Part shown: positions 1 to 55,424 of the stretch, piece after piece
Numbering within the stretch: position 1 is the first letter of the stretch
Layout: each line of letters begins with the position of its first letter
NCBI GenBank assembly: GCA_022565635.1
Contig: JAIUMH010000003.1
Location: 1-55,424, forward strand
Direction of reading: 5' to 3'
DNA: 55,424 bases
Source of the DNA: Flavobacteriaceae bacterium
GTDB lineage: Bacteria > Bacteroidota > Bacteroidia > Flavobacteriales > Flavobacteriaceae
Notes under the pieces: generated by a model
What the model was told of the DNA's origin: nothing
Databases searched by the model: none
The model's input: the letters and a program-made list of their open reading frames with translations, nothing else
Position numbers and translations under genes: made by a program

Positions 1-135
1 ATAGACAGCGATGTTGATCGAGTTTTAATCATTGAAAGATTAAAACCAACATCCAAAAATCAATACCTTTTAGCAGGTGTTTCAAAGAACTGGTGCAAAT
101 TAATGAATTTATTGTGCAATGAAAGTGCACAATAA
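1..135 (+). CDS. C-terminal 44 residues of an unknown protein (5' truncated by window edge)
   Basis: Reading frame 1 is open from the first base to a TAA at 133-135 and ends in the residues CNESAQ. The visible part is mixed hydrophobic and basic, with no motif I recognise. It lies on the same strand as the WYL regulator and only 53 bases upstream of it, so the two may be co-transcribed. WYL regulators often accompany defence genes, but nothing here proves that role. The function cannot be assigned without the sequence to the left. Confidence 0.6.
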   Translation: MDSDVDRVLIIERLKPTSKNQYLLAGVSKNWCKLMNLLCNESAQ

Positions 136-188
136 AAAATGATTAAATTTGTTCCATAAAATTACAAAATTAAAACTAATTTCAGATT

Positions 189-1202
189 ATGGGAGTAAAC
201 AAAAATGCTTTAATCCGTTACCAAACCTTAGATAAGTGTTTTAGAAATAATGGACGTATGTATTTCTGGAAAGATCTGCTGGAAGAATGTAATAAATCTT
301 TATTGAAGCTTAACCCTAACAGTGACGGAATACAGCGTAGGCAATTATTTAATGACATTAAGTTTATGGAAAGTGATCAAGGGTGGTCTATTCCGTTAGA
401 AAGAATTCAATATGGAAGAAAAACATATTACAGATATTCGGATACTAACTTTTCTATAAACCAACAACCTTTATTAGATATAGAGGCTGAAAACATTAAA
501 TCTGCACTTCAGGTATTAACTCGCTTCTCTGGTTCTCCTCAATTTGATTGGGTAAATGAAATGATTCCTAAATTAGAAAGTAAATTTGGGCTGAAAAAAG
601 AAAAAAGACACATAATAAGTTTTGATGAAAATTTGGATTTAATAGGAAAACATTTTATTCCAATCCTATACAAAGCAATTAAAAACAATAGAGTTTTGGA
701 GGTAGAGTATAAAGATTTTAAAAGTCCTCAACCCTATGTAATTACTTTTCATCCCTATTATTTGAAACAATACAACAACAGATGGTTTGTTTATGGCTTA
801 AACCAACAAGAGCGAATTGAAACCTGGAATTTAGCCCTTGATAGAATAGTATCAATAATTGAAAATTCAAACACATACAAACCCAACAAAATTGACTGGG
901 AAAACGAATACTTTTACGATATTATTGGTGTTACTAGGCCAGCTGACCAAAAAATCGAAAAAGTTGTTTTAAAATTTAACGAAAAACTAGCCCCCTATAT
1001 AACAACTAAACCAATTCATCCAAGCCAAAAAGCAAAACTTGACGATCTTGGAAATTTATTGGTAAGAATTAACGTTATACCTAACTACGAATTAGAACGA
1101 TTAATATTATCTTATGGTGATGGAGTTGAGGTCGTTCAACCAAAAAGGATAAGGAAAAAAATCTGTGAAACATTGAAAAACACAATAAATAGTTATAAAT
1201 AA
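189..1202 (+). CDS. WYL-domain transcriptional regulator
   Basis: This 337-residue protein has the layout of WYL regulators: an N-terminal winged-helix-like region (about residues 5-75, rich in basic and aromatic residues), a central WYL domain (about 150-240) and a C-terminal WCX-like extension (about 255-337). The signature region reads YYLKQYNNRWFVYGLN, so the usual W-Y-L triad appears as W-F-V. The family binds DNA and senses nucleic-acid-derived or other ligands; many members (BrxR- and CapW-type) repress phage-defence loci. It follows a truncated gene on the same strand and lies on the 3' side of an initiator tRNA, a context consistent with a genomic island. The DNA target and ligand are unknown. 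The family call is good; a defence role is inference. Confidence 0.8.
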   Translation: MGVNKNALIRYQTLDKCFRNNGRMYFWKDLLEECNKSLLKLNPNSDGIQRRQLFNDIKFMESDQGWSIPLERIQYGRKTYYRYSDTNFSINQQPLLDIEAENIKSALQVLTRFSGSPQFDWVNEMIPKLESKFGLKKEKRHIISFDENLDLIGKHFIPILYKAIKNNRVLEVEYKDFKSPQPYVITFHPYYLKQYNNRWFVYGLNQQERIETWNLALDRIVSIIENSNTYKPNKIDWENEYFYDIIGVTRPADQKIEKVVLKFNEKLAPYITTKPIHPSQKAKLDDLGNLLVRINVIPNYELERLILSYGDGVEVVQPKRIRKKICETLKNTINSYK

Positions 1203-1478
1203 TGAATGATTAAGAGAGTTTAGAGTAAGAGTTTCATAATATGAATTTAAAAAAATCGATCATAAAGACTAAAAAGAAGAGAGTGAAATTTAAAGATTGT
1301 CTAAAATTTACTAAACTAGAACTTTAAACTTAGATAGAGATGAGTAAAAAGATCTTATTAACTATAAAAAAAATACAAAATCTTTTCTTTTACAAAACAC
1401 TTGGGGGAAAAATTCTCTTTTAGCGGTTTTATTTAAAAATGAAGATGGAACAAAATGTTAGCACTCAATCAACTCAAG

Positions 1479-1694
1479 CTATACTCTTGGTTTTATCACC
1501 TTTCCCTTTTTCATATATCCAATCTTAATCACATAAAACTCAACATGCATAACAATCCAAGGTCTGAAGTTTTTTGTCCAACCTCTTTTACTTAGCTCAT
1601 TATGTTACTTGAATCGTGAAATTAAATTACTGGTATAACCCACGTAAGTCTTATCAAATTTGACAGAATACAAAATATATACTACGTAATTCAT
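1479..1694 (-). pseudogene. GIY-YIG endonuclease-family protein, broken by an in-frame stop
   Basis: Reading leftwards from an ATG at 1694, the frame gives MNYVVYILYSVKFDKTYVGY and then a typical small GIY-YIG core (Y-V-Y-I-L, T-Y-V-G-Y-T-S-N-L, R-F-K). Codon 30 (1605-1607) is TAA where the family usually has Ser before HNEL, a one-base change from TCA. The frame then continues through family-like sequence (HNELSKRGWT, RPWIV, HVEFY) to a TAG at 1479-1481. These stand-alone proteins of about 80-90 residues (YhbQ-like) are common in Bacteroidota. The downstream part has also drifted from the usual lysine-rich ending. I call it a pseudogene because of the internal stop and decayed tail. Confidence 0.8.
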
Positions 1695-1712
1695 TGATGA
1701 AAATTTACCACA

Positions 1713-1739
1713 ATAAAAAAGCCCCTAAATTAGGGGCTT
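1713..1739 (-). terminator. Rho-independent terminator downstream of tRNA-fMet
   Basis: On the minus strand, an 8-bp GC-rich stem (GCCCCTAA / TTAGGGGC) is followed directly by TTTTTTATT. It begins a few bases past the tRNA 3' end, the expected place for the tRNA terminator. Confidence 0.8.
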
Positions 1740-1745
1740 GATTAG

Positions 1746-1818
<73 letters not shown>

Positions 1819-1845
1819 ATATATGTTTTAATTCAAAATGTCAAT

Positions 1846-1913
1846 CTATTCTCGAACCTGTGTCCGCCGTGGCGAATATGAGGCTGACGAGCTGACTACT
1901 TCTCTATCCCGCA
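1846..1913 (-). pseudogene. Degenerate tRNA-Met-like gene (pseudo-tRNA)
   Basis: Immediately upstream of the intact initiator tRNA, the minus strand reads GCGGGATAGAGAAGTAGTC, then AGCTCGTC, a CTCATAT anticodon-loop-like segment and ACAGGTTCGAG. This is a tRNA-Met 5' half with a T loop. The anticodon stem no longer pairs properly, and after the T loop the sequence runs into AATAGATT, so the T-stem 3' side and acceptor 3' strand are gone. It looks like a decayed tandem copy of the neighbouring tRNA rather than a functional gene. Confidence 0.7.
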
Positions 1914-1971
1914 ATTGGGAATGCAAATATACGTAAATTAATTGATTCTTTCCAAATTAAATTGAAAAAAA

Positions 1972-2163
1972 TTATTGACCAAGTGTAGTTGCTTGAAATT
2001 CTACAACTTGACCAGCAGAAACTCGGATACTAAACTCAATTGGATTACAACACACTTCACAATCTTCTACATATTCTTCCATATCATGAAGCAAATCAAC
2101 AATAATGCTCACTTCTTGCCAACAATGTGGGCATTGATAAAAAACTTCCTCTGTTCTATCCAT
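1972..2163 (-). CDS. CPXCG-motif cysteine-rich small protein
   Basis: This protein of about 63 residues carries a CPHC pair near residues 11-14 and a second cysteine cluster (CEVCC) near 36-40. That arrangement fits the small CPXCG family and suggests a single zinc-ribbon site. I use the ATG at 2163; a GTG one codon upstream is also open. The ATG overlaps the last 8 bases of the ABC-F gene, which implies translational coupling with it. The acidic middle (HDMEEYVED) is typical of the family. Its biochemical role is not known. Confidence 0.75.
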   Translation of the reverse strand: MDRTEEVFYQCPHCWQEVSIIVDLLHDMEEYVEDCEVCCNPIEFSIRVSAGQVVEFQATTLGQ

Positions 2164-4072
2164 CACTTAACTGTAATTCTATATCTTCCCACTTTTTCAT
2201 CAACTCATCTAACTTTTGTTGATTTGCTTCGTATTTTGAAAAAAATTCAGCATCAGAAGCTAACTCTGGTTGTTTCAGCAGTTGTTGATCCAGTTTTTCA
2301 ATTTCATTTTCAGTTGAATTAATTTTGCTCTCCACTTTAGAAAGTTGATTAGCTAAGGATTTTTGCTTTTTTTGTTGTTCAAACGAAAGTTGATTGGTGC
2401 TCTGTTTTGTTTGTTGGTTTGACTTTTGATTTTTTTTCTGCTCAGATTCAACTGCACGCATATTTTCAAATTCACGCTCTTTTAAATAAGCATCAATATC
2501 TCCTAAAAACTCTTTCACCTTTCCTTCTCTAAACTCATAAACGGTGTTAGCTAGACCTTGTAAAAATTTACGATCATGAGATACAACAATCAAAGTTCCG
2601 TCAAAATTGTTTAATGCTCGTTTTAAAACTTCTTTAGACTGGATATCAAGGTGATTGGTAGGCTCATCCATAATTAGCACGTTAAATGGTGTAAGAAGTA
2701 ATTTGGCTAGTGCCAAGCGGTTTCTTTCACCTCCAGAAAGCACTTTTACATACTTTTCAACCTCCTCTCCTCTAAATAAAAAAGAGCCTAAAATATCACG
2801 AACACGCGGCCTTGATTTGGCATCTGCCGCATCAATCATCGTATCCAAAACAGTTTTATTTAAGTCTAGATATTCTGCTTGATTTTGAGCAAAATAACCT
2901 ATTTGCACGTTATGTCCTACGGATAATTCTCCTTGATAATCATGCTCACCTACTAAAATTTTTGCCAATGTAGACTTACCTTGACCATTCTGCCCCACAA
3001 AAGCAATCTTATCAGAACGTTCTATTTCAAAGGCTACATCGCTAAAAACTGTATGTTTACCAAAACGTTTTGATATCGATTCAGATAAAAATACAACTTT
3101 ACCTGGCTGATGACTAACTTCAAACTTTAGATTCATTTGAGCGTTATCTTCTTGATCTACTTCTATTCGTTCAACCTTGTCTAATTTTTTAATCAGGGAT
3201 TGCGCCATAGAGGCCTTAGAAGCTTTGGCTCTAAATTTTTCAATTAATTTTTCTGTTTGAGCTATTTCCTTCTCTTGATTTTTTTGAGCGGCCAATTGCT
3301 GTTCTCTTATTTCAGTGCGAATAAGCTTAAAATCTGAAAACGACTTAGGGTAATCATAAATTCTGCCTAAGGAAAGCTCAATGGTTCGATTTGTAACTTG
3401 ATCCAAGAACATTTCGTCATGAGATACAATAACAACGCAACCAGGATAATTTTTCAAGAAGCCTTCCAACCAAATGATACTTTCAATATCTAAATGGTTG
3501 GTTGGTTCATCCAATAACATAATGTCATTATTCTGAAGAAGGAGTTTAGCAAGTTCAATTCGCATACGCCATCCACCAGAAAATTCATTAGTTAGTTTAG
3601 AAAACTCATTTTCTTTAAAACCTAATCCCTTTAAAACACGTTCTGCAGTACCTTGGTAAGAATATCCTCCAATCATTTGAAGCTGTTGCTGAAGCTCTGT
3701 TAATTGGACAATCAATTCTTGATAAGCATCAGATTCATAATCTTCACGTGTTTGAAGCGAATGATTAATATCATCAATTTGCTTTTCAAGATTTTTAATT
3801 TCTTCAAATGCCTTATAAGCTTCTTCTAAAACAGTACAACCCTCATCAAAATCAATGTCTTGTTTAAGAATTCCTATTTTAGTGTTTTTAGGATACGATA
3901 AATCACCTTCAAAATTGGTTAATTCACCGGATAAAATTTTAAGCAAAGTAGACTTACCTGCTCCATTTTTTCCAATAAGTCCAACCCGATCTCCTTTAGA
4001 TAATCTAAAGTTAATCTGATTAAACAAGGCTATTCCTCCAAAAAAAACACTTAAATTTGAAACATGTATCAT
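2156..4072 (-). CDS. ABC-F family ATPase (ribosome-associated, Uup-like)
   Basis: This 638-residue protein has two ABC ATPase domains and no membrane segments. Domain 1 has Walker A GKNGAGKST (about 34-42), signature SGGWRMR and Walker B LLDEPTNHLD. Domain 2 has Walker A GQNGQGKST (about 360), signature SGGERNR (about 446) and Walker B IMDEPTNHLD. A basic helical linker (about 245-310) joins them, as in the P-site tRNA interaction motif of ABC-F proteins. The tail (about 545-635) is a Gln/Lys-rich coiled coil like that of Uup. ABC-F proteins act on translating ribosomes rather than in transport. The downstream CPXCG gene overlaps its stop codon. The exact subfamily is uncertain. Confidence 0.93.
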   Translation of the reverse strand: MIHVSNLSVFFGGIALFNQINFRLSKGDRVGLIGKNGAGKSTLLKILSGELTNFEGDLSYPKNTKIGILKQDIDFDEGCTVLEEAYKAFEEIKNLEKQIDDINHSLQTREDYESDAYQELIVQLTELQQQLQMIGGYSYQGTAERVLKGLGFKENEFSKLTNEFSGGWRMRIELAKLLLQNNDIMLLDEPTNHLDIESIIWLEGFLKNYPGCVVIVSHDEMFLDQVTNRTIELSLGRIYDYPKSFSDFKLIRTEIREQQLAAQKNQEKEIAQTEKLIEKFRAKASKASMAQSLIKKLDKVERIEVDQEDNAQMNLKFEVSHQPGKVVFLSESISKRFGKHTVFSDVAFEIERSDKIAFVGQNGQGKSTLAKILVGEHDYQGELSVGHNVQIGYFAQNQAEYLDLNKTVLDTMIDAADAKSRPRVRDILGSFLFRGEEVEKYVKVLSGGERNRLALAKLLLTPFNVLIMDEPTNHLDIQSKEVLKRALNNFDGTLIVVSHDRKFLQGLANTVYEFREGKVKEFLGDIDAYLKEREFENMRAVESEQKKNQKSNQQTKQSTNQLSFEQQKKQKSLANQLSKVESKINSTENEIEKLDQQLLKQPELASDAEFFSKYEANQQKLDELMKKWEDIELQLSDG

Positions 4073-4101
4073 AAGTTACAAAAAGAGAATAAATATATTA
4101 A

Positions 4102-4109
4102 TAATTTTG
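4102..4109 (+). promoter_or_regulatory. Bacteroidota -7 box (TAATTTTG) for the DUF983 gene
   Basis: TAATTTTG matches TAnnTTTG and lies 19 bases before the ATG at 4129. No clear -33 TTG is seen. The same short interval must also hold the promoter of the divergent ABC-F gene. Confidence 0.5.
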
Positions 4110-4128
4110 CGAAAGTAAATATAAGAAA

Positions 4129-4506
4129 ATGAAAGGCACTAAATTATACAGTATTTTTACAGGAAAATGTCCGGTTTGTCATGAGGAAAGCATGTATCAA
4201 GAAAAAAACCCATTTAAGTTAAACAAGATTTATGATATGCAAGAAAAATGCTCTAACTGTGGCGCTAAGTATAAAATTGAACCTTCTTTTTTTTACGGGG
4301 CTATGTATGTGAGTTATGGACTAGGCGTTGCAATTGCAGTTGCCTCATTCATTATTGCACATTACTTTGTAGGTTTAAACAAATTAAATTCTTTCTTTGC
4401 TATTATTGCTGTATTGGTTGTAACAATGCCATTAAATATGAGATTAGCTCGTAATATTTGGATTAATTTCTTTTTTAATTACGACAAGGAAAAGGCTACT
4501 ACCTAG
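4129..4506 (+). CDS. DUF983 family membrane protein
   Basis: The 125-residue protein starts with a cytosolic-looking zinc-ribbon region with two CxxC pairs (C14-P-V-C17 and C41-S-N-C44). Two hydrophobic segments follow (about 57-80 and 86-105) and then a basic tail. This is the layout of the DUF983 family, whose function is unknown. It is transcribed divergently from the ABC-F gene, with a -7 box just upstream, and appears to be monocistronic. The zinc site is inferred from the paired cysteines. Confidence 0.85.
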   Translation: MKGTKLYSIFTGKCPVCHEESMYQEKNPFKLNKIYDMQEKCSNCGAKYKIEPSFFYGAMYVSYGLGVAIAVASFIIAHYFVGLNKLNSFFAIIAVLVVTMPLNMRLARNIWINFFFNYDKEKATT

Positions 4507-4575
4507 ACTTAAGTAATTGCCATAAATTTTTGTTTTTATCTACCAAAAAAATTAACTACAACCGTTTTTATAAAA

Positions 4576-5649
4576 TCACAAATTAGATTGTTTGAAGTGT
4601 TTTTTTGTGAATCGATTTACATTGACAGCCTTTAAAATTTCTTGCACACCTACTATAGATTCAACTAAATTCTTTGCCAACCATGGTGAAGACATAATTC
4701 CCCTACTTCCCATAGCGTTTAATATATAAAGGTTTTTAAAGGTAGGATGGCATCCAGCAACTGGAAAACGATCTTTTGAGGTAGGCCTTACACCAGACAC
4801 CTGACTAACAATATCATAATCCACCTTTAATAAAGAATCTAACTCTGATTGAAGACTTCTAGTCGCTTCACTTGAAATATCAAAATCAGAAAACTGACGT
4901 TGATAAGTCGCTCCAAACTTAAACAATTGATTCCCTAATGGAATCAAAAACTTTGAAGACTTATAGATCCTGTGTTCTGATATATCTGAAATACGAACTA
5001 TTAAATAATCCCCTTTGTTTCCATAAACTGGAAGGTAATTGAAAAAAGGGTTGTTTAACATTTGATATCCCTCAGCAAAAATAAGATGCTTATAAGCTGT
5101 TCCCTCGTAAATAATCAGATCATTTGAAAATTGAATTCTAGAGTAATCAAAAATTGAAGTCGTTAGTGAATGATGACTTTGTAAGAAAGCAGAAAAATCT
5201 TGAATAAGCAATCCTAACTTAATTAAAAAAGAATCCAAAACAGAAGAAGACTGGTACGGGTTGTAAACATTCGTCAATCTTGAAATTTGATTTGAAAGAT
5301 AAGAAGATACCGCATTGGCATCAGGTTGGCTAAACCATTGATTCTGTTCTTCTATTGAAGAAAATAAGCGATAAATAGGTATAGAACGGATATAGTCCTT
5401 GTTTAACAAGGAACCAAATTGCTTATAAAATTCAATAGCAAATGAATGGAATAAATCAGCATTCCAAGCAGTTTTTAAGCGTTTTAATGAAACAGGGTTC
5501 AAAAGTCCACCGGAAACTACAGACGCTTTAGGCTGCATATCTGCAATAACATGAAAAGAATAATTGTGATCCAAAAGATGTTTAGAGATTGACAAACCAG
5601 CTACCCCAAAGCCAACAATTAAAAAATCCTTCTGATTATTTATATCCAT
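4576..5649 (-). CDS. FAD-dependent oxidoreductase (DAO family, MnmC C-domain/glycine oxidase-like)
   Basis: The 357-residue protein begins with a Rossmann FAD-binding motif, LIVGFGVAGLSISKHLLDH (GxGxxG). It ends with the DAO-family C-terminal segment, SGVRPTSKDRFPVAG then NAMGSRGIMSSPWLA, where the second part of the FAD site lies. No N-terminal methyltransferase domain is present, so it is not a full MnmC. The substrate is unknown; amino-acid or amine oxidation is the family norm. It lies 53 bases downstream of gldN, but a strong terminator ends exactly at its ATG, so expression may depend on readthrough or a leaderless transcript. Confidence 0.75.
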   Translation of the reverse strand: MDINNQKDFLIVGFGVAGLSISKHLLDHNYSFHVIADMQPKASVVSGGLLNPVSLKRLKTAWNADLFHSFAIEFYKQFGSLLNKDYIRSIPIYRLFSSIEEQNQWFSQPDANAVSSYLSNQISRLTNVYNPYQSSSVLDSFLIKLGLLIQDFSAFLQSHHSLTTSIFDYSRIQFSNDLIIYEGTAYKHLIFAEGYQMLNNPFFNYLPVYGNKGDYLIVRISDISEHRIYKSSKFLIPLGNQLFKFGATYQRQFSDFDISSEATRSLQSELDSLLKVDYDIVSQVSGVRPTSKDRFPVAGCHPTFKNLYILNAMGSRGIMSSPWLAKNLVESIVGVQEILKAVNVNRFTKKHFKQSNL

Positions 5650-5680
5650 AAAAAAAGCCCTCTTAAGGAGGGCAATTTAG
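5650..5680 (-). terminator. Rho-independent terminator between gldN and the FAD oxidoreductase gene
   Basis: On the minus strand GCCCTC pairs with GAGGGC across a 5-base loop and is followed by seven T residues. The T-run abuts the ATG of the next gene (5649) with no spacer. It probably ends the gldKLMN transcript. Confidence 0.8.
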
Positions 5681-5702
5681 TTATTATCTATGAATTAAAA
5701 TC

Positions 5703-6725
5703 TTAATGATTCCACATATCTAACTCAAAGTTTCTAATTTCTTCTTTGAGTCTATCAGCTTCAAGTAATTGCATCATAGCATCATCTTGAACATAGTCTT
5801 TAATTTCTCTATCGCCATATTCATTTTCAGTTTGGTAGATAACCGCATTGAAACGTCTAGAATTCAAGATATGATCAAAACTTAAAGGCTTAGAACTATT
5901 TTGGTTATTCAGAACTTTAGCATGATGTAAAGCATTCCTAGCATCGGGATACCAAACCCAAAAATACTCAATTGGCTCACCTTCATCTCCAGAACCTTTT
6001 TTCTTAACATCAACTCCAACAGGTGCCAAAGCAAGAATTCTATACCTCATTTCACCTTGTCTTTTGTCAAAATACCAAATACCTTTAATGTGGTAATATT
6101 CAATGTCTAATGCGGTAATTTCCTCAGGAATTAAAAAAGGCTCTAATTGTGTTAATAATTCTTGAGGATAAAGTTCTGGATAATCCTCAAGAGTACCAGC
6201 CATAAATCGCTGTAACATCAAATCAACTGTTTCGGTACCCGTAATACCATATTGATCTAAGATATTATAAGCCGCATCAGGAAGAGAAATATGAGACAAT
6301 CTAGCTAAAGCCTCTTCATCAACTAACTTAGCGTCTTCATCAAAATAACTCGTTCTATAAATTTGTTTGATGGCTTTGTCTGATGGGTCACCTGAAGCTC
6401 CATCCTTAATTCCATCTACAAGAACTTGAAATAAAGGACGTCTATTCTTGTTTATCACTGTTCTTTTAGTAGGATAATAAAGTGGAAAATTAACTTTTTG
6501 TTGTAAATCAATCTTTTCCCAAACTGTCTTAGACCATAAGATATCTCTATCTCCTACATAACCGTAATCTAACGGTTTATCATCGTCATACTCTTTTTGG
6601 TCTTCTGTAAGTTCACCTACTTCAACTGGAGTTTTTGCATTCAAAATATTGGATTGCGCAACTGCATTAGAAAAGGTAAATAAACCTATAGAACCTACTA
6701 ATAAATAAGTGAAAACACTCTTCAT
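5703..6725 (-). CDS. gldN: Gliding motility / type IX secretion protein GldN
   Basis: The 340-residue protein has an N-terminal signal peptide (hydrophobic core about 5-20, cleavage after SNAVAQ) and no other membrane span, so it is periplasmic. It is the last gene of gldK-gldL-gldM-gldN, in the canonical order. GldN (PorN) binds the lipoprotein GldK (PorK) to form the periplasmic ring under the outer-membrane translocon. It starts 11 bases after gldM. The N-terminal acidic stretch (about 38-50) and the tail are less conserved in the family. The assignment rests on context plus overall layout. Confidence 0.93.
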   Translation of the reverse strand: MKSVFTYLLVGSIGLFTFSNAVAQSNILNAKTPVEVGELTEDQKEYDDDKPLDYGYVGDRDILWSKTVWEKIDLQQKVNFPLYYPTKRTVINKNRRPLFQVLVDGIKDGASGDPSDKAIKQIYRTSYFDEDAKLVDEEALARLSHISLPDAAYNILDQYGITGTETVDLMLQRFMAGTLEDYPELYPQELLTQLEPFLIPEEITALDIEYYHIKGIWYFDKRQGEMRYRILALAPVGVDVKKKGSGDEGEPIEYFWVWYPDARNALHHAKVLNNQNSSKPLSFDHILNSRRFNAVIYQTENEYGDREIKDYVQDDAMMQLLEADRLKEEIRNFELDMWNH

Positions 6726-6736
6726 CTTTATATTAT

Positions 6737-8311
6737 TTAGTTACTTAATTTTACTTGTATTGGTGGCATGTTTTTAACGTTTACGCCAGGAACGTCTGCT
6801 TTGATGTCAAAAATCTGAATAACATCACCAGCATTTGCAAGATTCAATAATTGTTTAGCCGCACCGTCAAAACGATCTCCATTAACAGTTACTGCAGGTT
6901 GACCAGGAATAGATACTGAAAAACGCTTTACAACAGGCTTAATATCGAAATCAAAATTTTCAAACTCTGCTCCTACTGGAGATATTTCCAATGCTTTTCT
7001 AGGCATTGAAATAGGTGCCCCCTCTTGAAATTCTCCACGAACTGTTGGCGTAGGTCTTGGTAATGATTTGATTCTAAACGTAACTGGAGGCGAATTTACA
7101 GGTTCACCATCTATTTCTCCACGTACATTAATTTTTACCTCTTGACCAGTTTTCGGAACAAGGTTATATTTCGTTCCAGAAATATTCTTTAATCCAGGAG
7201 CACTTGCAGAAACTTTGTTTGCAGGAATGCCAGGTATAGATACTGTTATAGGGTTATCAATACCACGGTACACAACATTCATCTTGTCTGCAGAAACAAT
7301 GGCTTGCTCAGGCTTTGGTATTACTTGAAAAGTTTGGTTAACTTCTACCTCAATGTCCTCATCTGCTTGTGTGAAAATAAGCTTCCCTTCAATCTTTTTA
7401 TCACCCGCGCTTCCAGTAGCAACGTTTAACTTAACTTGCCCTTTTTGGATTTCAAAATCCTTCCCTTCTGTTAGTGGTCTCCCATCTAAAGAAAGCTCAA
7501 CCTTGTTAGGTACAGTAGAGGCATCTGTTCTTCCCAGAACAATAGCACCATCAAAAACTGAACCTTGATAATAAGCTCCTCTATCAGTTTGTAATAGAGT
7601 CTCATAGTTATCCATAGAAGCAATTTGTGTTAACTGCCCAGCCAACTTTAACGAATAAATTTCATTTGCAAGAATCTTCATATCATGTTGAAGATTGGAA
7701 ATTTTTGTAATCGTTGAAATCATAGGATAACTCACAAAGTGGTGCTCTACATAGTTTACTGGTGTTGCGTTTTTACCAGCATCTCTAGGCATTACAGGCT
7801 CAGCGCTAAACTTTTCATTGATTGTATTAACAATACTTGCAAACTTTGGATCGTCACCTAAAACACCTAACATTTTGTCTCTATAAGAACGCATATTATC
7901 AATAAACTCTTCACCTTCAGGCTTAAGCTTACCGCTTTTCATGAAATACTCATTTACAGCGGCATCCTTATCCATTGTTTCGTAATCCTTAGGATCATCA
8001 ACAGATTCTTCAAAAATTTCTTTCACTTTTTGAAAATACGAAAACAACTCTTGTGTATGCTGATCAATTAAAATAGCATCATCACGTACTGAAGCAAACT
8101 GTTGAGGCTGTTCTTGTGCTTTTTGCTCAAGACCTGCCAATGCTTGTTCATTTTTTTCTGAAAGCGTTACACTACTTTCAACTAAAGATTCGTTAATCTG
8201 ACCAAAAGCAGACAGCACTTCTTTAGACATATTTAGTGCAAGCATTGCAATAAATACAAGGTACATCAGATTAATCATCTGTTGCCTTGGTGATTCTTTT
8301 CCTCCTGCCAT
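6737..8311 (-). CDS. gldM: Gliding motility / type IX secretion motor protein GldM
   Basis: The 524-residue protein begins MAGGKESPRQQMINLMYLVF, followed by one transmembrane helix (about 14-33) and a long periplasmic part. In GldM the periplasmic part folds as one helical and three Ig-like domains (D1-D4); here residues 40-200 are helix-rich and 225-524 beta-rich with many Pro-Gly turns, consistent with that. GldM pairs with GldL in the inner membrane to form the proton-driven motor that powers type IX secretion and gliding. It lies between gldL (46-base gap) and gldN (11-base gap). Confidence 0.95.
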   Translation of the reverse strand: MAGGKESPRQQMINLMYLVFIAMLALNMSKEVLSAFGQINESLVESSVTLSEKNEQALAGLEQKAQEQPQQFASVRDDAILIDQHTQELFSYFQKVKEIFEESVDDPKDYETMDKDAAVNEYFMKSGKLKPEGEEFIDNMRSYRDKMLGVLGDDPKFASIVNTINEKFSAEPVMPRDAGKNATPVNYVEHHFVSYPMISTITKISNLQHDMKILANEIYSLKLAGQLTQIASMDNYETLLQTDRGAYYQGSVFDGAIVLGRTDASTVPNKVELSLDGRPLTEGKDFEIQKGQVKLNVATGSAGDKKIEGKLIFTQADEDIEVEVNQTFQVIPKPEQAIVSADKMNVVYRGIDNPITVSIPGIPANKVSASAPGLKNISGTKYNLVPKTGQEVKINVRGEIDGEPVNSPPVTFRIKSLPRPTPTVRGEFQEGAPISMPRKALEISPVGAEFENFDFDIKPVVKRFSVSIPGQPAVTVNGDRFDGAAKQLLNLANAGDVIQIFDIKADVPGVNVKNMPPIQVKLSN

Positions 8312-8357
8312 GTTTATATTTTAAAAATTAATAATTCAATTTACAAATCTACGTTGA

Positions 8358-9008
8358 TTAAGCCTTAGGCTTCATTGCGCTTAACATTCCACCATACACA
8401 CCATTAAGTGAATTAAGGTTTTGAGTTAAGGAAGCCATCTGGTCTTTTAACTTACCAGCATTAGCTGTAACTGCTTGATTGATTTCAGCTTGCTTAGTAG
8501 CAGACTCTAATTGAACTTTATATAAATTATTTAAGGATTCCATCTGCTGTGCAGCTTTCACCATTTCTTCACTATATTTCTTCTGAGAGCTCATTGCATC
8601 GGTTGCTGGAGCTATTCCTTTTGATGCGCTTTCAAAATTCTTAATGCTTTGACCTAGGCTTTCCATTAATTTAGAATCAATTTTTGCCTCTTTAAGCATA
8701 TCATCTAATTTCTTAGATAACATACCTTGTTCATCTTTAGCTACTGCTTTAGATTTTTTTTCAGTTGACTCGCCACCAGCTAATTCAGGATAAACCTTAG
8801 ACCAGTCTAATTCAGTTTCAATTGGTTCGAATGCGGAATAAGTAAAAATAAGAGCTTCAGTAACAAGACCAATAGTTAACATAACATTACCTGTTAATGG
8901 TCCTATTTCAAAATGAATAATTTTGAATAGTGCACCCACTAATACAATAGCTGCTCCTAATCCATATACCATATTCTTAATTCTTTTACCTGCTTTTGAT
9001 TGTGCCAT
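8358..9008 (-). CDS. gldL: Gliding motility / type IX secretion motor protein GldL
   Basis: The 216-residue protein has two N-terminal transmembrane helices (about 13-33 and 37-57) linked by the conserved KIIHFEIGPLTG turn, then a long cytoplasmic helical region. A Glu inside the second helix (E51, in LVTEALIF) matches the membrane-buried Glu shown to be essential for the GldLM proton motor in related flavobacteria; the correspondence is by motif, not by alignment. It lies 45 bases after gldK and 46 before gldM, in the standard operon order. Confidence 0.95.
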   Translation of the reverse strand: MAQSKAGKRIKNMVYGLGAAIVLVGALFKIIHFEIGPLTGNVMLTIGLVTEALIFTYSAFEPIETELDWSKVYPELAGGESTEKKSKAVAKDEQGMLSKKLDDMLKEAKIDSKLMESLGQSIKNFESASKGIAPATDAMSSQKKYSEEMVKAAQQMESLNNLYKVQLESATKQAEINQAVTANAGKLKDQMASLTQNLNSLNGVYGGMLSAMKPKA

Positions 9009-9053
9009 AATCGTTTAAATTTAAGTTATTTAATTGTTTATTGTTGTTTAAAA

Positions 9054-10409
9054 TTATCTTCTTCTGTTTGAAATATTTAAGCTATTACCTAAGAAATCTT
9101 GTACAGTTCTAAAACCGATATAACTTCTAGCAGAGTCTGCATATTCAAAGTCTCTTGTACTAACTTGTAAGAAATAACTTACATCTTTCCAAGAACCTCC
9201 ACGAATAACTTTTCTTCTATTTTCTTTATTATTAACGTTTGGATTCATACTCGACATATATTCATAAGATGCCGCATCATAGGAAGTATTCACCCATTCA
9301 GAAACATTTCCAGACATATTATACAAGCCAAAGTCGTTAGGCTCATACGAATCTGCCTCAACCGTGTACAAAGCTTCATCGGCAGCATAATCACCTCTTA
9401 AAGGTTTAAAGTTTGCTTTAAAACAAGCTCTATCATCTTTAGCATAAGGACCTCCCCAAGGGTAAGTACCAGACTCCAAACCTCCTCTTGCTGCATATTC
9501 CCATTCTGCCTCAGAAGGCAATCTAAACATATTAGAAGGAGCTAAATCTTTAGATCTTCTATAATTATTTAAATACTGAGTTCTCCAGTCCGCAAAAGCT
9601 TTAGCTTGATTCCAATTTACACCAACTACTGGATAATTATCATAAGCAGTATGATTAAAGTAGTCATTATGCAAAGGCTCATTGTAAGAGTAATGAAAAT
9701 CTTTAATCCAAACAGTTGTATCAGGATACACCGGAACAACATACTCTTTAATATACTCAGAACGATCACCCTCTGCCCTAGCTGCTGCTTCAACATCCAT
9801 TTGTTTGTAAGAATATTTAAACTCTTCAACATTCTTCATTCTCACACCATTGTATGACTGATCATTTGGTAAATAAAAATCATCCATTACATAAACGTAA
9901 TCGGCATCGGGGTATTTATTCTCATCCCAAACGATATCAACATCCCAATTAATCATTTGATCCATAGGATCATAATGACGTGAAAATTCTTGGAACGGAG
10001 TCAATTCCCCTTCATCAGCAGCATTCTTGAAAGCATAACTACCAATTGAGCGATTGTTCCCTCTTCCACCATCAGTTTCACCAGCTAACTCAGCAGCTTC
10101 AGCAAGCTTTTGCCTCACTACAGAGTCACGTACCCAGTGTACAAACTGTCGATACTCAGAATTAGTAATTTCAGTTTCATCCATGTAGAATGATGTAACT
10201 GTTACAGTTTTTGTAGGCGCATCGTTCAATCCCGCAATATCGTGATCTGCTTTACCCATTATAAATGCCCCTCCTTCAACCAATACCATACCGTAAGGTT
10301 TTTCTGGGTTCCATTTCTTGCCTTCTACACCTACTAGCTGACCGCGGTCATTATTTCCACAACTCACTAATACCAATGTAACTAAAAAAAGTTTAATAAA
10401 ATTTCTCAT
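9054..10409 (-). CDS. gldK: Gliding motility / type IX secretion lipoprotein GldK
   Basis: The 451-residue protein has a lipoprotein signal peptide with lipobox LVSC (acylated Cys17). The body is a formylglycine-generating-enzyme (SUMF1/FGE) fold: VEGGAFIMG near the start, then GVNWNQAKAFADWR, RLPSEAEWEYAARGG and the terminal RGGSW and IGFRTVQD motifs. A large insert (about 100-245) is typical of GldK. In type IX secretion the protein is structural, forming the outer-membrane-attached periplasmic ring with GldN. It is the first gene of gldKLMN, 101 bases after an arginase-like gene. Confidence 0.95.
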   Translation of the reverse strand: MRNFIKLFLVTLVLVSCGNNDRGQLVGVEGKKWNPEKPYGMVLVEGGAFIMGKADHDIAGLNDAPTKTVTVTSFYMDETEITNSEYRQFVHWVRDSVVRQKLAEAAELAGETDGGRGNNRSIGSYAFKNAADEGELTPFQEFSRHYDPMDQMINWDVDIVWDENKYPDADYVYVMDDFYLPNDQSYNGVRMKNVEEFKYSYKQMDVEAAARAEGDRSEYIKEYVVPVYPDTTVWIKDFHYSYNEPLHNDYFNHTAYDNYPVVGVNWNQAKAFADWRTQYLNNYRRSKDLAPSNMFRLPSEAEWEYAARGGLESGTYPWGGPYAKDDRACFKANFKPLRGDYAADEALYTVEADSYEPNDFGLYNMSGNVSEWVNTSYDAASYEYMSSMNPNVNNKENRRKVIRGGSWKDVSYFLQVSTRDFEYADSARSYIGFRTVQDFLGNSLNISNRRR

Positions 10410-10510
10410 TTCTATATGTTATAGTAACGTAATTTTTCGGCTGTAAACCTATTCAAATATTTTCTAAAAACCAACTATTTTCTTAATAGATATTTAATTT
10501 AAATTAAATC

Positions 10511-11680
10511 TTAAAATTCATTTTTTGCCTTAGCCTTCAACCATCGCTCTGGAAGCTCTAATTTACAAGCAGTTAAATAATCATCTTCACTACAAGACAA
10601 AAACGAATTTTCTTTCAATTTATTGTTGCTATTTTCCAAAGGCAACTCCATCCACCAACGTCCAGACAAGTTACTTTGTAAAAAAACAAGGTTATCCTCA
10701 TCTATTGGGACGGTAAATTTAGTAAAATTTTGGTTAAATTGTGGATGCTCTTCGTTAAATCTAAGAGCAACCCCTTCAATTAAATACCAAAACATCTGCG
10801 CAATCAAAGAAACAAAAGCTGGAGTTTGCTGAAATTTATGCAATTCATAAAGACCAAAACTTGAGGTTTTATCACTTATTCCAGCATATCTTGCAAGCAC
10901 ACAAAGCTCATTTGCTGAAAATCCATTTACCATAAAATGATTTGGGTCTGAAATTGATGCAGCCTTTAAACTAGTCAAATCGAAACTTACAAAATCTGCA
11001 TCTCTAAACAAAGGCTCTACCTTAGGTAATGATTGAGTAACCTCTCCTAATCGGTATGCCTCAAAATAGAGTCTGTCTATTAAATCAATTTCATCTTGAT
11101 GTACGTAGTACGTTTGGTAACCTAAATTAACGTAGTTAAATAAATTATAAGGTTGCTTAACCACCATGTGACTTAAGTAATTGAACTTTCCTAATTCTGT
11201 ATCTGCATCACCTAAATCAAATTCATGACTTACACTAAGGAAGTTGACCATATATTTTACGTCTGCAAAAGACTTATATTGATAATAAATTAAATCTTTT
11301 CCACCACCCATAACCATCAGTAAAACTTTATTCTTAAGTAAAAAAGTTGCTATTTTCTGTAATAAATAACCGGTATCATTAGGTGTGTTACCGGGCATTA
11401 TATCTCCTAAATCTATCATATTAATACTCCAGCTTCCAGGATATAGACAATACAAAGACTTACGTATTGAATTATAACTAAAATCTTTTGAATGACTGGG
11501 TGACGATCTAAACTCATAAACCCCAAGAATAGCGATTTGATAGTGATTAAAGTCTACTTCTTGAGGTTCTAAATCTTGATAAAAATCTATTTGGTTACCT
11601 AGATGCTTATTATTTAGGTTGGATTTAAGCTCTTCTAAAAAATGAGCATCAATAGGTTGTAAAAATTCAAATTCTGACAT
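10511..11680 (-). CDS. Arginase/formimidoylglutamase-fold protein with altered metal site
   Basis: The 389-residue protein aligns by motif with the ureohydrolase fold (arginase, agmatinase, formimidoylglutamase): MVMGGGKDLIYYQ (about 122-134), LSVSHEFDLGDAD (about 148-160) and VSFDLTSLKAASISDP (about 230-245). Active family members carry GGGHD, DAHxD and SFDxDxxDP, whose His and Asp residues bind two Mn ions. Here H is K128, the first Asp of DAHxD is V150, and the second Asp of SFDxD is replaced. Catalysis by the usual mechanism is therefore doubtful. It lies between topA and gldK. A structural or regulatory role is possible; no function is proven. Confidence 0.75.
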   Translation of the reverse strand: MSEFEFLQPIDAHFLEELKSNLNNKHLGNQIDFYQDLEPQEVDFNHYQIAILGVYEFRSSPSHSKDFSYNSIRKSLYCLYPGSWSINMIDLGDIMPGNTPNDTGYLLQKIATFLLKNKVLLMVMGGGKDLIYYQYKSFADVKYMVNFLSVSHEFDLGDADTELGKFNYLSHMVVKQPYNLFNYVNLGYQTYYVHQDEIDLIDRLYFEAYRLGEVTQSLPKVEPLFRDADFVSFDLTSLKAASISDPNHFMVNGFSANELCVLARYAGISDKTSSFGLYELHKFQQTPAFVSLIAQMFWYLIEGVALRFNEEHPQFNQNFTKFTVPIDEDNLVFLQSNLSGRWWMELPLENSNNKLKENSFLSCSEDDYLTACKLELPERWLKAKAKNEF

Positions 11681-11725
11681 TAAAGCTTAATTTAAAATCA
11701 CTAGGATTTTGCCAAAACTAAGCAA

Positions 11726-14224
11726 TTATTTCTTTTTTGTGTTTTTCTTTGTAGTTTTTTTTCGCTTTGAAGTTGATTTCTTTCCTTTATCCAGCATAGC
11801 TTTGACTTCCTCTAATGTTAAATTTTGCGCATCGGTAGTTTTAGGTAGTTCAATTTTTTGCTTCCCTTTAGAAACTTTAAATCTCCCCCATCTTGCTTTC
11901 TCTACCTTAATGCCTTCATCTTCCCAATGATGAATTAGTTTATCTTTCTCCTTTTGTATTTTATCTTCAATAAGCGTTTCAATATCTCCATCAGATAAAT
12001 TGTCAAAATCGTATTTTTTATTGACGTTGATAAACATTCCGTCCCATTTTAGAAATGGACCAAATCTACCAACCCCTTTTTGAACTGGTTTATCTTGATA
12101 ATGATAAATAGGTTCTTCAGATTTTTCTTTAGATTTAATCAATTCTAAAGCGCGATCCATGGTTACATCTAGTGGATCTTCTCCTTTATCTAAAGAGACA
12201 AATTTTTTGCCGTATCTCACATAAGGCCCAAATCTACCCACATTTGTTTCTACAGCCTCTCCTTTATACTCCCCTAATTCTTTTGGAAGTTTAAATAGAT
12301 CCATCACCTCTTCAAATGTAATGGTATTTAAGGTTTGTCCTGGTCTTAAGCTAGCAAATTGCGGTTTTTCTTCATCTTCTACTGTTCCTATTTGAGCCAT
12401 AGGTCCATATTTACCTAAACGCACACTTACTGGCTTTCCAGTTTTAGGATCTTTACCTAATACGCGCTCACCTACTTCACGTTCGGCGTTTTCAGCAACA
12501 TCTTCAACACGGGGATGGAATTCGGTGTAAAAATTTTTCATTACATCGGTCCATTTTTTATTTCCTTCAGCTATTTCATCAAAATCTTGCTCAAGACCAG
12601 CGGTAAAATTGTAATCTAAAATACCTGAGAAGTGTTCTACTAGAAAATCATTTACTACCATTCCCACATCGGTAGGGACCAATTTCCCTTTATCTGAACC
12701 TACATTTTCTGTGAGTTCTTTTTTCTTGATAGCTTCATCTTTTAATGTAAACTGATTATATTTTCTTGGTGTTCCTTCAATTTGACCTTTTTCTACGTAT
12801 TTTCTATTTTGAATAGTTGAAATTGTTGGTGCGTAAGTTGATGGTCTTCCTATTCCTAATTCCTCTAATTTTTTAACCAAAGAAGCTTCTGTATATCTAG
12901 CTGGTGGTCGAGTAAAGCGTTCGGTGGCTTGCACCCAATTATTCGTTAAGTCTTCACCTTCTTTTACCCTAGGTAAAAGGCCGTCTTGTTGCTCTTCTTC
13001 CTCGTCATCACTCCCTTCTAAATACACCTTTAGAAAACCTTCAAACTTGATCATTTCACCACGTGCAACAAATTCTTTTTTGTGTGTATTAGCCTCAATC
13101 TTAAGAACTGTGCGTTCTAATTGTGCATCACTCATTTGTGAAGCAATGGCACGTTTCCAGATTAAATCATACAATCTTTTTTGATCGTATTCATCTCCAG
13201 CGCTGTGTACCGCAAAATTGGTAGGGCGAATTGCTTCGTGGGCTTCCTGCGCTCCTTTAGCTTTGGATTTAAAATTTCTGGATTTGGCAAATTCTTCTCC
13301 GTAAGCCGATACGATTTCTTTATAAGCGCCTTTTTTAGCTTCATCTGAAAGATTTACGCTATCCGTTCTCATATAAGTAATACGTCCCGATTCATACAAG
13401 CGTTGCGCCATACTCATCGTTTTTCCCACGGGGAAATTAAGCTTTCTAGCCGCCTCTTGCTGAAGTGTTGATGTGGTAAATGGAGGGGCAGGCGATTTTT
13501 TAGCTGGCTTGGTGCTTAAGTCGGCTACCTTAAAATCAGCGCCTAAATTATCTTTTAAAAATTGTTCTGCTTCTTTTTGAGTAGGAATGTTTTTGGCCAA
13601 TTTAGCCTTGAAGCTTTGTCCATCTTCTGTTGAAAATTCAGCATCTATTCGGTAAGAAGCTTCTGCTGTAAAATCTTGTATATCTCGCTCACGCTCTACA
13701 ATTAATCGCACTGAAACAGACTGAACACGACCAGCCGAAAGACCTCCTTTTACTTTTCTCCATAAAATAGGAGAAAGCTCATAACCTACCAATCGGTCTA
13801 ACACTCTACGTGCCTGTTGAGCATTCACCAAATTGTAATCAATTTTTCTAGGGTTTTTTATGGCTTTTTGAATAGCTGGCTTGGTAATTTCATGAAAAAC
13901 AATGCGTTTGCTATTGGTATCATTTAACTTAAGTTCTTGGGCTAAGTGCCAAGCAATAGCTTCTCCTTCACGGTCTTCATCACTGGCTAACCATACTGTT
14001 TCTGAAGCTTTGGCAAGATTCTTTAATTTCCTAACAACATCTTTTTTATCTTTAGAAACTACATATTTTGGAGTAAAATCTCCATCTACATCAACACCTA
14101 ACTCCTTTGAAGGCAAATCAGCTATATGCCCAAAACTAGAAGCTAATTTATAATCTTTACCTAGAAATTTCTCGATGGTTTTTGCCTTGGCTGGCGACTC
14201 AACTATTACTAAATTCTTAGCCAT
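11726..14224 (-). CDS. topA: DNA topoisomerase I
   Basis: The 832-residue type IA topoisomerase opens with the Toprim domain (MAKNLVIVESPAKAKTIEKF; acidic DEDREGEAIAWH at about 80-91). The catalytic tyrosine is in GRITYMRTDSVNLS (about residue 285). Several short topoisomerase C-terminal repeats follow (for example VGRFGPYVRYG and VGRFGPFLKW), and the tail is Lys/Thr-rich (about 815-832). The enzyme relaxes negative supercoils. These C-terminal repeats lack the four-Cys zinc fingers of E. coli TopA. It heads a leftward run leading to gldKLMN. Confidence 0.97.
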   Translation of the reverse strand: MAKNLVIVESPAKAKTIEKFLGKDYKLASSFGHIADLPSKELGVDVDGDFTPKYVVSKDKKDVVRKLKNLAKASETVWLASDEDREGEAIAWHLAQELKLNDTNSKRIVFHEITKPAIQKAIKNPRKIDYNLVNAQQARRVLDRLVGYELSPILWRKVKGGLSAGRVQSVSVRLIVERERDIQDFTAEASYRIDAEFSTEDGQSFKAKLAKNIPTQKEAEQFLKDNLGADFKVADLSTKPAKKSPAPPFTTSTLQQEAARKLNFPVGKTMSMAQRLYESGRITYMRTDSVNLSDEAKKGAYKEIVSAYGEEFAKSRNFKSKAKGAQEAHEAIRPTNFAVHSAGDEYDQKRLYDLIWKRAIASQMSDAQLERTVLKIEANTHKKEFVARGEMIKFEGFLKVYLEGSDDEEEEQQDGLLPRVKEGEDLTNNWVQATERFTRPPARYTEASLVKKLEELGIGRPSTYAPTISTIQNRKYVEKGQIEGTPRKYNQFTLKDEAIKKKELTENVGSDKGKLVPTDVGMVVNDFLVEHFSGILDYNFTAGLEQDFDEIAEGNKKWTDVMKNFYTEFHPRVEDVAENAEREVGERVLGKDPKTGKPVSVRLGKYGPMAQIGTVEDEEKPQFASLRPGQTLNTITFEEVMDLFKLPKELGEYKGEAVETNVGRFGPYVRYGKKFVSLDKGEDPLDVTMDRALELIKSKEKSEEPIYHYQDKPVQKGVGRFGPFLKWDGMFINVNKKYDFDNLSDGDIETLIEDKIQKEKDKLIHHWEDEGIKVEKARWGRFKVSKGKQKIELPKTTDAQNLTLEEVKAMLDKGKKSTSKRKKTTKKNTKKK

Positions 14225-14245
14225 AAATATTAATTAATTTGGTTG

Positions 14246-14253
14246 CAAAAGTA
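14246..14253 (-). promoter_or_regulatory. -7 box (TACTTTTG) for topA
   Basis: The minus strand carries TACTTTTG 22 bases before the topA ATG, matching TAnnTTTG. No convincing -33 TTG is seen. Confidence 0.5.
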
Positions 14254-14630
14254 GATGATTTTTTTTTCTAGGGCTAAAATTTAAGAAAAATCGCAAAAAT
14301 ATTAGTTAGTTGATGGTTGGTTGAAGAAGATGAATAAACCTGCTTTTAAAGGTTTAAATGAAGTGAAAAAGGCAAAGAGCAACGAAACTTCATCCATTAA
14401 AAAACTAACTTTTACAGACACTTTCCTAATGATTAACATCAGTTTAATTATTAAAAAATGGTGTTTAACTTAGTGATTAGTGCTCATCTTTTCTTGTTGG
14501 TGTTTTTTTAAACCAACAAGATTTACAAGATGAAATTTGGTAACAAGGTTTACTAAGTAAATTAATATTGCACAAGAAGACGTACACTTTTATTAAATGG
14601 CAACAAAATGTTTTTATGTAAACAAAAAAT
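14254..14630. other. Intergenic region between topA and a structured element; one long inverted repeat
   Basis: I see no gene in these bases. The interval is AT-rich and holds an interrupted hairpin at 14484-14533: outer arms TCATCTT / AAGATGA and inner arms TTGTTGGT / ACCAACAA around a T-rich loop. It may be a terminator or a small transcript; there is no U-tract directly after the outer stem. Confidence 0.5.
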
Positions 14631-14634
14631 CAAT

Positions 14635-14779
14635 AGCCGTGATTGTAACGAAAAGCCCGTAAAATTTAAAAACTTAGCACTTTTACCAGTGAAAAGCGAC
14701 CGGGAGGAAGCTCTTGAAATGGTAATAAAGGGCTTGGTTTTAAATTGCGGACTTGTAGTGAAAAGCGCGATTTAGCTCC
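14635..14779 (+). ncRNA. Structured repeat element, copy A (resembles flavobacterial flavo-1-type RNA)
   Basis: This 145-base block shares three conserved segments with copy B at 20937-21081. These are a 5' block (AGCC.TGATTG..., then GAAAAGCCCG), a central block identical over 24 bases (14693-14716, containing GCGACCGGGAGGAAGCTC) and a 3' block (GGACTTG ... GAAAGC or GAAAAGC). The central block sits at the tip of a long hairpin whose stem (TTACCA / TGGTAA, and further out AATTTAAAAACTTAGC against GGCTTGGTTTTAAATT) differs in sequence from copy B but still pairs. Conserved loop with a covarying stem suggests a structured RNA. Orientation and name are inferred. Confidence 0.6.
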
Positions 14780-14790
14780 AAAAAAAAAGT

Positions 14791-15402
14791 TTATTCTTGG
14801 TTGTTTTTGTTGTATTCTTGTAATTCCATTAAGCGTTTTACGTACTTGCCAATAACGTCAAACTCAAGGTTTACGGTGTGGCCCTTTTCAAGCGTTTTGA
14901 AGGTGGTGTGTTCATAAGTAAAAGGAATGATGGCTACGCTAAACTGATTGATTTGGCTATTCACCACCGTTAAACTTACACCGTTAATGGTTATACTGCC
15001 TTTTTCTATGGTAACGTTTTGTTGTTGAGGATTGTACTCAAAAGTAAAAATCCAACTTCCGTCTTTTTCTTCACGGTGAATACAGGTGGCGGTTTGGTCT
15101 ACATGGCCTTGTACAATATGGCCATCTAAGTGAGCGTTCATTTTCATGCCTCGCTCTAAGTTTACAGGTGCATCTACTTCTAACTGTCCAAGCGAAGTTT
15201 TGTCTAAAGTTTCTTGAATAGCAGTAACTTTATAAATGTAATCACTAATTTCTACAACTGTTAAGCATACTCCGTTATGAGCTACACTTTGGTCAATTTT
15301 GAGTTGGGGAGTAAAATTGGCTTCTACATAAAAATGTATGTTTTCTCCTTCTTTTAAAATTTTTCTAATATGTCCTATTTCTTCTATGATTCCTGTAAAC
15401 AT
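14791..15402 (-). CDS. ribE: Riboflavin synthase, alpha subunit
   Basis: The 203-residue protein starts with the signature MFTGIIEEIG and contains two lumazine-binding repeats: HNGVCLTVVEI in the N-terminal half and INGVSLTVVNS in the C-terminal half, each following a barrel of about 90 residues. The enzyme converts two molecules of 6,7-dimethyl-8-ribityllumazine into riboflavin and a pyrimidinedione. The length is normal (about 200). It is divergent from pdxA, with 104 bases between the genes and back-to-back -7 boxes. I see no FMN riboswitch. Confidence 0.96.
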   Translation of the reverse strand: MFTGIIEEIGHIRKILKEGENIHFYVEANFTPQLKIDQSVAHNGVCLTVVEISDYIYKVTAIQETLDKTSLGQLEVDAPVNLERGMKMNAHLDGHIVQGHVDQTATCIHREEKDGSWIFTFEYNPQQQNVTIEKGSITINGVSLTVVNSQINQFSVAIIPFTYEHTTFKTLEKGHTVNLEFDVIGKYVKRLMELQEYNKNNQE

Positions 15403-15420
15403 TGTTGTAGAATATTTAGT

Positions 15421-15436
15421 TACCTTTGCAAAAATA
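15421..15436. promoter_or_regulatory. Back-to-back -7 boxes of the ribE / pdxA divergent promoters
   Basis: TACCTTTG lies on the plus strand at 15421-15428 (towards pdxA). TATTTTTG lies on the minus strand at 15429-15436 (towards ribE). Both fit TAnnTTTG. The boxes touch, so the two polymerases would compete for the same DNA. Confidence 0.5.
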
Positions 15437-15506
15437 GATGAAATTTAGAGGTGCATATGCTTCTTACCATAACTTTATCTATTTTTAATGCTAAATTTAA
15501 AAACAG

Positions 15507-16565
15507 ATGAGTGAAGTAAATAAAGTAAAAGTAGGTATTAGTATTGGTGATTTGAATGGAATTGGTCCTGAAATTGTTTTGAAAACTTTTGAAGACCCGA
15601 GAATGATGGAGCTTTGTACGCCTGTAATTTTTGCCAACGTAAAGATGCTTTCTTTCTTTAAAAAACACTTGAATTTAGAAAATAGGTTTTTTACCGCGCC
15701 GCACTCAGAAAAAGTAGTGGATGGTAAATTGAATGTGGTAAATGCTTGGAAATCTAACTTTAAAGTGAATTTTGGTCAAGAGGATCCTATAGCTGGTAAA
15801 TATGCAGTTCGTTCTATTGAAGTGGCAACTCAAGCCCTCATCAAAAAACACATTGATGTTTTGGTTACAGCGCCTATTAACAAAAATAGCATTCAATCTG
15901 AAGAATTTAAATTTCCTGGTCATACCGATTATTTTGCTCAAGCATTAAAGGGTGATAACATGATGTTTATGGTTTCTGATCAGTTACGAGTTGGTTTGTT
16001 AACAGACCATGTTCCTGTAAAAGATGTAGCTAGCCATATTACGCCTGAGCTTATTGAGAAAAAAGTAGGTATAATGAGCGAATCTTTACGCAGGGATTTT
16101 GGCATTAGAAAACCAAGAATTGCTGTTTTAGGCATTAATCCGCATTCTGGAGACAATGGCGTAATTGGTGATGAAGACGACCGAATATTAAAGCCTACAA
16201 TCCATAAGATTAACGATATGCAAGGCGAATTGGTTTTTGGTCCTTATGCGGCAGACAGCTTTTTTGGAAGCAAAAATCATGAAAATTTTGATGCTGTTTT
16301 AGCGGCTTATCATGACCAAGGTTTAATTCCATTTAAAACCTTAAGTTTTGGAAAAGGGGTAAATTATACAGCCGGAATGAATAGGATTAGAACTTCACCA
16401 GACCACGGTACTGCTTTTGATATTGCTGGTAAAGGTGAAGCAGACCATTCTTCTTTTGCAGAAGCGGTTTTTAAAGCTATTGAAATTTTTAAAAATAGAA
16501 TGGATTACTTAGAGATTACTAAAAATCCTTTGGAAATTCAGAAAAGACACAGAAGTAGAGGTTAA
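15507..16565 (+). CDS. pdxA: 4-hydroxythreonine-4-phosphate dehydrogenase
   Basis: The 352-residue protein has the PdxA signature elements: VGISIGDLNGIGPEIVLK near the N-terminus, TAPINKNSIQ, the metal-binding His in FPGHTDYFAQ, LGINPHSGDNGVIGDED, AAYHDQGLIPFK, and TSPDHGTAFDIAGKG near the end. It oxidises and decarboxylates 4-phosphohydroxy-L-threonine in the DXP-dependent pyridoxal phosphate pathway. The length is normal. It converges on the SanA-like gene, whose stop codon lies 2 bases beyond its own. Confidence 0.96.
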   Translation: MSEVNKVKVGISIGDLNGIGPEIVLKTFEDPRMMELCTPVIFANVKMLSFFKKHLNLENRFFTAPHSEKVVDGKLNVVNAWKSNFKVNFGQEDPIAGKYAVRSIEVATQALIKKHIDVLVTAPINKNSIQSEEFKFPGHTDYFAQALKGDNMMFMVSDQLRVGLLTDHVPVKDVASHITPELIEKKVGIMSESLRRDFGIRKPRIAVLGINPHSGDNGVIGDEDDRILKPTIHKINDMQGELVFGPYAADSFFGSKNHENFDAVLAAYHDQGLIPFKTLSFGKGVNYTAGMNRIRTSPDHGTAFDIAGKGEADHSSFAEAVFKAIEIFKNRMDYLEITKNPLEIQKRHRSRG

Positions 16566-16585
16566 TTTTACACCTCTTCTTTTTC
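16556..16585 (+). terminator. Terminator hairpin overlapping the convergent stops of pdxA and the SanA-like gene
   Basis: AGAGGT pairs with ACCTCT around a 9-base loop, followed by TCTTTTTCTC on the plus strand. The stem includes both stop codons. Confidence 0.55.
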
Positions 16586-17200
16586 TCCTAAAAATTTGGG
16601 TTGTTTATTAAAAAGCAAATCTAAAATTAGTTTTGTACGCGCAAATTTTTCTCTAAGTTTTGTTTTTAAACCATAACTTACAGAAACGTCTTGAGCATTG
16701 TAAGCATAGGCGTTGAGTTGAATTGATTGGGCAATTACAACAGCTCTTTCATTATGAAATTTTTGTGAGATGATGATGATTTCATCCTGGCCAAAAACAA
16801 ATTTAGCTCTGTGCATAGAGTCTAAAGTTCTTAAACCGGCATAATCTAAAACAATATCCTTTTTTGCTACACCAGCCTCTAGTAAGCTTTTTTGCATTTC
16901 TAAAGGTTCATTATAACTTTTGTGTCTATTGTCTCCGCTTACTATTATTTTTTGAATTTTTCCAGCTTTATACAATTCTACCGCCGCATTGATACGATGA
17001 GAAAAATACAAATTCTCTTGCCCTGACTTAAGGTATTTTGAAGTGCCCAAAACAACCCCTACTCGGCTAGAAGGAATGGCATTTAAATTAGTGTAGAGCT
17101 GTTCTTTTGCCATTGTCCTCACATACCAATCACTCAAAATAAGCAGGCTTATTACCAAAATTATAAGTAGAGAAAAAACAAGCAAAGCTTTCTTAACCAT
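16568..17200 (-). CDS. SanA/YdcF-like DUF218 membrane protein
   Basis: The 210-residue protein has one N-terminal transmembrane helix (about 5-27) and then a DUF218 domain: VGVVLGTSKYL, INAAVELYKAGKIQKIIVSGD, and IIISQKFHNERAVVIAQ. SanA-type proteins influence envelope permeability and vancomycin sensitivity in Enterobacteria; the chemistry is unknown. The N-terminal helix probably anchors it with the domain in the periplasm. It is convergent with pdxA and 60 bases downstream of the SulP gene on the same strand. Confidence 0.8.
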   Translation of the reverse strand: MVKKALLVFSLLIILVISLLILSDWYVRTMAKEQLYTNLNAIPSSRVGVVLGTSKYLKSGQENLYFSHRINAAVELYKAGKIQKIIVSGDNRHKSYNEPLEMQKSLLEAGVAKKDIVLDYAGLRTLDSMHRAKFVFGQDEIIIISQKFHNERAVVIAQSIQLNAYAYNAQDVSVSYGLKTKLREKFARTKLILDLLFNKQPKFLGEKEEV

Positions 17201-17260
17201 GTTCTATTTTTTAGTGGATTGTATTAGTAAGGGCTAGATGTACAAGTGAATTTATAGAGT

Positions 17261-18865
17261 TTAATTCTCCTTATCTTTTTTAATTCGTGTGGCTAATTTA
17301 TGTCGAGAAAAACGGCTATGATGTTGCATACCTATAATTTTAAATTGACCGCCTTTACGGTTGTAATCTTTTTGAAACACTTGAATAAAAAACAAAAATG
17401 AGTGATCAATTAATTTTGCTTCACTACAATCTAAATAAAAAGTTGATTTTTCTGGAATTTGATGAAACACCTTTTTAAAACCTATAATGTTGGTAAAAAG
17501 CGCGGCCCCTTTCAAAACAATAAATAATTCATTGTCTCGCTCAACAAGCTCATACCTAGCTTTAAACAAGTTAGAAAGCTTTACTCCCATAAACAGATAA
17601 ATAGTGAGTTCTACCAACAAGCCTGCAAGAATACCAGCCAATAAGTCTTGCGCTAAAGTAACTACAATAGTGGTTAAAAAAGCGGCTAATTGCTCTTTGC
17701 CAATTCGGTAGGTAAGTAAAAATTCTCTTGGAGCAGCCAACCTATAGCCGGCATAAATCAAAATTGCAGCCAATGCAGCGTTGGGTATTTTTTCAATTAT
17801 AGGAATTAAAAAAATCATAGCAATAAGCAAAAAAACACCATGGTAAAAATTAGACCATTTACTTTTGGCCTTAAAGCCAATATTAGCTGAGCTTCTTACC
17901 ACTTCAGAAATCATAGGGGTTGCTCCTAAAAAGCCAGCGACAAAATTCCCAAAACCATTCCCCATCAAATCACCATTGGCATCAGATTTTTCTGTTTCTG
18001 GTTTTAAATCATCTACAGCTTTTACCGTTAACATAGATTCAAGGCTATTTACAAAAAGCAACATGAAAACATATTTCCAAAAAGTAAAACTTGCAATAGC
18101 AGAAAAATCAAAATGAAAACCAAAGCTCCCCCAAAAATCGCCTATTTGCACCAAGGTATAATTTCCTTTCATTTCACCAAATTTCCAAAAGATAGATAAG
18201 GGTATAGTTAAAATTAGCACCCACATAGGGGCAGGGATTTTTTGTACAGGTTTAATTTTTATAACGGGAATCAAAAACATAGCTAAAAGTCCAACAAACC
18301 CTACCACAGCAACTGGCCAGTTGGCATGGCTAATAAAGTTAGGAATATTCATTAATAGCTCAATAGAGCCTTCACCAGCGTATGCGGTAGGATTTTCTCC
18401 CAACAAAACAGGAATTTGTTTGGCAATAATAATAATACCAATAGCAGAGAGCATACCATGTACAGCAGAATGCGGGAAAAAATCGGCATAATCACCAAAT
18501 TTAAGCAAGGATAAAATCATTTGTAAAACGGCCATGACAATAATGGCGGCACAGGTAATCATCCAAGCTTTTTCATCGCCTCCAAATTCCATAACAGAGG
18601 CCGCGCAAATGGTAATTAATCCTGCTGCAGGTCCTTTTATACTGAGTTCAGAAACTTTAAATAGAGGAGTGAAAATACCTCCAACAATGGCTGTAAGCAC
18701 ACCCATTGCAGGCGGAAAACCGCTAGCTTTAGCAATACCTAAACTCAAAGGCAAAGCAATTAAAAAAACCATAAACCCAGCAAGCATATCTTGCTTCCAA
18801 AATACTTTGAAAGCAACGGCACCTATATTTGATTTATTTTTCTTCCTAAACTTTTGACTCATCAA
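17261..18865 (-). CDS. SulP family inorganic anion transporter
   Basis: The 534-residue protein has a hydrophobic core of 10-14 predicted helices (about 27-430) starting with the SulP motif FKVFWKQDMLAGFMVFLIAL. It also has KASGFPPAMGVLTAIVGG and ISELSIKGPAAGL-like segments, and a C-terminal STAS-like domain (about 440-525). SulP proteins carry sulfate, bicarbonate or other anions. In Bacteroidota many lie beside a carbonic anhydrase and are probably bicarbonate carriers; no such gene is next to this one, so the substrate is open. A TAAATTTG box lies 37 bases upstream. Confidence 0.92.
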   Translation of the reverse strand: MMSQKFRKKNKSNIGAVAFKVFWKQDMLAGFMVFLIALPLSLGIAKASGFPPAMGVLTAIVGGIFTPLFKVSELSIKGPAAGLITICAASVMEFGGDEKAWMITCAAIIVMAVLQMILSLLKFGDYADFFPHSAVHGMLSAIGIIIIAKQIPVLLGENPTAYAGEGSIELLMNIPNFISHANWPVAVVGFVGLLAMFLIPVIKIKPVQKIPAPMWVLILTIPLSIFWKFGEMKGNYTLVQIGDFWGSFGFHFDFSAIASFTFWKYVFMLLFVNSLESMLTVKAVDDLKPETEKSDANGDLMGNGFGNFVAGFLGATPMISEVVRSSANIGFKAKSKWSNFYHGVFLLIAMIFLIPIIEKIPNAALAAILIYAGYRLAAPREFLLTYRIGKEQLAAFLTTIVVTLAQDLLAGILAGLLVELTIYLFMGVKLSNLFKARYELVERDNELFIVLKGAALFTNIIGFKKVFHQIPEKSTFYLDCSEAKLIDHSFLFFIQVFQKDYNRKGGQFKIIGMQHHSRFSRHKLATRIKKDKEN

Positions 18866-19227
18866 TTATTTATTTGGATTTTAAATTTGATGTTTCTCAT
18901 GCAAATTTAAATTACATAAATCACATTAAAATTTGCAATTTAACGCAAAAAAACTCCTTTTAAAAGCTATTTCAATTACAATAATTTTCAAATTTTAAAA
19001 CTATTGATAAACAATTTGCAAATCACAAAAAATTAATCCTGGGTAAAGTTAAATGAATTTAGCTAAAAATTAGGTGAATTAGATGAATTAAATCTGTTTA
19101 GACCAATCATCCAACTACCCGCAAAGTTTTGACATTTCAAAACAGGTAATCCATCAAAATTTGTGTATATTTCATCGCTTTTAATAAATGAATAAAATCA
19201 GCTTAATCATAACAATAGCAAGTGATT
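18866..19227. other. Divergent intergenic region between the SulP and ChaN-like genes
   Basis: I see no gene here. The minus strand has TAAATTTG (18902-18909), a fit to the -7 consensus for the SulP gene. A near match, TATATTTC, lies on the plus strand at about 19167. The rest is AT-rich and without clear structure. Confidence 0.45.
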
Positions 19228-20091
19228 ATGAATAAAATAGTTTTGCTTATTAGTTTTTTTGCGTGCAGTATTTGTGTAAATGCACAAAAAAAAGATGCTT
19301 ATATCATCTATAAATCTAACGGAAAAAAAATTTCCTACAAACGAATGCTCAAAAAAATACCTAAAGCTGAAGTGCTGCTTTTTGGTGAATTTCATAATAA
19401 CCCTATAGCTCATTGGTTACAACTAGAAATAGCAGTAGATCTTCATGAAAAAGGGAATCAACTAAGCTTTGGTGCAGAAATGTTTGAAGCTGATCAGCAA
19501 AACACTATAGATCAATATTTGAATGGACAAATAAATCAGGAAGAATTTAAAAATCAAATGCGCTTATGGCCCAATTATGCAACTGATTATCAACCGCTTT
19601 TGGAATGGGCTAAAGACAATAATTACAGCTTTACAGCTACCAATATACCTAGGCCTTTTGCTTCTAAGGTATACAAAGAAGGAGGTTTTAAAGCTTTAGA
19701 AAAACTTTCTGAAGTTGAAAAAGCTTGGGTTGCGCCGTTACCTATTCCTTATGATCCTGAGCTAAAAACCTACAAAAATATGTTAGAAATGATGGGGGGT
19801 GAACATGCTAACCCAGATATTGTTAAGGCGCAAGCAAGTAAAGATGCTACTATGGCTCATTTTATTCTTGAAAACAGAGTACCCAACACTTTGTTTTTTC
19901 ACCTTAACGGTTCTTACCATTCTAATTTTTATGAGGGTATTGTTTGGTATTTAAAACAATACAATCCAGATTTGAAGGTGGTTACACTAACTACTGTAGA
20001 ACAAGAGGATATATATAAGTTAGAAGAGGAATTTGAAGGAATTGCAGATTATATTATCTGTGTACCATCTACCATGACCAAAACCTATTAA
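19228..20091 (+). CDS. ChaN-family exported protein (haem/iron-related)
   Basis: About 287 residues from the ATG at 19228 (an upstream GTG at 19222 is less likely). The signal peptide is MNKIVLLISFFACSICVNAQ. The body has the ChaN/PhuW features: VLLFGEFHNNPIAHWLQ, a SFGAEMFE motif, WPNYATDYQPLLEWAK and FHLNGSYHSNF. In the studied members, conserved residues bind haem or related metal ligands, and the gene is often iron-regulated. No lipobox is obvious here, so the protein is probably soluble in the periplasm. A nitrilase-family gene follows 39 bases downstream on the same strand and may be co-transcribed. Confidence 0.8.
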   Translation: MNKIVLLISFFACSICVNAQKKDAYIIYKSNGKKISYKRMLKKIPKAEVLLFGEFHNNPIAHWLQLEIAVDLHEKGNQLSFGAEMFEADQQNTIDQYLNGQINQEEFKNQMRLWPNYATDYQPLLEWAKDNNYSFTATNIPRPFASKVYKEGGFKALEKLSEVEKAWVAPLPIPYDPELKTYKNMLEMMGGEHANPDIVKAQASKDATMAHFILENRVPNTLFFHLNGSYHSNFYEGIVWYLKQYNPDLKVVTLTTVEQEDIYKLEEEFEGIADYIICVPSTMTKTY

Positions 20092-20130
20092 ACTAAAATT
20101 TACAAGCCTAATTGATAAATCTGTTTCTTT

Positions 20131-20913
20131 ATGGAAGAGTCTTTAAAAATAGCCGTAATACAATCTGAATTAGTCTGGGAAAATCCAACAGAAAACAGAA
20201 AACTATTTGATCAAATAATAAGTAAAATTAAAAAACAGGTAGATGTAATTGTTTTACCTGAAATGTTTTCTACTGGTTTTTCTATGCAAGCTAAAGGCTT
20301 AGCAGAAGCTACTGAAGGAGAAAGCTTAGCTTACATGCAAAAATGGGCTTCAGAGAAAAAGGCTTGTGTAACGGGAAGCTTGATGGTTAAAGATGGCCTT
20401 AATTACTACAATAGATTGTATTTTGTGTATCCTGATGGAAGTTTTTATACGTACAACAAGCGTCATTTATTTACGTTAGCCAAAGAACAGCAAACCTATA
20501 CTGCTGGTAAAAACAAACTTATTGTTACATATAAAGGCTGGAAAATTTGTCCCTTAATTTGCTATGATTTAAGATTTCCTGTATTTGCAAGAAACGTTGA
20601 AGATTATGACGTCTTGCTTTTTGTGGCGAATTGGCCAGAAAAAAGAACCGAAGCATGGGACGCTTTACTAAAAGCAAGATCCATTGAAAACATGGCTTAT
20701 TGTGTGGGTGTGAACCGCATTGGCCAAGATGGTAAAGGCTTTGAATATGCTGGGCATTCGGCTATTTACAACCCCTTAGGAAAACAACTATCTAATCCTT
20801 TTAACCACCATACAAGTTTTACAGAAGTAATTGAATTAGAAGCCAGTTATTTAAAGCAAATAAGAAATCGGTTAGGCTTTTTAAAAGATCGAGATCAGTT
20901 TAAATTGGAATAA
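20131..20913 (+). CDS. Nitrilase-family amidase (omega-amidase, YafV-like)
   Basis: The 260-residue protein carries the complete Glu-Lys-Cys triad of the C-N hydrolase fold: E44 in VLPEMFSTGF, K110 in YNKRHLF and C144 in LICYDLRFP. Length and motif spacing fit omega-amidases that hydrolyse 2-oxoglutaramate or 2-oxosuccinamate to the keto acids plus ammonia, part of methionine salvage or metabolite repair. It has no signal peptide and is probably cytosolic. It lies 39 bases after the ChaN-like gene and is followed by the second structured repeat element. Confidence 0.85.
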   Translation: MEESLKIAVIQSELVWENPTENRKLFDQIISKIKKQVDVIVLPEMFSTGFSMQAKGLAEATEGESLAYMQKWASEKKACVTGSLMVKDGLNYYNRLYFVYPDGSFYTYNKRHLFTLAKEQQTYTAGKNKLIVTYKGWKICPLICYDLRFPVFARNVEDYDVLLFVANWPEKRTEAWDALLKARSIENMAYCVGVNRIGQDGKGFEYAGHSAIYNPLGKQLSNPFNHHTSFTEVIELEASYLKQIRNRLGFLKDRDQFKLE

Positions 20914-20936
20914 GTATTTTATTTAATTGGACCTGT

Positions 20937-21081
20937 AGCCCTGATTGCAGTGAAAAGCCCGGAGGGAAGCTAGTTGGTTTTTCTTTTTTGAGCAAAGCGA
21001 CCGGGAGGAAGCTCTTGCTCAAAATTAGAAAAAACTACTTGGTGACCGAGGACTTGAAACGGAAAGCAGGTTCCCGGCTTC
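20937..21081 (+). ncRNA. Structured repeat element, copy B (resembles flavobacterial flavo-1-type RNA)
   Basis: Same length and three-block order as copy A (14635-14779). The 24-base identical segment is at 20994-21017. It is the apical loop of a long hairpin: TAGTTGGTTTTTCTTTTTTG then AGCAA pair with TTGCTCAAAA and TTAGAAAAAACTACT with few mismatches. This stem is different in sequence from that of copy A. AGCC near the 5' end could pair with GGCT near the 3' end. It lies between the amidase gene and the miaB promoter. Confidence 0.65.
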
Positions 21082-21117
21082 TTACAATACTAGTAAATGA
21101 TATATATTCGCTGACAC

Positions 21118-21148
21118 TTTGTCACTTTTATGAAAGAATGTATCTTTG
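21118..21148 (+). promoter_or_regulatory. Bacteroidota sigma-A promoter of miaB
   Basis: TTTG (21118-21121), a 19-base spacer and TATCTTTG (21141-21148) match the -33/-7 consensus closely. The expected transcript starts about 15 bases before the ATG at 21169. This rules out the earlier in-frame ATG at 21130, which lies between the two boxes. Confidence 0.8.
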
Positions 21149-21168
21149 CATCAAATTTTTTGAGTTTT

Positions 21169-22617
21169 ATGGAGAAGGTAATTGATGAGAAAGTTCAAGG
21201 AACGGCTTTAGTTCAAGAAGCTAAGCAGGGCAACAGCAAAAAACTTTTTATTGAAAGTTATGGTTGCCAGATGAACTTTAGTGATAGTGAGATTGTGGCT
21301 TCTATCTTGGCTAAAGAGGGTTTTAATACCACTAATTCTTTAGAAGAAGCAGATTTGGTCTTAGTGAATACGTGTTCGATTAGAGAAAAAGCTGAACAAA
21401 CGGTAAGAAAGCGTTTGGAAAAATACAATGCGGTGAAGCAACAAAATCCAGGAATGAAAGTTGGCGTTTTGGGTTGCATGGCCGAGCGTTTAAAAGAAAA
21501 GTTTTTAGAGGAAGAAAAAATTGTTGACCTAGTTGTTGGACCTGATGCTTACAAGGATTTACCCAATTTAATTAATGAAGTTGAAGAGGGAAGAAATGCG
21601 GTAAATGTTATTCTTTCTAAGGAAGAAACCTACGGAGATATTGCGCCGGTAAGATTGCAATCTAACGGAGTTTCTGCTTTTGTTTCAATTACTAGAGGCT
21701 GTGATAATATGTGTACTTTTTGCGTGGTTCCGTTTACCCGTGGAAGAGAGCGTAGTCGCGACCCACAGAGTATAGTAAAGGAAGTAAATGAGCTATGGGA
21801 ACAAGGATTTAAAGAAATTACTTTGTTAGGACAAAATGTGGATTCTTATTTATGGTATGGAGGTGGATTGAAAAAAGATTTTGATAAAGCTTCTAAAATG
21901 GCGCAAGCTACAGCGGTTAATTTTGCTCAACTTTTAGATTTAGTGGCTGTGGCACAACCAAAAATGCGTATTCGGTTTTCTACGTCTAATCCGCAAGATA
22001 TGACTATGGATGTGATTGAAGCCATGGCTAAACATGATAATATTTGTAATTATATTCATTTACCCGTGCAAAGCGGAAGCAACCGCATATTAAAGAAAAT
22101 GAACAGGTTACATACAAGAGAGGAGTATTTTGAAATGATTGATAACATTAAAAAATTGATTCCTGATTGTGCCATTTCTCATGATATGATTGCTGGTTTT
22201 CCTACAGAAACGGAAGAAGACCACCAAGATACATTATCTTTAATGGAATATGTAAAATATGATTTTGGTTTTATGTTTGCCTATTCTGAGCGTCCTGGAA
22301 CTATGGCGGGAAGAAAATTTGAAGATGATGTTCCTGAAAAAGTAAAAAAACGAAGATTAACTGAAATTATTGAATTACAACAAAAACACGCTTTATATAG
22401 AACGCAACAGCAAGTAGGAAAAACCGTTGAAGTGCTGATTGAAAAATCTTCTAAGCGAAGTGATGCACATTGGGCAGGTAGAAATTCACAAAACACCATG
22501 GTTATTTTTCCTAAGGAAAATTATAAAGTGGGCGAATATGTAATGGTAAAAATAGAAGATTGCACCAGTGCTACTTTGTTTGGTACAGCGGTTGAATATT
22601 CTCCTATGAATTTCTAA
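21169..22617 (+). CDS. miaB: tRNA-2-methylthio-N6-isopentenyladenosine methylthiotransferase MiaB
   Basis: The protein has 482 residues from the ATG at 21169, chosen because the promoter lies just upstream. The UPF0004 domain has three cluster cysteines ([30 protein letters not shown]). The radical SAM domain has CxxxCxxC in [20 protein letters not shown]-terminal TRAM domain follows (about 410-475). MiaB adds a methylthio group to i6A37 of tRNAs that read codons starting with U. A short insert after [15 protein letters not shown] is common in Bacteroidota. A sigma-54-type activator gene follows 10 bases later. Confidence 0.96.
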
Positions 22618-22627
22618 ATTTTTAAAA

Positions 22628-23911
22628 ATGGAATCTGTTCAATCAATTAAACAGCGTTTTGGTATTATTGGAAACTCCCCCAAACTTAATCGTGCTATTG
22701 AAAAAAGCATGCAAGTTGCCGCTACTGATATTTCGGTTTTGGTGACTGGTGAAAGCGGTGTGGGTAAAGAGAGTTTACCCAAAATCATACATGCCTTATC
22801 TCATAGAAAACACGCTAAGTATATTGCGGTAAACTGTGGTGCCATTCCTGAAGGCACGATTGATAGTGAATTATTTGGTCATGAAAAAGGAGCTTTTACA
22901 GGAGCAACCCAATCGCGTGACGGGTACTTTAAAGAAGCGGATGGCGGTACTATTTTTTTAGATGAAGTGGGTGAATTGCCACTTACCACTCAGGTACGTT
23001 TACTTCGAGTTTTAGAAAATGGCGAATTTATTAAAGTAGGATCTTCTCAAGTACAAAAAACCAATGTTAGAATTGTAGCAGCAACTAATGTGCAAATGCT
23101 AGATGCTATTAAAAAAGAGAAATTTAGAGAAGACTTGTATTACCGTTTAAGTACCATCGAAATTCATTTACCTCCACTTAGAGAACGAAAAGAAGATGTG
23201 CATTTATTGTTTAGAAAATTTGCTTCAGATTTTGCAAGCAAGTACAATATGCCAACTATTCGACTTACAGAAGAAGCGGTATTTGCTTTAGAAAACTCAA
23301 GATGGCCAGGAAATATTAGACAACTTAAAAATGTAGCTGAACAGGTTTCTGTATTAGAAAAGGAAAGAGAGGTGAATAAGCATACCTTATTAGAATATTT
23401 ACCTAAGGTTTCTTCGCTGCCTTCCGTTATTGAAAATAAGAAAAAAAGCGAAAGCGATTTTAGCAATGAGCGTGAAATTCTTTACAAGGTTTTGTTTGAT
23501 ATGAAAAATGATTTAAACGACCTGAAGAAACTTACCTTAGAGTTAATGCAAGAAGGTAATGCCAAAAAAGTGAAGGATGAAAATGAGCAACTCATCAAAA
23601 AAATATATGGTGAAACTGAAGAATCTACACAAAATTATAGTGATTTTGATGATCAGTTAGAGATTTTACAGATTCCTGAAAAAAATCAAACCCAAAAAGA
23701 AGATTACCCAAAAGCAACAGCTATTGATGACCAATATGATTTTGCTGAAGAAATAGAAGAAGAAGAAACCCTATCTTTACAGGACAAAGAAATAGAACTT
23801 ATTCAAAAATCCTTAGAACGTCATAACGGCAAAAGAAAGCCTGCCGCAGATGAATTAGGAATTAGTGAGCGTACTTTATATAGGAAAATAAAACAGTATG
23901 ATTTGAAGTAG
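22628..23911 (+). CDS. Sigma-54 interaction-domain transcriptional activator without receiver domain
   Basis: The 427-residue protein starts directly with the AAA+ sigma-54 activator domain: Walker A GESGVGKES (41-49), the sigma-54 contact loop GAFTGA (88-93), Walker B GGTIFLDEVGELP and PGNIRQLKN. A variable acidic linker (about 255-385) follows, then a Fis-type helix-turn-helix (about 387-427, ELGISERTLYRKIKQ). With no receiver or sensing domain, activity may be controlled by level or partner. It lies 10 bases after miaB and upstream of the repeats and lptE. Its target promoters are unknown. Confidence 0.92.
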   Translation: MESVQSIKQRFGIIGNSPKLNRAIEKSMQVAATDISVLVTGESGVGKESLPKIIHALSHRKHAKYIAVNCGAIPEGTIDSELFGHEKGAFTGATQSRDGYFKEADGGTIFLDEVGELPLTTQVRLLRVLENGEFIKVGSSQVQKTNVRIVAATNVQMLDAIKKEKFREDLYYRLSTIEIHLPPLRERKEDVHLLFRKFASDFASKYNMPTIRLTEEAVFALENSRWPGNIRQLKNVAEQVSVLEKEREVNKHTLLEYLPKVSSLPSVIENKKKSESDFSNEREILYKVLFDMKNDLNDLKKLTLELMQEGNAKKVKDENEQLIKKIYGETEESTQNYSDFDDQLEILQIPEKNQTQKEDYPKATAIDDQYDFAEEIEEEETLSLQDKEIELIQKSLERHNGKRKPAADELGISERTLYRKIKQYDLK

Positions 23912-23921
23912 TTCTTTTGTA

Positions 23922-24757
23922 AATTCTAAATTCTAAATTATGAATTTTGAGGCTTTGCGCCTTTGACCTTGACCGCCGTTAGGCTGGTTTGCGAGATGAA
24001 ATAGAATTAAGTATTGAGTACAAAGAATTAAGATGAAGCTATGAGTTGTGGCTCTTGAATTTGAATTATGAATTATGAATTTTAAATTATAAATTTTAGG
24101 CTTTGAGGCATTGCGCCTTGACCGCCGTTAGGCTGTTTTGTGAGATAAAAAAGAATTAAGTATTGAGTACAAAGAATTAAGATGAAACCGTGGGTTGTGG
24201 CTCTTGAATTTGAATTATGAATTATGAATTTTAAATTATAAATTTTAGGCTTTGAGGCATTGCGCCTTGACCGCCGTTAGGCTGTTTTGTGAGATAAAAA
24301 AGAATTAAGTATTGAGTACAAAGAATTAAGATGAAACCGTGGGTTGTGGCTCTTGAATTTGAATTATGAATTATGAATTTTAAATTATAAATTTTAGGCT
24401 TTGCGTCTTTGGCCTTGACCGCCGTTAGGCTGTTTTGCGAGATAAAATAGAATTAAGTATTGAGTACAAAGAATTAAGATGAAGCTGTGAGTTGTGGCTC
24501 TTGAATTTGAATTACAAATTATGAATTTTAAATTATAAATTTTAAGCTTTGTGGCTTTGACCTTGACCGCCTTTAGGCTGTTTTGCGAGATGAAAAAGAA
24601 TTAAGTATTGAGTACAAAGAATTAAGATGAAACCGTGGGTTGTGGTTCTTGAGTTTTAAATTTTAAATTATGAATTATAATTTTAAGCTTTGTGGCTTTG
24701 ACCTTGACCGCCGTTAGGCTGTTTTGCGAGATGAAAAAGAATTAAGTATTGAATGGG
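23922..24757 (+). repeat. Tandem repeat: six units of about 141-149 bp
   Basis: The marker GACCGCC(G/T)TTAGGCTG occurs at 23971, 24120, 24269, 24417, 24565 and 24706, giving spacings of 149, 149, 148, 148 and 141. Each unit has a GC-richer core (GCCTTGACCGCCGTTAGGC, with GCCT...AGGC able to pair), a GAATTAAGTATTGAGTACAA segment and an AT-rich stretch of ATGAATT/TAAATT words. Units 2 and 3 are nearly identical. The last unit runs into the region just before lptE. No open frame spans it; the array may vary in copy number between strains. Confidence 0.9.
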
Positions 24758-24786
24758 AAGAATTAAGTACAGATAATAGTAATACA

Positions 24787-25293
24787 ATGAAAAGTATAGT
24801 AAGATTAATAATTTTGATGATGGTTTGTCAGCTTTACGTGAGTTGCAAATACTATTCATTTACAGGAGCTGACGTGGGTAATGCAGAAACATACCAGGTA
24901 AATTTTTTTCAGAATAACGCTCCTTTGGTTGAACCTGGAATCGATCGTGATTTTACTCTACAGCTACAAGATTTAATTCAAGAGCAAACCAAGTTGAACC
25001 TTCAAAGCAAGAATGCGGATTTAATTTATGAAGGAGAAATTATAGATTACTACATTGCACCAATGACGGCTACTAGTGATAGCAGAGCTGCAGAAAACCG
25101 ATTAACTATTGCGGTTAACGTTAGGTACATCAATACATTAGAACCCGATAAAGACTTTGAAAGAAAGTTTTCATTTTATTTTGATTATCCAGCCGATGCA
25201 CAACTTGTAGGAGCCATAAGAGACGAAGCTTTAGACGAGATTTTTACTCGATTAACACAGGATATTTTTAATGCCTCACTAGCTAATTGGTAA
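24787..25293 (+). CDS. lptE: LPS assembly lipoprotein LptE
   Basis: The protein has 168 residues from the ATG at 24787. An in-frame TTG at 24724 would extend it into the repeat array and destroy the signal peptide, so I reject it. The signal peptide ends in lipobox-like YVSC (Cys20). The remainder fits the LptE family of Bacteroidota (DLIQEQTKLNLQSKNADLIYEG, NRLTIAVNVRY, FDYPADA). LptE plugs the LptD barrel that inserts lipopolysaccharide into the outer membrane. The stop codon overlaps the next start (TAATG), and secG follows further on. Confidence 0.85.
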   Translation: MKSIVRLIILMMVCQLYVSCKYYSFTGADVGNAETYQVNFFQNNAPLVEPGIDRDFTLQLQDLIQEQTKLNLQSKNADLIYEGEIIDYYIAPMTATSDSRAAENRLTIAVNVRYINTLEPDKDFERKFSFYFDYPADAQLVGAIRDEALDEIFTRLTQDIFNASLANW

Positions 25294-26096
25294 TGAAAAA
25301 GGAAGAAGTAATAAAGCTACTTGAGGATCCGATGAAAATGAATCGGACTATGACTGGTGACCTACAGCAAATCATTGACAAGTATCCTTATTTTCAGTCG
25401 TTAAACAGTGTTTATCTAAAACTATTATACAATCAGAATCATCCGCTTTACAATTTAATTTTAAAGAAAACTGCAGCTCAAACAGCAGACCGTGAGATTT
25501 TATTTGATTTCATTACGCAAGATGAATTTGAGCAATTGCACATAGCCTCATCTATAAAAAGTCAGCAAGAAGAAAATCTTGAAACTGATGATGATTTTTA
25601 CATGGATCTAGAAACTGCTAATCAAGTTACAGATCCTAATTTATTTGAAAAACCAAAAGAGCATTTAGAAGAGAAGAAAACATTGAAATTTGATTCGTCT
25701 GATAAATTGTCCTTTAATGAATGGCTAAAAATTACTCAAATGCAACCCATTAAAAGGGAGTCTAAAATCAAATTAAAAGACGATTTACAAGACAAAAAGG
25801 AAAGCAACAATCCAAAAAACAAAAGAAAATATGATTTAATTGACAATTTTTTAGAGAAGAATCCAAAGATTGATGCCAAAAAAGAGATTGTTAAATCAAA
25901 GAAAAATCCCCCCAGAACACAGCCTTCAAGCCAATTAATGACAGAAACCTTGGCTAAAGTGTATGAGGAACAGAAAAGATATGACAAAGCAATTCAAGCT
26001 TATAACATATTAATTTTGAATAATCCCGAAAAAAGTAGTTTATTTGCAAATCAAATTGAAAGAATAGAACAAATTTTAGAAAAAGAAAAGAAATGA
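25293..26096 (+). CDS. Hypothetical protein with C-terminal tetratricopeptide-like motif
   Basis: The ATG at 25293 shares its A with the TAA of lptE, so the two are translationally coupled. The 267-residue protein is hydrophilic and lacks a signal peptide. The N-terminal part (1-90) is helical. The middle (90-205) is charged and probably disordered, with many Lys/Asp residues. The end holds one or two TPR helices (ETLAKVYEEQKRYDKAIQAY, then NPEKSSLFANQIERIEQI). It overlaps secG by 4 bases. Proteins of this type lie between lptE and secG in related genomes as I recall; the function is not known. Confidence 0.75.
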   Translation: MKKEEVIKLLEDPMKMNRTMTGDLQQIIDKYPYFQSLNSVYLKLLYNQNHPLYNLILKKTAAQTADREILFDFITQDEFEQLHIASSIKSQQEENLETDDDFYMDLETANQVTDPNLFEKPKEHLEEKKTLKFDSSDKLSFNEWLKITQMQPIKRESKIKLKDDLQDKKESNNPKNKRKYDLIDNFLEKNPKIDAKKEIVKSKKNPPRTQPSSQLMTETLAKVYEEQKRYDKAIQAYNILILNNPEKSSLFANQIERIEQILEKEKK

Positions 26097-26428
26097 GTGT
26101 ATTTTCCATATTTTTAGTTTTGATATTAATCGTATCGTTTTTGTTAGTTGTTGTAATCATGGTTCAAAACCCTAAGGGTGGAGGATTATCATCCTCTTTT
26201 GGAGGAGGCGGTGGCCAACAAATTGGAGGAGTAAAACAAACTTCAGATTTTTTAGACAAAAGCACTTGGGTTTTAGCTACCTTGCTATTAGCCCTAGTTT
26301 TGTTTTCTAACGTAAGTATTATGCAATCTACAAGCACAGATTCTAAAATATTGCGTGATGGTGGCGGAAATGCTCCCGTAGAAAACACACAACAAATGCC
26401 CGACGCAGAATTGCCTCCTATGGAGTAA
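26093..26428 (+). CDS. secG: Preprotein translocase subunit SecG
   Basis: The 111-residue protein has two hydrophobic segments (about 3-24 and 58-78) around the SecG-type loop VQNPKGGGLSSSFGGGGGQQ. It then has an acidic, probably disordered tail longer than that of E. coli SecG. SecG assists SecYE-SecA in protein export through the inner membrane. It overlaps the preceding gene by 4 bases (ATGA) and is followed by a strong terminator, so it ends the lptE-TPR-secG unit. Confidence 0.92.
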   Translation: MSVFSIFLVLILIVSFLLVVVIMVQNPKGGGLSSSFGGGGGQQIGGVKQTSDFLDKSTWVLATLLLALVLFSNVSIMQSTSTDSKILRDGGGNAPVENTQQMPDAELPPME

Positions 26429-26451
26429 TTTTTGACTAAATAAGTACAATC

Positions 26452-26486
26452 AAATGCCAGCTTTATGACAAGCTGGCATTTTTTAT
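26452..26486 (+). terminator. Rho-independent terminator after secG
   Basis: AATGCCAGCTT pairs perfectly with AAGCTGGCATT around a 6-base loop and runs into TTTTATTT. Confidence 0.9.
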
Positions 26487-26560
26487 TTAAAAATGTCAGT
26501 AAAAGAGCAATGGCATATTTTTGGTAGTAGGAGTTTTGTAACTTTTAAAAACAAAAAATT

Positions 26561-26836
26561 ATGGCAATAAATATTAAACCATTAGCAGACCGAGTGCTTG
26601 TAGAGCCTCAAGCCGCTGAAACTAAAACAGCATCAGGTATTATCATTCCAGAAACAGCAAAAGAAAAACCACAAAGAGGTAAAGTAATAGCTGTTGGAAA
26701 TGGCAAAAAAGACCATGATATGTCTGTAAAAGAAGGAGACATGGTTTTATACGGTAAGTATGCAGGAACTGAATTGAAATTAGAAGGGACTGACTATTTA
26801 ATTATGAGAGAGGATGATATCCTTGCAATAGTTTAA
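26561..26836 (+). CDS. groES: Co-chaperonin GroES
   Basis: The 91-residue protein has the GroES signature: [18 protein letters not shown], a mobile loop [20 protein letters not shown], and the closing [16 protein letters not shown]. It caps the GroEL folding chamber. groEL follows 31 bases later. No CIRCE inverted repeat is seen between the secG terminator and the start, so HrcA control is not supported. A TGGCA...TTGG pattern at about 26510-26522 is too weak to call a sigma-54 site. Confidence 0.97.
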
Positions 26837-26855
26837 TTATTAATTGATCAATTAA

Positions 26856-28505
<1,650 letters not shown>

Positions 28506-28540
28506 ATTAAATTATTTGGTTTTTTAAATCACGTAAATAA

Positions 28541-28580
28541 AAAACAGCCTTCAACTAAAATTGAAGGCTGTTTAATTTTA
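28541..28580. terminator. Bidirectional terminator between groEL and the convergent secreted-protein gene
   Basis: AAACAGCCTTCAA and TTGAAGGCTGTTT form a 13-bp stem with a short loop. A/T-rich tracts lie on both sides, so it can serve groEL and the leftward gene ending at 28597. Confidence 0.88.
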
Positions 28581-28596
28581 ATAGTTAACTACTCTT

Positions 28597-30759
28597 CTAT
28601 TTTATAATTAAACGTTTAGTCAATGATTGCTTCCCTGAAGTAAATTGAATTAAATAAATCCCCGCTTTTAAATTAGATGTATTAATTCTCTCAGGAGGGT
28701 TTTTCGTGTGCAATAGTACTTTCCCTTGCGTATTGTAAATTCTTAATTCATCAAATTCTACGTCAGATCTAATATTGAAATAAGTACTTGCAGGATTTGG
28801 ATAAATGCTTATGTTTTGTTTCTCAAATTCTATAGTATTAAAAGTAGCTTTATGAAGATAAAGATTATCATACCACACATTATCCAAATTAGATGTAATA
28901 TGTATTTGAGCAACATCACTTCTAGTCAAGTTACCGAGCACCATTCCGCCCAAAGCATTAATATCAACATCTACTGAAACCCATTCGTTAGCAACCAGCT
29001 GTTGATCTGTTCCTGTGTTAAAAATCACTTCTAATCCAGTAGAAAATTCATCGGTTTCATTACCCGCCCAATCAACTAACTTGATGTTAAACACTTTACC
29101 TACTAAATCTTCCTCATCAGTGTAAAAATCAAAATGTAGGTGAGAAAAATCAGTAGCATCAAATCTATTATTTTGGAAATCAATACCTTGACAACCAGGA
29201 CCCGAATATAGAATAGTTGGGTTTTCAGCAATTAAAATTTCTTCTGTTGCTGGGTCATTAGCGCATAAACCGAAATCAAAATCATCGAGTGTTACATCAT
29301 CATACGCATCACTAAAAATAGAGATCACGTCAGAAGCTGGTCTTGCGGGCGGAGTTGGAGCTGCAACGGTCGGCGGACCTGAACAAGGTTCACATGGGCC
29401 ACCACAGTCAATTCCTGTTTCATTTTGATTTTGAATACCATCGTCACAAGTACCAGGATCTTTAGACAAATAGAAATTATCATACCACACATTAGGTAAA
29501 TTAGATGTAATGTGTATTTGAGCAACATCACTTCTAGTTAAGTCACCTAATACCATTCCCCCTAATTCGGTGATGATCACATCTACAGAAACCCATTGAT
29601 TTTCAACCAAAGCTGGGTCAGTGCCCACATTAAATAAAACTTCTAATCCTGTAGATGAGACATCTGTATCATTCCCTGCCCAATCAACTAACTTAATGTT
29701 AAATACGGCACCATCAACCACCTCATCAGTGTAAAAATCGAAATGAATATTGGTAAAAGTAGAGGCATCGAGTTTATTATTTTGAAAATCGATTCCTTGA
29801 CAACCCGGACCTAAATACCGTTGTGTTGGATTTCCATCAATGGTTACCTCTTCAACTGCAGGTACATTTGCACATAAGCCAAAATCAAAATCATCTATAA
29901 TGATATCTGAATAAGCATCACTAAAAATAGAAAGTACATTTTCTGCATCACGTTCTGGTGGTGTTGGAGCTGGAATTGTTGGTCCTTCAATAACGAAGGA
30001 AAGTGTGTAAGTTTTTGTGGTTTCACCGTCTTCAGCAGTAACCAAAACAGAAGCCTCACCAGGAAGTGAATCCGCTTGTGTTATGATTAGACTAGCATTA
30101 GGGTTTGCTGGTGTAGCACCTGTAATTTCAGGAATAGTTGAATCTACACCTAGACCAAATGAATATGCAGTTACGTTAGCATTAAAGTCTGGCAGAGGAG
30201 CGCTATCAATAAACAACTCACTTAAGTTGGCATTGGTAAGCGGATCTATAACATTTTGCTCTAAAACAACATCATCAATAAATACATCATCATTGCTAAG
30301 GCCCGTCTCAAAACCAAGCTTCATAGTGTCAAAAGTTTGACCTACGTTAAAAATAACTTCGTAAGTATCCATGGTAGTGTTGATGGTAAAATCTTCAATA
30401 ATCAAATCGGTAAAATCACCACCATCTTGACCAAAAAATAACCTCAGCTGACGATTATTTACATTAGATCTTGCTGAGAAGGAAATTTTATACGACTCTC
30501 CAACTTCTAATGATGTAATTTGATTAGCAGTTAATACTTGGTTGAACTGAACATGCCAAACTTGGTCGCCAGCACCATTAATATTAGTAATATTCGCTTC
30601 ATTGTTTGCGGCTGAGAAACTTGCGGAAACACCCACAAAATCGGCCTCATAACTTTGCCAAGAATTAAGATCATCACTAAAATCGCCGTTAATAACGATA
30701 TTTTGTGCAGAAACTAAATGACATAGAAAAATGGTAATTAAAAGTGTAATTTTTTTCAT
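28597..30759 (-). CDS. Type IX-secreted multidomain beta-sandwich protein, likely glycan-binding
   Basis: The 720-residue protein has a signal peptide (cleaved after LVSAQ) and then a carbohydrate-binding-module-like domain (about 20-165, NIVINGDFSDDLNSWQSYEA). A cadherin-like beta-sandwich segment follows (about 172-258). Two copies of a domain of about 170 residues come next, each opening SIFSDAY and ending in VWYDN.YL, with a Cys-rich linker CDDGIQNQNETGIDCGGPC between them. A type IX C-terminal sorting domain closes it (SIYPNPASTYFNIRSD, ending KRLIIK). The two copies are 612 bases apart and close at the DNA level. No catalytic domain is seen. Surface or secreted glycan binding is inferred from the folds. 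Confidence 0.8.
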   Translation of the reverse strand: MKKITLLITIFLCHLVSAQNIVINGDFSDDLNSWQSYEADFVGVSASFSAANNEANITNINGAGDQVWHVQFNQVLTANQITSLEVGESYKISFSARSNVNNRQLRLFFGQDGGDFTDLIIEDFTINTTMDTYEVIFNVGQTFDTMKLGFETGLSNDDVFIDDVVLEQNVIDPLTNANLSELFIDSAPLPDFNANVTAYSFGLGVDSTIPEITGATPANPNASLIITQADSLPGEASVLVTAEDGETTKTYTLSFVIEGPTIPAPTPPERDAENVLSIFSDAYSDIIIDDFDFGLCANVPAVEEVTIDGNPTQRYLGPGCQGIDFQNNKLDASTFTNIHFDFYTDEVVDGAVFNIKLVDWAGNDTDVSSTGLEVLFNVGTDPALVENQWVSVDVIITELGGMVLGDLTRSDVAQIHITSNLPNVWYDNFYLSKDPGTCDDGIQNQNETGIDCGGPCEPCSGPPTVAAPTPPARPASDVISIFSDAYDDVTLDDFDFGLCANDPATEEILIAENPTILYSGPGCQGIDFQNNRFDATDFSHLHFDFYTDEEDLVGKVFNIKLVDWAGNETDEFSTGLEVIFNTGTDQQLVANEWVSVDVDINALGGMVLGNLTRSDVAQIHITSNLDNVWYDNLYLHKATFNTIEFEKQNISIYPNPASTYFNIRSDVEFDELRIYNTQGKVLLHTKNPPERINTSNLKAGIYLIQFTSGKQSLTKRLIIK

Positions 30760-31109
30760 GTTAATTTGTTTAAGGGAATTCCCTATTATTTTCTAGGAAG
30801 ATAACACTATAACCTTAGAGTATTAATGAATTATAAAAGTAAAAACACTACAAATTTTCATATTCCCTTTTGATTAGCCAAAAAGTCAATAATAATCGAG
30901 GCTTTCGGTAAGTTTTATTTATCTGAATCATTTCAAAAAAAATAATTTTGAAGAAATTGTATATACTATGTTTGGTTTTATATGATACAAAATATAGACA
31001 TGAAAAGAAGGAAATACTAATAAAAACAGGGAAAATAGTAATTTAAATGAAAGTATGATGAAATGGTCTTTAATAAATAGGTGTTGGTAAACATGATATA
31101 AAAAAAAGA
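30760..31109. other. Intergenic region between the two secreted-protein genes
   Basis: I see no gene. The DNA is AT-rich and presumably carries the promoter of the leftward gene starting at 30759, but no box fits the consensus well. Confidence 0.4.
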
Positions 31110-31138
31110 AAACCCCGAAACGAATGTATCGGGGTTAA
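31110..31138 (-). terminator. Terminator of the leftward gene at 31159-32979
   Basis: AACCCCGA pairs with TCGGGGTT around a 10-base loop. On the minus strand it is followed by TTCTTTTTTT. Confidence 0.88.
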
Positions 31139-31158
31139 AAAAATGGGTAAAACTGAAA

Positions 31159-32979
31159 CTATCTTTTAATAATTTTCTTAGTTACTGATTGACCATTATT
31201 TGTGGTAAGCTTCAATAAATAAACACCTGAAGAAAAATCTTGCATATTGATGTCATTAGCATTAGCCTGCTTTGTCATTAATCTCCCATTCATATTGTAT
31301 AATTCAACGCTTGAAAAATCTGAAGCAGATTGAATTTTAAGCACGTTATTTACAGGGTTAGGGTAAACACTCAGCTCTAGTTCGTCAAATTGAGTATTTG
31401 AGAAAGATGGTGGTCCTATCACCACATTTCCTAAAGCAGCTAAATCATCTGGATTTGCATTAGGTCCAACTACTGTAAAACCATATTGAACGGTCACATC
31501 ATTTTCTAAGTCAACATCATCATAAACAAGTTCAAAGTTTCCTGTTTCGGTAAGATCAGCAACTACCGACTTATTAAATGAGAAATCAGCGTTAAATACA
31601 CGTATAAAAGCAGTAACCTCATAATCAGATGATAAGGTAAAGCTCTCTACGTTTCCAGAAAATTCAAGAACATTACCAGCTAATTCAGTTGATTCTATAA
31701 AACTAACACCTTCAAAAGTTTTATTCCCCTCTTGAGTAGTTTGGTCTACCCAAAAAGGATCTTCTGGGTTGTCTGCATACGTGTTAAAGTTAGGAAATAA
31801 AGTAACTGTATTAGTATCTGAATCTAAATCAGTTCTAATATCAGCAAGTCCCCATTCAGAAGCAAAGATAAATTCTCCTCCATTTTCAGGCAATTCAAAA
31901 ACATTAGCAAAACCTAACCAGTTTGCACTAGCATCTACTTCTATGCTTTCTTCGCCTATCTCACCGTTATCATCATCTCCATTATCATCACCTTCACTTG
32001 CAACACTTGTTATGTTATCAATGTAAATTGTAAATGTAGATGGATTTCCAAAGGCATTGATGTTACTATCCCAGTTAGGAAAGAAAACAACTGTTTCATA
32101 AATACCATCTGCAACTGCAGTTCCATCCAAAGCTTCATTCATAGTAAATGTAAGTGTCTGCCATGTATTAGGCTCAGTATAACTTTGAGCGGCGGCAGCA
32201 TCAGGCCCCCCATTTTCAAGTTTTAAAAGTAAATTAAATGTTTGAGTAGCATATACATCAACTTCTACGGTTAAATTATTGGTTAAGTCTAAGAAAATAT
32301 CTGTCTGGTCTATAAACGCGCCTTGCCAAGGGTTTCCTGTATCAACACTTTCTAATTTTAATGAGTTTCCGTTATCTCCTTCTGGAGCTTGATCAAGTGT
32401 TGCTCCAGCAAGTCCTTCAAAATCGGTTATAGAAAAAGTAGTTTCATTTTCAAAATCTTGAACAATTTCTAGCTCCGCAGGATCTGGGTCCGGGTCATCT
32501 CCATCATCATCTCCATCATCATCTCCACTTCCAGCAACTTCAGAAGCTATAGCTGGTTCAGAAAATGTATTTGTAGAATCATCAAATTGGTACAACCAAA
32601 AGGTATATTCTTCACCAGGATCTAAGCCGGTTAAAACAAAACCAAAGGCATCAATACCTCCGCCATCACCTGGAGTTTCACCAAATGTATATTCTTCAGC
32701 AGTAGTTGGATCTTCTGGTGAAGCATCAGTTAAAGAATAAAAAAGACGAAAAGAGATGTCTTCTTCTGCAACATCGTTAGGTCCACATGCAAGAAATAAT
32801 TCTCCAGCATCAACAGGATCCTCTCCAACACTATCAAACACAACAAAACCAGCAGGCTGATTAGGTGCATTAAAAAAATCTGAAACTGTAGTTGAAGTAT
32901 TTGCAACTACAGAGACACCAATAAACAGGACTAAAAGAACCGTTACTGATGCACGTAAATAACTTGTAATTTTCAACAT
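31159..32979 (-). CDS. Type IX-secreted protein with beta-sandwich domains and Asp-rich linker
   Basis: The 606-residue protein has an N-terminal signal segment (hydrophobic about 12-26) and a beta-rich first domain (about 35-150). An acidic linker with repeated DDDG units follows (about 151-168). A jelly-roll domain like those on secreted glycan-active proteins comes next (about 170-325), then a second acidic linker and another beta domain (about 345-520). The end is a type IX sorting domain (LSVYPNPVNNVLKIQSASDF, final KKIIKR). No catalytic residues are recognisable. It lies next to another secreted beta-sandwich protein on the same strand, but each has its own terminator. A role in polysaccharide binding is an inference. 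Confidence 0.75.
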   Translation of the reverse strand: MLKITSYLRASVTVLLVLFIGVSVVANTSTTVSDFFNAPNQPAGFVVFDSVGEDPVDAGELFLACGPNDVAEEDISFRLFYSLTDASPEDPTTAEEYTFGETPGDGGGIDAFGFVLTGLDPGEEYTFWLYQFDDSTNTFSEPAIASEVAGSGDDDGDDDGDDPDPDPAELEIVQDFENETTFSITDFEGLAGATLDQAPEGDNGNSLKLESVDTGNPWQGAFIDQTDIFLDLTNNLTVEVDVYATQTFNLLLKLENGGPDAAAAQSYTEPNTWQTLTFTMNEALDGTAVADGIYETVVFFPNWDSNINAFGNPSTFTIYIDNITSVASEGDDNGDDDNGEIGEESIEVDASANWLGFANVFELPENGGEFIFASEWGLADIRTDLDSDTNTVTLFPNFNTYADNPEDPFWVDQTTQEGNKTFEGVSFIESTELAGNVLEFSGNVESFTLSSDYEVTAFIRVFNADFSFNKSVVADLTETGNFELVYDDVDLENDVTVQYGFTVVGPNANPDDLAALGNVVIGPPSFSNTQFDELELSVYPNPVNNVLKIQSASDFSSVELYNMNGRLMTKQANANDINMQDFSSGVYLLKLTTNNGQSVTKKIIKR

Positions 32980-33236
32980 AATAAAGTATTTAATTTGTTA
33001 TTATTTATATCTTTATAAAATTAAGGTATTAAAAGGCAAAAAACAGTCTCAACAAACTATATAAACTATACAACATAGTAGTAATTATTTTTTGAAGGAA
33101 TACTTAGAAGTATTTGACTTTATGAATAGGAAAAATAAAGTAACATCTCAAATGTTGTGTTGATGTAGTGTTATTGACTTAAACCTTATCGTATCCTTTT
33201 AGTCAAAAAAAATAAAATTCACTAAAAACAAAAAAA

Positions 33237-34730
33237 ATGAAGCTTTACTTACAATTTATTATCATTTTATTAATTCCCTCTTTAAATTATTCACAGAATT
33301 CTGATTTTAACGCAGATCCTGTTATAACAAATCATGAAGTCAAAATTAATGGGTCAAAAATTGAGTATAGTGCAGAAGCAGGATTTCAAGAGGTTTTTGA
33401 TAACAAAGATGAGGCAGTAGGAGCTCTTTTTTATACCTATTACCAAAGAAAAGCAAATCAGAAAAATGAAGTTGAAAACAGACCATTGGTGATTTCATTT
33501 AATGGAGGACCTGGTTCTGCTTCTGTATGGATGCATCTTGCATATACTGGTCCTCGAGTACTTAAAATTGACGAGGAAGGTTTCCCAGTGCAACCCTATG
33601 GAGTAGAGGAAAATCCCTACAGTATTTTAGATGTTGCAGATATAGTGTATGTAAATCCCATTAATACAGGCTATTCTAGAGGGTATAAAGACGAAAAAGG
33701 AAACATAAAAAAAGAGCTGTTTTTTGGAGTACAAGAAGACGTTTCTTATCTAGCCAAATGGATTTCACAATTTGTTAGTCAAAAAAACAGATGGCTTTCT
33801 CCCAAATATCTCATTGGTGAAAGCTACGGAACTACTCGTGTTTCTGGATTGGCTCATCAACTTCAAAATTCACATTGGATGTATTTAAATGGAATAATTC
33901 TTGTTTCCCCAACCGAATTAGGCATCGATAGAAACGGCCCTGTAGAAATTGCCAACAGAATACCCTATTTCACAGCCGCAGCATGGTATCATGATAAATT
34001 ACCTAGCCAATTTCAAAATATGGAGTTAGAGGAAGTTTTAGAAATTTCTGAAAATTATGCTATTAATAAGCTTACTCCAGTTTTGGTAAAAGGAAACTCC
34101 ATAACTGAAGTAGAAAAGATGGAAGTTTGCCAAAGCTTAGAAGAGCTTACTGGAATTAATGCAAGGGTTTACCTGCAACATAACCTAGAATTACCTTACA
34201 ATTATTTTTGGAAAGAATTACTAAGAAATGAAGGCTTTACCATTGGAAGATTAGATTCTAGATACAAAGGTATAGATGAGAAAGAAGCAGGATCTAGACC
34301 AGAATATAATGCAGAATTAAGTTCATGGTTGCATTCATTTACTCCAGCCATTAATCATTATTTAAAAAACGATTTAAAGGTTGAAACACCTGCAGAATAT
34401 TTAATGTTTGGTAATGTTTATCCTTGGGACAGAACGAAAAATAACGCTACGGGTAAACTTCTAAGAAGAGCAATGACACAAAATCCAAATTTAAAAGTAC
34501 TTATCCAATCAGGTTATTTTGATGGTGCTACAACTTATTTTAATGCAAAATACAACATGTGGCATATAGATGAAAGCGGAAAAATGAAAGACCGGTTTGA
34601 ATTTAAAGCATATAAAAGCGGACATATGATGTATTTAAGAAGAGAAGATCTTAAAAAGTCAAATGATGATGTAAGAGATTTTATTCTTAAAAGTATGGAA
34701 GAAGCTAATAAATCATCTGCTAAATATTAA
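33237..34730 (+). CDS. S10 family serine carboxypeptidase-like exported peptidase
   Basis: The 497-residue protein has a signal peptide (about 1-20, NYSQ end) and the alpha/beta-hydrolase motifs of family S10. The oxyanion segment is SFNGGPGSASVWMHLAYTGP. The nucleophile is S196 in IGESYGTTR. An Asp lies in IQSGYFDGATTY (about 434) and a His in YKSGHMMYL (about 466). S10 enzymes remove C-terminal residues, mainly at acidic pH. No outer-membrane anchor or sorting domain is visible, so it is probably periplasmic. An AlkD-like gene follows 11 bases later, probably in the same transcript. Confidence 0.9.
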   Translation: MKLYLQFIIILLIPSLNYSQNSDFNADPVITNHEVKINGSKIEYSAEAGFQEVFDNKDEAVGALFYTYYQRKANQKNEVENRPLVISFNGGPGSASVWMHLAYTGPRVLKIDEEGFPVQPYGVEENPYSILDVADIVYVNPINTGYSRGYKDEKGNIKKELFFGVQEDVSYLAKWISQFVSQKNRWLSPKYLIGESYGTTRVSGLAHQLQNSHWMYLNGIILVSPTELGIDRNGPVEIANRIPYFTAAAWYHDKLPSQFQNMELEEVLEISENYAINKLTPVLVKGNSITEVEKMEVCQSLEELTGINARVYLQHNLELPYNYFWKELLRNEGFTIGRLDSRYKGIDEKEAGSRPEYNAELSSWLHSFTPAINHYLKNDLKVETPAEYLMFGNVYPWDRTKNNATGKLLRRAMTQNPNLKVLIQSGYFDGATTYFNAKYNMWHIDESGKMKDRFEFKAYKSGHMMYLRREDLKKSNDDVRDFILKSMEEANKSSAKY

Positions 34731-34741
34731 ACAAAACCGAA

Positions 34742-35551
34742 GTGAGTAAACGCAAAGGAGCTAAGTCAAAAGCAACAATTCCTCCTTCAATTTTGAAGGA
34801 ATTAAATCAAGGAAAAATAGAAACAGCTAATTTAGTTGAGTTTTTAGCAATTGACTTTTATGCATTAGTAGAGCATGTTTTTCAGGATTTTGGAAAACCC
34901 TCCTACATAAATGTTATTCACCAAGGTTTTAATCAACTTGAAAAAAGAACAGTAAACACCTTCCAAAAAAGTATTGGTGAAAGTTTATTGCTTATTAAAT
35001 CTGAAAATCCAAGTTCTTCAATTATAGAATTTCTTGAAAATCATCACTCTGACGTGGTGAGAAGATGGCCTTGCTACTATATAGGTCTAAACGAGGCCAT
35101 GGGTTTAGAAAATCAATTCAAACAACTTGAAAAATTTGCCACAGATCATCATTTTGGAGTTAGAGAAGATGCATGGCTAGCTGTAAGAAATAACGTTATA
35201 AAAAATTTAGAGAACAGTATTTCTGTTTTAGGAACTTGGATAAAATCTGAAAAAGCTTATAAAAGAAGATTTGCTATTGAACTACTAAGACCTAGAGGTG
35301 TATGGTGTAAACACATCAACCAGCTTAAGGAAAATCCAGAAATGGTTTTACCCTATATAGAAAGCTTAAAAGATGAAACTGATAAATATGTGCAAGATAG
35401 TGTTGCCAATTGGCTGAATGACTTGAGTAAAAGCAAACCAGCTATTGTTTTAAATAGGCTTGAAAACTGGGATACTCAAAACAAAAACACCGCCTATATT
35501 TGTAAACGAGCGTTGAGAACAATAAAAAAAAACAACCATAAAGTTATTTAG
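34742..35551 (+). CDS. HEAT-repeat protein, DNA alkylation repair (AlkD-like) family
   Basis: The 269-residue protein starts with GTG. It is almost entirely helical, with HEAT-like repeats (for example FGVREDAWLAVRNNVIKNLE, SEKAYKRRFAIELLRPRG, KYVQDSVANWLNDLSKSKP). The last two resemble the AlkD-type glycosylase scaffold, which excises alkylated bases without base flipping. The basic N-terminus (SKRKGAKSK) suits DNA binding. I cannot confirm the catalytic Asp and Trp residues by eye, so glycosylase activity is tentative. It follows the S10 gene by 11 bases. Its last codons also form a terminator stem for the opposing gene. Confidence 0.6.
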   Translation: MSKRKGAKSKATIPPSILKELNQGKIETANLVEFLAIDFYALVEHVFQDFGKPSYINVIHQGFNQLEKRTVNTFQKSIGESLLLIKSENPSSSIIEFLENHHSDVVRRWPCYYIGLNEAMGLENQFKQLEKFATDHHFGVREDAWLAVRNNVIKNLENSISVLGTWIKSEKAYKRRFAIELLRPRGVWCKHINQLKENPEMVLPYIESLKDETDKYVQDSVANWLNDLSKSKPAIVLNRLENWDTQNKNTAYICKRALRTIKKNNHKVI

Positions 35552-35569
35552 TGTTATAATTTTATGGTT
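35521..35569 (-). terminator. Terminator for the leftward ctlX-like gene, inside the end of the AlkD-like gene
   Basis: AACCATAAA (35534-35542) pairs with TTTATGGTT (35561-35569). On the minus strand the stem is followed by GTTTTTTTTTATT. The hairpin and T-run overlap the last codons of the opposing gene. Confidence 0.65.
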
Positions 35570-35601
35570 GCCTATACTACCTGTTTCAACTAGAATATTA
35601 A

Positions 35602-36540
35602 TTACGCTTTCATTGGCGTAAAGATTTCTGCCATCATACATCTAGCACTTCCTCCACCGTTAGTTTCTATGCAAGATAAATCTGCACTTAAAATTTGGGT
35701 ATACTTCTCAATTTGACTTATTTGATGTTGAGTTAATGCGTTTCTTGCACTTTTACTCATTACCAAAAAAGTAGCATCTGATTTAGCTGATTTGACTTGA
35801 AGCATGTTTCCTGCAAAATTTTGCATTTGAGCTTCAGTAATATCAATAATTTCCTTCCCATCATCTTTAAGATGCTGGAGAACGTTTTTACGCTCTTTTG
35901 CATCATCAATGGTAGCTGAACAAATAACGGCAAACTCCTCTCCTACGCACATCATTACGTTGGTATGATAAATAGGCAAGCGCTTTCCATTCACGTCTTG
36001 ATTGGCTGTGAAAATTACAGGCATGTACTCAAAATCTTCACAGAATTCTATCAATAAATCTTCGTCTGCTCTTGGTGAAAGCGCGCAATAGGCTTTTCGA
36101 TTAGTTCTGTCCAAAATCAAACTTCCAGTTCCTTCTAAGAAAACACCATCATCTTCAGCTTCTGTATAATCAAAAATTTGATTGAATTCAAAGCCTTTTT
36201 TTTCAAGTGCTAAAAACACTTCTTCCCTGCGCTCTCTTCTTCTATTCTCAGCAAACATTGGGTACAGAGCTACATTTCCATTTTCATGAAAAGAAATCCA
36301 ATTGTTAGGAAATAATGCATCTGGAGTATTCAGTTTTGGGTCATCTTCAACCACATGAACCTCAACCCCAGCATTTCTAAGCTTTTCAACAAAAGCATCA
36401 AACTCTGCTTGGGCCTTTTTATTGGTTGTAGCATGCAATTCTTCAGTTGATTTCTGAAAAAAATTATTCACCGCTGTTTCTTCATTCATTCTAAAAGAAG
36501 CCGGGCGAATCATCAATATTTGGTCCGTAATCTGTTTCAT
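35602..36540 (-). CDS. Amidinohydrolase-fold enzyme, CtlX-like (citrulline/arginine utilisation)
   Basis: The 312-residue protein has the pentein-fold features of arginine deiminase relatives: PDALFPNNWISFHENG, FLEGTGSLILDR, the His in IYHTNVMMCVGEE, and the C-terminal nucleophilic Cys in ETNGGGSARCMMAEIF. The opening MIRPASFRMNEETAVNNFFQ is typical of the group annotated CtlX. These enzymes hydrolyse the guanidine or ureido group of arginine-like substrates. It begins 1 base after the stop of another pentein enzyme gene, so the two are probably co-translated. The exact substrate is uncertain. Confidence 0.85.
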   Translation of the reverse strand: MKQITDQILMIRPASFRMNEETAVNNFFQKSTEELHATTNKKAQAEFDAFVEKLRNAGVEVHVVEDDPKLNTPDALFPNNWISFHENGNVALYPMFAENRRRERREEVFLALEKKGFEFNQIFDYTEAEDDGVFLEGTGSLILDRTNRKAYCALSPRADEDLLIEFCEDFEYMPVIFTANQDVNGKRLPIYHTNVMMCVGEEFAVICSATIDDAKERKNVLQHLKDDGKEIIDITEAQMQNFAGNMLQVKSAKSDATFLVMSKSARNALTQHQISQIEKYTQILSADLSCIETNGGGSARCMMAEIFTPMKA

Positions 36541-36541
36541 A

Positions 36542-37453
36542 TTATTCTCTTATTAAAGGTAATGTTGAACATCTCAACAAACCTTCTTGTTTGGCAATTT
36601 CTCTATAATTTACTTCTTCAACTTTTATTCCATGACTACGCAACCAAGCATTTAAGCGTTTAAAATGCTGATCAGAAATCACAACTTCTGGACTAATTGA
36701 AAAAATATTACTCGTCATATCATACATTTCTTGCGCATCAATTTCAAAAACATTGTCTGCACCAAACAAATCAACTAACCATTGGTACTCTTCTTCTTCC
36801 AGAAAACCATTTTTATGAATAATAGCTAAGTTATTGCCTACCGGTTGAAAACAACAATCTAAATGTAAGGCATTTTGTTTGGGGTCTGTATTGCTTTTTC
36901 TTAAATTAAAAGACTTAACCTGTTTATTTGGAAATGCTTTTTGAAGGGCCTCAACAGCCTTCATATTAGTTCTTGCTGTGATGTAATCTGAATAATCATC
37001 TCCTCTGTAAGTGCCCACCAATAAATAGTCTCCGTGAGGCATAACATCTCCTCCTTCTACGTGACAATCTTCTGGCAATTCAATTATTTTTGAAGAATGT
37101 ATTTCATCAATTACTTCCTGTATAGCTTCAATTTCTTTTTCACGATCGGGAAGGATGTTGGCCTTAACAAAAACATCATCAATTACAAAACCAATATCTC
37201 TGGAAAAAATCTGGTTATAATCTTCAATCACTTGAGGTCGATATACTTTAACTTGGTGTTTTTTTAAAACTTTTGCCACAGCTTCCATTTCTTCTACCAT
37301 ATCAGCTTCTTTGGGATAGGTTCCCGCTTTTATGTGTAATGCAGATTTTGGATCGTAAGCATCTTCTAAACTAGGCTTACCTCCATTGGACTTTGCTGTG
37401 CCTAAAACAACAGCTTTTAAAGCATTGGTTTCATTGGTAACGTTCAATTTCAT
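36542..37453 (-). CDS. Amidinotransferase / dimethylarginine dimethylaminohydrolase-like enzyme
   Basis: The 303-residue pentein-fold protein has the expected catalytic elements: an acidic EGGDVMPHGDYLLVG segment, His in NALHLDCCFQPVGNN, and a C-terminal Cys in LLRCSTLPLIRE. RPQVIEDYNQIFSRDIGFVI matches the substrate-binding strand of amidinotransferases. Either amidino transfer or guanidine hydrolysis is possible; sequence reading cannot decide. It pairs with the CtlX-like gene (1-base gap) and follows an M23 peptidase gene by 37 bases. Confidence 0.85.
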   Translation of the reverse strand: MKLNVTNETNALKAVVLGTAKSNGGKPSLEDAYDPKSALHIKAGTYPKEADMVEEMEAVAKVLKKHQVKVYRPQVIEDYNQIFSRDIGFVIDDVFVKANILPDREKEIEAIQEVIDEIHSSKIIELPEDCHVEGGDVMPHGDYLLVGTYRGDDYSDYITARTNMKAVEALQKAFPNKQVKSFNLRKSNTDPKQNALHLDCCFQPVGNNLAIIHKNGFLEEEEYQWLVDLFGADNVFEIDAQEMYDMTSNIFSISPEVVISDQHFKRLNAWLRSHGIKVEEVNYREIAKQEGLLRCSTLPLIRE

Positions 37454-37490
37454 TAAGGGTGTTTTTTTTTTGCAAAAGTACAGCTTTTAT

Positions 37491-38135
37491 TTAGTTTTTG
37501 AAACCTAAATAAGCTAAGGGATTTGGACAATTTTTTTGATAAAACAACAATTTATTTTGACTACAAACGCCGGGGTAATCCTGATTATTTTCATCCAATT
37601 CTAAAATCACTTGAAAATGTAAATGAGGCACATATCCTCCATTTTCTGAAGCTTCTCCTAACCTGCAAAATACGTTTCCTTTCTGCACATGACTAGTTTT
37701 TAGGTTTTGCTGAAGAGAGTCTTTACTTAGGTGACCATATAGCGTATAAAAATTTCTGTTTTCCAGCTGATGCTTTAAAATGATGGTTCCACCGTAATCC
37801 CCAACTCCTTCGTTATAGGCTGAAACCACAACTTCTGCTTCAAAAGGACAAATAATACCCGTGTTTGCTGGTGCCCAAAAATCAATGCCCAAATGAATAT
37901 TTCTTATTTCATTTTCGGCGAAAAGCTGTTTCCCTTGGTAAAGGTTTCGTTTCTCTAAATATCCACCATAAAAAACTTTATTCGGATGTAATTTAGCTTG
38001 CTGTATGAAGTGATTTTGTAATTCACCTTCTACTGAAGCATCTAAATTCAATTGCTCCAAAGTTTCGGTTGAAAGATCTATAGCTTGGTAATTTTCTTCG
38101 TTTAAATAGCCTTCAATAATGGGAATAAATGACAT
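37491..38135 (-). CDS. M23 family metallopeptidase (LytM domain)
   Basis: The 214-residue protein has the LytM zinc site: H81 and D85 in IHLGIDFWAPAN, H135 in LYGHLS, and H171/H173 in PHLHFQ. Enzymes of this family cut peptidoglycan cross-bridges or stems. It has no signal peptide or membrane helix, which is unusual for a wall hydrolase, so it may act in another way or be exported without a classical signal. It lies 59 bases after lptG on the same strand. Confidence 0.9.
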   Translation of the reverse strand: MSFIPIIEGYLNEENYQAIDLSTETLEQLNLDASVEGELQNHFIQQAKLHPNKVFYGGYLEKRNLYQGKQLFAENEIRNIHLGIDFWAPANTGIICPFEAEVVVSAYNEGVGDYGGTIILKHQLENRNFYTLYGHLSKDSLQQNLKTSHVQKGNVFCRLGEASENGGYVPHLHFQVILELDENNQDYPGVCSQNKLLFYQKNCPNPLAYLGFKN

Positions 38136-38194
38136 ACGTTGACAGTTTTAATATTTTTGCTTTGACTCCAAAAGCGACTAAAAGTTGAATCTGC

Positions 38195-39274
38195 TTATCG
38201 TTTGGCCTTCTGAAGAATGTATAGGGCGACTAAGGCAAAAACAAAGTTGGTGGACCAAACCGCAATAAATGGGTCTATGGTGGATTTTTCTGCTACTGTT
38301 ACTGAAACTTTGTCTATAAACACAAAGCTGAAGCCAAGTGCCATTCCTATAGCTAAGTTCACACCCATACCTCCACGGCGTTTAATGGCGGAAACTGATA
38401 CCGCAATCAACGTAAGTATAAAAGTAGAAAGCGGGATACTCCAACGACGGTAAACTTCAATCATATACCGATTAATATGCGGTGAACCTCTTCGCTTTTC
38501 TTGAGCTATAAATTCCTTTAATTCGTTATAATTCAAGGTTTCTGCAATGTAAGTTACTGGGGTTAATTCATCAAACTCAAAAGGTAAAATAGTGTCTAAC
38601 TTATTTTGTTTAATCAAACTATCCTCACGTTCTGTGACTATTCGTTTTACGTAATTAGATAAAGAATACATGTTGATGGAGTCTGGATTGTATTGCAATC
38701 TTGAAGCCGATATTTTAAACTTCAATTCTTCTCCTTCAAAATGTTCTAAGGTAAAACTTGTAGCTGTTTTGCGCTCTGGACTAAAATTTCGCGCATAAAT
38801 AATTTCATTATCATTTATTTGCCGGTACACATCCATAGGCTTTTCTACGGCATTGGCGCTTTTAAGGTAATTGAATTTAAACTCGTTGTAGCCTGCACTT
38901 GCAGAAGGAACTACGTACATAGAAAACCAAATTCCGAGTAAACAAACAATAGTTGCTCCATAAAAGTAGGGCCGTAAAAATCTAGTAAAAGAGACACCTG
39001 AACTTAAAAAAGCAACAATTTCTGTATTATTGGCCAATTTTGAAGTAAACCAAATCACCGATAAGAAAAGTAAAATTGGAAAAAGCAAGTTAGCAAAGTA
39101 GATGGTAAAATTTAGATAGTATTCTAAAGTTTCATCTAAAGGAGCTTCGTTAGCAATGATTTTATCTACCTTCTCAGAAAAGTCAATAATTATTCCAATA
39201 GGAACAAATAGAATTACCAACATGATAAAAGTTAGTAAATAACGCTTGAGTATGTACCAATCTAGAATTTTCAA
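38195..39274 (-). CDS. lptG: LPS export permease LptG (YjgP/YjgQ family)
   Basis: The 359-residue protein has three N-terminal helices (about 10-32, 50-72, 97-118), a periplasmic beta-jellyroll region (about 125-260) and three C-terminal helices (about 278-296, 305-325, 332-352). This is the standard LptF/LptG layout. The opening MKILDWYILKRYLLTFIMLV is typical. LptF and LptG pull lipopolysaccharide from the inner membrane to the Lpt bridge. I assign LptG rather than LptF from the usual tgt-linked gene in Bacteroidota. Its ATG directly follows the tgt stop. Confidence 0.85.
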   Translation of the reverse strand: MKILDWYILKRYLLTFIMLVILFVPIGIIIDFSEKVDKIIANEAPLDETLEYYLNFTIYFANLLFPILLFLSVIWFTSKLANNTEIVAFLSSGVSFTRFLRPYFYGATIVCLLGIWFSMYVVPSASAGYNEFKFNYLKSANAVEKPMDVYRQINDNEIIYARNFSPERKTATSFTLEHFEGEELKFKISASRLQYNPDSINMYSLSNYVKRIVTEREDSLIKQNKLDTILPFEFDELTPVTYIAETLNYNELKEFIAQEKRRGSPHINRYMIEVYRRWSIPLSTFILTLIAVSVSAIKRRGGMGVNLAIGMALGFSFVFIDKVSVTVAEKSTIDPFIAVWSTNFVFALVALYILQKAKR

Positions 39275-40405
39275 TTATAAACGATTTGCCATTTGTTTTA
39301 CCATTTTGTCTTTCCAAGCTCTAAAGCTTCCTGTCAAAATCTGTTTTCGAGCTTCTCTTACTAACCACAAATAAAAGCCTAAATTGTGAATACTTGCAAT
39401 TTGTTTTCCTAAAAGTTCGTTCACGGTAAACAAATGTCTTAAATAAGCTTTAGAATACGTAGTATCTACCCATGTAATTCCCATTTCATCAATGGGGCTA
39501 AAATCTTCTTTCCATTTAAGGTTTTTGATGTTTATGCTTCCATGAGCGGTAAACAACATTCCATTTCTAGCATTTCTAGTAGGCATTACACAATCAAACA
39601 TATCTACTCCTAAAGCAATATTTTCTAGTAAATTAATAGGTGTTCCTACGCCCATCAAATAACGAGGTTTGTCTTCGGGTAAAATGTCTGTGACCACTTC
39701 GGTCATGGCGTACATTTCATGGTCGGGCTCACCTACAGAGAGACCTCCAATGGCATTTCCTTCAGCTTCTACAGAAGCAATATATTCTGCCGACTGCCTT
39801 CTTAAATCTTTGTAAGTACTTCCCTGAACAATGGGAAATAAAGTTTGCTTATAATCATAAATTTCTGGATTTTTATCCAATTGTTTAATACACCGTTCCA
39901 GCCAACGGTGAGTCATATGCATAGAACGTCTGGCATAATTATAATCGCAAGGGTAAGGCGTACATTCATCAAAAGCCATAATGATATCGGCTCCAATTTT
40001 CCGTTGAATGTCCATCACATTTTCAGGTGTAAATAGGTGGTAAGATCCGTCTATATGCGATTTAAATTTAACCCCTTCCTCATTGATTTTATTGTTGGCT
40101 GATAGCGAATACACTTGATACCCGCCAGAATCGGTAAGGATATTTCTATTCCAATTCATGAATTTATGCAAACCACCAGCTTTTTCTAGAACATCAGTTT
40201 GAGGTCTAAGGTACAAGTGGTAGGTGTTTCCTAGAATAATATCGGCATTAATGTCATTTTCCAATTCACGCTGATGCACACCTTTAACGGTAGCTACCGT
40301 GCCCACGGGCATAAAAATTGGGGTTTGTATTGTACCGTGATCGGTGGTTATTGTTCCTGCTCTTGCGCCAGAAAGTGGGTCTTTGGCTTTAATGTCAAAT
40401 TTCAT
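39275..40405 (-). CDS. tgt: Queuine tRNA-ribosyltransferase lacking the usual zinc-site cysteines
   Basis: The 376-residue enzyme swaps guanine 34 for preQ1 in tRNAs with GUN anticodons. The nucleophile Asp is D92 in ILTDSGGYQVYS; other conserved parts are GGLSVGEPDHEM, YLMGVGTPINLLE and DCVMPTRNARNG. The usual CxCxxC zinc motif near the C-terminus is replaced by MGITWVDTTYSKAYLRHL with no Cys, although the following SIHNL His is kept. This may be normal in Bacteroidota. lptG follows without a gap. Confidence 0.95.
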   Translation of the reverse strand: MKFDIKAKDPLSGARAGTITTDHGTIQTPIFMPVGTVATVKGVHQRELENDINADIILGNTYHLYLRPQTDVLEKAGGLHKFMNWNRNILTDSGGYQVYSLSANNKINEEGVKFKSHIDGSYHLFTPENVMDIQRKIGADIIMAFDECTPYPCDYNYARRSMHMTHRWLERCIKQLDKNPEIYDYKQTLFPIVQGSTYKDLRRQSAEYIASVEAEGNAIGGLSVGEPDHEMYAMTEVVTDILPEDKPRYLMGVGTPINLLENIALGVDMFDCVMPTRNARNGMLFTAHGSINIKNLKWKEDFSPIDEMGITWVDTTYSKAYLRHLFTVNELLGKQIASIHNLGFYLWLVREARKQILTGSFRAWKDKMVKQMANRL

Positions 40406-40718
40406 TCGTTTCTTTTTCTACAATAATAACATAACAATGGCATCTTCAAAATAAAAAAACATTGCTCATCAGATTTTAAATTTTTCAAATCGCTTGCAAA
40501 GATAGTTATTTTGAAATTGCTATTTTTTTTTAAATTAAGGGATAATTTAGTAAGGCACGAAAGAAAACATCAAATTAAATAAAAATACTTTTAAACTTAA
40601 AAATTTAACAGATTGATTGTACTCTATATTTTAATTAAAAAGCAAAACACCCTCCATATATGATTTCAATTAGCTTACCAAAATCACAAGAACCAGAACA
40701 ATTAAGAGAGGTGTATTA
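40406..40718. other. Intergenic region between tgt and the NtrC-like regulator
   Basis: I see no gene. The minus strand has TATCTTTG (40497-40504), a good -7 box for tgt with a leader of about 85 bases. No terminator is clear for the regulator gene whose 3' end faces this region. Confidence 0.5.
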
Positions 40719-42047
40719 CTATTCAATACCAAAGTATTCCATTTTTTTATAGAGTGTTGAGCGTGTGATATTTAGTTCTTTAGCAGTTTTTGATTTGTTG
40801 TATCTGTTTTTAGTAAGCGCATCCATGATCATTCTTTTTTCTAGATTTTCACTTTCTGTTTTTAAATCTAATTTACTTTCATCTGCATTCATAAAAACAC
40901 GATTATTAAAGTCAGGAAGATGTTCATAGTTAATCACCCCATCCTCTGTAAGTAAAACTCCTCTTTTGATGAAATTTTTTAATTCTCTTAAATTTCCTGG
41001 CCAAGTATATTTTCTAAAATCTTGAATCAAATCAATTTTAAGGCGTACATTTTTCTTTTTTAATTCCACACTAGACTCGTTAATAAAATGGTCAATAAAA
41101 TCTACAAGATCTTCTTTTCTCTCACGAAGCGGACTTAACCGGATAGGAAATTCATTTAATCTAAAATATAAATCTTCCCTCAATCTGTTTTGTTCAATAG
41201 CGCTTTCAACAGGAACATTTACCGAGGTAATAAACCGAATGTTAAGGTTGATTTGAACTTGGTTGATCTCTATTTTTTTCTCTTGTATGACTCGGAGTAT
41301 TTTTATTTGATTACTTGGCGAAAGGTTAATGATTTCATCAAAAAAAATAGTACCACCATTGGCTTTTTCAAAAAAACCAAGTTGATTACTGGATCTTACT
41401 TTATTAGAACCATGTGCACCAAAAAGCTTTCTGTCTATATTGTTTTCGGTAATTGAGCCACAATCAACCACTACAAAGGGTTTTCCAAAACGTTTGCTTT
41501 TGGAATGAATATACCGGGCAACATATTCTTTACCCGTACCACTTTCTCCATGTATAAAAACCGACATATCTGTGGGGGCTACTTTATCAATTAGCTCCCA
41601 TGTAGCTTTCATTTTTTTATTTTTACTCTTAATGATGGTTTTAATTTGATCTGAACTAGCTAATACATGTTCTTGATTGGGTTGCTGAGATAATTCAATA
41701 GCTTTTTCAATAAGCGAAAGAAGCTCATGAGATTTTACCGGTTTAGAAACGTACTCGTAAGCTCCAATTTTGATGGATTGCACCGCTGTTCTTACATCAG
41801 AGTAATTAGTGATAAGTATAACAGGGAGTTGATGATAGTTTAGTTTAACTTTTTTCAAAAATTCAATTCCATCCATTCCTGGCAAGCGTAAATCCGTAAC
41901 TATAAGGTCAGGTATATATTGATCTAAATTTTCAAAAGCGCTTTCAGCATCAACGAAAGAAATTACAAAATAACCTCGATCTTTAAGAAAGCTGGTCAAT
42001 TTTTTATTAAAAAAAACATCGTCATCAATTAGGTAAATACTCTTCAC
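40719..42047 (-). CDS. NtrC-type response regulator lacking the GAFTGA loop
   Basis: The 442-residue protein has a receiver domain (1-120; phospho-acceptor D52 in IVTDLRLPG, K102 in SKPVK). The AAA+ domain has Walker A GESGTGKE (167-174), Walker B GGTIFFDEI (231-239) and WPGNLRELKN. A Fis-type helix-turn-helix follows (about 400-442, ELNITRSTLYKKMEYFG). The sigma-54 contact loop should read GAFTGA at about 210-218; instead the sequence is LFGAHGSNKVRSSNQLGFFE. It may therefore not activate sigma-54 in the usual way. It is divergent from the TauE-ATP-grasp-kinase operon, whose kinase could phosphorylate it. Confidence 0.92.
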   Translation of the reverse strand: MKSIYLIDDDVFFNKKLTSFLKDRGYFVISFVDAESAFENLDQYIPDLIVTDLRLPGMDGIEFLKKVKLNYHQLPVILITNYSDVRTAVQSIKIGAYEYVSKPVKSHELLSLIEKAIELSQQPNQEHVLASSDQIKTIIKSKNKKMKATWELIDKVAPTDMSVFIHGESGTGKEYVARYIHSKSKRFGKPFVVVDCGSITENNIDRKLFGAHGSNKVRSSNQLGFFEKANGGTIFFDEIINLSPSNQIKILRVIQEKKIEINQVQINLNIRFITSVNVPVESAIEQNRLREDLYFRLNEFPIRLSPLRERKEDLVDFIDHFINESSVELKKKNVRLKIDLIQDFRKYTWPGNLRELKNFIKRGVLLTEDGVINYEHLPDFNNRVFMNADESKLDLKTESENLEKRMIMDALTKNRYNKSKTAKELNITRSTLYKKMEYFGIE

Positions 42048-42432
42048 TTACTTTTTTGAGTGAATATATTAAAAATGCAAGAAAGCCTCTTAGTAAAACT
42101 CTATTTTTAAATACAAAATTTTCAAAAATTCAAGTCACACTTTAAATTAGATGCTTTTATGTTTACAAACAGGACGAAGTGTATAATAATCATACAATTT
42201 AATAAATAAAGTTAATTATTTATTAAGTATGTCATGCTTAACTATCTTTTAAGCTTACTATTTTGATGTTCTTGTAGAACAATTATATTTTGCCAAAGAT
42301 TTATAAAAAATATCCTTTGGACTACTCATTAATATATGAATTTATAAAATGAAATACCCATAATTAATTATAATTAAGACAGTAGAGTGATTACAGGTAT
42401 CGTATCTGACAACTAAAAACAATAAAAAACAG
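42048..42432. other. Divergent intergenic region with a long inverted repeat
   Basis: The 385 bases separate the NtrC-like regulator gene and the TauE operon and contain no gene I can see. An interrupted inverted repeat at 42191-42231 (CATAC + TAATAAATAA / TTATTTATTA + GTATG) is the clearest structure and a candidate operator. No strong TAnnTTTG box was found on either strand. Confidence 0.5.
42191..42231. repeat. Inverted repeat, candidate operator
   Basis: Outer arms CATAC / GTATG and inner arms TAATAAATAA / TTATTTATTA are separated by AGTTAA. It lies 144 bases upstream of the regulator start and 201 bases upstream of the permease start. Confidence 0.55.
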
Positions 42433-43188
42433 ATGAAATTATTATTATTGGTTATTGTAGGTCTTGTTATTTTTGTACTGAGTACGTTGAGTGGTGGTGG
42501 AGCTAGTTTATTATTAATGCCTTTAATCATTTTTGTTGCTGGAGCTAAGTCTGTAGCCCCTATCATGACTTTAGGAATAGCTATGAGCAGTAGTTCTAGG
42601 GTGTTTTTGTTTTTAAAAGATATTGACTGGAACTTATTTAAGTGGTTATTTCCTTCCACTATTGTAGGCTCAATTTTAGGGGCAAGGTTATTTGCTTCCT
42701 TGTCATCAGATTGGATTCAAGTAATTATTGGTGTTTTTTTAATCCTTACGGTTGTGCAGTTTTTCCAAAAACCAAAAGATTTAAAAGTAAGGAGAATTAA
42801 AACTTGGCATTTTGTACCCATAGGTTTTGGAATTTCTTTTTTATCGGCCTTAATAGGTGGTGTTGGACCATTGATGAATTCAGCTTATATGAATTATGGA
42901 ATGACCAAGGAAGAATTAATTGGAACACGCTCAGCAAATGCTGTGGTTTTACACATATCAAAATTATTAAGTTATGCTTATTTTGGTTATATGACTGGAG
43001 AAGTATTAAAATTTGGAATTATATTGGGCTTGTCTGCTATTGTAGGAAATTATTTTGGAAAAAAACTCTTAGGTATGATTTCTGAGCTTTTTTTTAGAAA
43101 AATTGTTATTTCTACAATGGTGATTAGCGGAATACTCATGTTGCATAGACATAGAGAGTTCATTATAGATTGGATGAATTCTTTATAA
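42433..43188 (+). CDS. TauE/SafE family anion permease
   Basis: The 251-residue protein has about eight hydrophobic helices in two halves. Each half has a Gly/Pro-rich TauE/SafE motif: LSGGGASLLLMPLIIFVAGA near residues 19-38 and LIGGVGPLMNSAYMNYGMTK near 138-157. The family carries sulfite, sulfonates or other small organic anions out of or into the cell. It is the first gene of a four-gene operon with an ATP-grasp-like enzyme (17-base gap), a receiver protein and a hybrid kinase, so its substrate may be linked to the enzyme's product. Confidence 0.88.
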   Translation: MKLLLLVIVGLVIFVLSTLSGGGASLLLMPLIIFVAGAKSVAPIMTLGIAMSSSSRVFLFLKDIDWNLFKWLFPSTIVGSILGARLFASLSSDWIQVIIGVFLILTVVQFFQKPKDLKVRRIKTWHFVPIGFGISFLSALIGGVGPLMNSAYMNYGMTKEELIGTRSANAVVLHISKLLSYAYFGYMTGEVLKFGIILGLSAIVGNYFGKKLLGMISELFFRKIVISTMVISGILMLHRHREFIIDWMNSL

Positions 43189-43205
43189 AATTTAAAATTA
43201 ATATT

Positions 43206-44585
43206 ATGAAGTTAAGTATTACAGACAACGTACATTTAGTAGAGCCGGGCGATTTTGAAGCATCAGAGCACTGGTATCCAAGGGTCCTCAACTCCAATAT
43301 ACATCCTTTAGTTAGTCATTTTTTGTATTTGACCAACGAACAATATGTAGAAAGGTATTGTAGATTGAACCCTGAAGCCAATCCCAAGGCAATTATGCAT
43401 ATTCTAAATTATCAACCTAAATATTTTAAATGGTCTGGAACAGATATGATGCATATCACCAATCAGTTAGGGAATAAAAAGCTCACGGTAATTGAGACTA
43501 ACTCTTGTCCCTCTGGACAAAAATCAATGCCCTTACTTAATTTAAACGTAGAAAAAGGGGGCTATAAACGATTAATTGAAGAGACTTTTCTGCCTGCCGT
43601 AAATGCACATAAAGAAGAAGGTAAATTAGCTGTAATTTACGATAAAAATCCAATGGAAAATGTAGGTTATGCTTCTACTTTAGCAGATGCATTTAAGGAA
43701 GATGTTTTGTTAGCCAAATTTGATAAAGATGACCCTGACCCACCGGCCAAATTCATTGATAAAAAGCTACATGTAAAGAATGAAGAAAATGAATGGGAGC
43801 CTATTCGCGCCGCCTTTAGGTATGTAACACAAGTCCCCTGGAATCGAATTCCATTAGGCTCTAAAACTTTGTTACTCAATCCTATTGAAGCCTGTTTGGC
43901 AGGCGGAAGAAACAAATCTGAAGCCTATATGGCATACCAAGAATTTAATCGAAAATTTAAGGAAGAAGGAATTGCTATAAACACACCTATGACTTATTTA
44001 GATGTGAGTTTAGAAGAAATCCCAAATTACTTTGAAAAGCTAGGCAAAAGCATGGTAATCAAGGTGCCAGACAGCAACGCAGGACAGGGTGTTTATACGG
44101 TAACTTCTTTAGAAGAGTTAAGTAAAACAATGCAAGAATTAGAGCAGAATTTGCCAGAAGATAAATACCTTATTCAGCAATTAATTTACAGTAATTATAT
44201 TAAAGGTGCTTCAAAAAAAGATTCATGGTATCACGTTGGAACTATCCCAGATAAAAAGAATAGAAGTTATGCTTTTGACCTACGTTTGATGATGAGTTAT
44301 ACAGAAAACGGCATTAGACCTCTTGCCATTTACTCAAGAAGGGCTAGATTGCCACTAAATCAACCTTTGCCCAAAGGAGCGGATAGCTGGGAATTATACG
44401 GAACTAATTTATCGGTTAAACAAATGGAAGGTTGGACTTATGATGATGAGCGCTTAATGTTATATGATATTCGTAACTTTGCTAACATGGGTCTAGGAAT
44501 TGATGAATTGATTTCTGGGTTTGTACAGTCTGCTATGGCTACTTACGCAATAGACCAAAACGCTATTAAAAAATTTGATAAATAA
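43206..44585 (+). CDS. ATP-grasp-like enzyme of unknown product
   Basis: The protein has 459 residues from the ATG at 43206 (an upstream in-frame start would overlap the permease gene). The C-terminal half has ATP-grasp features: MVIKVPDSNAGQGVYTVTS (Lys plus Gly-rich loop, about 284-302), YLIQQLIYSNY, and a metal-site-like AFDLRLMMSYTENGIRPLAI. The N-terminal half contains ETNSCPSGQKSMPLLN and probably binds the co-substrate. ATP-grasp enzymes join a carboxylate to an amine or thiol through an acyl phosphate. No signal peptide is seen. The gene lies between a permease and a phosphorelay pair; such an operon is unusual. Confidence 0.65.
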   Translation: MKLSITDNVHLVEPGDFEASEHWYPRVLNSNIHPLVSHFLYLTNEQYVERYCRLNPEANPKAIMHILNYQPKYFKWSGTDMMHITNQLGNKKLTVIETNSCPSGQKSMPLLNLNVEKGGYKRLIEETFLPAVNAHKEEGKLAVIYDKNPMENVGYASTLADAFKEDVLLAKFDKDDPDPPAKFIDKKLHVKNEENEWEPIRAAFRYVTQVPWNRIPLGSKTLLLNPIEACLAGGRNKSEAYMAYQEFNRKFKEEGIAINTPMTYLDVSLEEIPNYFEKLGKSMVIKVPDSNAGQGVYTVTSLEELSKTMQELEQNLPEDKYLIQQLIYSNYIKGASKKDSWYHVGTIPDKKNRSYAFDLRLMMSYTENGIRPLAIYSRRARLPLNQPLPKGADSWELYGTNLSVKQMEGWTYDDERLMLYDIRNFANMGLGIDELISGFVQSAMATYAIDQNAIKKFDK

Positions 44586-44591
44586 AAAAAT

Positions 44592-44948
44592 ATGGATTTA
44601 AAAGTTTTAATTGTTGAAGATGATGTTGTTTTTTGCAAATTATTGACCAAGTATTTAAAAAACAATGGTATACAAACAAAAGATGCACAAACGGCTGAAA
44701 CCGCTAAGGCACTTTTAAAAGGAGAAAACTTTGATTTTATTGTAATTGACAATAAACTTCCAGATGAAGACGGAATAGAAGTTTTAGAATGGATGAGTCA
44801 AGAAAAAATCAGCATCAAAAAAATATTAATGAGCAGGTTTGAGGATGAAAAAATAATTCAAAGAGCCACCGATATTGGGGTAAAAAGATTTGTAAAAAAA
44901 CCATTAAAACCAACTGCCCTTCTTGATTTATTACAAGAACTAGGTTAA
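44592..44948 (+). CDS. Single-domain response regulator (receiver only)
   Basis: The 118-residue protein is a CheY-like receiver with no output domain: acidic pair E9-D10-D11, phospho-acceptor D53 in FIVIDNKLPDEDG, Ser in the switch position (ILMSRF) and Lys in VKKPLK. It starts 6 bases after the ATP-grasp gene and is followed 17 bases later by the hybrid kinase. As a stand-alone receiver it may shuttle or drain phosphate in the relay, or bind a target protein directly. Confidence 0.92.
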   Translation: MDLKVLIVEDDVVFCKLLTKYLKNNGIQTKDAQTAETAKALLKGENFDFIVIDNKLPDEDGIEVLEWMSQEKISIKKILMSRFEDEKIIQRATDIGVKRFVKKPLKPTALLDLLQELG

Positions 44949-44965
44949 ACTTGTAATTAGTTTCT

Positions 44966-47548
44966 ATGTTCAAACTCAAAGGAAAAACAATATGGCTTTT
45001 TACCATCATAGCCATAGGATTAGCTAGTGTAGGAGTCTATTTCTACACTAGCTTAACTTCTTTGAATAAAAAAGTAGAGGAAAGTATCTATCCTCAAAAA
45101 AGATCTAATTACCTAAAAGATATTACTCTAAACATCAACAAGCTTAATAATTTATACTTAGTTGATTCTATAAAGTTTTCTTCAAGAAAAGTAGATACCA
45201 TTATCCATGATATTGAACGAAATTTAGATTCAATTAAAATTGAGTTTAGAAAATCTAACGCATTTGACGAACAAAAAATAGATACCATTCCCAAGCTTTT
45301 GCGTAAAATACAAGAGGAATACTTAGCCTTGGAAAAGGTGAAACAAAAGAGTCAATCCCGGTTCATTAATGACTTAGAAAGTTTGCTTAAAGAAGAATTG
45401 GCCCAACTTAACTTAAACAAAAAAGATTCGGTCACAATTGTAAAACAAATAACCTCTGAAATCTATGACCGTTCTATTGATAATGAAAGGTATTTTAAAG
45501 AGGTAAACGTTGATGAAGAAAAAGAAAAAAGCAGGGGATTTTTTCAGCGCCTATTTGGTTCTTCTGAGGCTGATGATTCTGGGGATGAAGAGGCTAAGAA
45601 AAGCGAAAATGACAGTTTGGAAAGAATAATGAATCGGGTAGAAAAAGATACCATTATTTCAACCCAAGTAGATACTTTACTCACGCAGTCTGCTCAAATG
45701 AGTGAGCCTCCAGCTGAGATGAAAATCATTTCTATCTTTGAGCGAATTCAACGGAGAAGAATAGATATATTAGAGAACCTAAAAGAACGGGAAAATCGAA
45801 TCTTTCAAAAAAACTATGAAGTCAATAATTACATAGAAAATATTTTAAATGAAATCCTCTTTGAAGAAGTGAATTCTTTTAATGAATCAATTTATGAATT
45901 CACAAAAAAATCAAAAGCTTACTTGTGGAGAAGCGGAATTCTCATTCTTATTTTTTTGATTCTAGCCCTTATTTCAACGTACATTGTCATCAAAGACATT
46001 AACAAAAGTATTTACTATCAAAAGAAATTAGAAGAAAGCGAAAAAAGAGCTTTATTAGAAGCTGAAGAAAAACAAAAATTCCTTTCTACCATGAGCCATG
46101 AGTTAAGAACTCCACTCACTTCAATTATTGGCTATACCGATATGCTTAACCAAGATGAAGAGTATGTAAAAGCAATAAAAACAGCTTCTAATTACCTGTA
46201 TCAAATGACTAATGAAATCTTAGATATGGCTAAGATTAAGGCAGGAATTATAGAAATTAAAAACGAAGCCTTTAACCTGAACGAAGTTTTTGAAATGATT
46301 GAAAGTAACTTTAAACCTTTAATCATTAATCAAGGTCTTGAACCTATATTTGAGCATCCTAAAACACCTGTATATGTGCTTGCAGATCAATATAGAATTC
46401 AGCAGATTGTTTATAATTTGGTACATAATGCCTTAAAATATACAGAAACTGGTTTTATAAAAGCGGGGTATACACATCAACTAAAAAATGAAGAAAAAGA
46501 AGTCTCCATCCAGATTGTTGTTGAGGACTCTGGTGTTGGGATGTCTGAGGAAGAACAAAAATCAATCTTTAAAGATTATCACCAAGCGGGTACACATAAA
46601 AATAAAATGAAAGGAACTGGCTTAGGAATGGGAATTGTTAAAAATTTAGTCAATAAGATAGGTGGTAATCTGAAGCTTGAAAGTCACGAAAATAAAGGTA
46701 CAAAATTCACTATTGACTTTGTATTTCAAATAGCATCAGAAGCAGATGCTATAAAACAGAACAACCCAAGTTTAAAATTAGGAGCAAATTCGTTGGATGG
46801 TTACAAAATTTTTGTTGTTGATGATGATTTACTCATTACAAAACTTTACCAAGGAATTTTTAGGCAATTTGGTGCACGTATTGAGAGCAGTAATCACCCC
46901 AAAGAAGCTTTACAGCACCTGATAAAAAACAGCGATTATGACATGGTGATTTTTGATATGAAAATGCCGGGCATGACAGGAAGTGAACTCCTTGAAGAAT
47001 TAGAAAAACAAAACGCAAGACCAAAAAACACAGTAATTTGTTCAGCCAATGTGTTGCTTTCAGAAAAAGACAAAGAAGACTTTAACAAATTTGATTATCA
47101 ACTATTTAAGCCTTTAAAAAAGAAAGACATAGTAGATTTAGTTGCCCAAGTATTTAATTTGAATTCAAGTGCATCATCAACACCTACTAATCCTTCTAAA
47201 GAAGAAACTCATGCTTTAGATTTTTCCTACAGCTTAGAAGATTTAAAGGCATACACAGGAGATGACGAAGAAGCTTTAATTGAAATGCTCAAATTTTTAT
47301 TGGATGAAAATGAAATTGAATTAAATCTTCTTGAAGAAGCACTACAAGATGAAGATTTAGAAGAAATAGCCAACCGAATTCACAAACTTTCTTCTAGATT
47401 TGCACAGCTTCAAATTGAAGCACCACATGATCCAAAAGAAATTGAACTAAACCTTAGAGATTCTAAAGTTGAAACCTTAAAACAGGCAACTAAAATTTAT
47501 GAGTTTTGGAGGTATTGTAATTCAAATTTGATAAGTAAGTACTGCTAA
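44966..47548 (+). CDS. Hybrid sensor histidine kinase (HisKA-HATPase-REC-HPt)
   Basis: The 860-residue protein has a transmembrane helix (about 9-28), a long periplasmic helical sensor region (about 29-320) with a charged insert, and a second helix (about 325-345). HisKA follows (H378 in STMSHELRTPLTS), then an ATPase domain (N box YNLVHNALKYTE, G boxes DSGVGMS and GTGLGMG). A receiver comes next (D664 in IFDMKMPGMTG). At the C-terminus is an HPt domain with H806 in NRIHKLSSRF. This BarA/GacS-type layout gives an internal His-Asp-His relay. Likely acceptors are the receiver gene just upstream and the divergent NtrC-type regulator. The signal is unknown. Confidence 0.93.
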   Translation: MFKLKGKTIWLFTIIAIGLASVGVYFYTSLTSLNKKVEESIYPQKRSNYLKDITLNINKLNNLYLVDSIKFSSRKVDTIIHDIERNLDSIKIEFRKSNAFDEQKIDTIPKLLRKIQEEYLALEKVKQKSQSRFINDLESLLKEELAQLNLNKKDSVTIVKQITSEIYDRSIDNERYFKEVNVDEEKEKSRGFFQRLFGSSEADDSGDEEAKKSENDSLERIMNRVEKDTIISTQVDTLLTQSAQMSEPPAEMKIISIFERIQRRRIDILENLKERENRIFQKNYEVNNYIENILNEILFEEVNSFNESIYEFTKKSKAYLWRSGILILIFLILALISTYIVIKDINKSIYYQKKLEESEKRALLEAEEKQKFLSTMSHELRTPLTSIIGYTDMLNQDEEYVKAIKTASNYLYQMTNEILDMAKIKAGIIEIKNEAFNLNEVFEMIESNFKPLIINQGLEPIFEHPKTPVYVLADQYRIQQIVYNLVHNALKYTETGFIKAGYTHQLKNEEKEVSIQIVVEDSGVGMSEEEQKSIFKDYHQAGTHKNKMKGTGLGMGIVKNLVNKIGGNLKLESHENKGTKFTIDFVFQIASEADAIKQNNPSLKLGANSLDGYKIFVVDDDLLITKLYQGIFRQFGARIESSNHPKEALQHLIKNSDYDMVIFDMKMPGMTGSELLEELEKQNARPKNTVICSANVLLSEKDKEDFNKFDYQLFKPLKKKDIVDLVAQVFNLNSSASSTPTNPSKEETHALDFSYSLEDLKAYTGDDEEALIEMLKFLLDENEIELNLLEEALQDEDLEEIANRIHKLSSRFAQLQIEAPHDPKEIELNLRDSKVETLKQATKIYEFWRYCNSNLISKYC

Positions 47549-47575
47549 AACAAGGAATCTTTTTAAATAAATATA

Positions 47576-48148
47576 TTAGAACCGAAATCCAAAATTTACA
47601 ATTAAGTTAGGAATCACACGGTTGTTGAAATCACTTCTGTAAAAATTATATGCTACACCAGCTCCTAAATCTAATAATATACCGTCTTTAGAAATAAGTT
47701 TTGTTCCTAAAGCAAACCCAATACCAAGATTATTACTTCTTTCTAGAATACTCATTCCTTCACCATTCATCAAACTTTGTTGGTGATTTTCAACCCTATT
47801 GTAACTTAAATAAGCTTCGTTATAAAATCCTCCTGCAGGTTTGTTTCCATAATATCTTCTATAGAATAGGGCTAAGTCAGTTTTTAAATCTATAAATTCA
47901 TCAATAAAAGTATAGGTGAATCTCACCCCTGCACCTGATTTTTCATTGATTATACGTTCGTATGTCAAGTCTATAGCTCCAATGTAGGTGTAAACAGGGT
48001 TGTATAAAAAATCATTTTTCTTGTGTGCTTCTTTTTTTGAATTCTCAACAAAGGCGGAACTCTCATCTTGTGCAAAACTAGAAATGCAGACCATAGTGAA
48101 ACTAAGGAGTAATAACCCAACTTTATTATGAAGAAAACGTGAAAGCAT
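47576..48148 (-). CDS. Small outer-membrane beta-barrel protein
   Basis: The 190-residue protein has a signal peptide (hydrophobic about 9-23, then FAQ). The mature part alternates polar and aromatic residues and ends in NFGFRF, the terminal aromatic typical of outer-membrane barrels. It looks like an 8-strand barrel of the uncharacterised kind common in Bacteroidota. No binding function can be assigned. It is convergent with the hybrid kinase gene across 27 bases and lies downstream of, but probably not in operon with, the DUF2490 gene (68-base gap from its ATG). Confidence 0.75.
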   Translation of the reverse strand: MLSRFLHNKVGLLLLSFTMVCISSFAQDESSAFVENSKKEAHKKNDFLYNPVYTYIGAIDLTYERIINEKSGAGVRFTYTFIDEFIDLKTDLALFYRRYYGNKPAGGFYNEAYLSYNRVENHQQSLMNGEGMSILERSNNLGIGFALGTKLISKDGILLDLGAGVAYNFYRSDFNNRVIPNLIVNFGFRF

Positions 48149-48216
48149 TATATTTACAATATTTTAATTTTTATTAGCATACTAATTTATGCCTCTTTAT
48201 TTCTAATAACCAATAC

Positions 48217-49023
48217 TTAATAGCTATAATTGTATTTACGTTTATTTCTACTTAATATATCCATAAATAAGTAGAACATTGGCCCATGAGACATCTCAAA
48301 ATCATGATTACCTGTAGAATTTAACTGAAAAATATATCCCAGCTCTAGTCTTGTCCAATCCCAGAAACGATACCCAACCCCTACAAAATTTCGATTTTGA
48401 GAAAAGTAATTATCGCCATAATTAGGACCAAATTCTACGTGCATTTCTGAATACGTTGAAGTATATAATGTATTATTAGTATAAAAATAATCGGTATTTA
48501 AAGGTATTCTAACCCGCATTCTATAACGAACACGCCAATTGTGATTTGGCCCTTCGGGACGGTCTATACCTCTCCATCTTGATTCAAAGCGTAAACGATG
48601 CGTAAAATTAAACCTTCCTGCAAAGGCATAATTATTTATTTGAAGTGTTGAACGCACTTCTCTTTCATAATCACCGTCTAAAGCATCCTCAAACGAAAAA
48701 CGTGGAGTGGAATTAAAATGCCCAATTGGGTTAAAACTTATTCTTGTCAATTTACTGTATTGATATGCAATCCACGGTCTAATACTCAAACGTAGAGGTC
48801 TATCCCAAAAATCACTTGAGTTTAGTTCGCTTTGTCTTCTGTAAACTACATCTAATTCCCAAGCCCATTTGGTATCTTCACCAAAAAAGTCTGAAATAGT
48901 ATATTTGGTATACATGATTCGGTTTTCTCTGAAATCTGGTCCATCATCATCTTGCCCATGCATAACTGCAACGGCAAATAATATACTTACAAATAAGACA
49001 AAATATTTATTATTGTAACCCAT
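48217..49023 (-). CDS. DUF2490 family outer-membrane protein
   Basis: The protein has 268 residues from the ATG at 49023, which overlaps the upstream stop by 14 bases. Earlier in-frame starts would lie deep inside the upstream gene and spoil the signal peptide. The signal peptide ends near VAVMHGQ. The body (for example WAWELDVVYRRQSELNSSDF, FAGRFNFTHRLRFESRW, VGVGYRFWDWTRLELGY) has the Arg- and aromatic-rich strands of DUF2490 barrels. The function of the family is unknown. Overlap with the large coiled-coil protein suggests that they work together. Confidence 0.8.
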   Translation of the reverse strand: MGYNNKYFVLFVSILFAVAVMHGQDDDGPDFRENRIMYTKYTISDFFGEDTKWAWELDVVYRRQSELNSSDFWDRPLRLSIRPWIAYQYSKLTRISFNPIGHFNSTPRFSFEDALDGDYEREVRSTLQINNYAFAGRFNFTHRLRFESRWRGIDRPEGPNHNWRVRYRMRVRIPLNTDYFYTNNTLYTSTYSEMHVEFGPNYGDNYFSQNRNFVGVGYRFWDWTRLELGYIFQLNSTGNHDFEMSHGPMFYLFMDILSRNKRKYNYSY

Positions 49024-51046
49024 AAATTCTTTCAATACGTTGTGGTACATTTTCTCTTCTAACAGCACGATCAATGCGCTGTACCTCTTCATCATTTTTC
49101 TTCACGAAATATTCTAAGCGCTCTTCTAAGGCTTTAAGTCTTTTTAAATAATTAAAAAACTCTTCGGTTTTATTGGTTTCCAAAAGACTATTTACATAGT
49201 GTACAAAAAGTACTTCTTTAGACTTTCGGTTAATGTTGGAATATATTCTTACTTCAGAATCTCTATAATCAAACGGATTATCTCTGTAAATGGTAAACAG
49301 CGAATCTGTTTTATGAATGAAATTATCAAAGCGTTTAAGCCTTGACTTATTGGCTATAATTTTTTCATTGACCTCAACTAAATCTTTTCCAAGTTTTAAC
49401 TTTTCTTCAAATTCATCATTATTAATGTAATTTTTGGACAGATGACTTATAATGTTTTTATTGAAGGCTAAATAGATGTTTGTACTCAATTCTCTGTCTT
49501 CAAATTTGCCATCTAACTTTTTACCTTGAACATATAGACTATCTCTTTCTTTGCTTAAGTGCAAAATTTTATTATTTAAGGAATCTATTTTTTCTTCTTG
49601 AGCAAATTGTTTAAACTGCTTATTTGTTTCTTCAATGTTTTGAAAAGAGCTTTTGATTAGGGAATCTTGTAAGTGATTTATTTTTTTGAGTGGTTTTTCA
49701 TTTTTCATCGCTTGTTCAAATGAAAAATCGATAGCTACCGAGTCTTTTTCTGAATCATAGGTAAAGTATTGGTAGTATTTCAGATTGATAGTATCTAGCA
49801 CATTTTCTAAGTACAAGTCTCGATTAACGAAGTCAAAATAGCTCTCTTTTTCTAACCCTACAAGGCTATCTATGATAATTAGCTTCTCTAAAAAGGCTTT
49901 AGTTTCTGCATATTTTCTTGATAATTCTTTGCTTTTGTCTTTATTTAAAATTACGCTTGAGTTATTTACAAAAGTGTGGATTGAATCAAATGATTTTTCA
50001 TTATTTTCAACCAATTCATCCATTAAAGACTGATTATTTTGGTTATAACTAATTTTAAATCTTCGAGTGAAATTAAATTGTAAGCTGTCCTTACTTAAAT
50101 TTCCTAAGCGGTGAAATTTATTAAGTTCATCAACTGTGTTTTGAATTAATTGATTTCCTTTTGTTTGTGCTTCAAGTTGCTTTCTGCTCTTCACCCCTGA
50201 GTCATAGTTGATACCAAAGCCACGATTAGAAAACTCAAAATTAACACTGTCCGAAGATTTAATTTGTTCAATTTTATCTGTGGTTGTTTGGTACACAATA
50301 GAATCTTTTAATTCATCGTTTTTATAAGTGATTATACGAGTTAAAAAGCCATCGTAATAGCTTCTTACTTCTTTAACCTTATGATCATCTTTAGAAATGT
50401 ATTGAATCACTAATTCACCATCTAAAAACCCTCCTTCATTAAAACTACCGTTTACTTTATTTTGGAGTTTATCACCGCTTATAAATTCAAAATCCCCAAC
50501 AGGAATTCCTTCAGAAAAATTAATTGAAGTAATTTTTTCAACTTTCGTTACAATACTATCAACCTGTTTAATTTCAACAACCCATTCATTTTCTGGTATA
50601 TTCTTAGTGTAAAAAAATTGAAAGTTAAGTTCTTCACCTTTTAGGTGATTATCTTGATTAACATTGTAATCATTTTCTGTATCTTTTTTGGAATTTTCTT
50701 TAAAAGTGATCTCTCCTAAAATTATTTTGAAATCTTGAATCTTGAACAGCCATTCACCTTCTTTTTTACTGTCTTTATAATTTCCAGAGATGTACAGTCT
50801 GTTTAAATCAAATTTTTGTTCCGTAAAATCGGTTTTAAAGCTGTAATTTCCATGCAATTGCAAAGAGTCTTTATCATGTTCTTTTTCAGATGTAAAGAAA
50901 ACTTCTTTGCCTTCATATTGATCAAAAATCACCGTATCTCTCTGAACCTTAATTAAACTGTCTAATTTTTTGGATGGCTTTTCTTGTGCACTTGTAAAGA
51001 TAAAAAAGCCTAAAGCTAAAATAAGTATGTAGTACTTCATAATCAT
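49010..51046 (-). CDS. Large exported protein with MORN/YwqK-like repeats and helical C-terminal region
   Basis: The 678-residue protein has a signal peptide (about 1-20, FTSAQ end). The N-terminal half carries G-x-W repeats such as ISGNYKDSKKEGEWLF, VNGSFNEGGFLDGELV and a following VKEVRSYYDGFLTR; these recall MORN and YwqK-type repeats. The C-terminal half (about 285-678) is highly charged and helical, probably coiled coil. The start codon shares its A with the stop of the upstream beta-barrel gene (TAATG). It is a paralogue of the gene at 53375. It is probably periplasmic. I do not recognise a known family function. Confidence 0.75.
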   Translation of the reverse strand: MIMKYYILILALGFFIFTSAQEKPSKKLDSLIKVQRDTVIFDQYEGKEVFFTSEKEHDKDSLQLHGNYSFKTDFTEQKFDLNRLYISGNYKDSKKEGEWLFKIQDFKIILGEITFKENSKKDTENDYNVNQDNHLKGEELNFQFFYTKNIPENEWVVEIKQVDSIVTKVEKITSINFSEGIPVGDFEFISGDKLQNKVNGSFNEGGFLDGELVIQYISKDDHKVKEVRSYYDGFLTRIITYKNDELKDSIVYQTTTDKIEQIKSSDSVNFEFSNRGFGINYDSGVKSRKQLEAQTKGNQLIQNTVDELNKFHRLGNLSKDSLQFNFTRRFKISYNQNNQSLMDELVENNEKSFDSIHTFVNNSSVILNKDKSKELSRKYAETKAFLEKLIIIDSLVGLEKESYFDFVNRDLYLENVLDTINLKYYQYFTYDSEKDSVAIDFSFEQAMKNEKPLKKINHLQDSLIKSSFQNIEETNKQFKQFAQEEKIDSLNNKILHLSKERDSLYVQGKKLDGKFEDRELSTNIYLAFNKNIISHLSKNYINNDEFEEKLKLGKDLVEVNEKIIANKSRLKRFDNFIHKTDSLFTIYRDNPFDYRDSEVRIYSNINRKSKEVLFVHYVNSLLETNKTEEFFNYLKRLKALEERLEYFVKKNDEEVQRIDRAVRRENVPQRIERIYGLQ

Positions 51047-51699
51047 TATTTGCGTAAAAATCGAAATGGAAATGTCCCAAACGTTAGGTGAAGTTGATGA
51101 ATCATCCCTTGTTCATTAGGGTCTAAATTAATCACATTGATTGTAGAACCTATTCTAAAATAGTAGTTTTCTCTTTCAATACTTAAACCAAAAAATAAGC
51201 CTGCATCAAAACGGCTAAATTTGTCGGGTTGATAATTAAAAATATCTGGACTTGCTTGTTCAAAAGCATTATATTCTCTAGACATGGTTGCATTTAGCAA
51301 ATAACTAAACTGAAAGCCAAGTAAAAATCGAAAATCAAATTCTCTGATTTCTGGAATTTCATAAGAAACAAAAACAGGAACCTCTAAACGATATAAGCTA
51401 AAATCAATATCTGCACTTCTTTGCCTAAAATTGGTGTTATTAAAGTGCAAACCATAATTAATAAACAAATTCATTCCTGGAGATTGATAATGTTCAATTC
51501 CAAAATGACTACCGTAACCGTAAGTGGTTTCTGAATTGTTTTTGTTGAAATAAAGACCTCCATTATTCAAACCTGCTACGATTAAAAAATCATCCAAATA
51601 AAAAGGTAAATCTTCAAATTTTGACGAATTTTCTGCTTCTTGTGAGAAAACTGTTGCTATAACAAAATACAGAATACATACAGTTTTGTATTTTAACAT
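51046..51699 (-). CDS. Outer-membrane beta-barrel protein (porin-family-like)
   Basis: The 217-residue protein has a signal peptide (TVCILYFVIATVFSQ) and alternating beta strands with many aromatic residues (for example FLIVAGLNNGGLYFNK, FRFLLGFQFSYLLN, YYFRIGSTINVI), as in small Bacteroidota barrels of the PorT kind. It heads a leftward operon with the large MORN-like protein and the DUF2490 protein, with coupled start and stop codons. An outer-membrane location is inferred; the function is unknown. Confidence 0.75.
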   Translation of the reverse strand: MLKYKTVCILYFVIATVFSQEAENSSKFEDLPFYLDDFLIVAGLNNGGLYFNKNNSETTYGYGSHFGIEHYQSPGMNLFINYGLHFNNTNFRQRSADIDFSLYRLEVPVFVSYEIPEIREFDFRFLLGFQFSYLLNATMSREYNAFEQASPDIFNYQPDKFSRFDAGLFFGLSIERENYYFRIGSTINVINLDPNEQGMIHQLHLTFGTFPFRFLRK

Positions 51700-51887
51700 A
51701 CTTTAAATTTTCAAGTTTTTTCTCAAAAATAGGCTAGAAAAAAAAGATAATATGGCCTATAAAAAACTAATATATGGGCATTAATCAATTTTATAAAAGC
51801 ATTAACTCTAGGCTCTTTGTGCACTGATCAAAACTATACAGTTAATAAACAAACTGTATAATATTTAGGCATTTTGATTAAAAATAT

Positions 51888-51895
51888 TATATTTG
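51888..51895 (+). promoter_or_regulatory. -7 box (TATATTTG) upstream of the PorT-like gene
   Basis: TATATTTG fits TAnnTTTG and lies 32 bases before the ATG at 51928. This supports that ATG over an earlier in-frame start at 51874, which would lie upstream of the box. Confidence 0.6.
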
Positions 51896-51927
51896 CGACT
51901 TGTCAAAAAATATTGATAATCAAAACG

Positions 51928-52524
51928 ATGACAAAAAAAATTGCAATTTGCGTTTCTCTTCTTTTTACAGGGCTAAGCTTTGGTCAAGAATTTAGCTATG
52001 GAGCCAAGTTTGGTGCAGTAGTATCAGATTTAATCACTGACCGAAGTGGCATGAATGTGAGAACCACTGTTCAAGTGGGTGGAGAAGCAGAATGGCGCTG
52101 GAACAACTTATCTTTTCAGCCTGAATTAATGTACTCAAGACAAGGAGAAGTAGAAAGAGGGGTAACTCAGGATGGTGCAAGGATTGACAATACGTTAAAA
52201 CTAGATTACATGATTATGCCCCTAATGGGAAAGTACTACTTTAATGAAGGCTTTTATGCAGAAGCTGGACCTCAAGTTGGATATTTACTTTTAGCCAACT
52301 ATAGGCGCCAGGAAGGTAGCTTAAGGGAAGTTACTAACGTAAGAGGCAATTACAGTAATTTTGATTTGTCAGGCAATATTGGTTTAGGATACCTTACCGA
52401 CTGGGGCTTTAGTGTTGGTCTGCGTTATTCCATGGGCTTTTTTAATATTTTAGAAGTTCCAACAGAAAACACAACATCGCAAAGAAACTCAGTCTATCAG
52501 TTTTATATGGGAATGAGGTTTTAG
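51928..52524 (+). CDS. PorT-like outer-membrane beta-barrel protein
   Basis: The protein has 198 residues from the ATG at 51928. The signal peptide MTKKIAICVSLLFTGLSFGQ is followed by the barrel opening FSYGAKFGAVVSDL and strands such as WRWNNLSFQPELMYSRQG, YFNEGFYAEAGPQVGYLL and FSVGLRYSMGFFNI, ending in YQFYMGMRF with a terminal Phe. This is the PorT / porin-family barrel common in Bacteroidota. Some members take part in type IX secretion, but this short form cannot be placed there by sequence alone. The next gene (pseudouridine synthase-like) has its own -7 box. Confidence 0.8.
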   Translation: MTKKIAICVSLLFTGLSFGQEFSYGAKFGAVVSDLITDRSGMNVRTTVQVGGEAEWRWNNLSFQPELMYSRQGEVERGVTQDGARIDNTLKLDYMIMPLMGKYYFNEGFYAEAGPQVGYLLLANYRRQEGSLREVTNVRGNYSNFDLSGNIGLGYLTDWGFSVGLRYSMGFFNILEVPTENTTSQRNSVYQFYMGMRF

Positions 52525-52545
52525 TTTCTATTGGCAGTTAATAAC

Positions 52546-52553
52546 TACCTTTG
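52546..52553 (+). promoter_or_regulatory. -7 box (TACCTTTG) of the pseudouridine-synthase-like gene
   Basis: TACCTTTG fits TAnnTTTG and lies 13 bases before the ATG at 52567. This argues against the upstream TTG at 52531 as a start. Confidence 0.65.
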
Positions 52554-52566
52554 CAAAAAAAATAAA

Positions 52567-53370
52567 ATGAGCAAAAATCAAAACAAAAACAGCAAAAAAC
52601 CTAGATTTAGTAAGAAGGAAGTAGCACAATCCAAAGTGGACCAACAACTGAAGAATCCAGAGGCTGGTATGCGTTTAAATAAATACATCTCTAATGCTGG
52701 AATTTGCTCCAGAAGAGATGCAGATATTTATATTCAAGCTGGAAGTGTTACTGTGAATGGAAAAGCAGTTACAGAATTAGGATATAAAGTAAAATTAAAC
52801 GATGACGTTCGTTTTGACGGGAGAAGAATTAGCCCAGAACCAAAAGCTTACGTACTACTTAACAAGCCCAAAGGCTTTTTTGTAACGGGAAGTTACGAGC
52901 AAAACAATAAAACGGTAATGGATTTAGTGGCCAGTGCTTCCAAGTCAAGAATTTCACCCATCGGAAAACTAGAAACCAGCGCCACTGGATTGGTCTTATT
53001 TACCAATGATGGTACTTTGGCTAAAAAACTAACAGGTCATAAAAAAGGGGTAAGGCAGTTGTATCAATTAGAGTTAGATAAGCAAGTTAATGAGGAGCAT
53101 TTAGAAGAGATTAAAAAAGGCCCTTTTATTGAGGGGAAAAAAGTAATTATTGAAGATGCTGCTTTTGTAGAAAACAAACCTCATCATATTTTAGGCATTG
53201 AATTAAAAAGCCAGCGCAGCCATATTGTACAACGAATTTTCAAAAAATTTGGCTACGAAATTATCAAAATGGATCGTGTGGTCTATGCTAATTTAGACAA
53301 GAAAAACTTGCCTAGAGGTCATTACAGGCATCTAACAAAACAAGAAGTGATTAATTTAGGAATGGTTTAA
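52567..53370 (+). CDS. RsuA/RluB-family pseudouridine synthase homologue lacking the catalytic Asp
   Basis: The protein has 267 residues from the ATG at 52567. A basic Asn/Lys-rich leader (1-34) precedes a normal S4 RNA-binding domain (35-85, MRLNKYISNAGICSRRDADI). The synthase domain follows (about 90-267, YVLLNKPKGFFVTG). In active members the catalytic Asp is in GRLD; here that site is PIGKLETSATGL, with E136. A second conserved segment, usually GxNRxVRRxF, is SQRSHIVQRIF. Fold and RNA binding look intact but pseudouridine formation is doubtful. It lies between a barrel gene and a MORN-like paralogue gene (4-base gap). Confidence 0.85.
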   Translation: MSKNQNKNSKKPRFSKKEVAQSKVDQQLKNPEAGMRLNKYISNAGICSRRDADIYIQAGSVTVNGKAVTELGYKVKLNDDVRFDGRRISPEPKAYVLLNKPKGFFVTGSYEQNNKTVMDLVASASKSRISPIGKLETSATGLVLFTNDGTLAKKLTGHKKGVRQLYQLELDKQVNEEHLEEIKKGPFIEGKKVIIEDAAFVENKPHHILGIELKSQRSHIVQRIFKKFGYEIIKMDRVVYANLDKKNLPRGHYRHLTKQEVINLGMV

Positions 53371-53374
53371 TAAT

Positions 53375-55372
53375 ATGACATATCCAGAAAATATTTGCCG
53401 TACAAAGTTGAAATGCTTAACGCTATTTTTTTTAAGCTTGTTAAGCTTTACCAGCGTTGCTCAAAAACAAAACATTGAAAATTATCAATTAAATGATAGT
53501 ATAGTTGGTGAATTAGAATTTGATTACAAAATTAAATCTAGAGATACTATTTTTGATGGCGAATATAAGTTTATCTCTACAAAAGAAAATGGACGTGAGG
53601 ATTTTAGATTTTTATCCATCAAATATCTTGGGAATTTTAAAGATGACTTGAAAGACGGTGAGTGGATTTTTAGTAGAAAGAAAATGAACACAAGTGAGGC
53701 GTTTACCGTTGATAATTACACCGTCAATTATTTAACATCGGGAACAGAAGATCAAATAAAAGCAGAATTTGAAAAGGGTTTAGCAAATGGTAAATGGACT
53801 TATTTAAAACAAGATTTTGTAAACTCTAAACCTAAAGATACACTTTTTAAGGCGACCATTAACCTGAAAGATGCTCTAATGAATGGTAAAGTTGACGCAA
53901 AAGCAGATAAAATAAGCTTAAATGGCAATTTTAATGATAAAGGGCATTTACACGGTGAATGGGAAATCATACATCAAGTTGGTGAGGAACGCTTAAAAGA
54001 AATCAAGGTATTTAATGATGGAGTCTTTAAACGCAATTATTTTTTAATAGACGATAAGGAAATTGACATTGAATATACTGGTTTTGACACTAGCGTAGAT
54101 GATGATGAAGATAACTGGATAGAAATTAATATTGATGAAAATTATTTTGATATTTTTGAATTAACTAATATTGGTGTAAGTGATGATATCAGTTTTGTTA
54201 ACACTAGTGAAATCAGTAAGATTTTAATTAAGGGCAACCAATTTATACAAAATACTATACTCAATTTTGGTTATTATAAAAAAATGAATATTTGGAAAAG
54301 TGTTCGTGGAAATGAGGTGATAAATTTTGGAAAATTCAAGGTAAGAAAATTTGAATACACAAAAGACGAAAAAAAACAGATCTCTAAAAGCCAAGATTAT
54401 TTAGTCTTAATTAAAGAGAGTCTCAAAGATTTTGAAGAAAATTCAAAAGTTACACTTGGCAAGCCAGCTTATGAGGGTTTAAATAAAATAGAGCGTGTAT
54501 TCAAAGAATATGAAAAAAATCTTGATGCTTTAGAATTAATTGTTGAAACCATCAATAACAAAGCTTTTGAATACGTAGTAAGGGAAGATCTTTTTCCAAA
54601 TTTTGCACCTAACATCAGTTTCCCTAACCAAATGAGTTATAGTTTTCAAGATGAAGATATTGCTTATGAACATAATTTTCCGTCTACGCTCCGGCCTAAA
54701 GAATACAATATAGAGAAATCTGTACAATTGCTGAAGGAAATTGCTGATGATATTAGTAAACTTAATGATGAACTTGAAAATGTCATTAATCGTATGGAAA
54801 AAGAAGAGTCTTTGGCAGAGGATGAAGAAAGACTTGTTCAGTTGAAAAATGAAATCATTAAAAAATTTGATAAATCAAACGATGTTAGTGATTTTAACCA
54901 ATTTCACGAAGATTTAGGAGGTCAAATAATCAAGTTTGTAGAGGATAGATTTAATGACTATGGAAGATTACAAGTAGACGAAAAAAAGGAAGAAATAGAT
55001 TATTACTTAGATTGTTTTGAGGATATTTCAAAATTATGGAATCGCTTAGATGAGTTCAAAGACGAAATAGACCGTATTGATGAAGAATATACGCGTACAG
55101 TCTTTAACCCGTTTATGATGACAGACATTAGTGAACGTGTAAAGGAAAGGGTTTATGACGCGTTTGAAGAGGTTGTTTTACCTCATGTAATGTCTAATCT
55201 AAAAAAACAAACTGATTGTGGCAACATTCAAGAAAAGACAAAAAACCTCGATATCATTTATAAACGCATGATAGACATAAGAAAAGAAGACACTAAAGAG
55301 GAAGAGAAAGACTTAAGAAGAGAGAAAAACATAGACAAAATTCTTTCTATTTTAAAAATTGAATTGAACTAA
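53375..55372 (+). CDS. Large exported protein with MORN/YwqK-like repeats, paralogue of 49010-51046
   Basis: The 665-residue protein has a signal peptide (hydrophobic about 13-25, then SVAQ). The N-terminal half has the same kind of G-x-W repeats as its paralogue (LGNFKDDLKDGEWIF, LNGNFNDKGHLHGEWEI, LKEIKVFNDGVFKR). The shared motif KGNQ(F/L)IQNT lies near the middle, and a charged helical C-terminal half follows. It starts 4 bases after the pseudouridine-synthase-like gene and is followed 5 bases later by another exported protein that runs off the window. Function unknown; probably periplasmic. Confidence 0.75.
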   Translation: MTYPENICRTKLKCLTLFFLSLLSFTSVAQKQNIENYQLNDSIVGELEFDYKIKSRDTIFDGEYKFISTKENGREDFRFLSIKYLGNFKDDLKDGEWIFSRKKMNTSEAFTVDNYTVNYLTSGTEDQIKAEFEKGLANGKWTYLKQDFVNSKPKDTLFKATINLKDALMNGKVDAKADKISLNGNFNDKGHLHGEWEIIHQVGEERLKEIKVFNDGVFKRNYFLIDDKEIDIEYTGFDTSVDDDEDNWIEINIDENYFDIFELTNIGVSDDISFVNTSEISKILIKGNQFIQNTILNFGYYKKMNIWKSVRGNEVINFGKFKVRKFEYTKDEKKQISKSQDYLVLIKESLKDFEENSKVTLGKPAYEGLNKIERVFKEYEKNLDALELIVETINNKAFEYVVREDLFPNFAPNISFPNQMSYSFQDEDIAYEHNFPSTLRPKEYNIEKSVQLLKEIADDISKLNDELENVINRMEKEESLAEDEERLVQLKNEIIKKFDKSNDVSDFNQFHEDLGGQIIKFVEDRFNDYGRLQVDEKKEEIDYYLDCFEDISKLWNRLDEFKDEIDRIDEEYTRTVFNPFMMTDISERVKERVYDAFEEVVLPHVMSNLKKQTDCGNIQEKTKNLDIIYKRMIDIRKEDTKEEEKDLRREKNIDKILSILKIELN

Positions 55373-55377
55373 GTTTT

Positions 55378-55424
55378 ATGAAGTATAGAATTTTTGTAAG
55401 CATAATCTTTTGTTTCATATTTTA
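55378..55424 (+). CDS. Start of an exported protein (truncated by window edge)
   Basis: An ATG 5 bases after the previous stop opens a frame to the window end reading MKYRIFVSIIFCFIF, a typical signal-peptide start. By analogy with the paralogous locus to the left, where a DUF2490 gene overlaps the large protein's stop, this may be a similar outer-membrane protein. That is a prediction. Confidence 0.55.
   Translation, partial: MKYRIFVSIIFCFIF

Follow-up and report, generated by a model that had tools for sequence, protein, structure and literature searches.

Hybrid-kinase phosphorelays with a single-domain receiver combine a HisKA-HATPase-REC-HPt kinase, a lone receiver and an output regulator. 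The locus analysed here has all of these components, but it differs from such relays in that a putative exporter and a ligase-like enzyme stand with them in one cassette. The ligase-like enzyme, hereafter GRASP, bears a likeness to the CP_ATPgrasp proteins (PF14403/PF04174), whose reported partners are Alpha-E and transglutaminase-like domains (PMC3597751) and thus differ from those of GRASP. The regulator can be compared with the NtrC proteins of Caulobacter and Rhodobacter, which lack the GAFTGA motif through a loop deletion and have a role in nitrogen control (PMC10274813).

Layout of the locus and the relay components

The window, i.e. the whole stretch of 55,424 nucleotides of a Flavobacteriaceae contig that was analysed, carries four closely spaced genes on the forward strand. 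The first encodes a TauE/SafE-type permease (42433–43188, 251 aa), which belongs to PF01925 with an E-value of 8e-37 and 127.6 bits against a cut-off of 32.6 (Pfam). It is followed by GRASP, an ATP-grasp-like and probably circularly permuted enzyme assigned from conserved motifs and weak profile matches (43206–44585, 459 aa); its longest open frame begins at a TTG at 43170, and the ATG at 43206 was used as the start. A lone receiver (44592–44948, 118 aa; PF00072, 2e-23) and a membrane hybrid kinase (44966–47548, 860 aa) complete the series, the latter with an N-terminal sensor part (about residues 1–345) ahead of its HisKA, HATPase, REC and HPt-like domains. Across 385 bases of intergenic DNA (42048–42432), these genes are faced by an NtrC-type response regulator on the reverse strand (40719–42047, 442 aa). 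Gene calling reproduced exactly the layout given in the initial annotation, with spacings of 385 bases between regulator and TauE, 17 to GRASP, 6 to the receiver and 17 to the kinase, and all reading frames of the set are intact.

The domain order proposed earlier for the kinase stands. HisKA, HATPase_c and Response_reg exceed their Pfam cut-offs; Hpt stays below (E 0.0024, 18.5 bits versus 24.6), and an HPt-like motif, H[KQR][LM]x[SGN][RL], lies within the last 130 residues of 37/37 related kinases longer than 780 aa, including that of the window. This count comes from a widened expression, an earlier and narrower one having caught 9 of 39 kinases. In the lone receiver, E9, D10, D11, D53 and K103 are each kept in 95% or more of the 29 copies. 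The HisKA histidine, REC aspartate, HPt histidine and receiver aspartate expected of a phosphorelay are all present in the sequence.

Fold and family of the ATP-grasp-like enzyme

The only Pfam match of the window GRASP is PF02222 ATP-grasp (E 0.02, 15 bits versus a cut-off of 27), and the same sequence reached 16.3 bits with the curated model rimK_fam, whose cut-off is 143.4. Across 18 members the best Pfam E-value was 0.0021, and none of the Pfam and curated family models exceeded its own cut-off on the window protein. Because the Pfam scores lie below cut-off, both the ATP-grasp and the HPt calls are weak on the window sequence alone. Many residues are invariant among the 18 aligned GRASP sequences, in which a Lys strand with a Gly-rich loop and an ExN-like motif are conserved, and it is there that ATP-grasp models match weakly. 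An ATP-grasp fold is likely, and the earlier label of an ATP-grasp-like enzyme is retained as a probable rather than a proven assignment.

The models match GRASP in swapped order. The ExN-like motif IETNSCPSGQKS (residues 96–107) is N-terminal, with the K286 strand and NAGQGV loop in the middle of the protein. Several models of RimK, MptN, Ddl and glutathione synthetase type ligases weakly match the same central stretch, below every curated cut-off shown; the N-terminus of GRASP is matched by the C-terminal end of the model. MptN positions 225–282 (of 291) fall on GRASP residues 47–115 in five of the 11 members read, and the middle part of MptN maps to residues 239–325 in four. Three proteins (window, L023 and L025) combine the match to the C-terminal end of MptN with one to rimK in the centre. 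This order of weak curated-model matches suggests that GRASP is a circularly permuted ATP-grasp; the sequence evidence for the putative fold and its permutation is moderate.

CP_ATPgrasp proteins have an ExN..PSG element before a Rossmann-like part, followed by a Lys strand and a Gly-rich loop, an order and spacing that GRASP appears to share. However, neither PF14403 nor PF04174 matched any of the 18 members at E 0.1, and a PF14403 profile search of the window's genome gave no match. The GRASP profile is collinear with PF14403 over 234 columns with a score that is not significant, being equalled by 6 of 150 column shuffles. Comparing GRASP by hhalign with the companion GSH-S-like family, linearly or with parts swapped, yielded no signal (28/150 shuffles reach the score, and the reversed GSH-S profile outscores the real one, 22.8 versus 19.6), and this comparison therefore lends the permutation no support. 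Searching the PDB with the GRASP sequence returned no match, and searching it with the 18-row profile returned two chance matches (E 0.59 and 0.71). A structure model from a two-row alignment (window and L012, Sinomicrobium oceani) had a mean pLDDT of 42, too low to be of use. Two short matches (G271 and G357; E 1.7e-4 and 3.4e-4, under 70 residues) were set aside as general ATP-grasp similarity rather than GRASP homology. The viral contigs and plasmids searched contained no GRASP homologues.

Conservation of the cassette and independence of the relay

We read 45 GRASP copies in total, comprising 29 window-type copies in 28 loci and a sister clade of 16 loci. When the neighbours were tabulated, the receiver directly followed GRASP in all 29 window-type copies and TauE stood directly upstream in 28, while the fetched stretch contained a related kinase in 26, across genera with differing gene orders, and an NtrC-type regulator in 23. 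Permease, ligase-like enzyme and receiver are thus a conserved cassette, mostly with kinase and regulator near, and chance linkage is excluded because the set recurs across loci. The two GRASP clades split at 100/100 support, in agreement with gene context: the sister clade lacks the TauE-receiver-relay set and lies near AstE/AspA-type hydrolases, with a second GSH-S-like ligase alongside in 9/16. The initial annotation had named a preponderance of homologues without kinase and receiver as evidence against a joint system. This is what we found for the enzyme family as a whole, in which the relay-free clade accounts for 7/9 full-length homologues in one search of evenly drawn genomes and 14/16 in another; the clade to which the window copy belongs does not show it. 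Three matches of 44–48% identity (G819, G804 and G869) were left out of every count. The recurrence of the set in many related bacteria points to a small molecule that the cell may produce and export under sensor control.

The invariable neighbourhood of receiver and GRASP, with RimK-type glutamate ligases among the best weak family matches, would also fit an enzyme that modifies a protein in the manner of RimK, perhaps the receiver or the regulator, leaving TauE with a separate task. We consider this distinctly improbable, as the receiver is found without GRASP at four loci (L123, L124, L131 and L133), and the sister clade has no such receiver, its hydrolase and frequent GSH-S-like ligase fitting small-molecule chemistry better. 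The occurrence of the receiver without GRASP also led us to drop the idea that it belongs to GRASP exclusively. Two other neighbours, an M42 peptidase and a PurF-like protein, were not counted as members of the set, since they keep the same places in GRASP-less loci.

The tie between relay and ligase holds in part. One family, with 118 genomes, was examined for the kinase sensor. At E < 1e-20, a threshold chosen after the list was viewed, it was found in 18/20 genomes with the cassette's GRASP versus 11/98 without (Fisher p 7e-12); at the search's own 1e-5, the figures were 19/20 and 35/98. Yet the relay does not require the ligase. Six congeners have kinase and regulator beside varied genes and without GRASP, and in those f22 genomes that have the sensor but lack window-type GRASP, the kinase stood beside the regulator in 6/8 opened loci. 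In three congeners (L123, L124 and L125), a RimK(RLAN)-GCS2-FGase operon stands after a kinase of the same type; the relay there adjoins other ligases, with neither TauE nor GRASP (Pfam on L123 only). Such loci are what would be expected if the relay were a resident envelope-type system that controls other genes, with TauE-GRASP-receiver as one of several unrelated sets at a permissive site. The constant receiver, the kinase near 26 of 29 copies despite differing gene orders and the co-occurrence of sensor and GRASP over genomes speak against this reading.

Regulator, promoter-like pattern and proposed mechanism

Pfam found Response_reg, Sigma54_activat and HTH_8 in the window regulator, and motif reading agrees with a REC domain, an AAA+ domain with Walker motifs and a Fis-type HTH. 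The earlier description as NtrC-type is thereby borne out with one correction, namely that the GAFTGA sigma-54 contact motif is absent. Walker A (GESGTGKE) and GGTIFFDE are kept, and the loop, LFGAHGSNKVRSSNQLG, is one residue shorter with its sequence replaced. This is the sole case among 36 regulators read, G[AS]FTGA being present in 34/34 other regulators of the loci read, plus L085. The Caulobacter and Rhodobacter proteins likewise lack the motif; the window protein differs from them in its shortened and replaced loop and its unrelated context. The window's genome contains rpoN.

A sigma-54-like pattern lies upstream of TauE in 12/20 loci of one family. Written from the same loci in which it was counted, [AT]GG[CT]A[CT]N4TTTTC[AT] occurs within 150 bases of 9/21 TauE genes versus 1/208 other genes from these 20 loci; it has TTTC where the canonical sigma-54 site has TTGC. 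In a held-out check it preceded 5/6 TauE genes, all five matches being from one genus. It is missing in 8/20 loci, among them several whose regulator loop is intact (L074, L076, L079 and L080), and at three loci it also stands ahead of small genes close to the regulator. This last observation would suit a resident relay with other targets, but the frequency before TauE, far above that of other genes, does not, and overall we regard such a relay as rather unlikely. The earlier proposal that the relay senses or controls synthesis or transport of a small molecule gains on the side of control, through the pattern shared before TauE, while sensing stays conjectural.

Neither this pattern nor a -33/-7 pattern was found in the window's intergenic region (42048–42432). 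Together with the missing GAFTGA motif and the lack of GRASP in 26/26 sampled congeners, this could mean that the regulator has lost control of the window's copy, which would be an island in decay, of recent acquisition or the last to survive. The intact frames argue otherwise, as does Sinomicrobium, which keeps the gene order at about 85, 77, 55 and 54% identity (no such NtrC-type regulator was seen in its fetched stretch). Moreover, NtrC proteins without GAFTGA are reported to work on sigma-70 promoters (PMC10274813). We therefore judge an island of this kind unlikely.

A biosynthesis-and-export cassette under phosphorelay control is the best explanation, with a probability that we put at roughly 45%; product, export and signal are what we infer. 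GRASP would use ATP to link a carboxylate and an amine, as its fold class implies, and TauE would export the product, as gene order and transporter class indicate. The membrane kinase is a putative sensor of an envelope or outside signal. Phosphate would pass from the kinase through its own REC and HPt, whose key residues are present, to the lone receiver, a possible relay intermediate or phosphate sink, and to the regulator. In the relatives, whose regulators retain the sigma-54 loop and in which the element precedes TauE in 12/20 loci, phosphorylation most likely enables the regulator to turn on TauE-GRASP-receiver. Since loop and element were not found in the window, the regulator there most likely acts on the 385-base intergenic region independently of sigma-54. 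As a more speculative extension, which we hold to be improbable, the cassette could be a loop for a small, as yet undescribed amide signal that GRASP builds, TauE releases and the kinase senses outside, with production tuned via receiver and regulator. Bacteroidota would then possess a form of signalling in which a new family of permuted ATP-grasp enzymes makes the signal, and where congeners have the RimK-GCS2-FGase operon next to this relay, the signal molecule would have changed.

New here are the order of the weak model matches to GRASP, the sigma-54-like pattern before TauE, the GAFTGA-less window regulator and the relay beside RimK-GCS2-FGase. The enzyme family has two clades and no Pfam or NCBIfam model at cut-off in the cases tested. 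The window regulator would be a further example, this time from Bacteroidota, of an NtrC protein that has parted from sigma-54. With two different ligase operons beside the same relay type in one genus, the connection of a recurring Bacteroidota phosphorelay with small-molecule ligases becomes open to test; if the product is found, enzyme activity and relay signal could be assigned together.

A linked gene set and its distribution

The window's five genes are an NtrC-type regulator (40719-42047, minus strand) and, on the plus strand, a TauE permease (42433-43188), an ATP-grasp-like enzyme (GRASP, 43206-44585), a lone receiver (44592-44948) and a membrane hybrid kinase (44966-47548). Their positions, strands and gaps are as described in the initial annotation. 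Pfam bears out the TauE family of the permease and the receiver, as well as HisKA, HATPase and REC in the kinase and REC, AAA+ and HTH in the regulator; HPt and ATP-grasp stayed below curated cut-offs. Downstream of the kinase, on the opposite strand, lies a gene for a DUF2490 protein (48217-49095, minus strand; Pfam E 8e-26), adjoined by one for a 190-aa protein without a Pfam match (47576-48148).

A genome search found a single GRASP match in the window's own genome and none in 59 other relatives, 26 of them congeners (60 genomes searched in all). GRASP matches occurred in 11 of 395 genomes drawn evenly across the phylum (nine full-length, including the window) and in 16 of 395 drawn from the class. 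Sinomicrobium oceani (L012) carries a close relative (77% identity), with the same gene order as the window: TauE (85% by tblastn), GRASP (77%), receiver (55%) and kinase (54%). In another family, f22, GRASP matched in 23 of 118 genomes, with 61–71% identity in 20 of these; a larger draw of 390 genomes yielded 26 matches at a stricter threshold, six of them new. The tree of 45 GRASP copies, in which a few long branches including L082 and L083 are flagged, splits with full support into clade 1 (29 copies, with Sinomicrobium as the window's sister) and clade 2 (16 copies).

In clade 1, the receiver lies directly downstream of GRASP on the same strand in all 29 copies (28 loci), and TauE directly upstream in 28, with one intervening gene in L082. 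Tabulating homologues and their neighbours, a check proposed earlier, shows the linkage to be real and conserved. A kinase-type gene lies within the fetched stretch in 26/29 copies and a regulator-type gene in 23/29, both assigned by which of the window's five proteins matched best. The kinase directly follows the receiver on the same strand in four cases (the window, S. oceani, L082 and L083); in the remaining loci the arrangement varies, with kinase and regulator as much as ~6 kb distant. Near a contig end, L070:1-8305 holds two identical tandem copies of a regulator fragment, receiver, GRASP and TauE, either a genuine duplication or an artefact of assembly. The earlier statement that this composition is undescribed held for the titles and abstract openings listed by searches of open-licence literature, where we found no description of the gene set.

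Fold and candidate products of the enzyme

Eighteen GRASP sequences share many invariant residues, and the best Pfam E-value for any of them is 0.0021. No PDB chain matched GRASP. NCBIfam ATP-grasp models match weakly (MptN in 13/18 members, rimK_fam in 12/18, with E up to 1), all far under cut-offs among the matches listed. Match coordinates were taken from 11 members, of which L006 gave no match. MptN aligns by its C-terminal end to GRASP residues 47-115 in five (window, L003, L004, L023 and L025) and by its middle part to residues 239-325 in four (L012, L021, L027 and L028), a swapped order as expected from circular permutation. Matches to the rimK, Ddl and glutathione synthase models are central in GRASP. 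A GRASP profile aligned collinearly with 25 PF14403 proteins over 234 columns, placing the ETN..SCPSG motif onto EDNLRCPSG and the VIKVPDSNAGQGV stretch onto LVVKETDAAGGYG. The score of 24.1 exceeded those of nine unrelated families (14.3–18.5) and the reversed profile (16.7), yet was reached by 6 of 150 column shuffles. On these alignments, we consider GRASP a probable permuted ATP-grasp enzyme (probability about 0.75), and the enzyme family looks new.

An AstE/AspA-like gene lies near GRASP in all 16 clade 2 loci (L014-L020, L030-L038), called by Pfam in L014 and by similarity in the rest. Other neighbours are a GSH-S-like second ATP-grasp gene (9/16), an Orn/Arg-type decarboxylase (6/16), an agmatinase-like gene (5/16) and a deoxyhypusine-synthase-like gene (5/16, one cut by the stretch end). 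No gene in these loci had its best match (E 1e-8) to the window's receiver, kinase, regulator or permease. In L018, L031, L036 and L038, a different pair, resembling an OmpR-type regulator with a sensor kinase, is found upstream of GRASP. A decarboxylase of the clade 2 type also occurs near TauE in three clade 1 loci (L068, L070 and L072). These neighbours make amino-acid or polyamine conjugates a fair guess at the GRASP products, though only a guess.

Promoter-like pattern and regulator loop

Scanning upstream of TauE with a sigma-54 consensus revealed sites that recur across f22, from which we derived the pattern [AT]GG[CT]A[CT]N4TTTTC[AT]. It occurs within 150 bases of 9/21 TauE genes versus 1/208 other genes (20 loci; Fisher p 7e-10, a value flattered because the pattern derives from these TauE regions and L070 is counted twice). 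By kind, the other genes comprise M42 (0/10), PurF-like (0/9), regulator (0/17), kinase (0/15) and others (1/157). With no distance limit, the 20 loci contain 21 sites, of which 13 lie ahead of TauE (12 loci) and three ahead of small genes close to the regulator; a gene of the kind seen in L073 and L078 gives a weak PepSY_like match under the cut-off (L065). Among held-out loci, the pattern precedes TauE in 5/6, at 73–86 bases, all five belonging to one genus already represented in the first set. Its absence before TauE in 8/20 loci, some with an intact regulator loop, counts against a promoter reading, and the strict pattern was not found there in the window, S. oceani, L082 or L083. The window's genome contains rpoN. 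Overall, the reading that the relay controls the cassette is strengthened.

The sigma-54 loop motif, as G[AS]FTGA, is present in 34/34 other regulators of the loci read and in the best-matching Sinomicrobium paralogue, whose neighbouring kinase is a different one; the window's regulator lacks it. By analogy, this regulator need not be dead, because Caulobacter and Rhodobacter have NtrC proteins without GAFTGA that work at sigma-70 promoters (PMC10274813).

The relay with and without the ligase

Across the 118 f22 genomes, the kinase sensor was found at E < 1e-20 in 18/20 with clade 1 GRASP versus 11/98 without (Fisher p 7e-12), a threshold chosen after the list was seen; at 1e-5 the counts are 19/20 versus 35/98. 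At 1e-20 the two exceptions are G857 and G859, in which a more divergent kinase comes directly 3' of the receiver (L082 and L083).

Regulator (46–49%) and kinase sensor (39–60%) lie close together in 6 of 24 congeners searched, and a genome search found GRASP in none of the six. In L123 (8469-11829), L124 and L125, a RimK(RLAN)-GCS2-FGase operon (FGase being N-formylglutamate-amidohydrolase-like) comes after the kinase; it was identified by Pfam in L123 and by similarity in the other two, and the lone receiver is present in L123 and L124 and absent from the L125 list. Four small tandem proteins of ~100 aa, without a Pfam match for the one tested, lie between regulator and kinase in L126:2625-4051 and L127:5830-7246. 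A glycosyltransferase stands beside the pair in L122, where an internal TAG stop interrupts the regulator homologue (L122:4445-5773, genome G010).

Sensor matches at 1e-20 without clade 1 GRASP occur in 11 f22 genomes. In eight of their loci examined, the kinase stands beside the regulator in six, the receiver is retained in two (L131 and L133), and TauE and GRASP are found in none. Because the regulator-kinase pair stands without GRASP both in congeners and in f22, TauE, GRASP and the receiver form a cassette that comes and goes, whereas the relay next to it is resident.

Follow-up and report, generated by a model that had tools for sequence, protein, structure and literature searches.

The locus considered here raises a twofold question: does a protein with the fold of a pseudouridine synthase and a Glu at the site of the catalytic Asp still form pseudouridine, and, if it does not, for what is it kept? 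The window, that is, the whole stretch of DNA analysed, comprises 55,424 nucleotides of a Flavobacteriaceae genome. It is an open question whether rRNA modifying enzymes are retained for the modification itself or because they also have a structural function, and in PMC11194073 it has been approached with engineered dead mutants. In the flavobacteria, nature appears to have run the dead-mutant experiment repeatedly, with an intact RluF paralogue in the same genomes as the control. Our preferred reading, to which we give a probability of roughly 0.68, is that the gene encodes a recurrent RluB pseudoenzyme that is anchored by its S4 domain and retained for something other than catalysis, most likely 50S assembly. 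Four elements of this reading are inferred: that the protein is inactive, that psi2605 is absent, that pre-50S particles are bound, and that the function lies in assembly. We know of no activity or modification data for any of these proteins. The features referred to below are as follows.

52546..52553, + strand: TACCTTTG, 13 bases 5' of the ATG, resembling the Bacteroidota -7 element
52567..53370, + strand: RluB-like gene, putative pseudoenzyme, 267 aa plus stop
52567..52665, + strand: Lys-rich N-terminal extension, residues 1-33, mostly predicted to be disordered
52669..52809, + strand: S4 RNA-binding domain, residues 35-81 (Pfam, 45.3 bits)
52849..53241, + strand: degenerate pseudouridine-synthase domain PF00849 (PseudoU_synth_2), residues 95-225 (Pfam, 51.8 bits)
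52966..52968, + strand: Lys134, at the position of RluB Arg108, the base-flipping Arg (by alignment)
52972..52974, + strand: Glu136, at the position of the catalytic Asp110 of RluB (by alignment)
53062..53064, + strand: Tyr166, at the position of RluB Tyr140, retained (by alignment)
53209..53235, + strand: altered motif III, SQRSHIVQR, with His219 at the position of Arg194 and Gln222 at that of the later conserved Arg of the motif

The open reading frame was checked for frame and coordinates. Both Pfam and structure matches place its product, an S4 domain followed by a pseudouridine-synthase domain, in the RsuA/RluB/RluF family, and the protein aligns over nearly its full length with the solved RluF, RsuA and RluB. 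An AlphaFold model, for which the input alignment contained 52 sequences, has a mean pLDDT of 84.6, with values below 50 at residues 1-14 and 17-29 of the N-terminal extension; the relatives carry N-terminal extensions of varying length. The top PDB matches of the model are RluF, RsuA and RluB, with RluF (33% identity) the best, and the best NCBIfam score is likewise that of the RluF model (137.8 bits). Upstream of the gene, TACCTTTG resembles TAnnTTTG, the consensus of the Bacteroidota -7 element; as a promoter it would leave a very short leader. Note that promoters of this type lie outside the coverage of the sigma-70 scan.

Compared with E. coli RluB, the psi2605 synthase (PDB 4lgt, 4lab and 9cl9), the protein shares the S4 and synthase folds and the equivalents of Tyr140 and Arg17, but the equivalents of Arg108, Asp110, Arg194 and His131 are replaced, and the Lys-rich N-terminal extension is an addition. 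In particular, three separate alignments, with the chains of RluF, RsuA and RluB, pair E136 with the catalytic Asp, and multiple alignments pair it with the Asp of the intact relatives; the sequence around it reads PIGKLETSATGLVLFTND. The first-pass annotation, which was made from the letters alone, had reported both this Glu and a change in the conserved GxNRxVRR segment, and both observations were confirmed, the segment reading SQRSHIVQR. To these we add K134, at the Arg that precedes the Asp, and H219, at the motif-III Arg194. Three of the four catalytic residues scored are thus changed (K134, E136 and H219), and one is kept (Y166): the criteria of the Asp, the base-flipping Arg and the motif-III Arg for an active pseudouridine synthase are unmet, and that of the Tyr is met. 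In addition, the equivalent of RluB His131 is G157, this residue being His in all 64 of the intact relatives, in which the His-Pro start of the bulge-binding loop is present. By this residue the protein does not have the RluB form of the specificity loop, as opposed to that of RluF, which is one mark of an RluB orthologue.

The likely effect of such changes can be judged from the available portions of PMC3919597, from which the residue numbering of E. coli RluB is also taken. There, RluB R108A has 0.6% of the wild-type activity, RluA with Met or Lys in place of the base-flipping Arg is inactive, the Tyr140Phe form of RluB has about 3% activity, and mutation of the Asp abolishes activity in TruA, TruB, RluA and RsuA. 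The annotation had inferred a likely inactive enzyme that keeps a normal RNA-binding domain. The domain is indeed near-invariant, with R49, the equivalent of the RNA-anchoring Arg17 of RluB, intact; the inactivity remains an inference, which is supported by the three changed residues and by the recurrent loss of the Asp described below.

Two trivial explanations of the altered site were rejected. Misalignment, which had been named as a possible refutation, does not account for it: in several alignments no Asp lies within reach of the site, no shift brings one in, and Asp148 is a separate conserved residue that is also present in the intact relatives. A sequencing error or a mutation of a single strain is unlikely because the same Lys, Glu and His are found in three other genomes, G018 (the nearest relative found, 87% identity), G009 and G012.

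The genome does not contain a working duplicate either. Its assembly (3.04 Mb, 99.1% complete) encodes five PF00849 proteins, so that the gene is not the sole representative of its family, a condition that the annotation had raised. The other four are RluD-like, RluA-like, RluF-like and RluE-like proteins with canonical motifs. A search for a second copy with GRLD, which the annotation had proposed, therefore has a divided outcome: two proteins of the RsuA/RluE type (the RluF-like and the RluE-like) have GRLD, but there is no second RluB-like protein. Given these four proteins with canonical motifs, at most one rRNA modification should be missing from the genome, and we infer it to be psi2605. 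RluF, the psi2604 synthase (PDB 3dh3), resembles the window protein in giving its top NCBIfam score and its top structure match, but the active site of the window protein is altered and the genome has a separate intact RluF-like protein, which scores 307.3 bits against the RluF model, just under the cut-off of 318. In E. coli, RluF acts on the same helix-93 stem-loop as RluB, as stated in the accessible part of PMC3919597.

Whether the degenerate gene is the orthologue of the intact ones or a spare copy can be judged from its neighbourhood. In 12 of the 17 named loci viewed, the rluB-like gene lies just 3' of the same two isoprenoid-type genes, presumably a kinase and a prenyltransferase, with one gene between in some. 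Three of these 12 loci are intact (Eudoraea, Polaribacter and Wenyingzhuangia) and nine are not; the latter include Mesonia, Christiangramia, Zobellia, Leeuwenhoekiella, Mangrovimonas and Mesoflavibacter. The neighbourhood is common to intact and degenerate loci, which suggests that in these the degenerate form is the same gene rather than a spare copy. The isoprenoid-type neighbours are missing in L071 (Psychroflexus), L123, L131, L146 and L147, and likewise in the window. The named loci of the comparison also include L082, L084 and L106. Note that two intact relatives, too, score higher with the NCBIfam model of RluF than with that of RluB (163.5 vs 139.1 bits for L075 and 158.4 vs 127.9 for L096). 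That the ancestral target was U2605 is inferred.

The gene is retained in the family: a match of RluB-like strength was found in 244 of the 249 family genomes. In a set of 60 relatives, 58 have a match. The closest named relative is the Psychroflexus genome of L071 (73% identity), and the other named loci are mostly Flavobacteriaceae, from which the identity of the sampled family is inferred. For a tally by genus, we took one genome for each of 203 genera, 202 of them from the family-wide search and one, g4 (G029), from the set of 60 relatives, with the window's genome representing its own genus. This gave 195 sequences; five genera had no RluB-like gene in the sampled genome (G082, G088, G157, G207 and G233, with an RluF-like match only), and three were not fetched (g150, g172 and g177). 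The Asp is lost in 131 of the 195 representatives, with eight different replacements: the residue is D in 64, G in 111, E in 10, H in 4, N in 2, and S, A, Q and K in one each. Three genera are mixed at this site. The complete Arg-Asp-Tyr-Arg set remains in 41 genera, and in the other 23 that keep the Asp another of the four residues is changed; some of these 23 may still work. At the same time, among 15 comparison positions, R36, N38, G45, R49, R50, N99, G141, D148 and D236 are identical in all 195 genera and six others in 183-194, so that the loss is confined to particular sites. The most eroded versions (L226-L234, with GRLD replaced by, e.g., GDMG or DFMN) are in small family genomes of about 1.7-2.2 Mb.

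Conservation of the Glu in relatives, another check that had been suggested, has no plain yes or no as its answer: the site varies freely, being occupied across genera by D, G, E, H, N, S, A, Q or K, and within the window's genus by Asp or Glu. In that genus, the first, second and fourth of the scored positions are K/E/H in the window, G018, G009 and G012, and K/D/H in eleven; T/E/K, or Arg together with Glu, occurs in other clades. Mesonia, Christiangramia and G033 share the Lys and the His with the window and still have the Asp. Judged from sequences alone, this pattern suggests that in the window's lineage the two Arg positions may have changed before the Asp. One clade of the genus, however, has Glu but Arg at position 134, which does not readily fit an Arg-first order, and the order of the changes is accordingly not settled. 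In genome G016 there are two different degenerate copies, L028 and L067, perhaps from a strain mixture (4% contamination).

The number of changes was counted by parsimony on trees from which the five signature columns had been left out; these are single-gene trees with long degenerate branches. The smaller tree has 169 rows, after removal of the fragments L047, L068 and L069 (genomes G002 and G007), of rows that do not differ in their last 225 residues, and of five RluF-like rows (L235-L239). On this tree parsimony requires 11 changes between Asp and non-Asp, 7 of which are forced by well-supported branches, and on the larger tree, with 347 rows, it requires 21, of which 9 are forced. For the state of the four residues as a whole it requires 5 changes on the 169 rows and 9, 5 of them forced, on the 347 rows. 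These counts carry no direction; we infer that the direction is loss because, of the 12 rows without a flavobacterium in the title, 11 carry the full set RDYRR. The exception, L093, is from a metagenome genome named Cytophagaceae; it is of the Gly type and groups with the flavobacteria of the Gly clade, so that the name is probably wrong.

We compared four degenerate lineages, namely, the window's clade, with 34 rows, the Gly clade, with 28, the Flavobacterium clade, with 9, and a Zobellia/Maribacter group, with 10, at positions conserved in at least 90% of 64 intact sequences; 20 of these positions are in the S4 domain, and 64 are in the rest of the protein after exclusion of the five signature columns, which are the residues that define the intact group. 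In the S4 domain, mean retention is 0.995-1.000 in the four lineages, and none of the 20 positions falls under 50%. Outside it, 18, 19, 19 and 11 of the 64 positions, in the above order of lineages, are retained in less than 50% of the rows. Loss in three or all of the four lineages affects ten positions, vs 3.6 expected by random draws (p = 0.00015, with positions and lineages treated as independent). They include the equivalent of His131, in the loop that binds the A2602 bulge, as well as His214 and Gly216, which lie within motif III or beside it. Thus, different lineages have shed the same residues of the RNA cleft and have kept the same docking domain. The net charge of the catalytic domain is 11.0 in the window's clade vs 10.0 in the intact group, and 5.8 in the Flavobacterium clade.

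The gene is under strong purifying selection and is not drifting. By the NG86 method, dN/dS is 0.016-0.047 in the 7 of 11 genome pairs for which dS is defined, 5 of the 7 being between Glu-type genes, and in 10 of the 11 pairs RluF has a higher dN than the RluB-like gene. Pairs from other clades likewise show a dN that is small compared with dS wherever dS is defined. Some of the dS values are near or past saturation. The RluF-like paralogue, on the other hand, keeps its active site: GR(L/I)DK, EY and (L/M)NRQIRR are present in all of 26 sequences, each from a different genome. Of these genomes, 21 have a degenerate RluB-like gene, which in 5 cases still has the Asp, and the other 5 are without an RluB-like gene.

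An altered enzyme might also reflect an altered substrate. To follow the target, we used a pattern for the hairpin of helix 93, CAG-NNN-GG with three bases open. It matched in 85 of 199 family genomes, all with TTC, i.e., with both U2604 and U2605, and had no match in the other 114. With at most three mismatches allowed, the hairpin was matched, and was unchanged, in 12 of 35 chosen genomes, and no match was obtained in the rest; in the window's genus it was matched in 9 of 12 genomes, again unchanged, including the Glu-type genomes G018, G009 and G012. A search for 23S rRNA in six genomes found nothing in four (G000, the window's own, G079, G135 and G220) and fragments only in G173; the window's own 23S rRNA is thus missing from its assembly. 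Because the 23S sequence is absent or fragmentary in these genomes, the lack of a match is more readily read as a lack of rRNA sequence than as a changed target site, as far as these five genomes go. Four of them (G079, G135, G220 and G173) are one-contig genomes, in which the absence is probably due to withheld or masked sequence and not to biology. A co-evolving loss of the target uridine was thus rejected where the hairpin is visible, since both uridines are unchanged; the substrate base is still there and only the enzyme has changed.

RNA-modifying enzymes with a role beyond catalysis are known. The TruB/TrmA-type tRNA chaperones have a folding role that is separate from catalysis, but they act on tRNA, not rRNA, and remain active enzymes. 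Another comparison is with the E. coli proteins treated in PMC11194073, for which the available part of the paper states that RlmB and a domain of RlmL aid 50S assembly when inactive (RlmB E198A and RlmL N309A); in these it is the presence of the protein and not the modification that helps, which is what we propose for the window protein. The difference is that those are engineered mutants of working enzymes, whereas the loss described here is natural and recurrent. According to the same partial source, inactive RluC and RlmN did not help assembly, so that a catalysis-free role in assembly is not a rule.

By analogy, the protein would be an orthologue of the RluB-type 23S rRNA pseudouridine synthase that has lost pseudouridine formation, through loss of its catalytic Asp and of two Arg, the base-flipping one and that of motif III, residues of the kind that appear to have been lost repeatedly in Flavobacteriaceae. 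It may dock on rRNA through its intact S4 domain, and selection would keep it as a non-catalytic factor, most likely in assembly of the 50S subunit around helix 93, near the peptidyl transferase centre. In line with this, E. coli RluB has been solved bound in a particle, PDB entry 9cl9, which to judge by its title is a ribosome intermediate fraction or assembly intermediate. Since residues of the RNA cleft and the bulge-binding loop are lost (the His131 equivalent and, in the window's clade, also that of Arg138), binding to helix 93 in the manner of RluB is not assured.

Three other readings have to be weighed against this one. The protein could be a working synthase that uses Glu136 together with Lys134 and His219, possibly at a low rate or with a different RNA as its substrate. 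In favour of this, Tyr166 is retained, no replacement of Asp is more conservative than Glu, Asp and Glu interchange more than once on the tree within the window's clade, and the strong purifying selection would also be expected. Orthologues with Gly, Ser, His, Ala, Asn, Gln or Lys at the site, however, carry residues most of which are unfit for the job of the Asp, and the equivalents of Arg108 and Arg194 are changed as well, the former to the Lys that inactivates RluA in the part of PMC3919597 cited above. The score of the protein with TIGR00093 points the same way: it is 97.7 bits (98.8 in the genome search), under the curated cut-off of 109.3, whereas two intact relatives reach 154.4 and 143.2 bits. 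Of two further relatives, Mangrovimonas, with Gly in place of the Asp, scores 91.5 bits, and Flavobacterium johnsoniae, which has the Asp but Lys in place of Arg194, 99.9. We regard continued catalysis as quite improbable. Much the same holds for the idea that the gene now encodes a different S4-type ribosome factor, acting, e.g., in quality control or rescue like RqcP or YlmH. It is attractive in that it is the S4 domain that has remained fully conserved, and in that RqcP and YlmH are S4 proteins that bind 50S-peptidyl-tRNA complexes (available part of PMC11317155), but overexpressed RluB did not replace RqcP in B. subtilis according to the same partial source, and no tie between the gene and a rescue factor was found in a search that did not cover RQC partners.

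It is also unlikely that the gene is simply decaying because the modification has become unnecessary, e.g., because RluF modifies the neighbouring U2604, although several observations are in line with it. The gene is absent from 5 of the 249 family genomes, two of the 5 being under 2 Mb, the most degraded versions are in several small genomes, and RluF accompanies RluB-like genes without the full Arg-Asp-Tyr-Arg set in 54 of 56 genomes, vs 11 of 30 for intact genes. These counts were read by hand from the match listings, with G186 and G115 left out for want of a tree row. On the tree, however, the association is not significant, with only 3-5 independent contrasts to support it, too few for a test, so that the counts are no more than suggestive of a decay of RluB enabled by RluF. 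Decay is further contradicted by the low dN/dS, by a dN mostly lower than that of RluF, by the near-invariant S4 domain, and by the lack of internal stops in two sets of listed RluB-like matches, with at least one stop, in G171, among the matches listed for the family-wide search. An S4-anchored pseudoenzyme kept for a non-catalytic role remains the reading that we prefer for the window protein.

For the family as a whole we are more cautious, and only lean towards the statement that in most Flavobacteriaceae the enzyme has turned, several times, into a non-catalytic, S4-anchored ribosome factor, with the structural role under selection and psi2605 absent from most of them. This reading makes it possible to say in advance which flavobacteria should be without psi2605 next to the peptidyl transferase centre. 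It also serves as a warning, since annotation by Pfam alone would call these proteins pseudouridine synthases, and most of them probably are not. No earlier report of such an RluB pseudoenzyme was found in searches of the open literature, which do not cover subscription papers.

Finally, the outer-membrane-barrel gene and the rluB-like gene of the window are flanked by two genes for large proteins, at 49010-51046 on the - strand (678 aa) and at 53375-55372 on the + strand (665 aa). Neither has a Pfam match at E 0.01. The two are distant paralogues of each other (23% identity, E 2e-08), and in the Psychroflexus locus L071 a protein of similar size is encoded two genes after the rluB-like gene.
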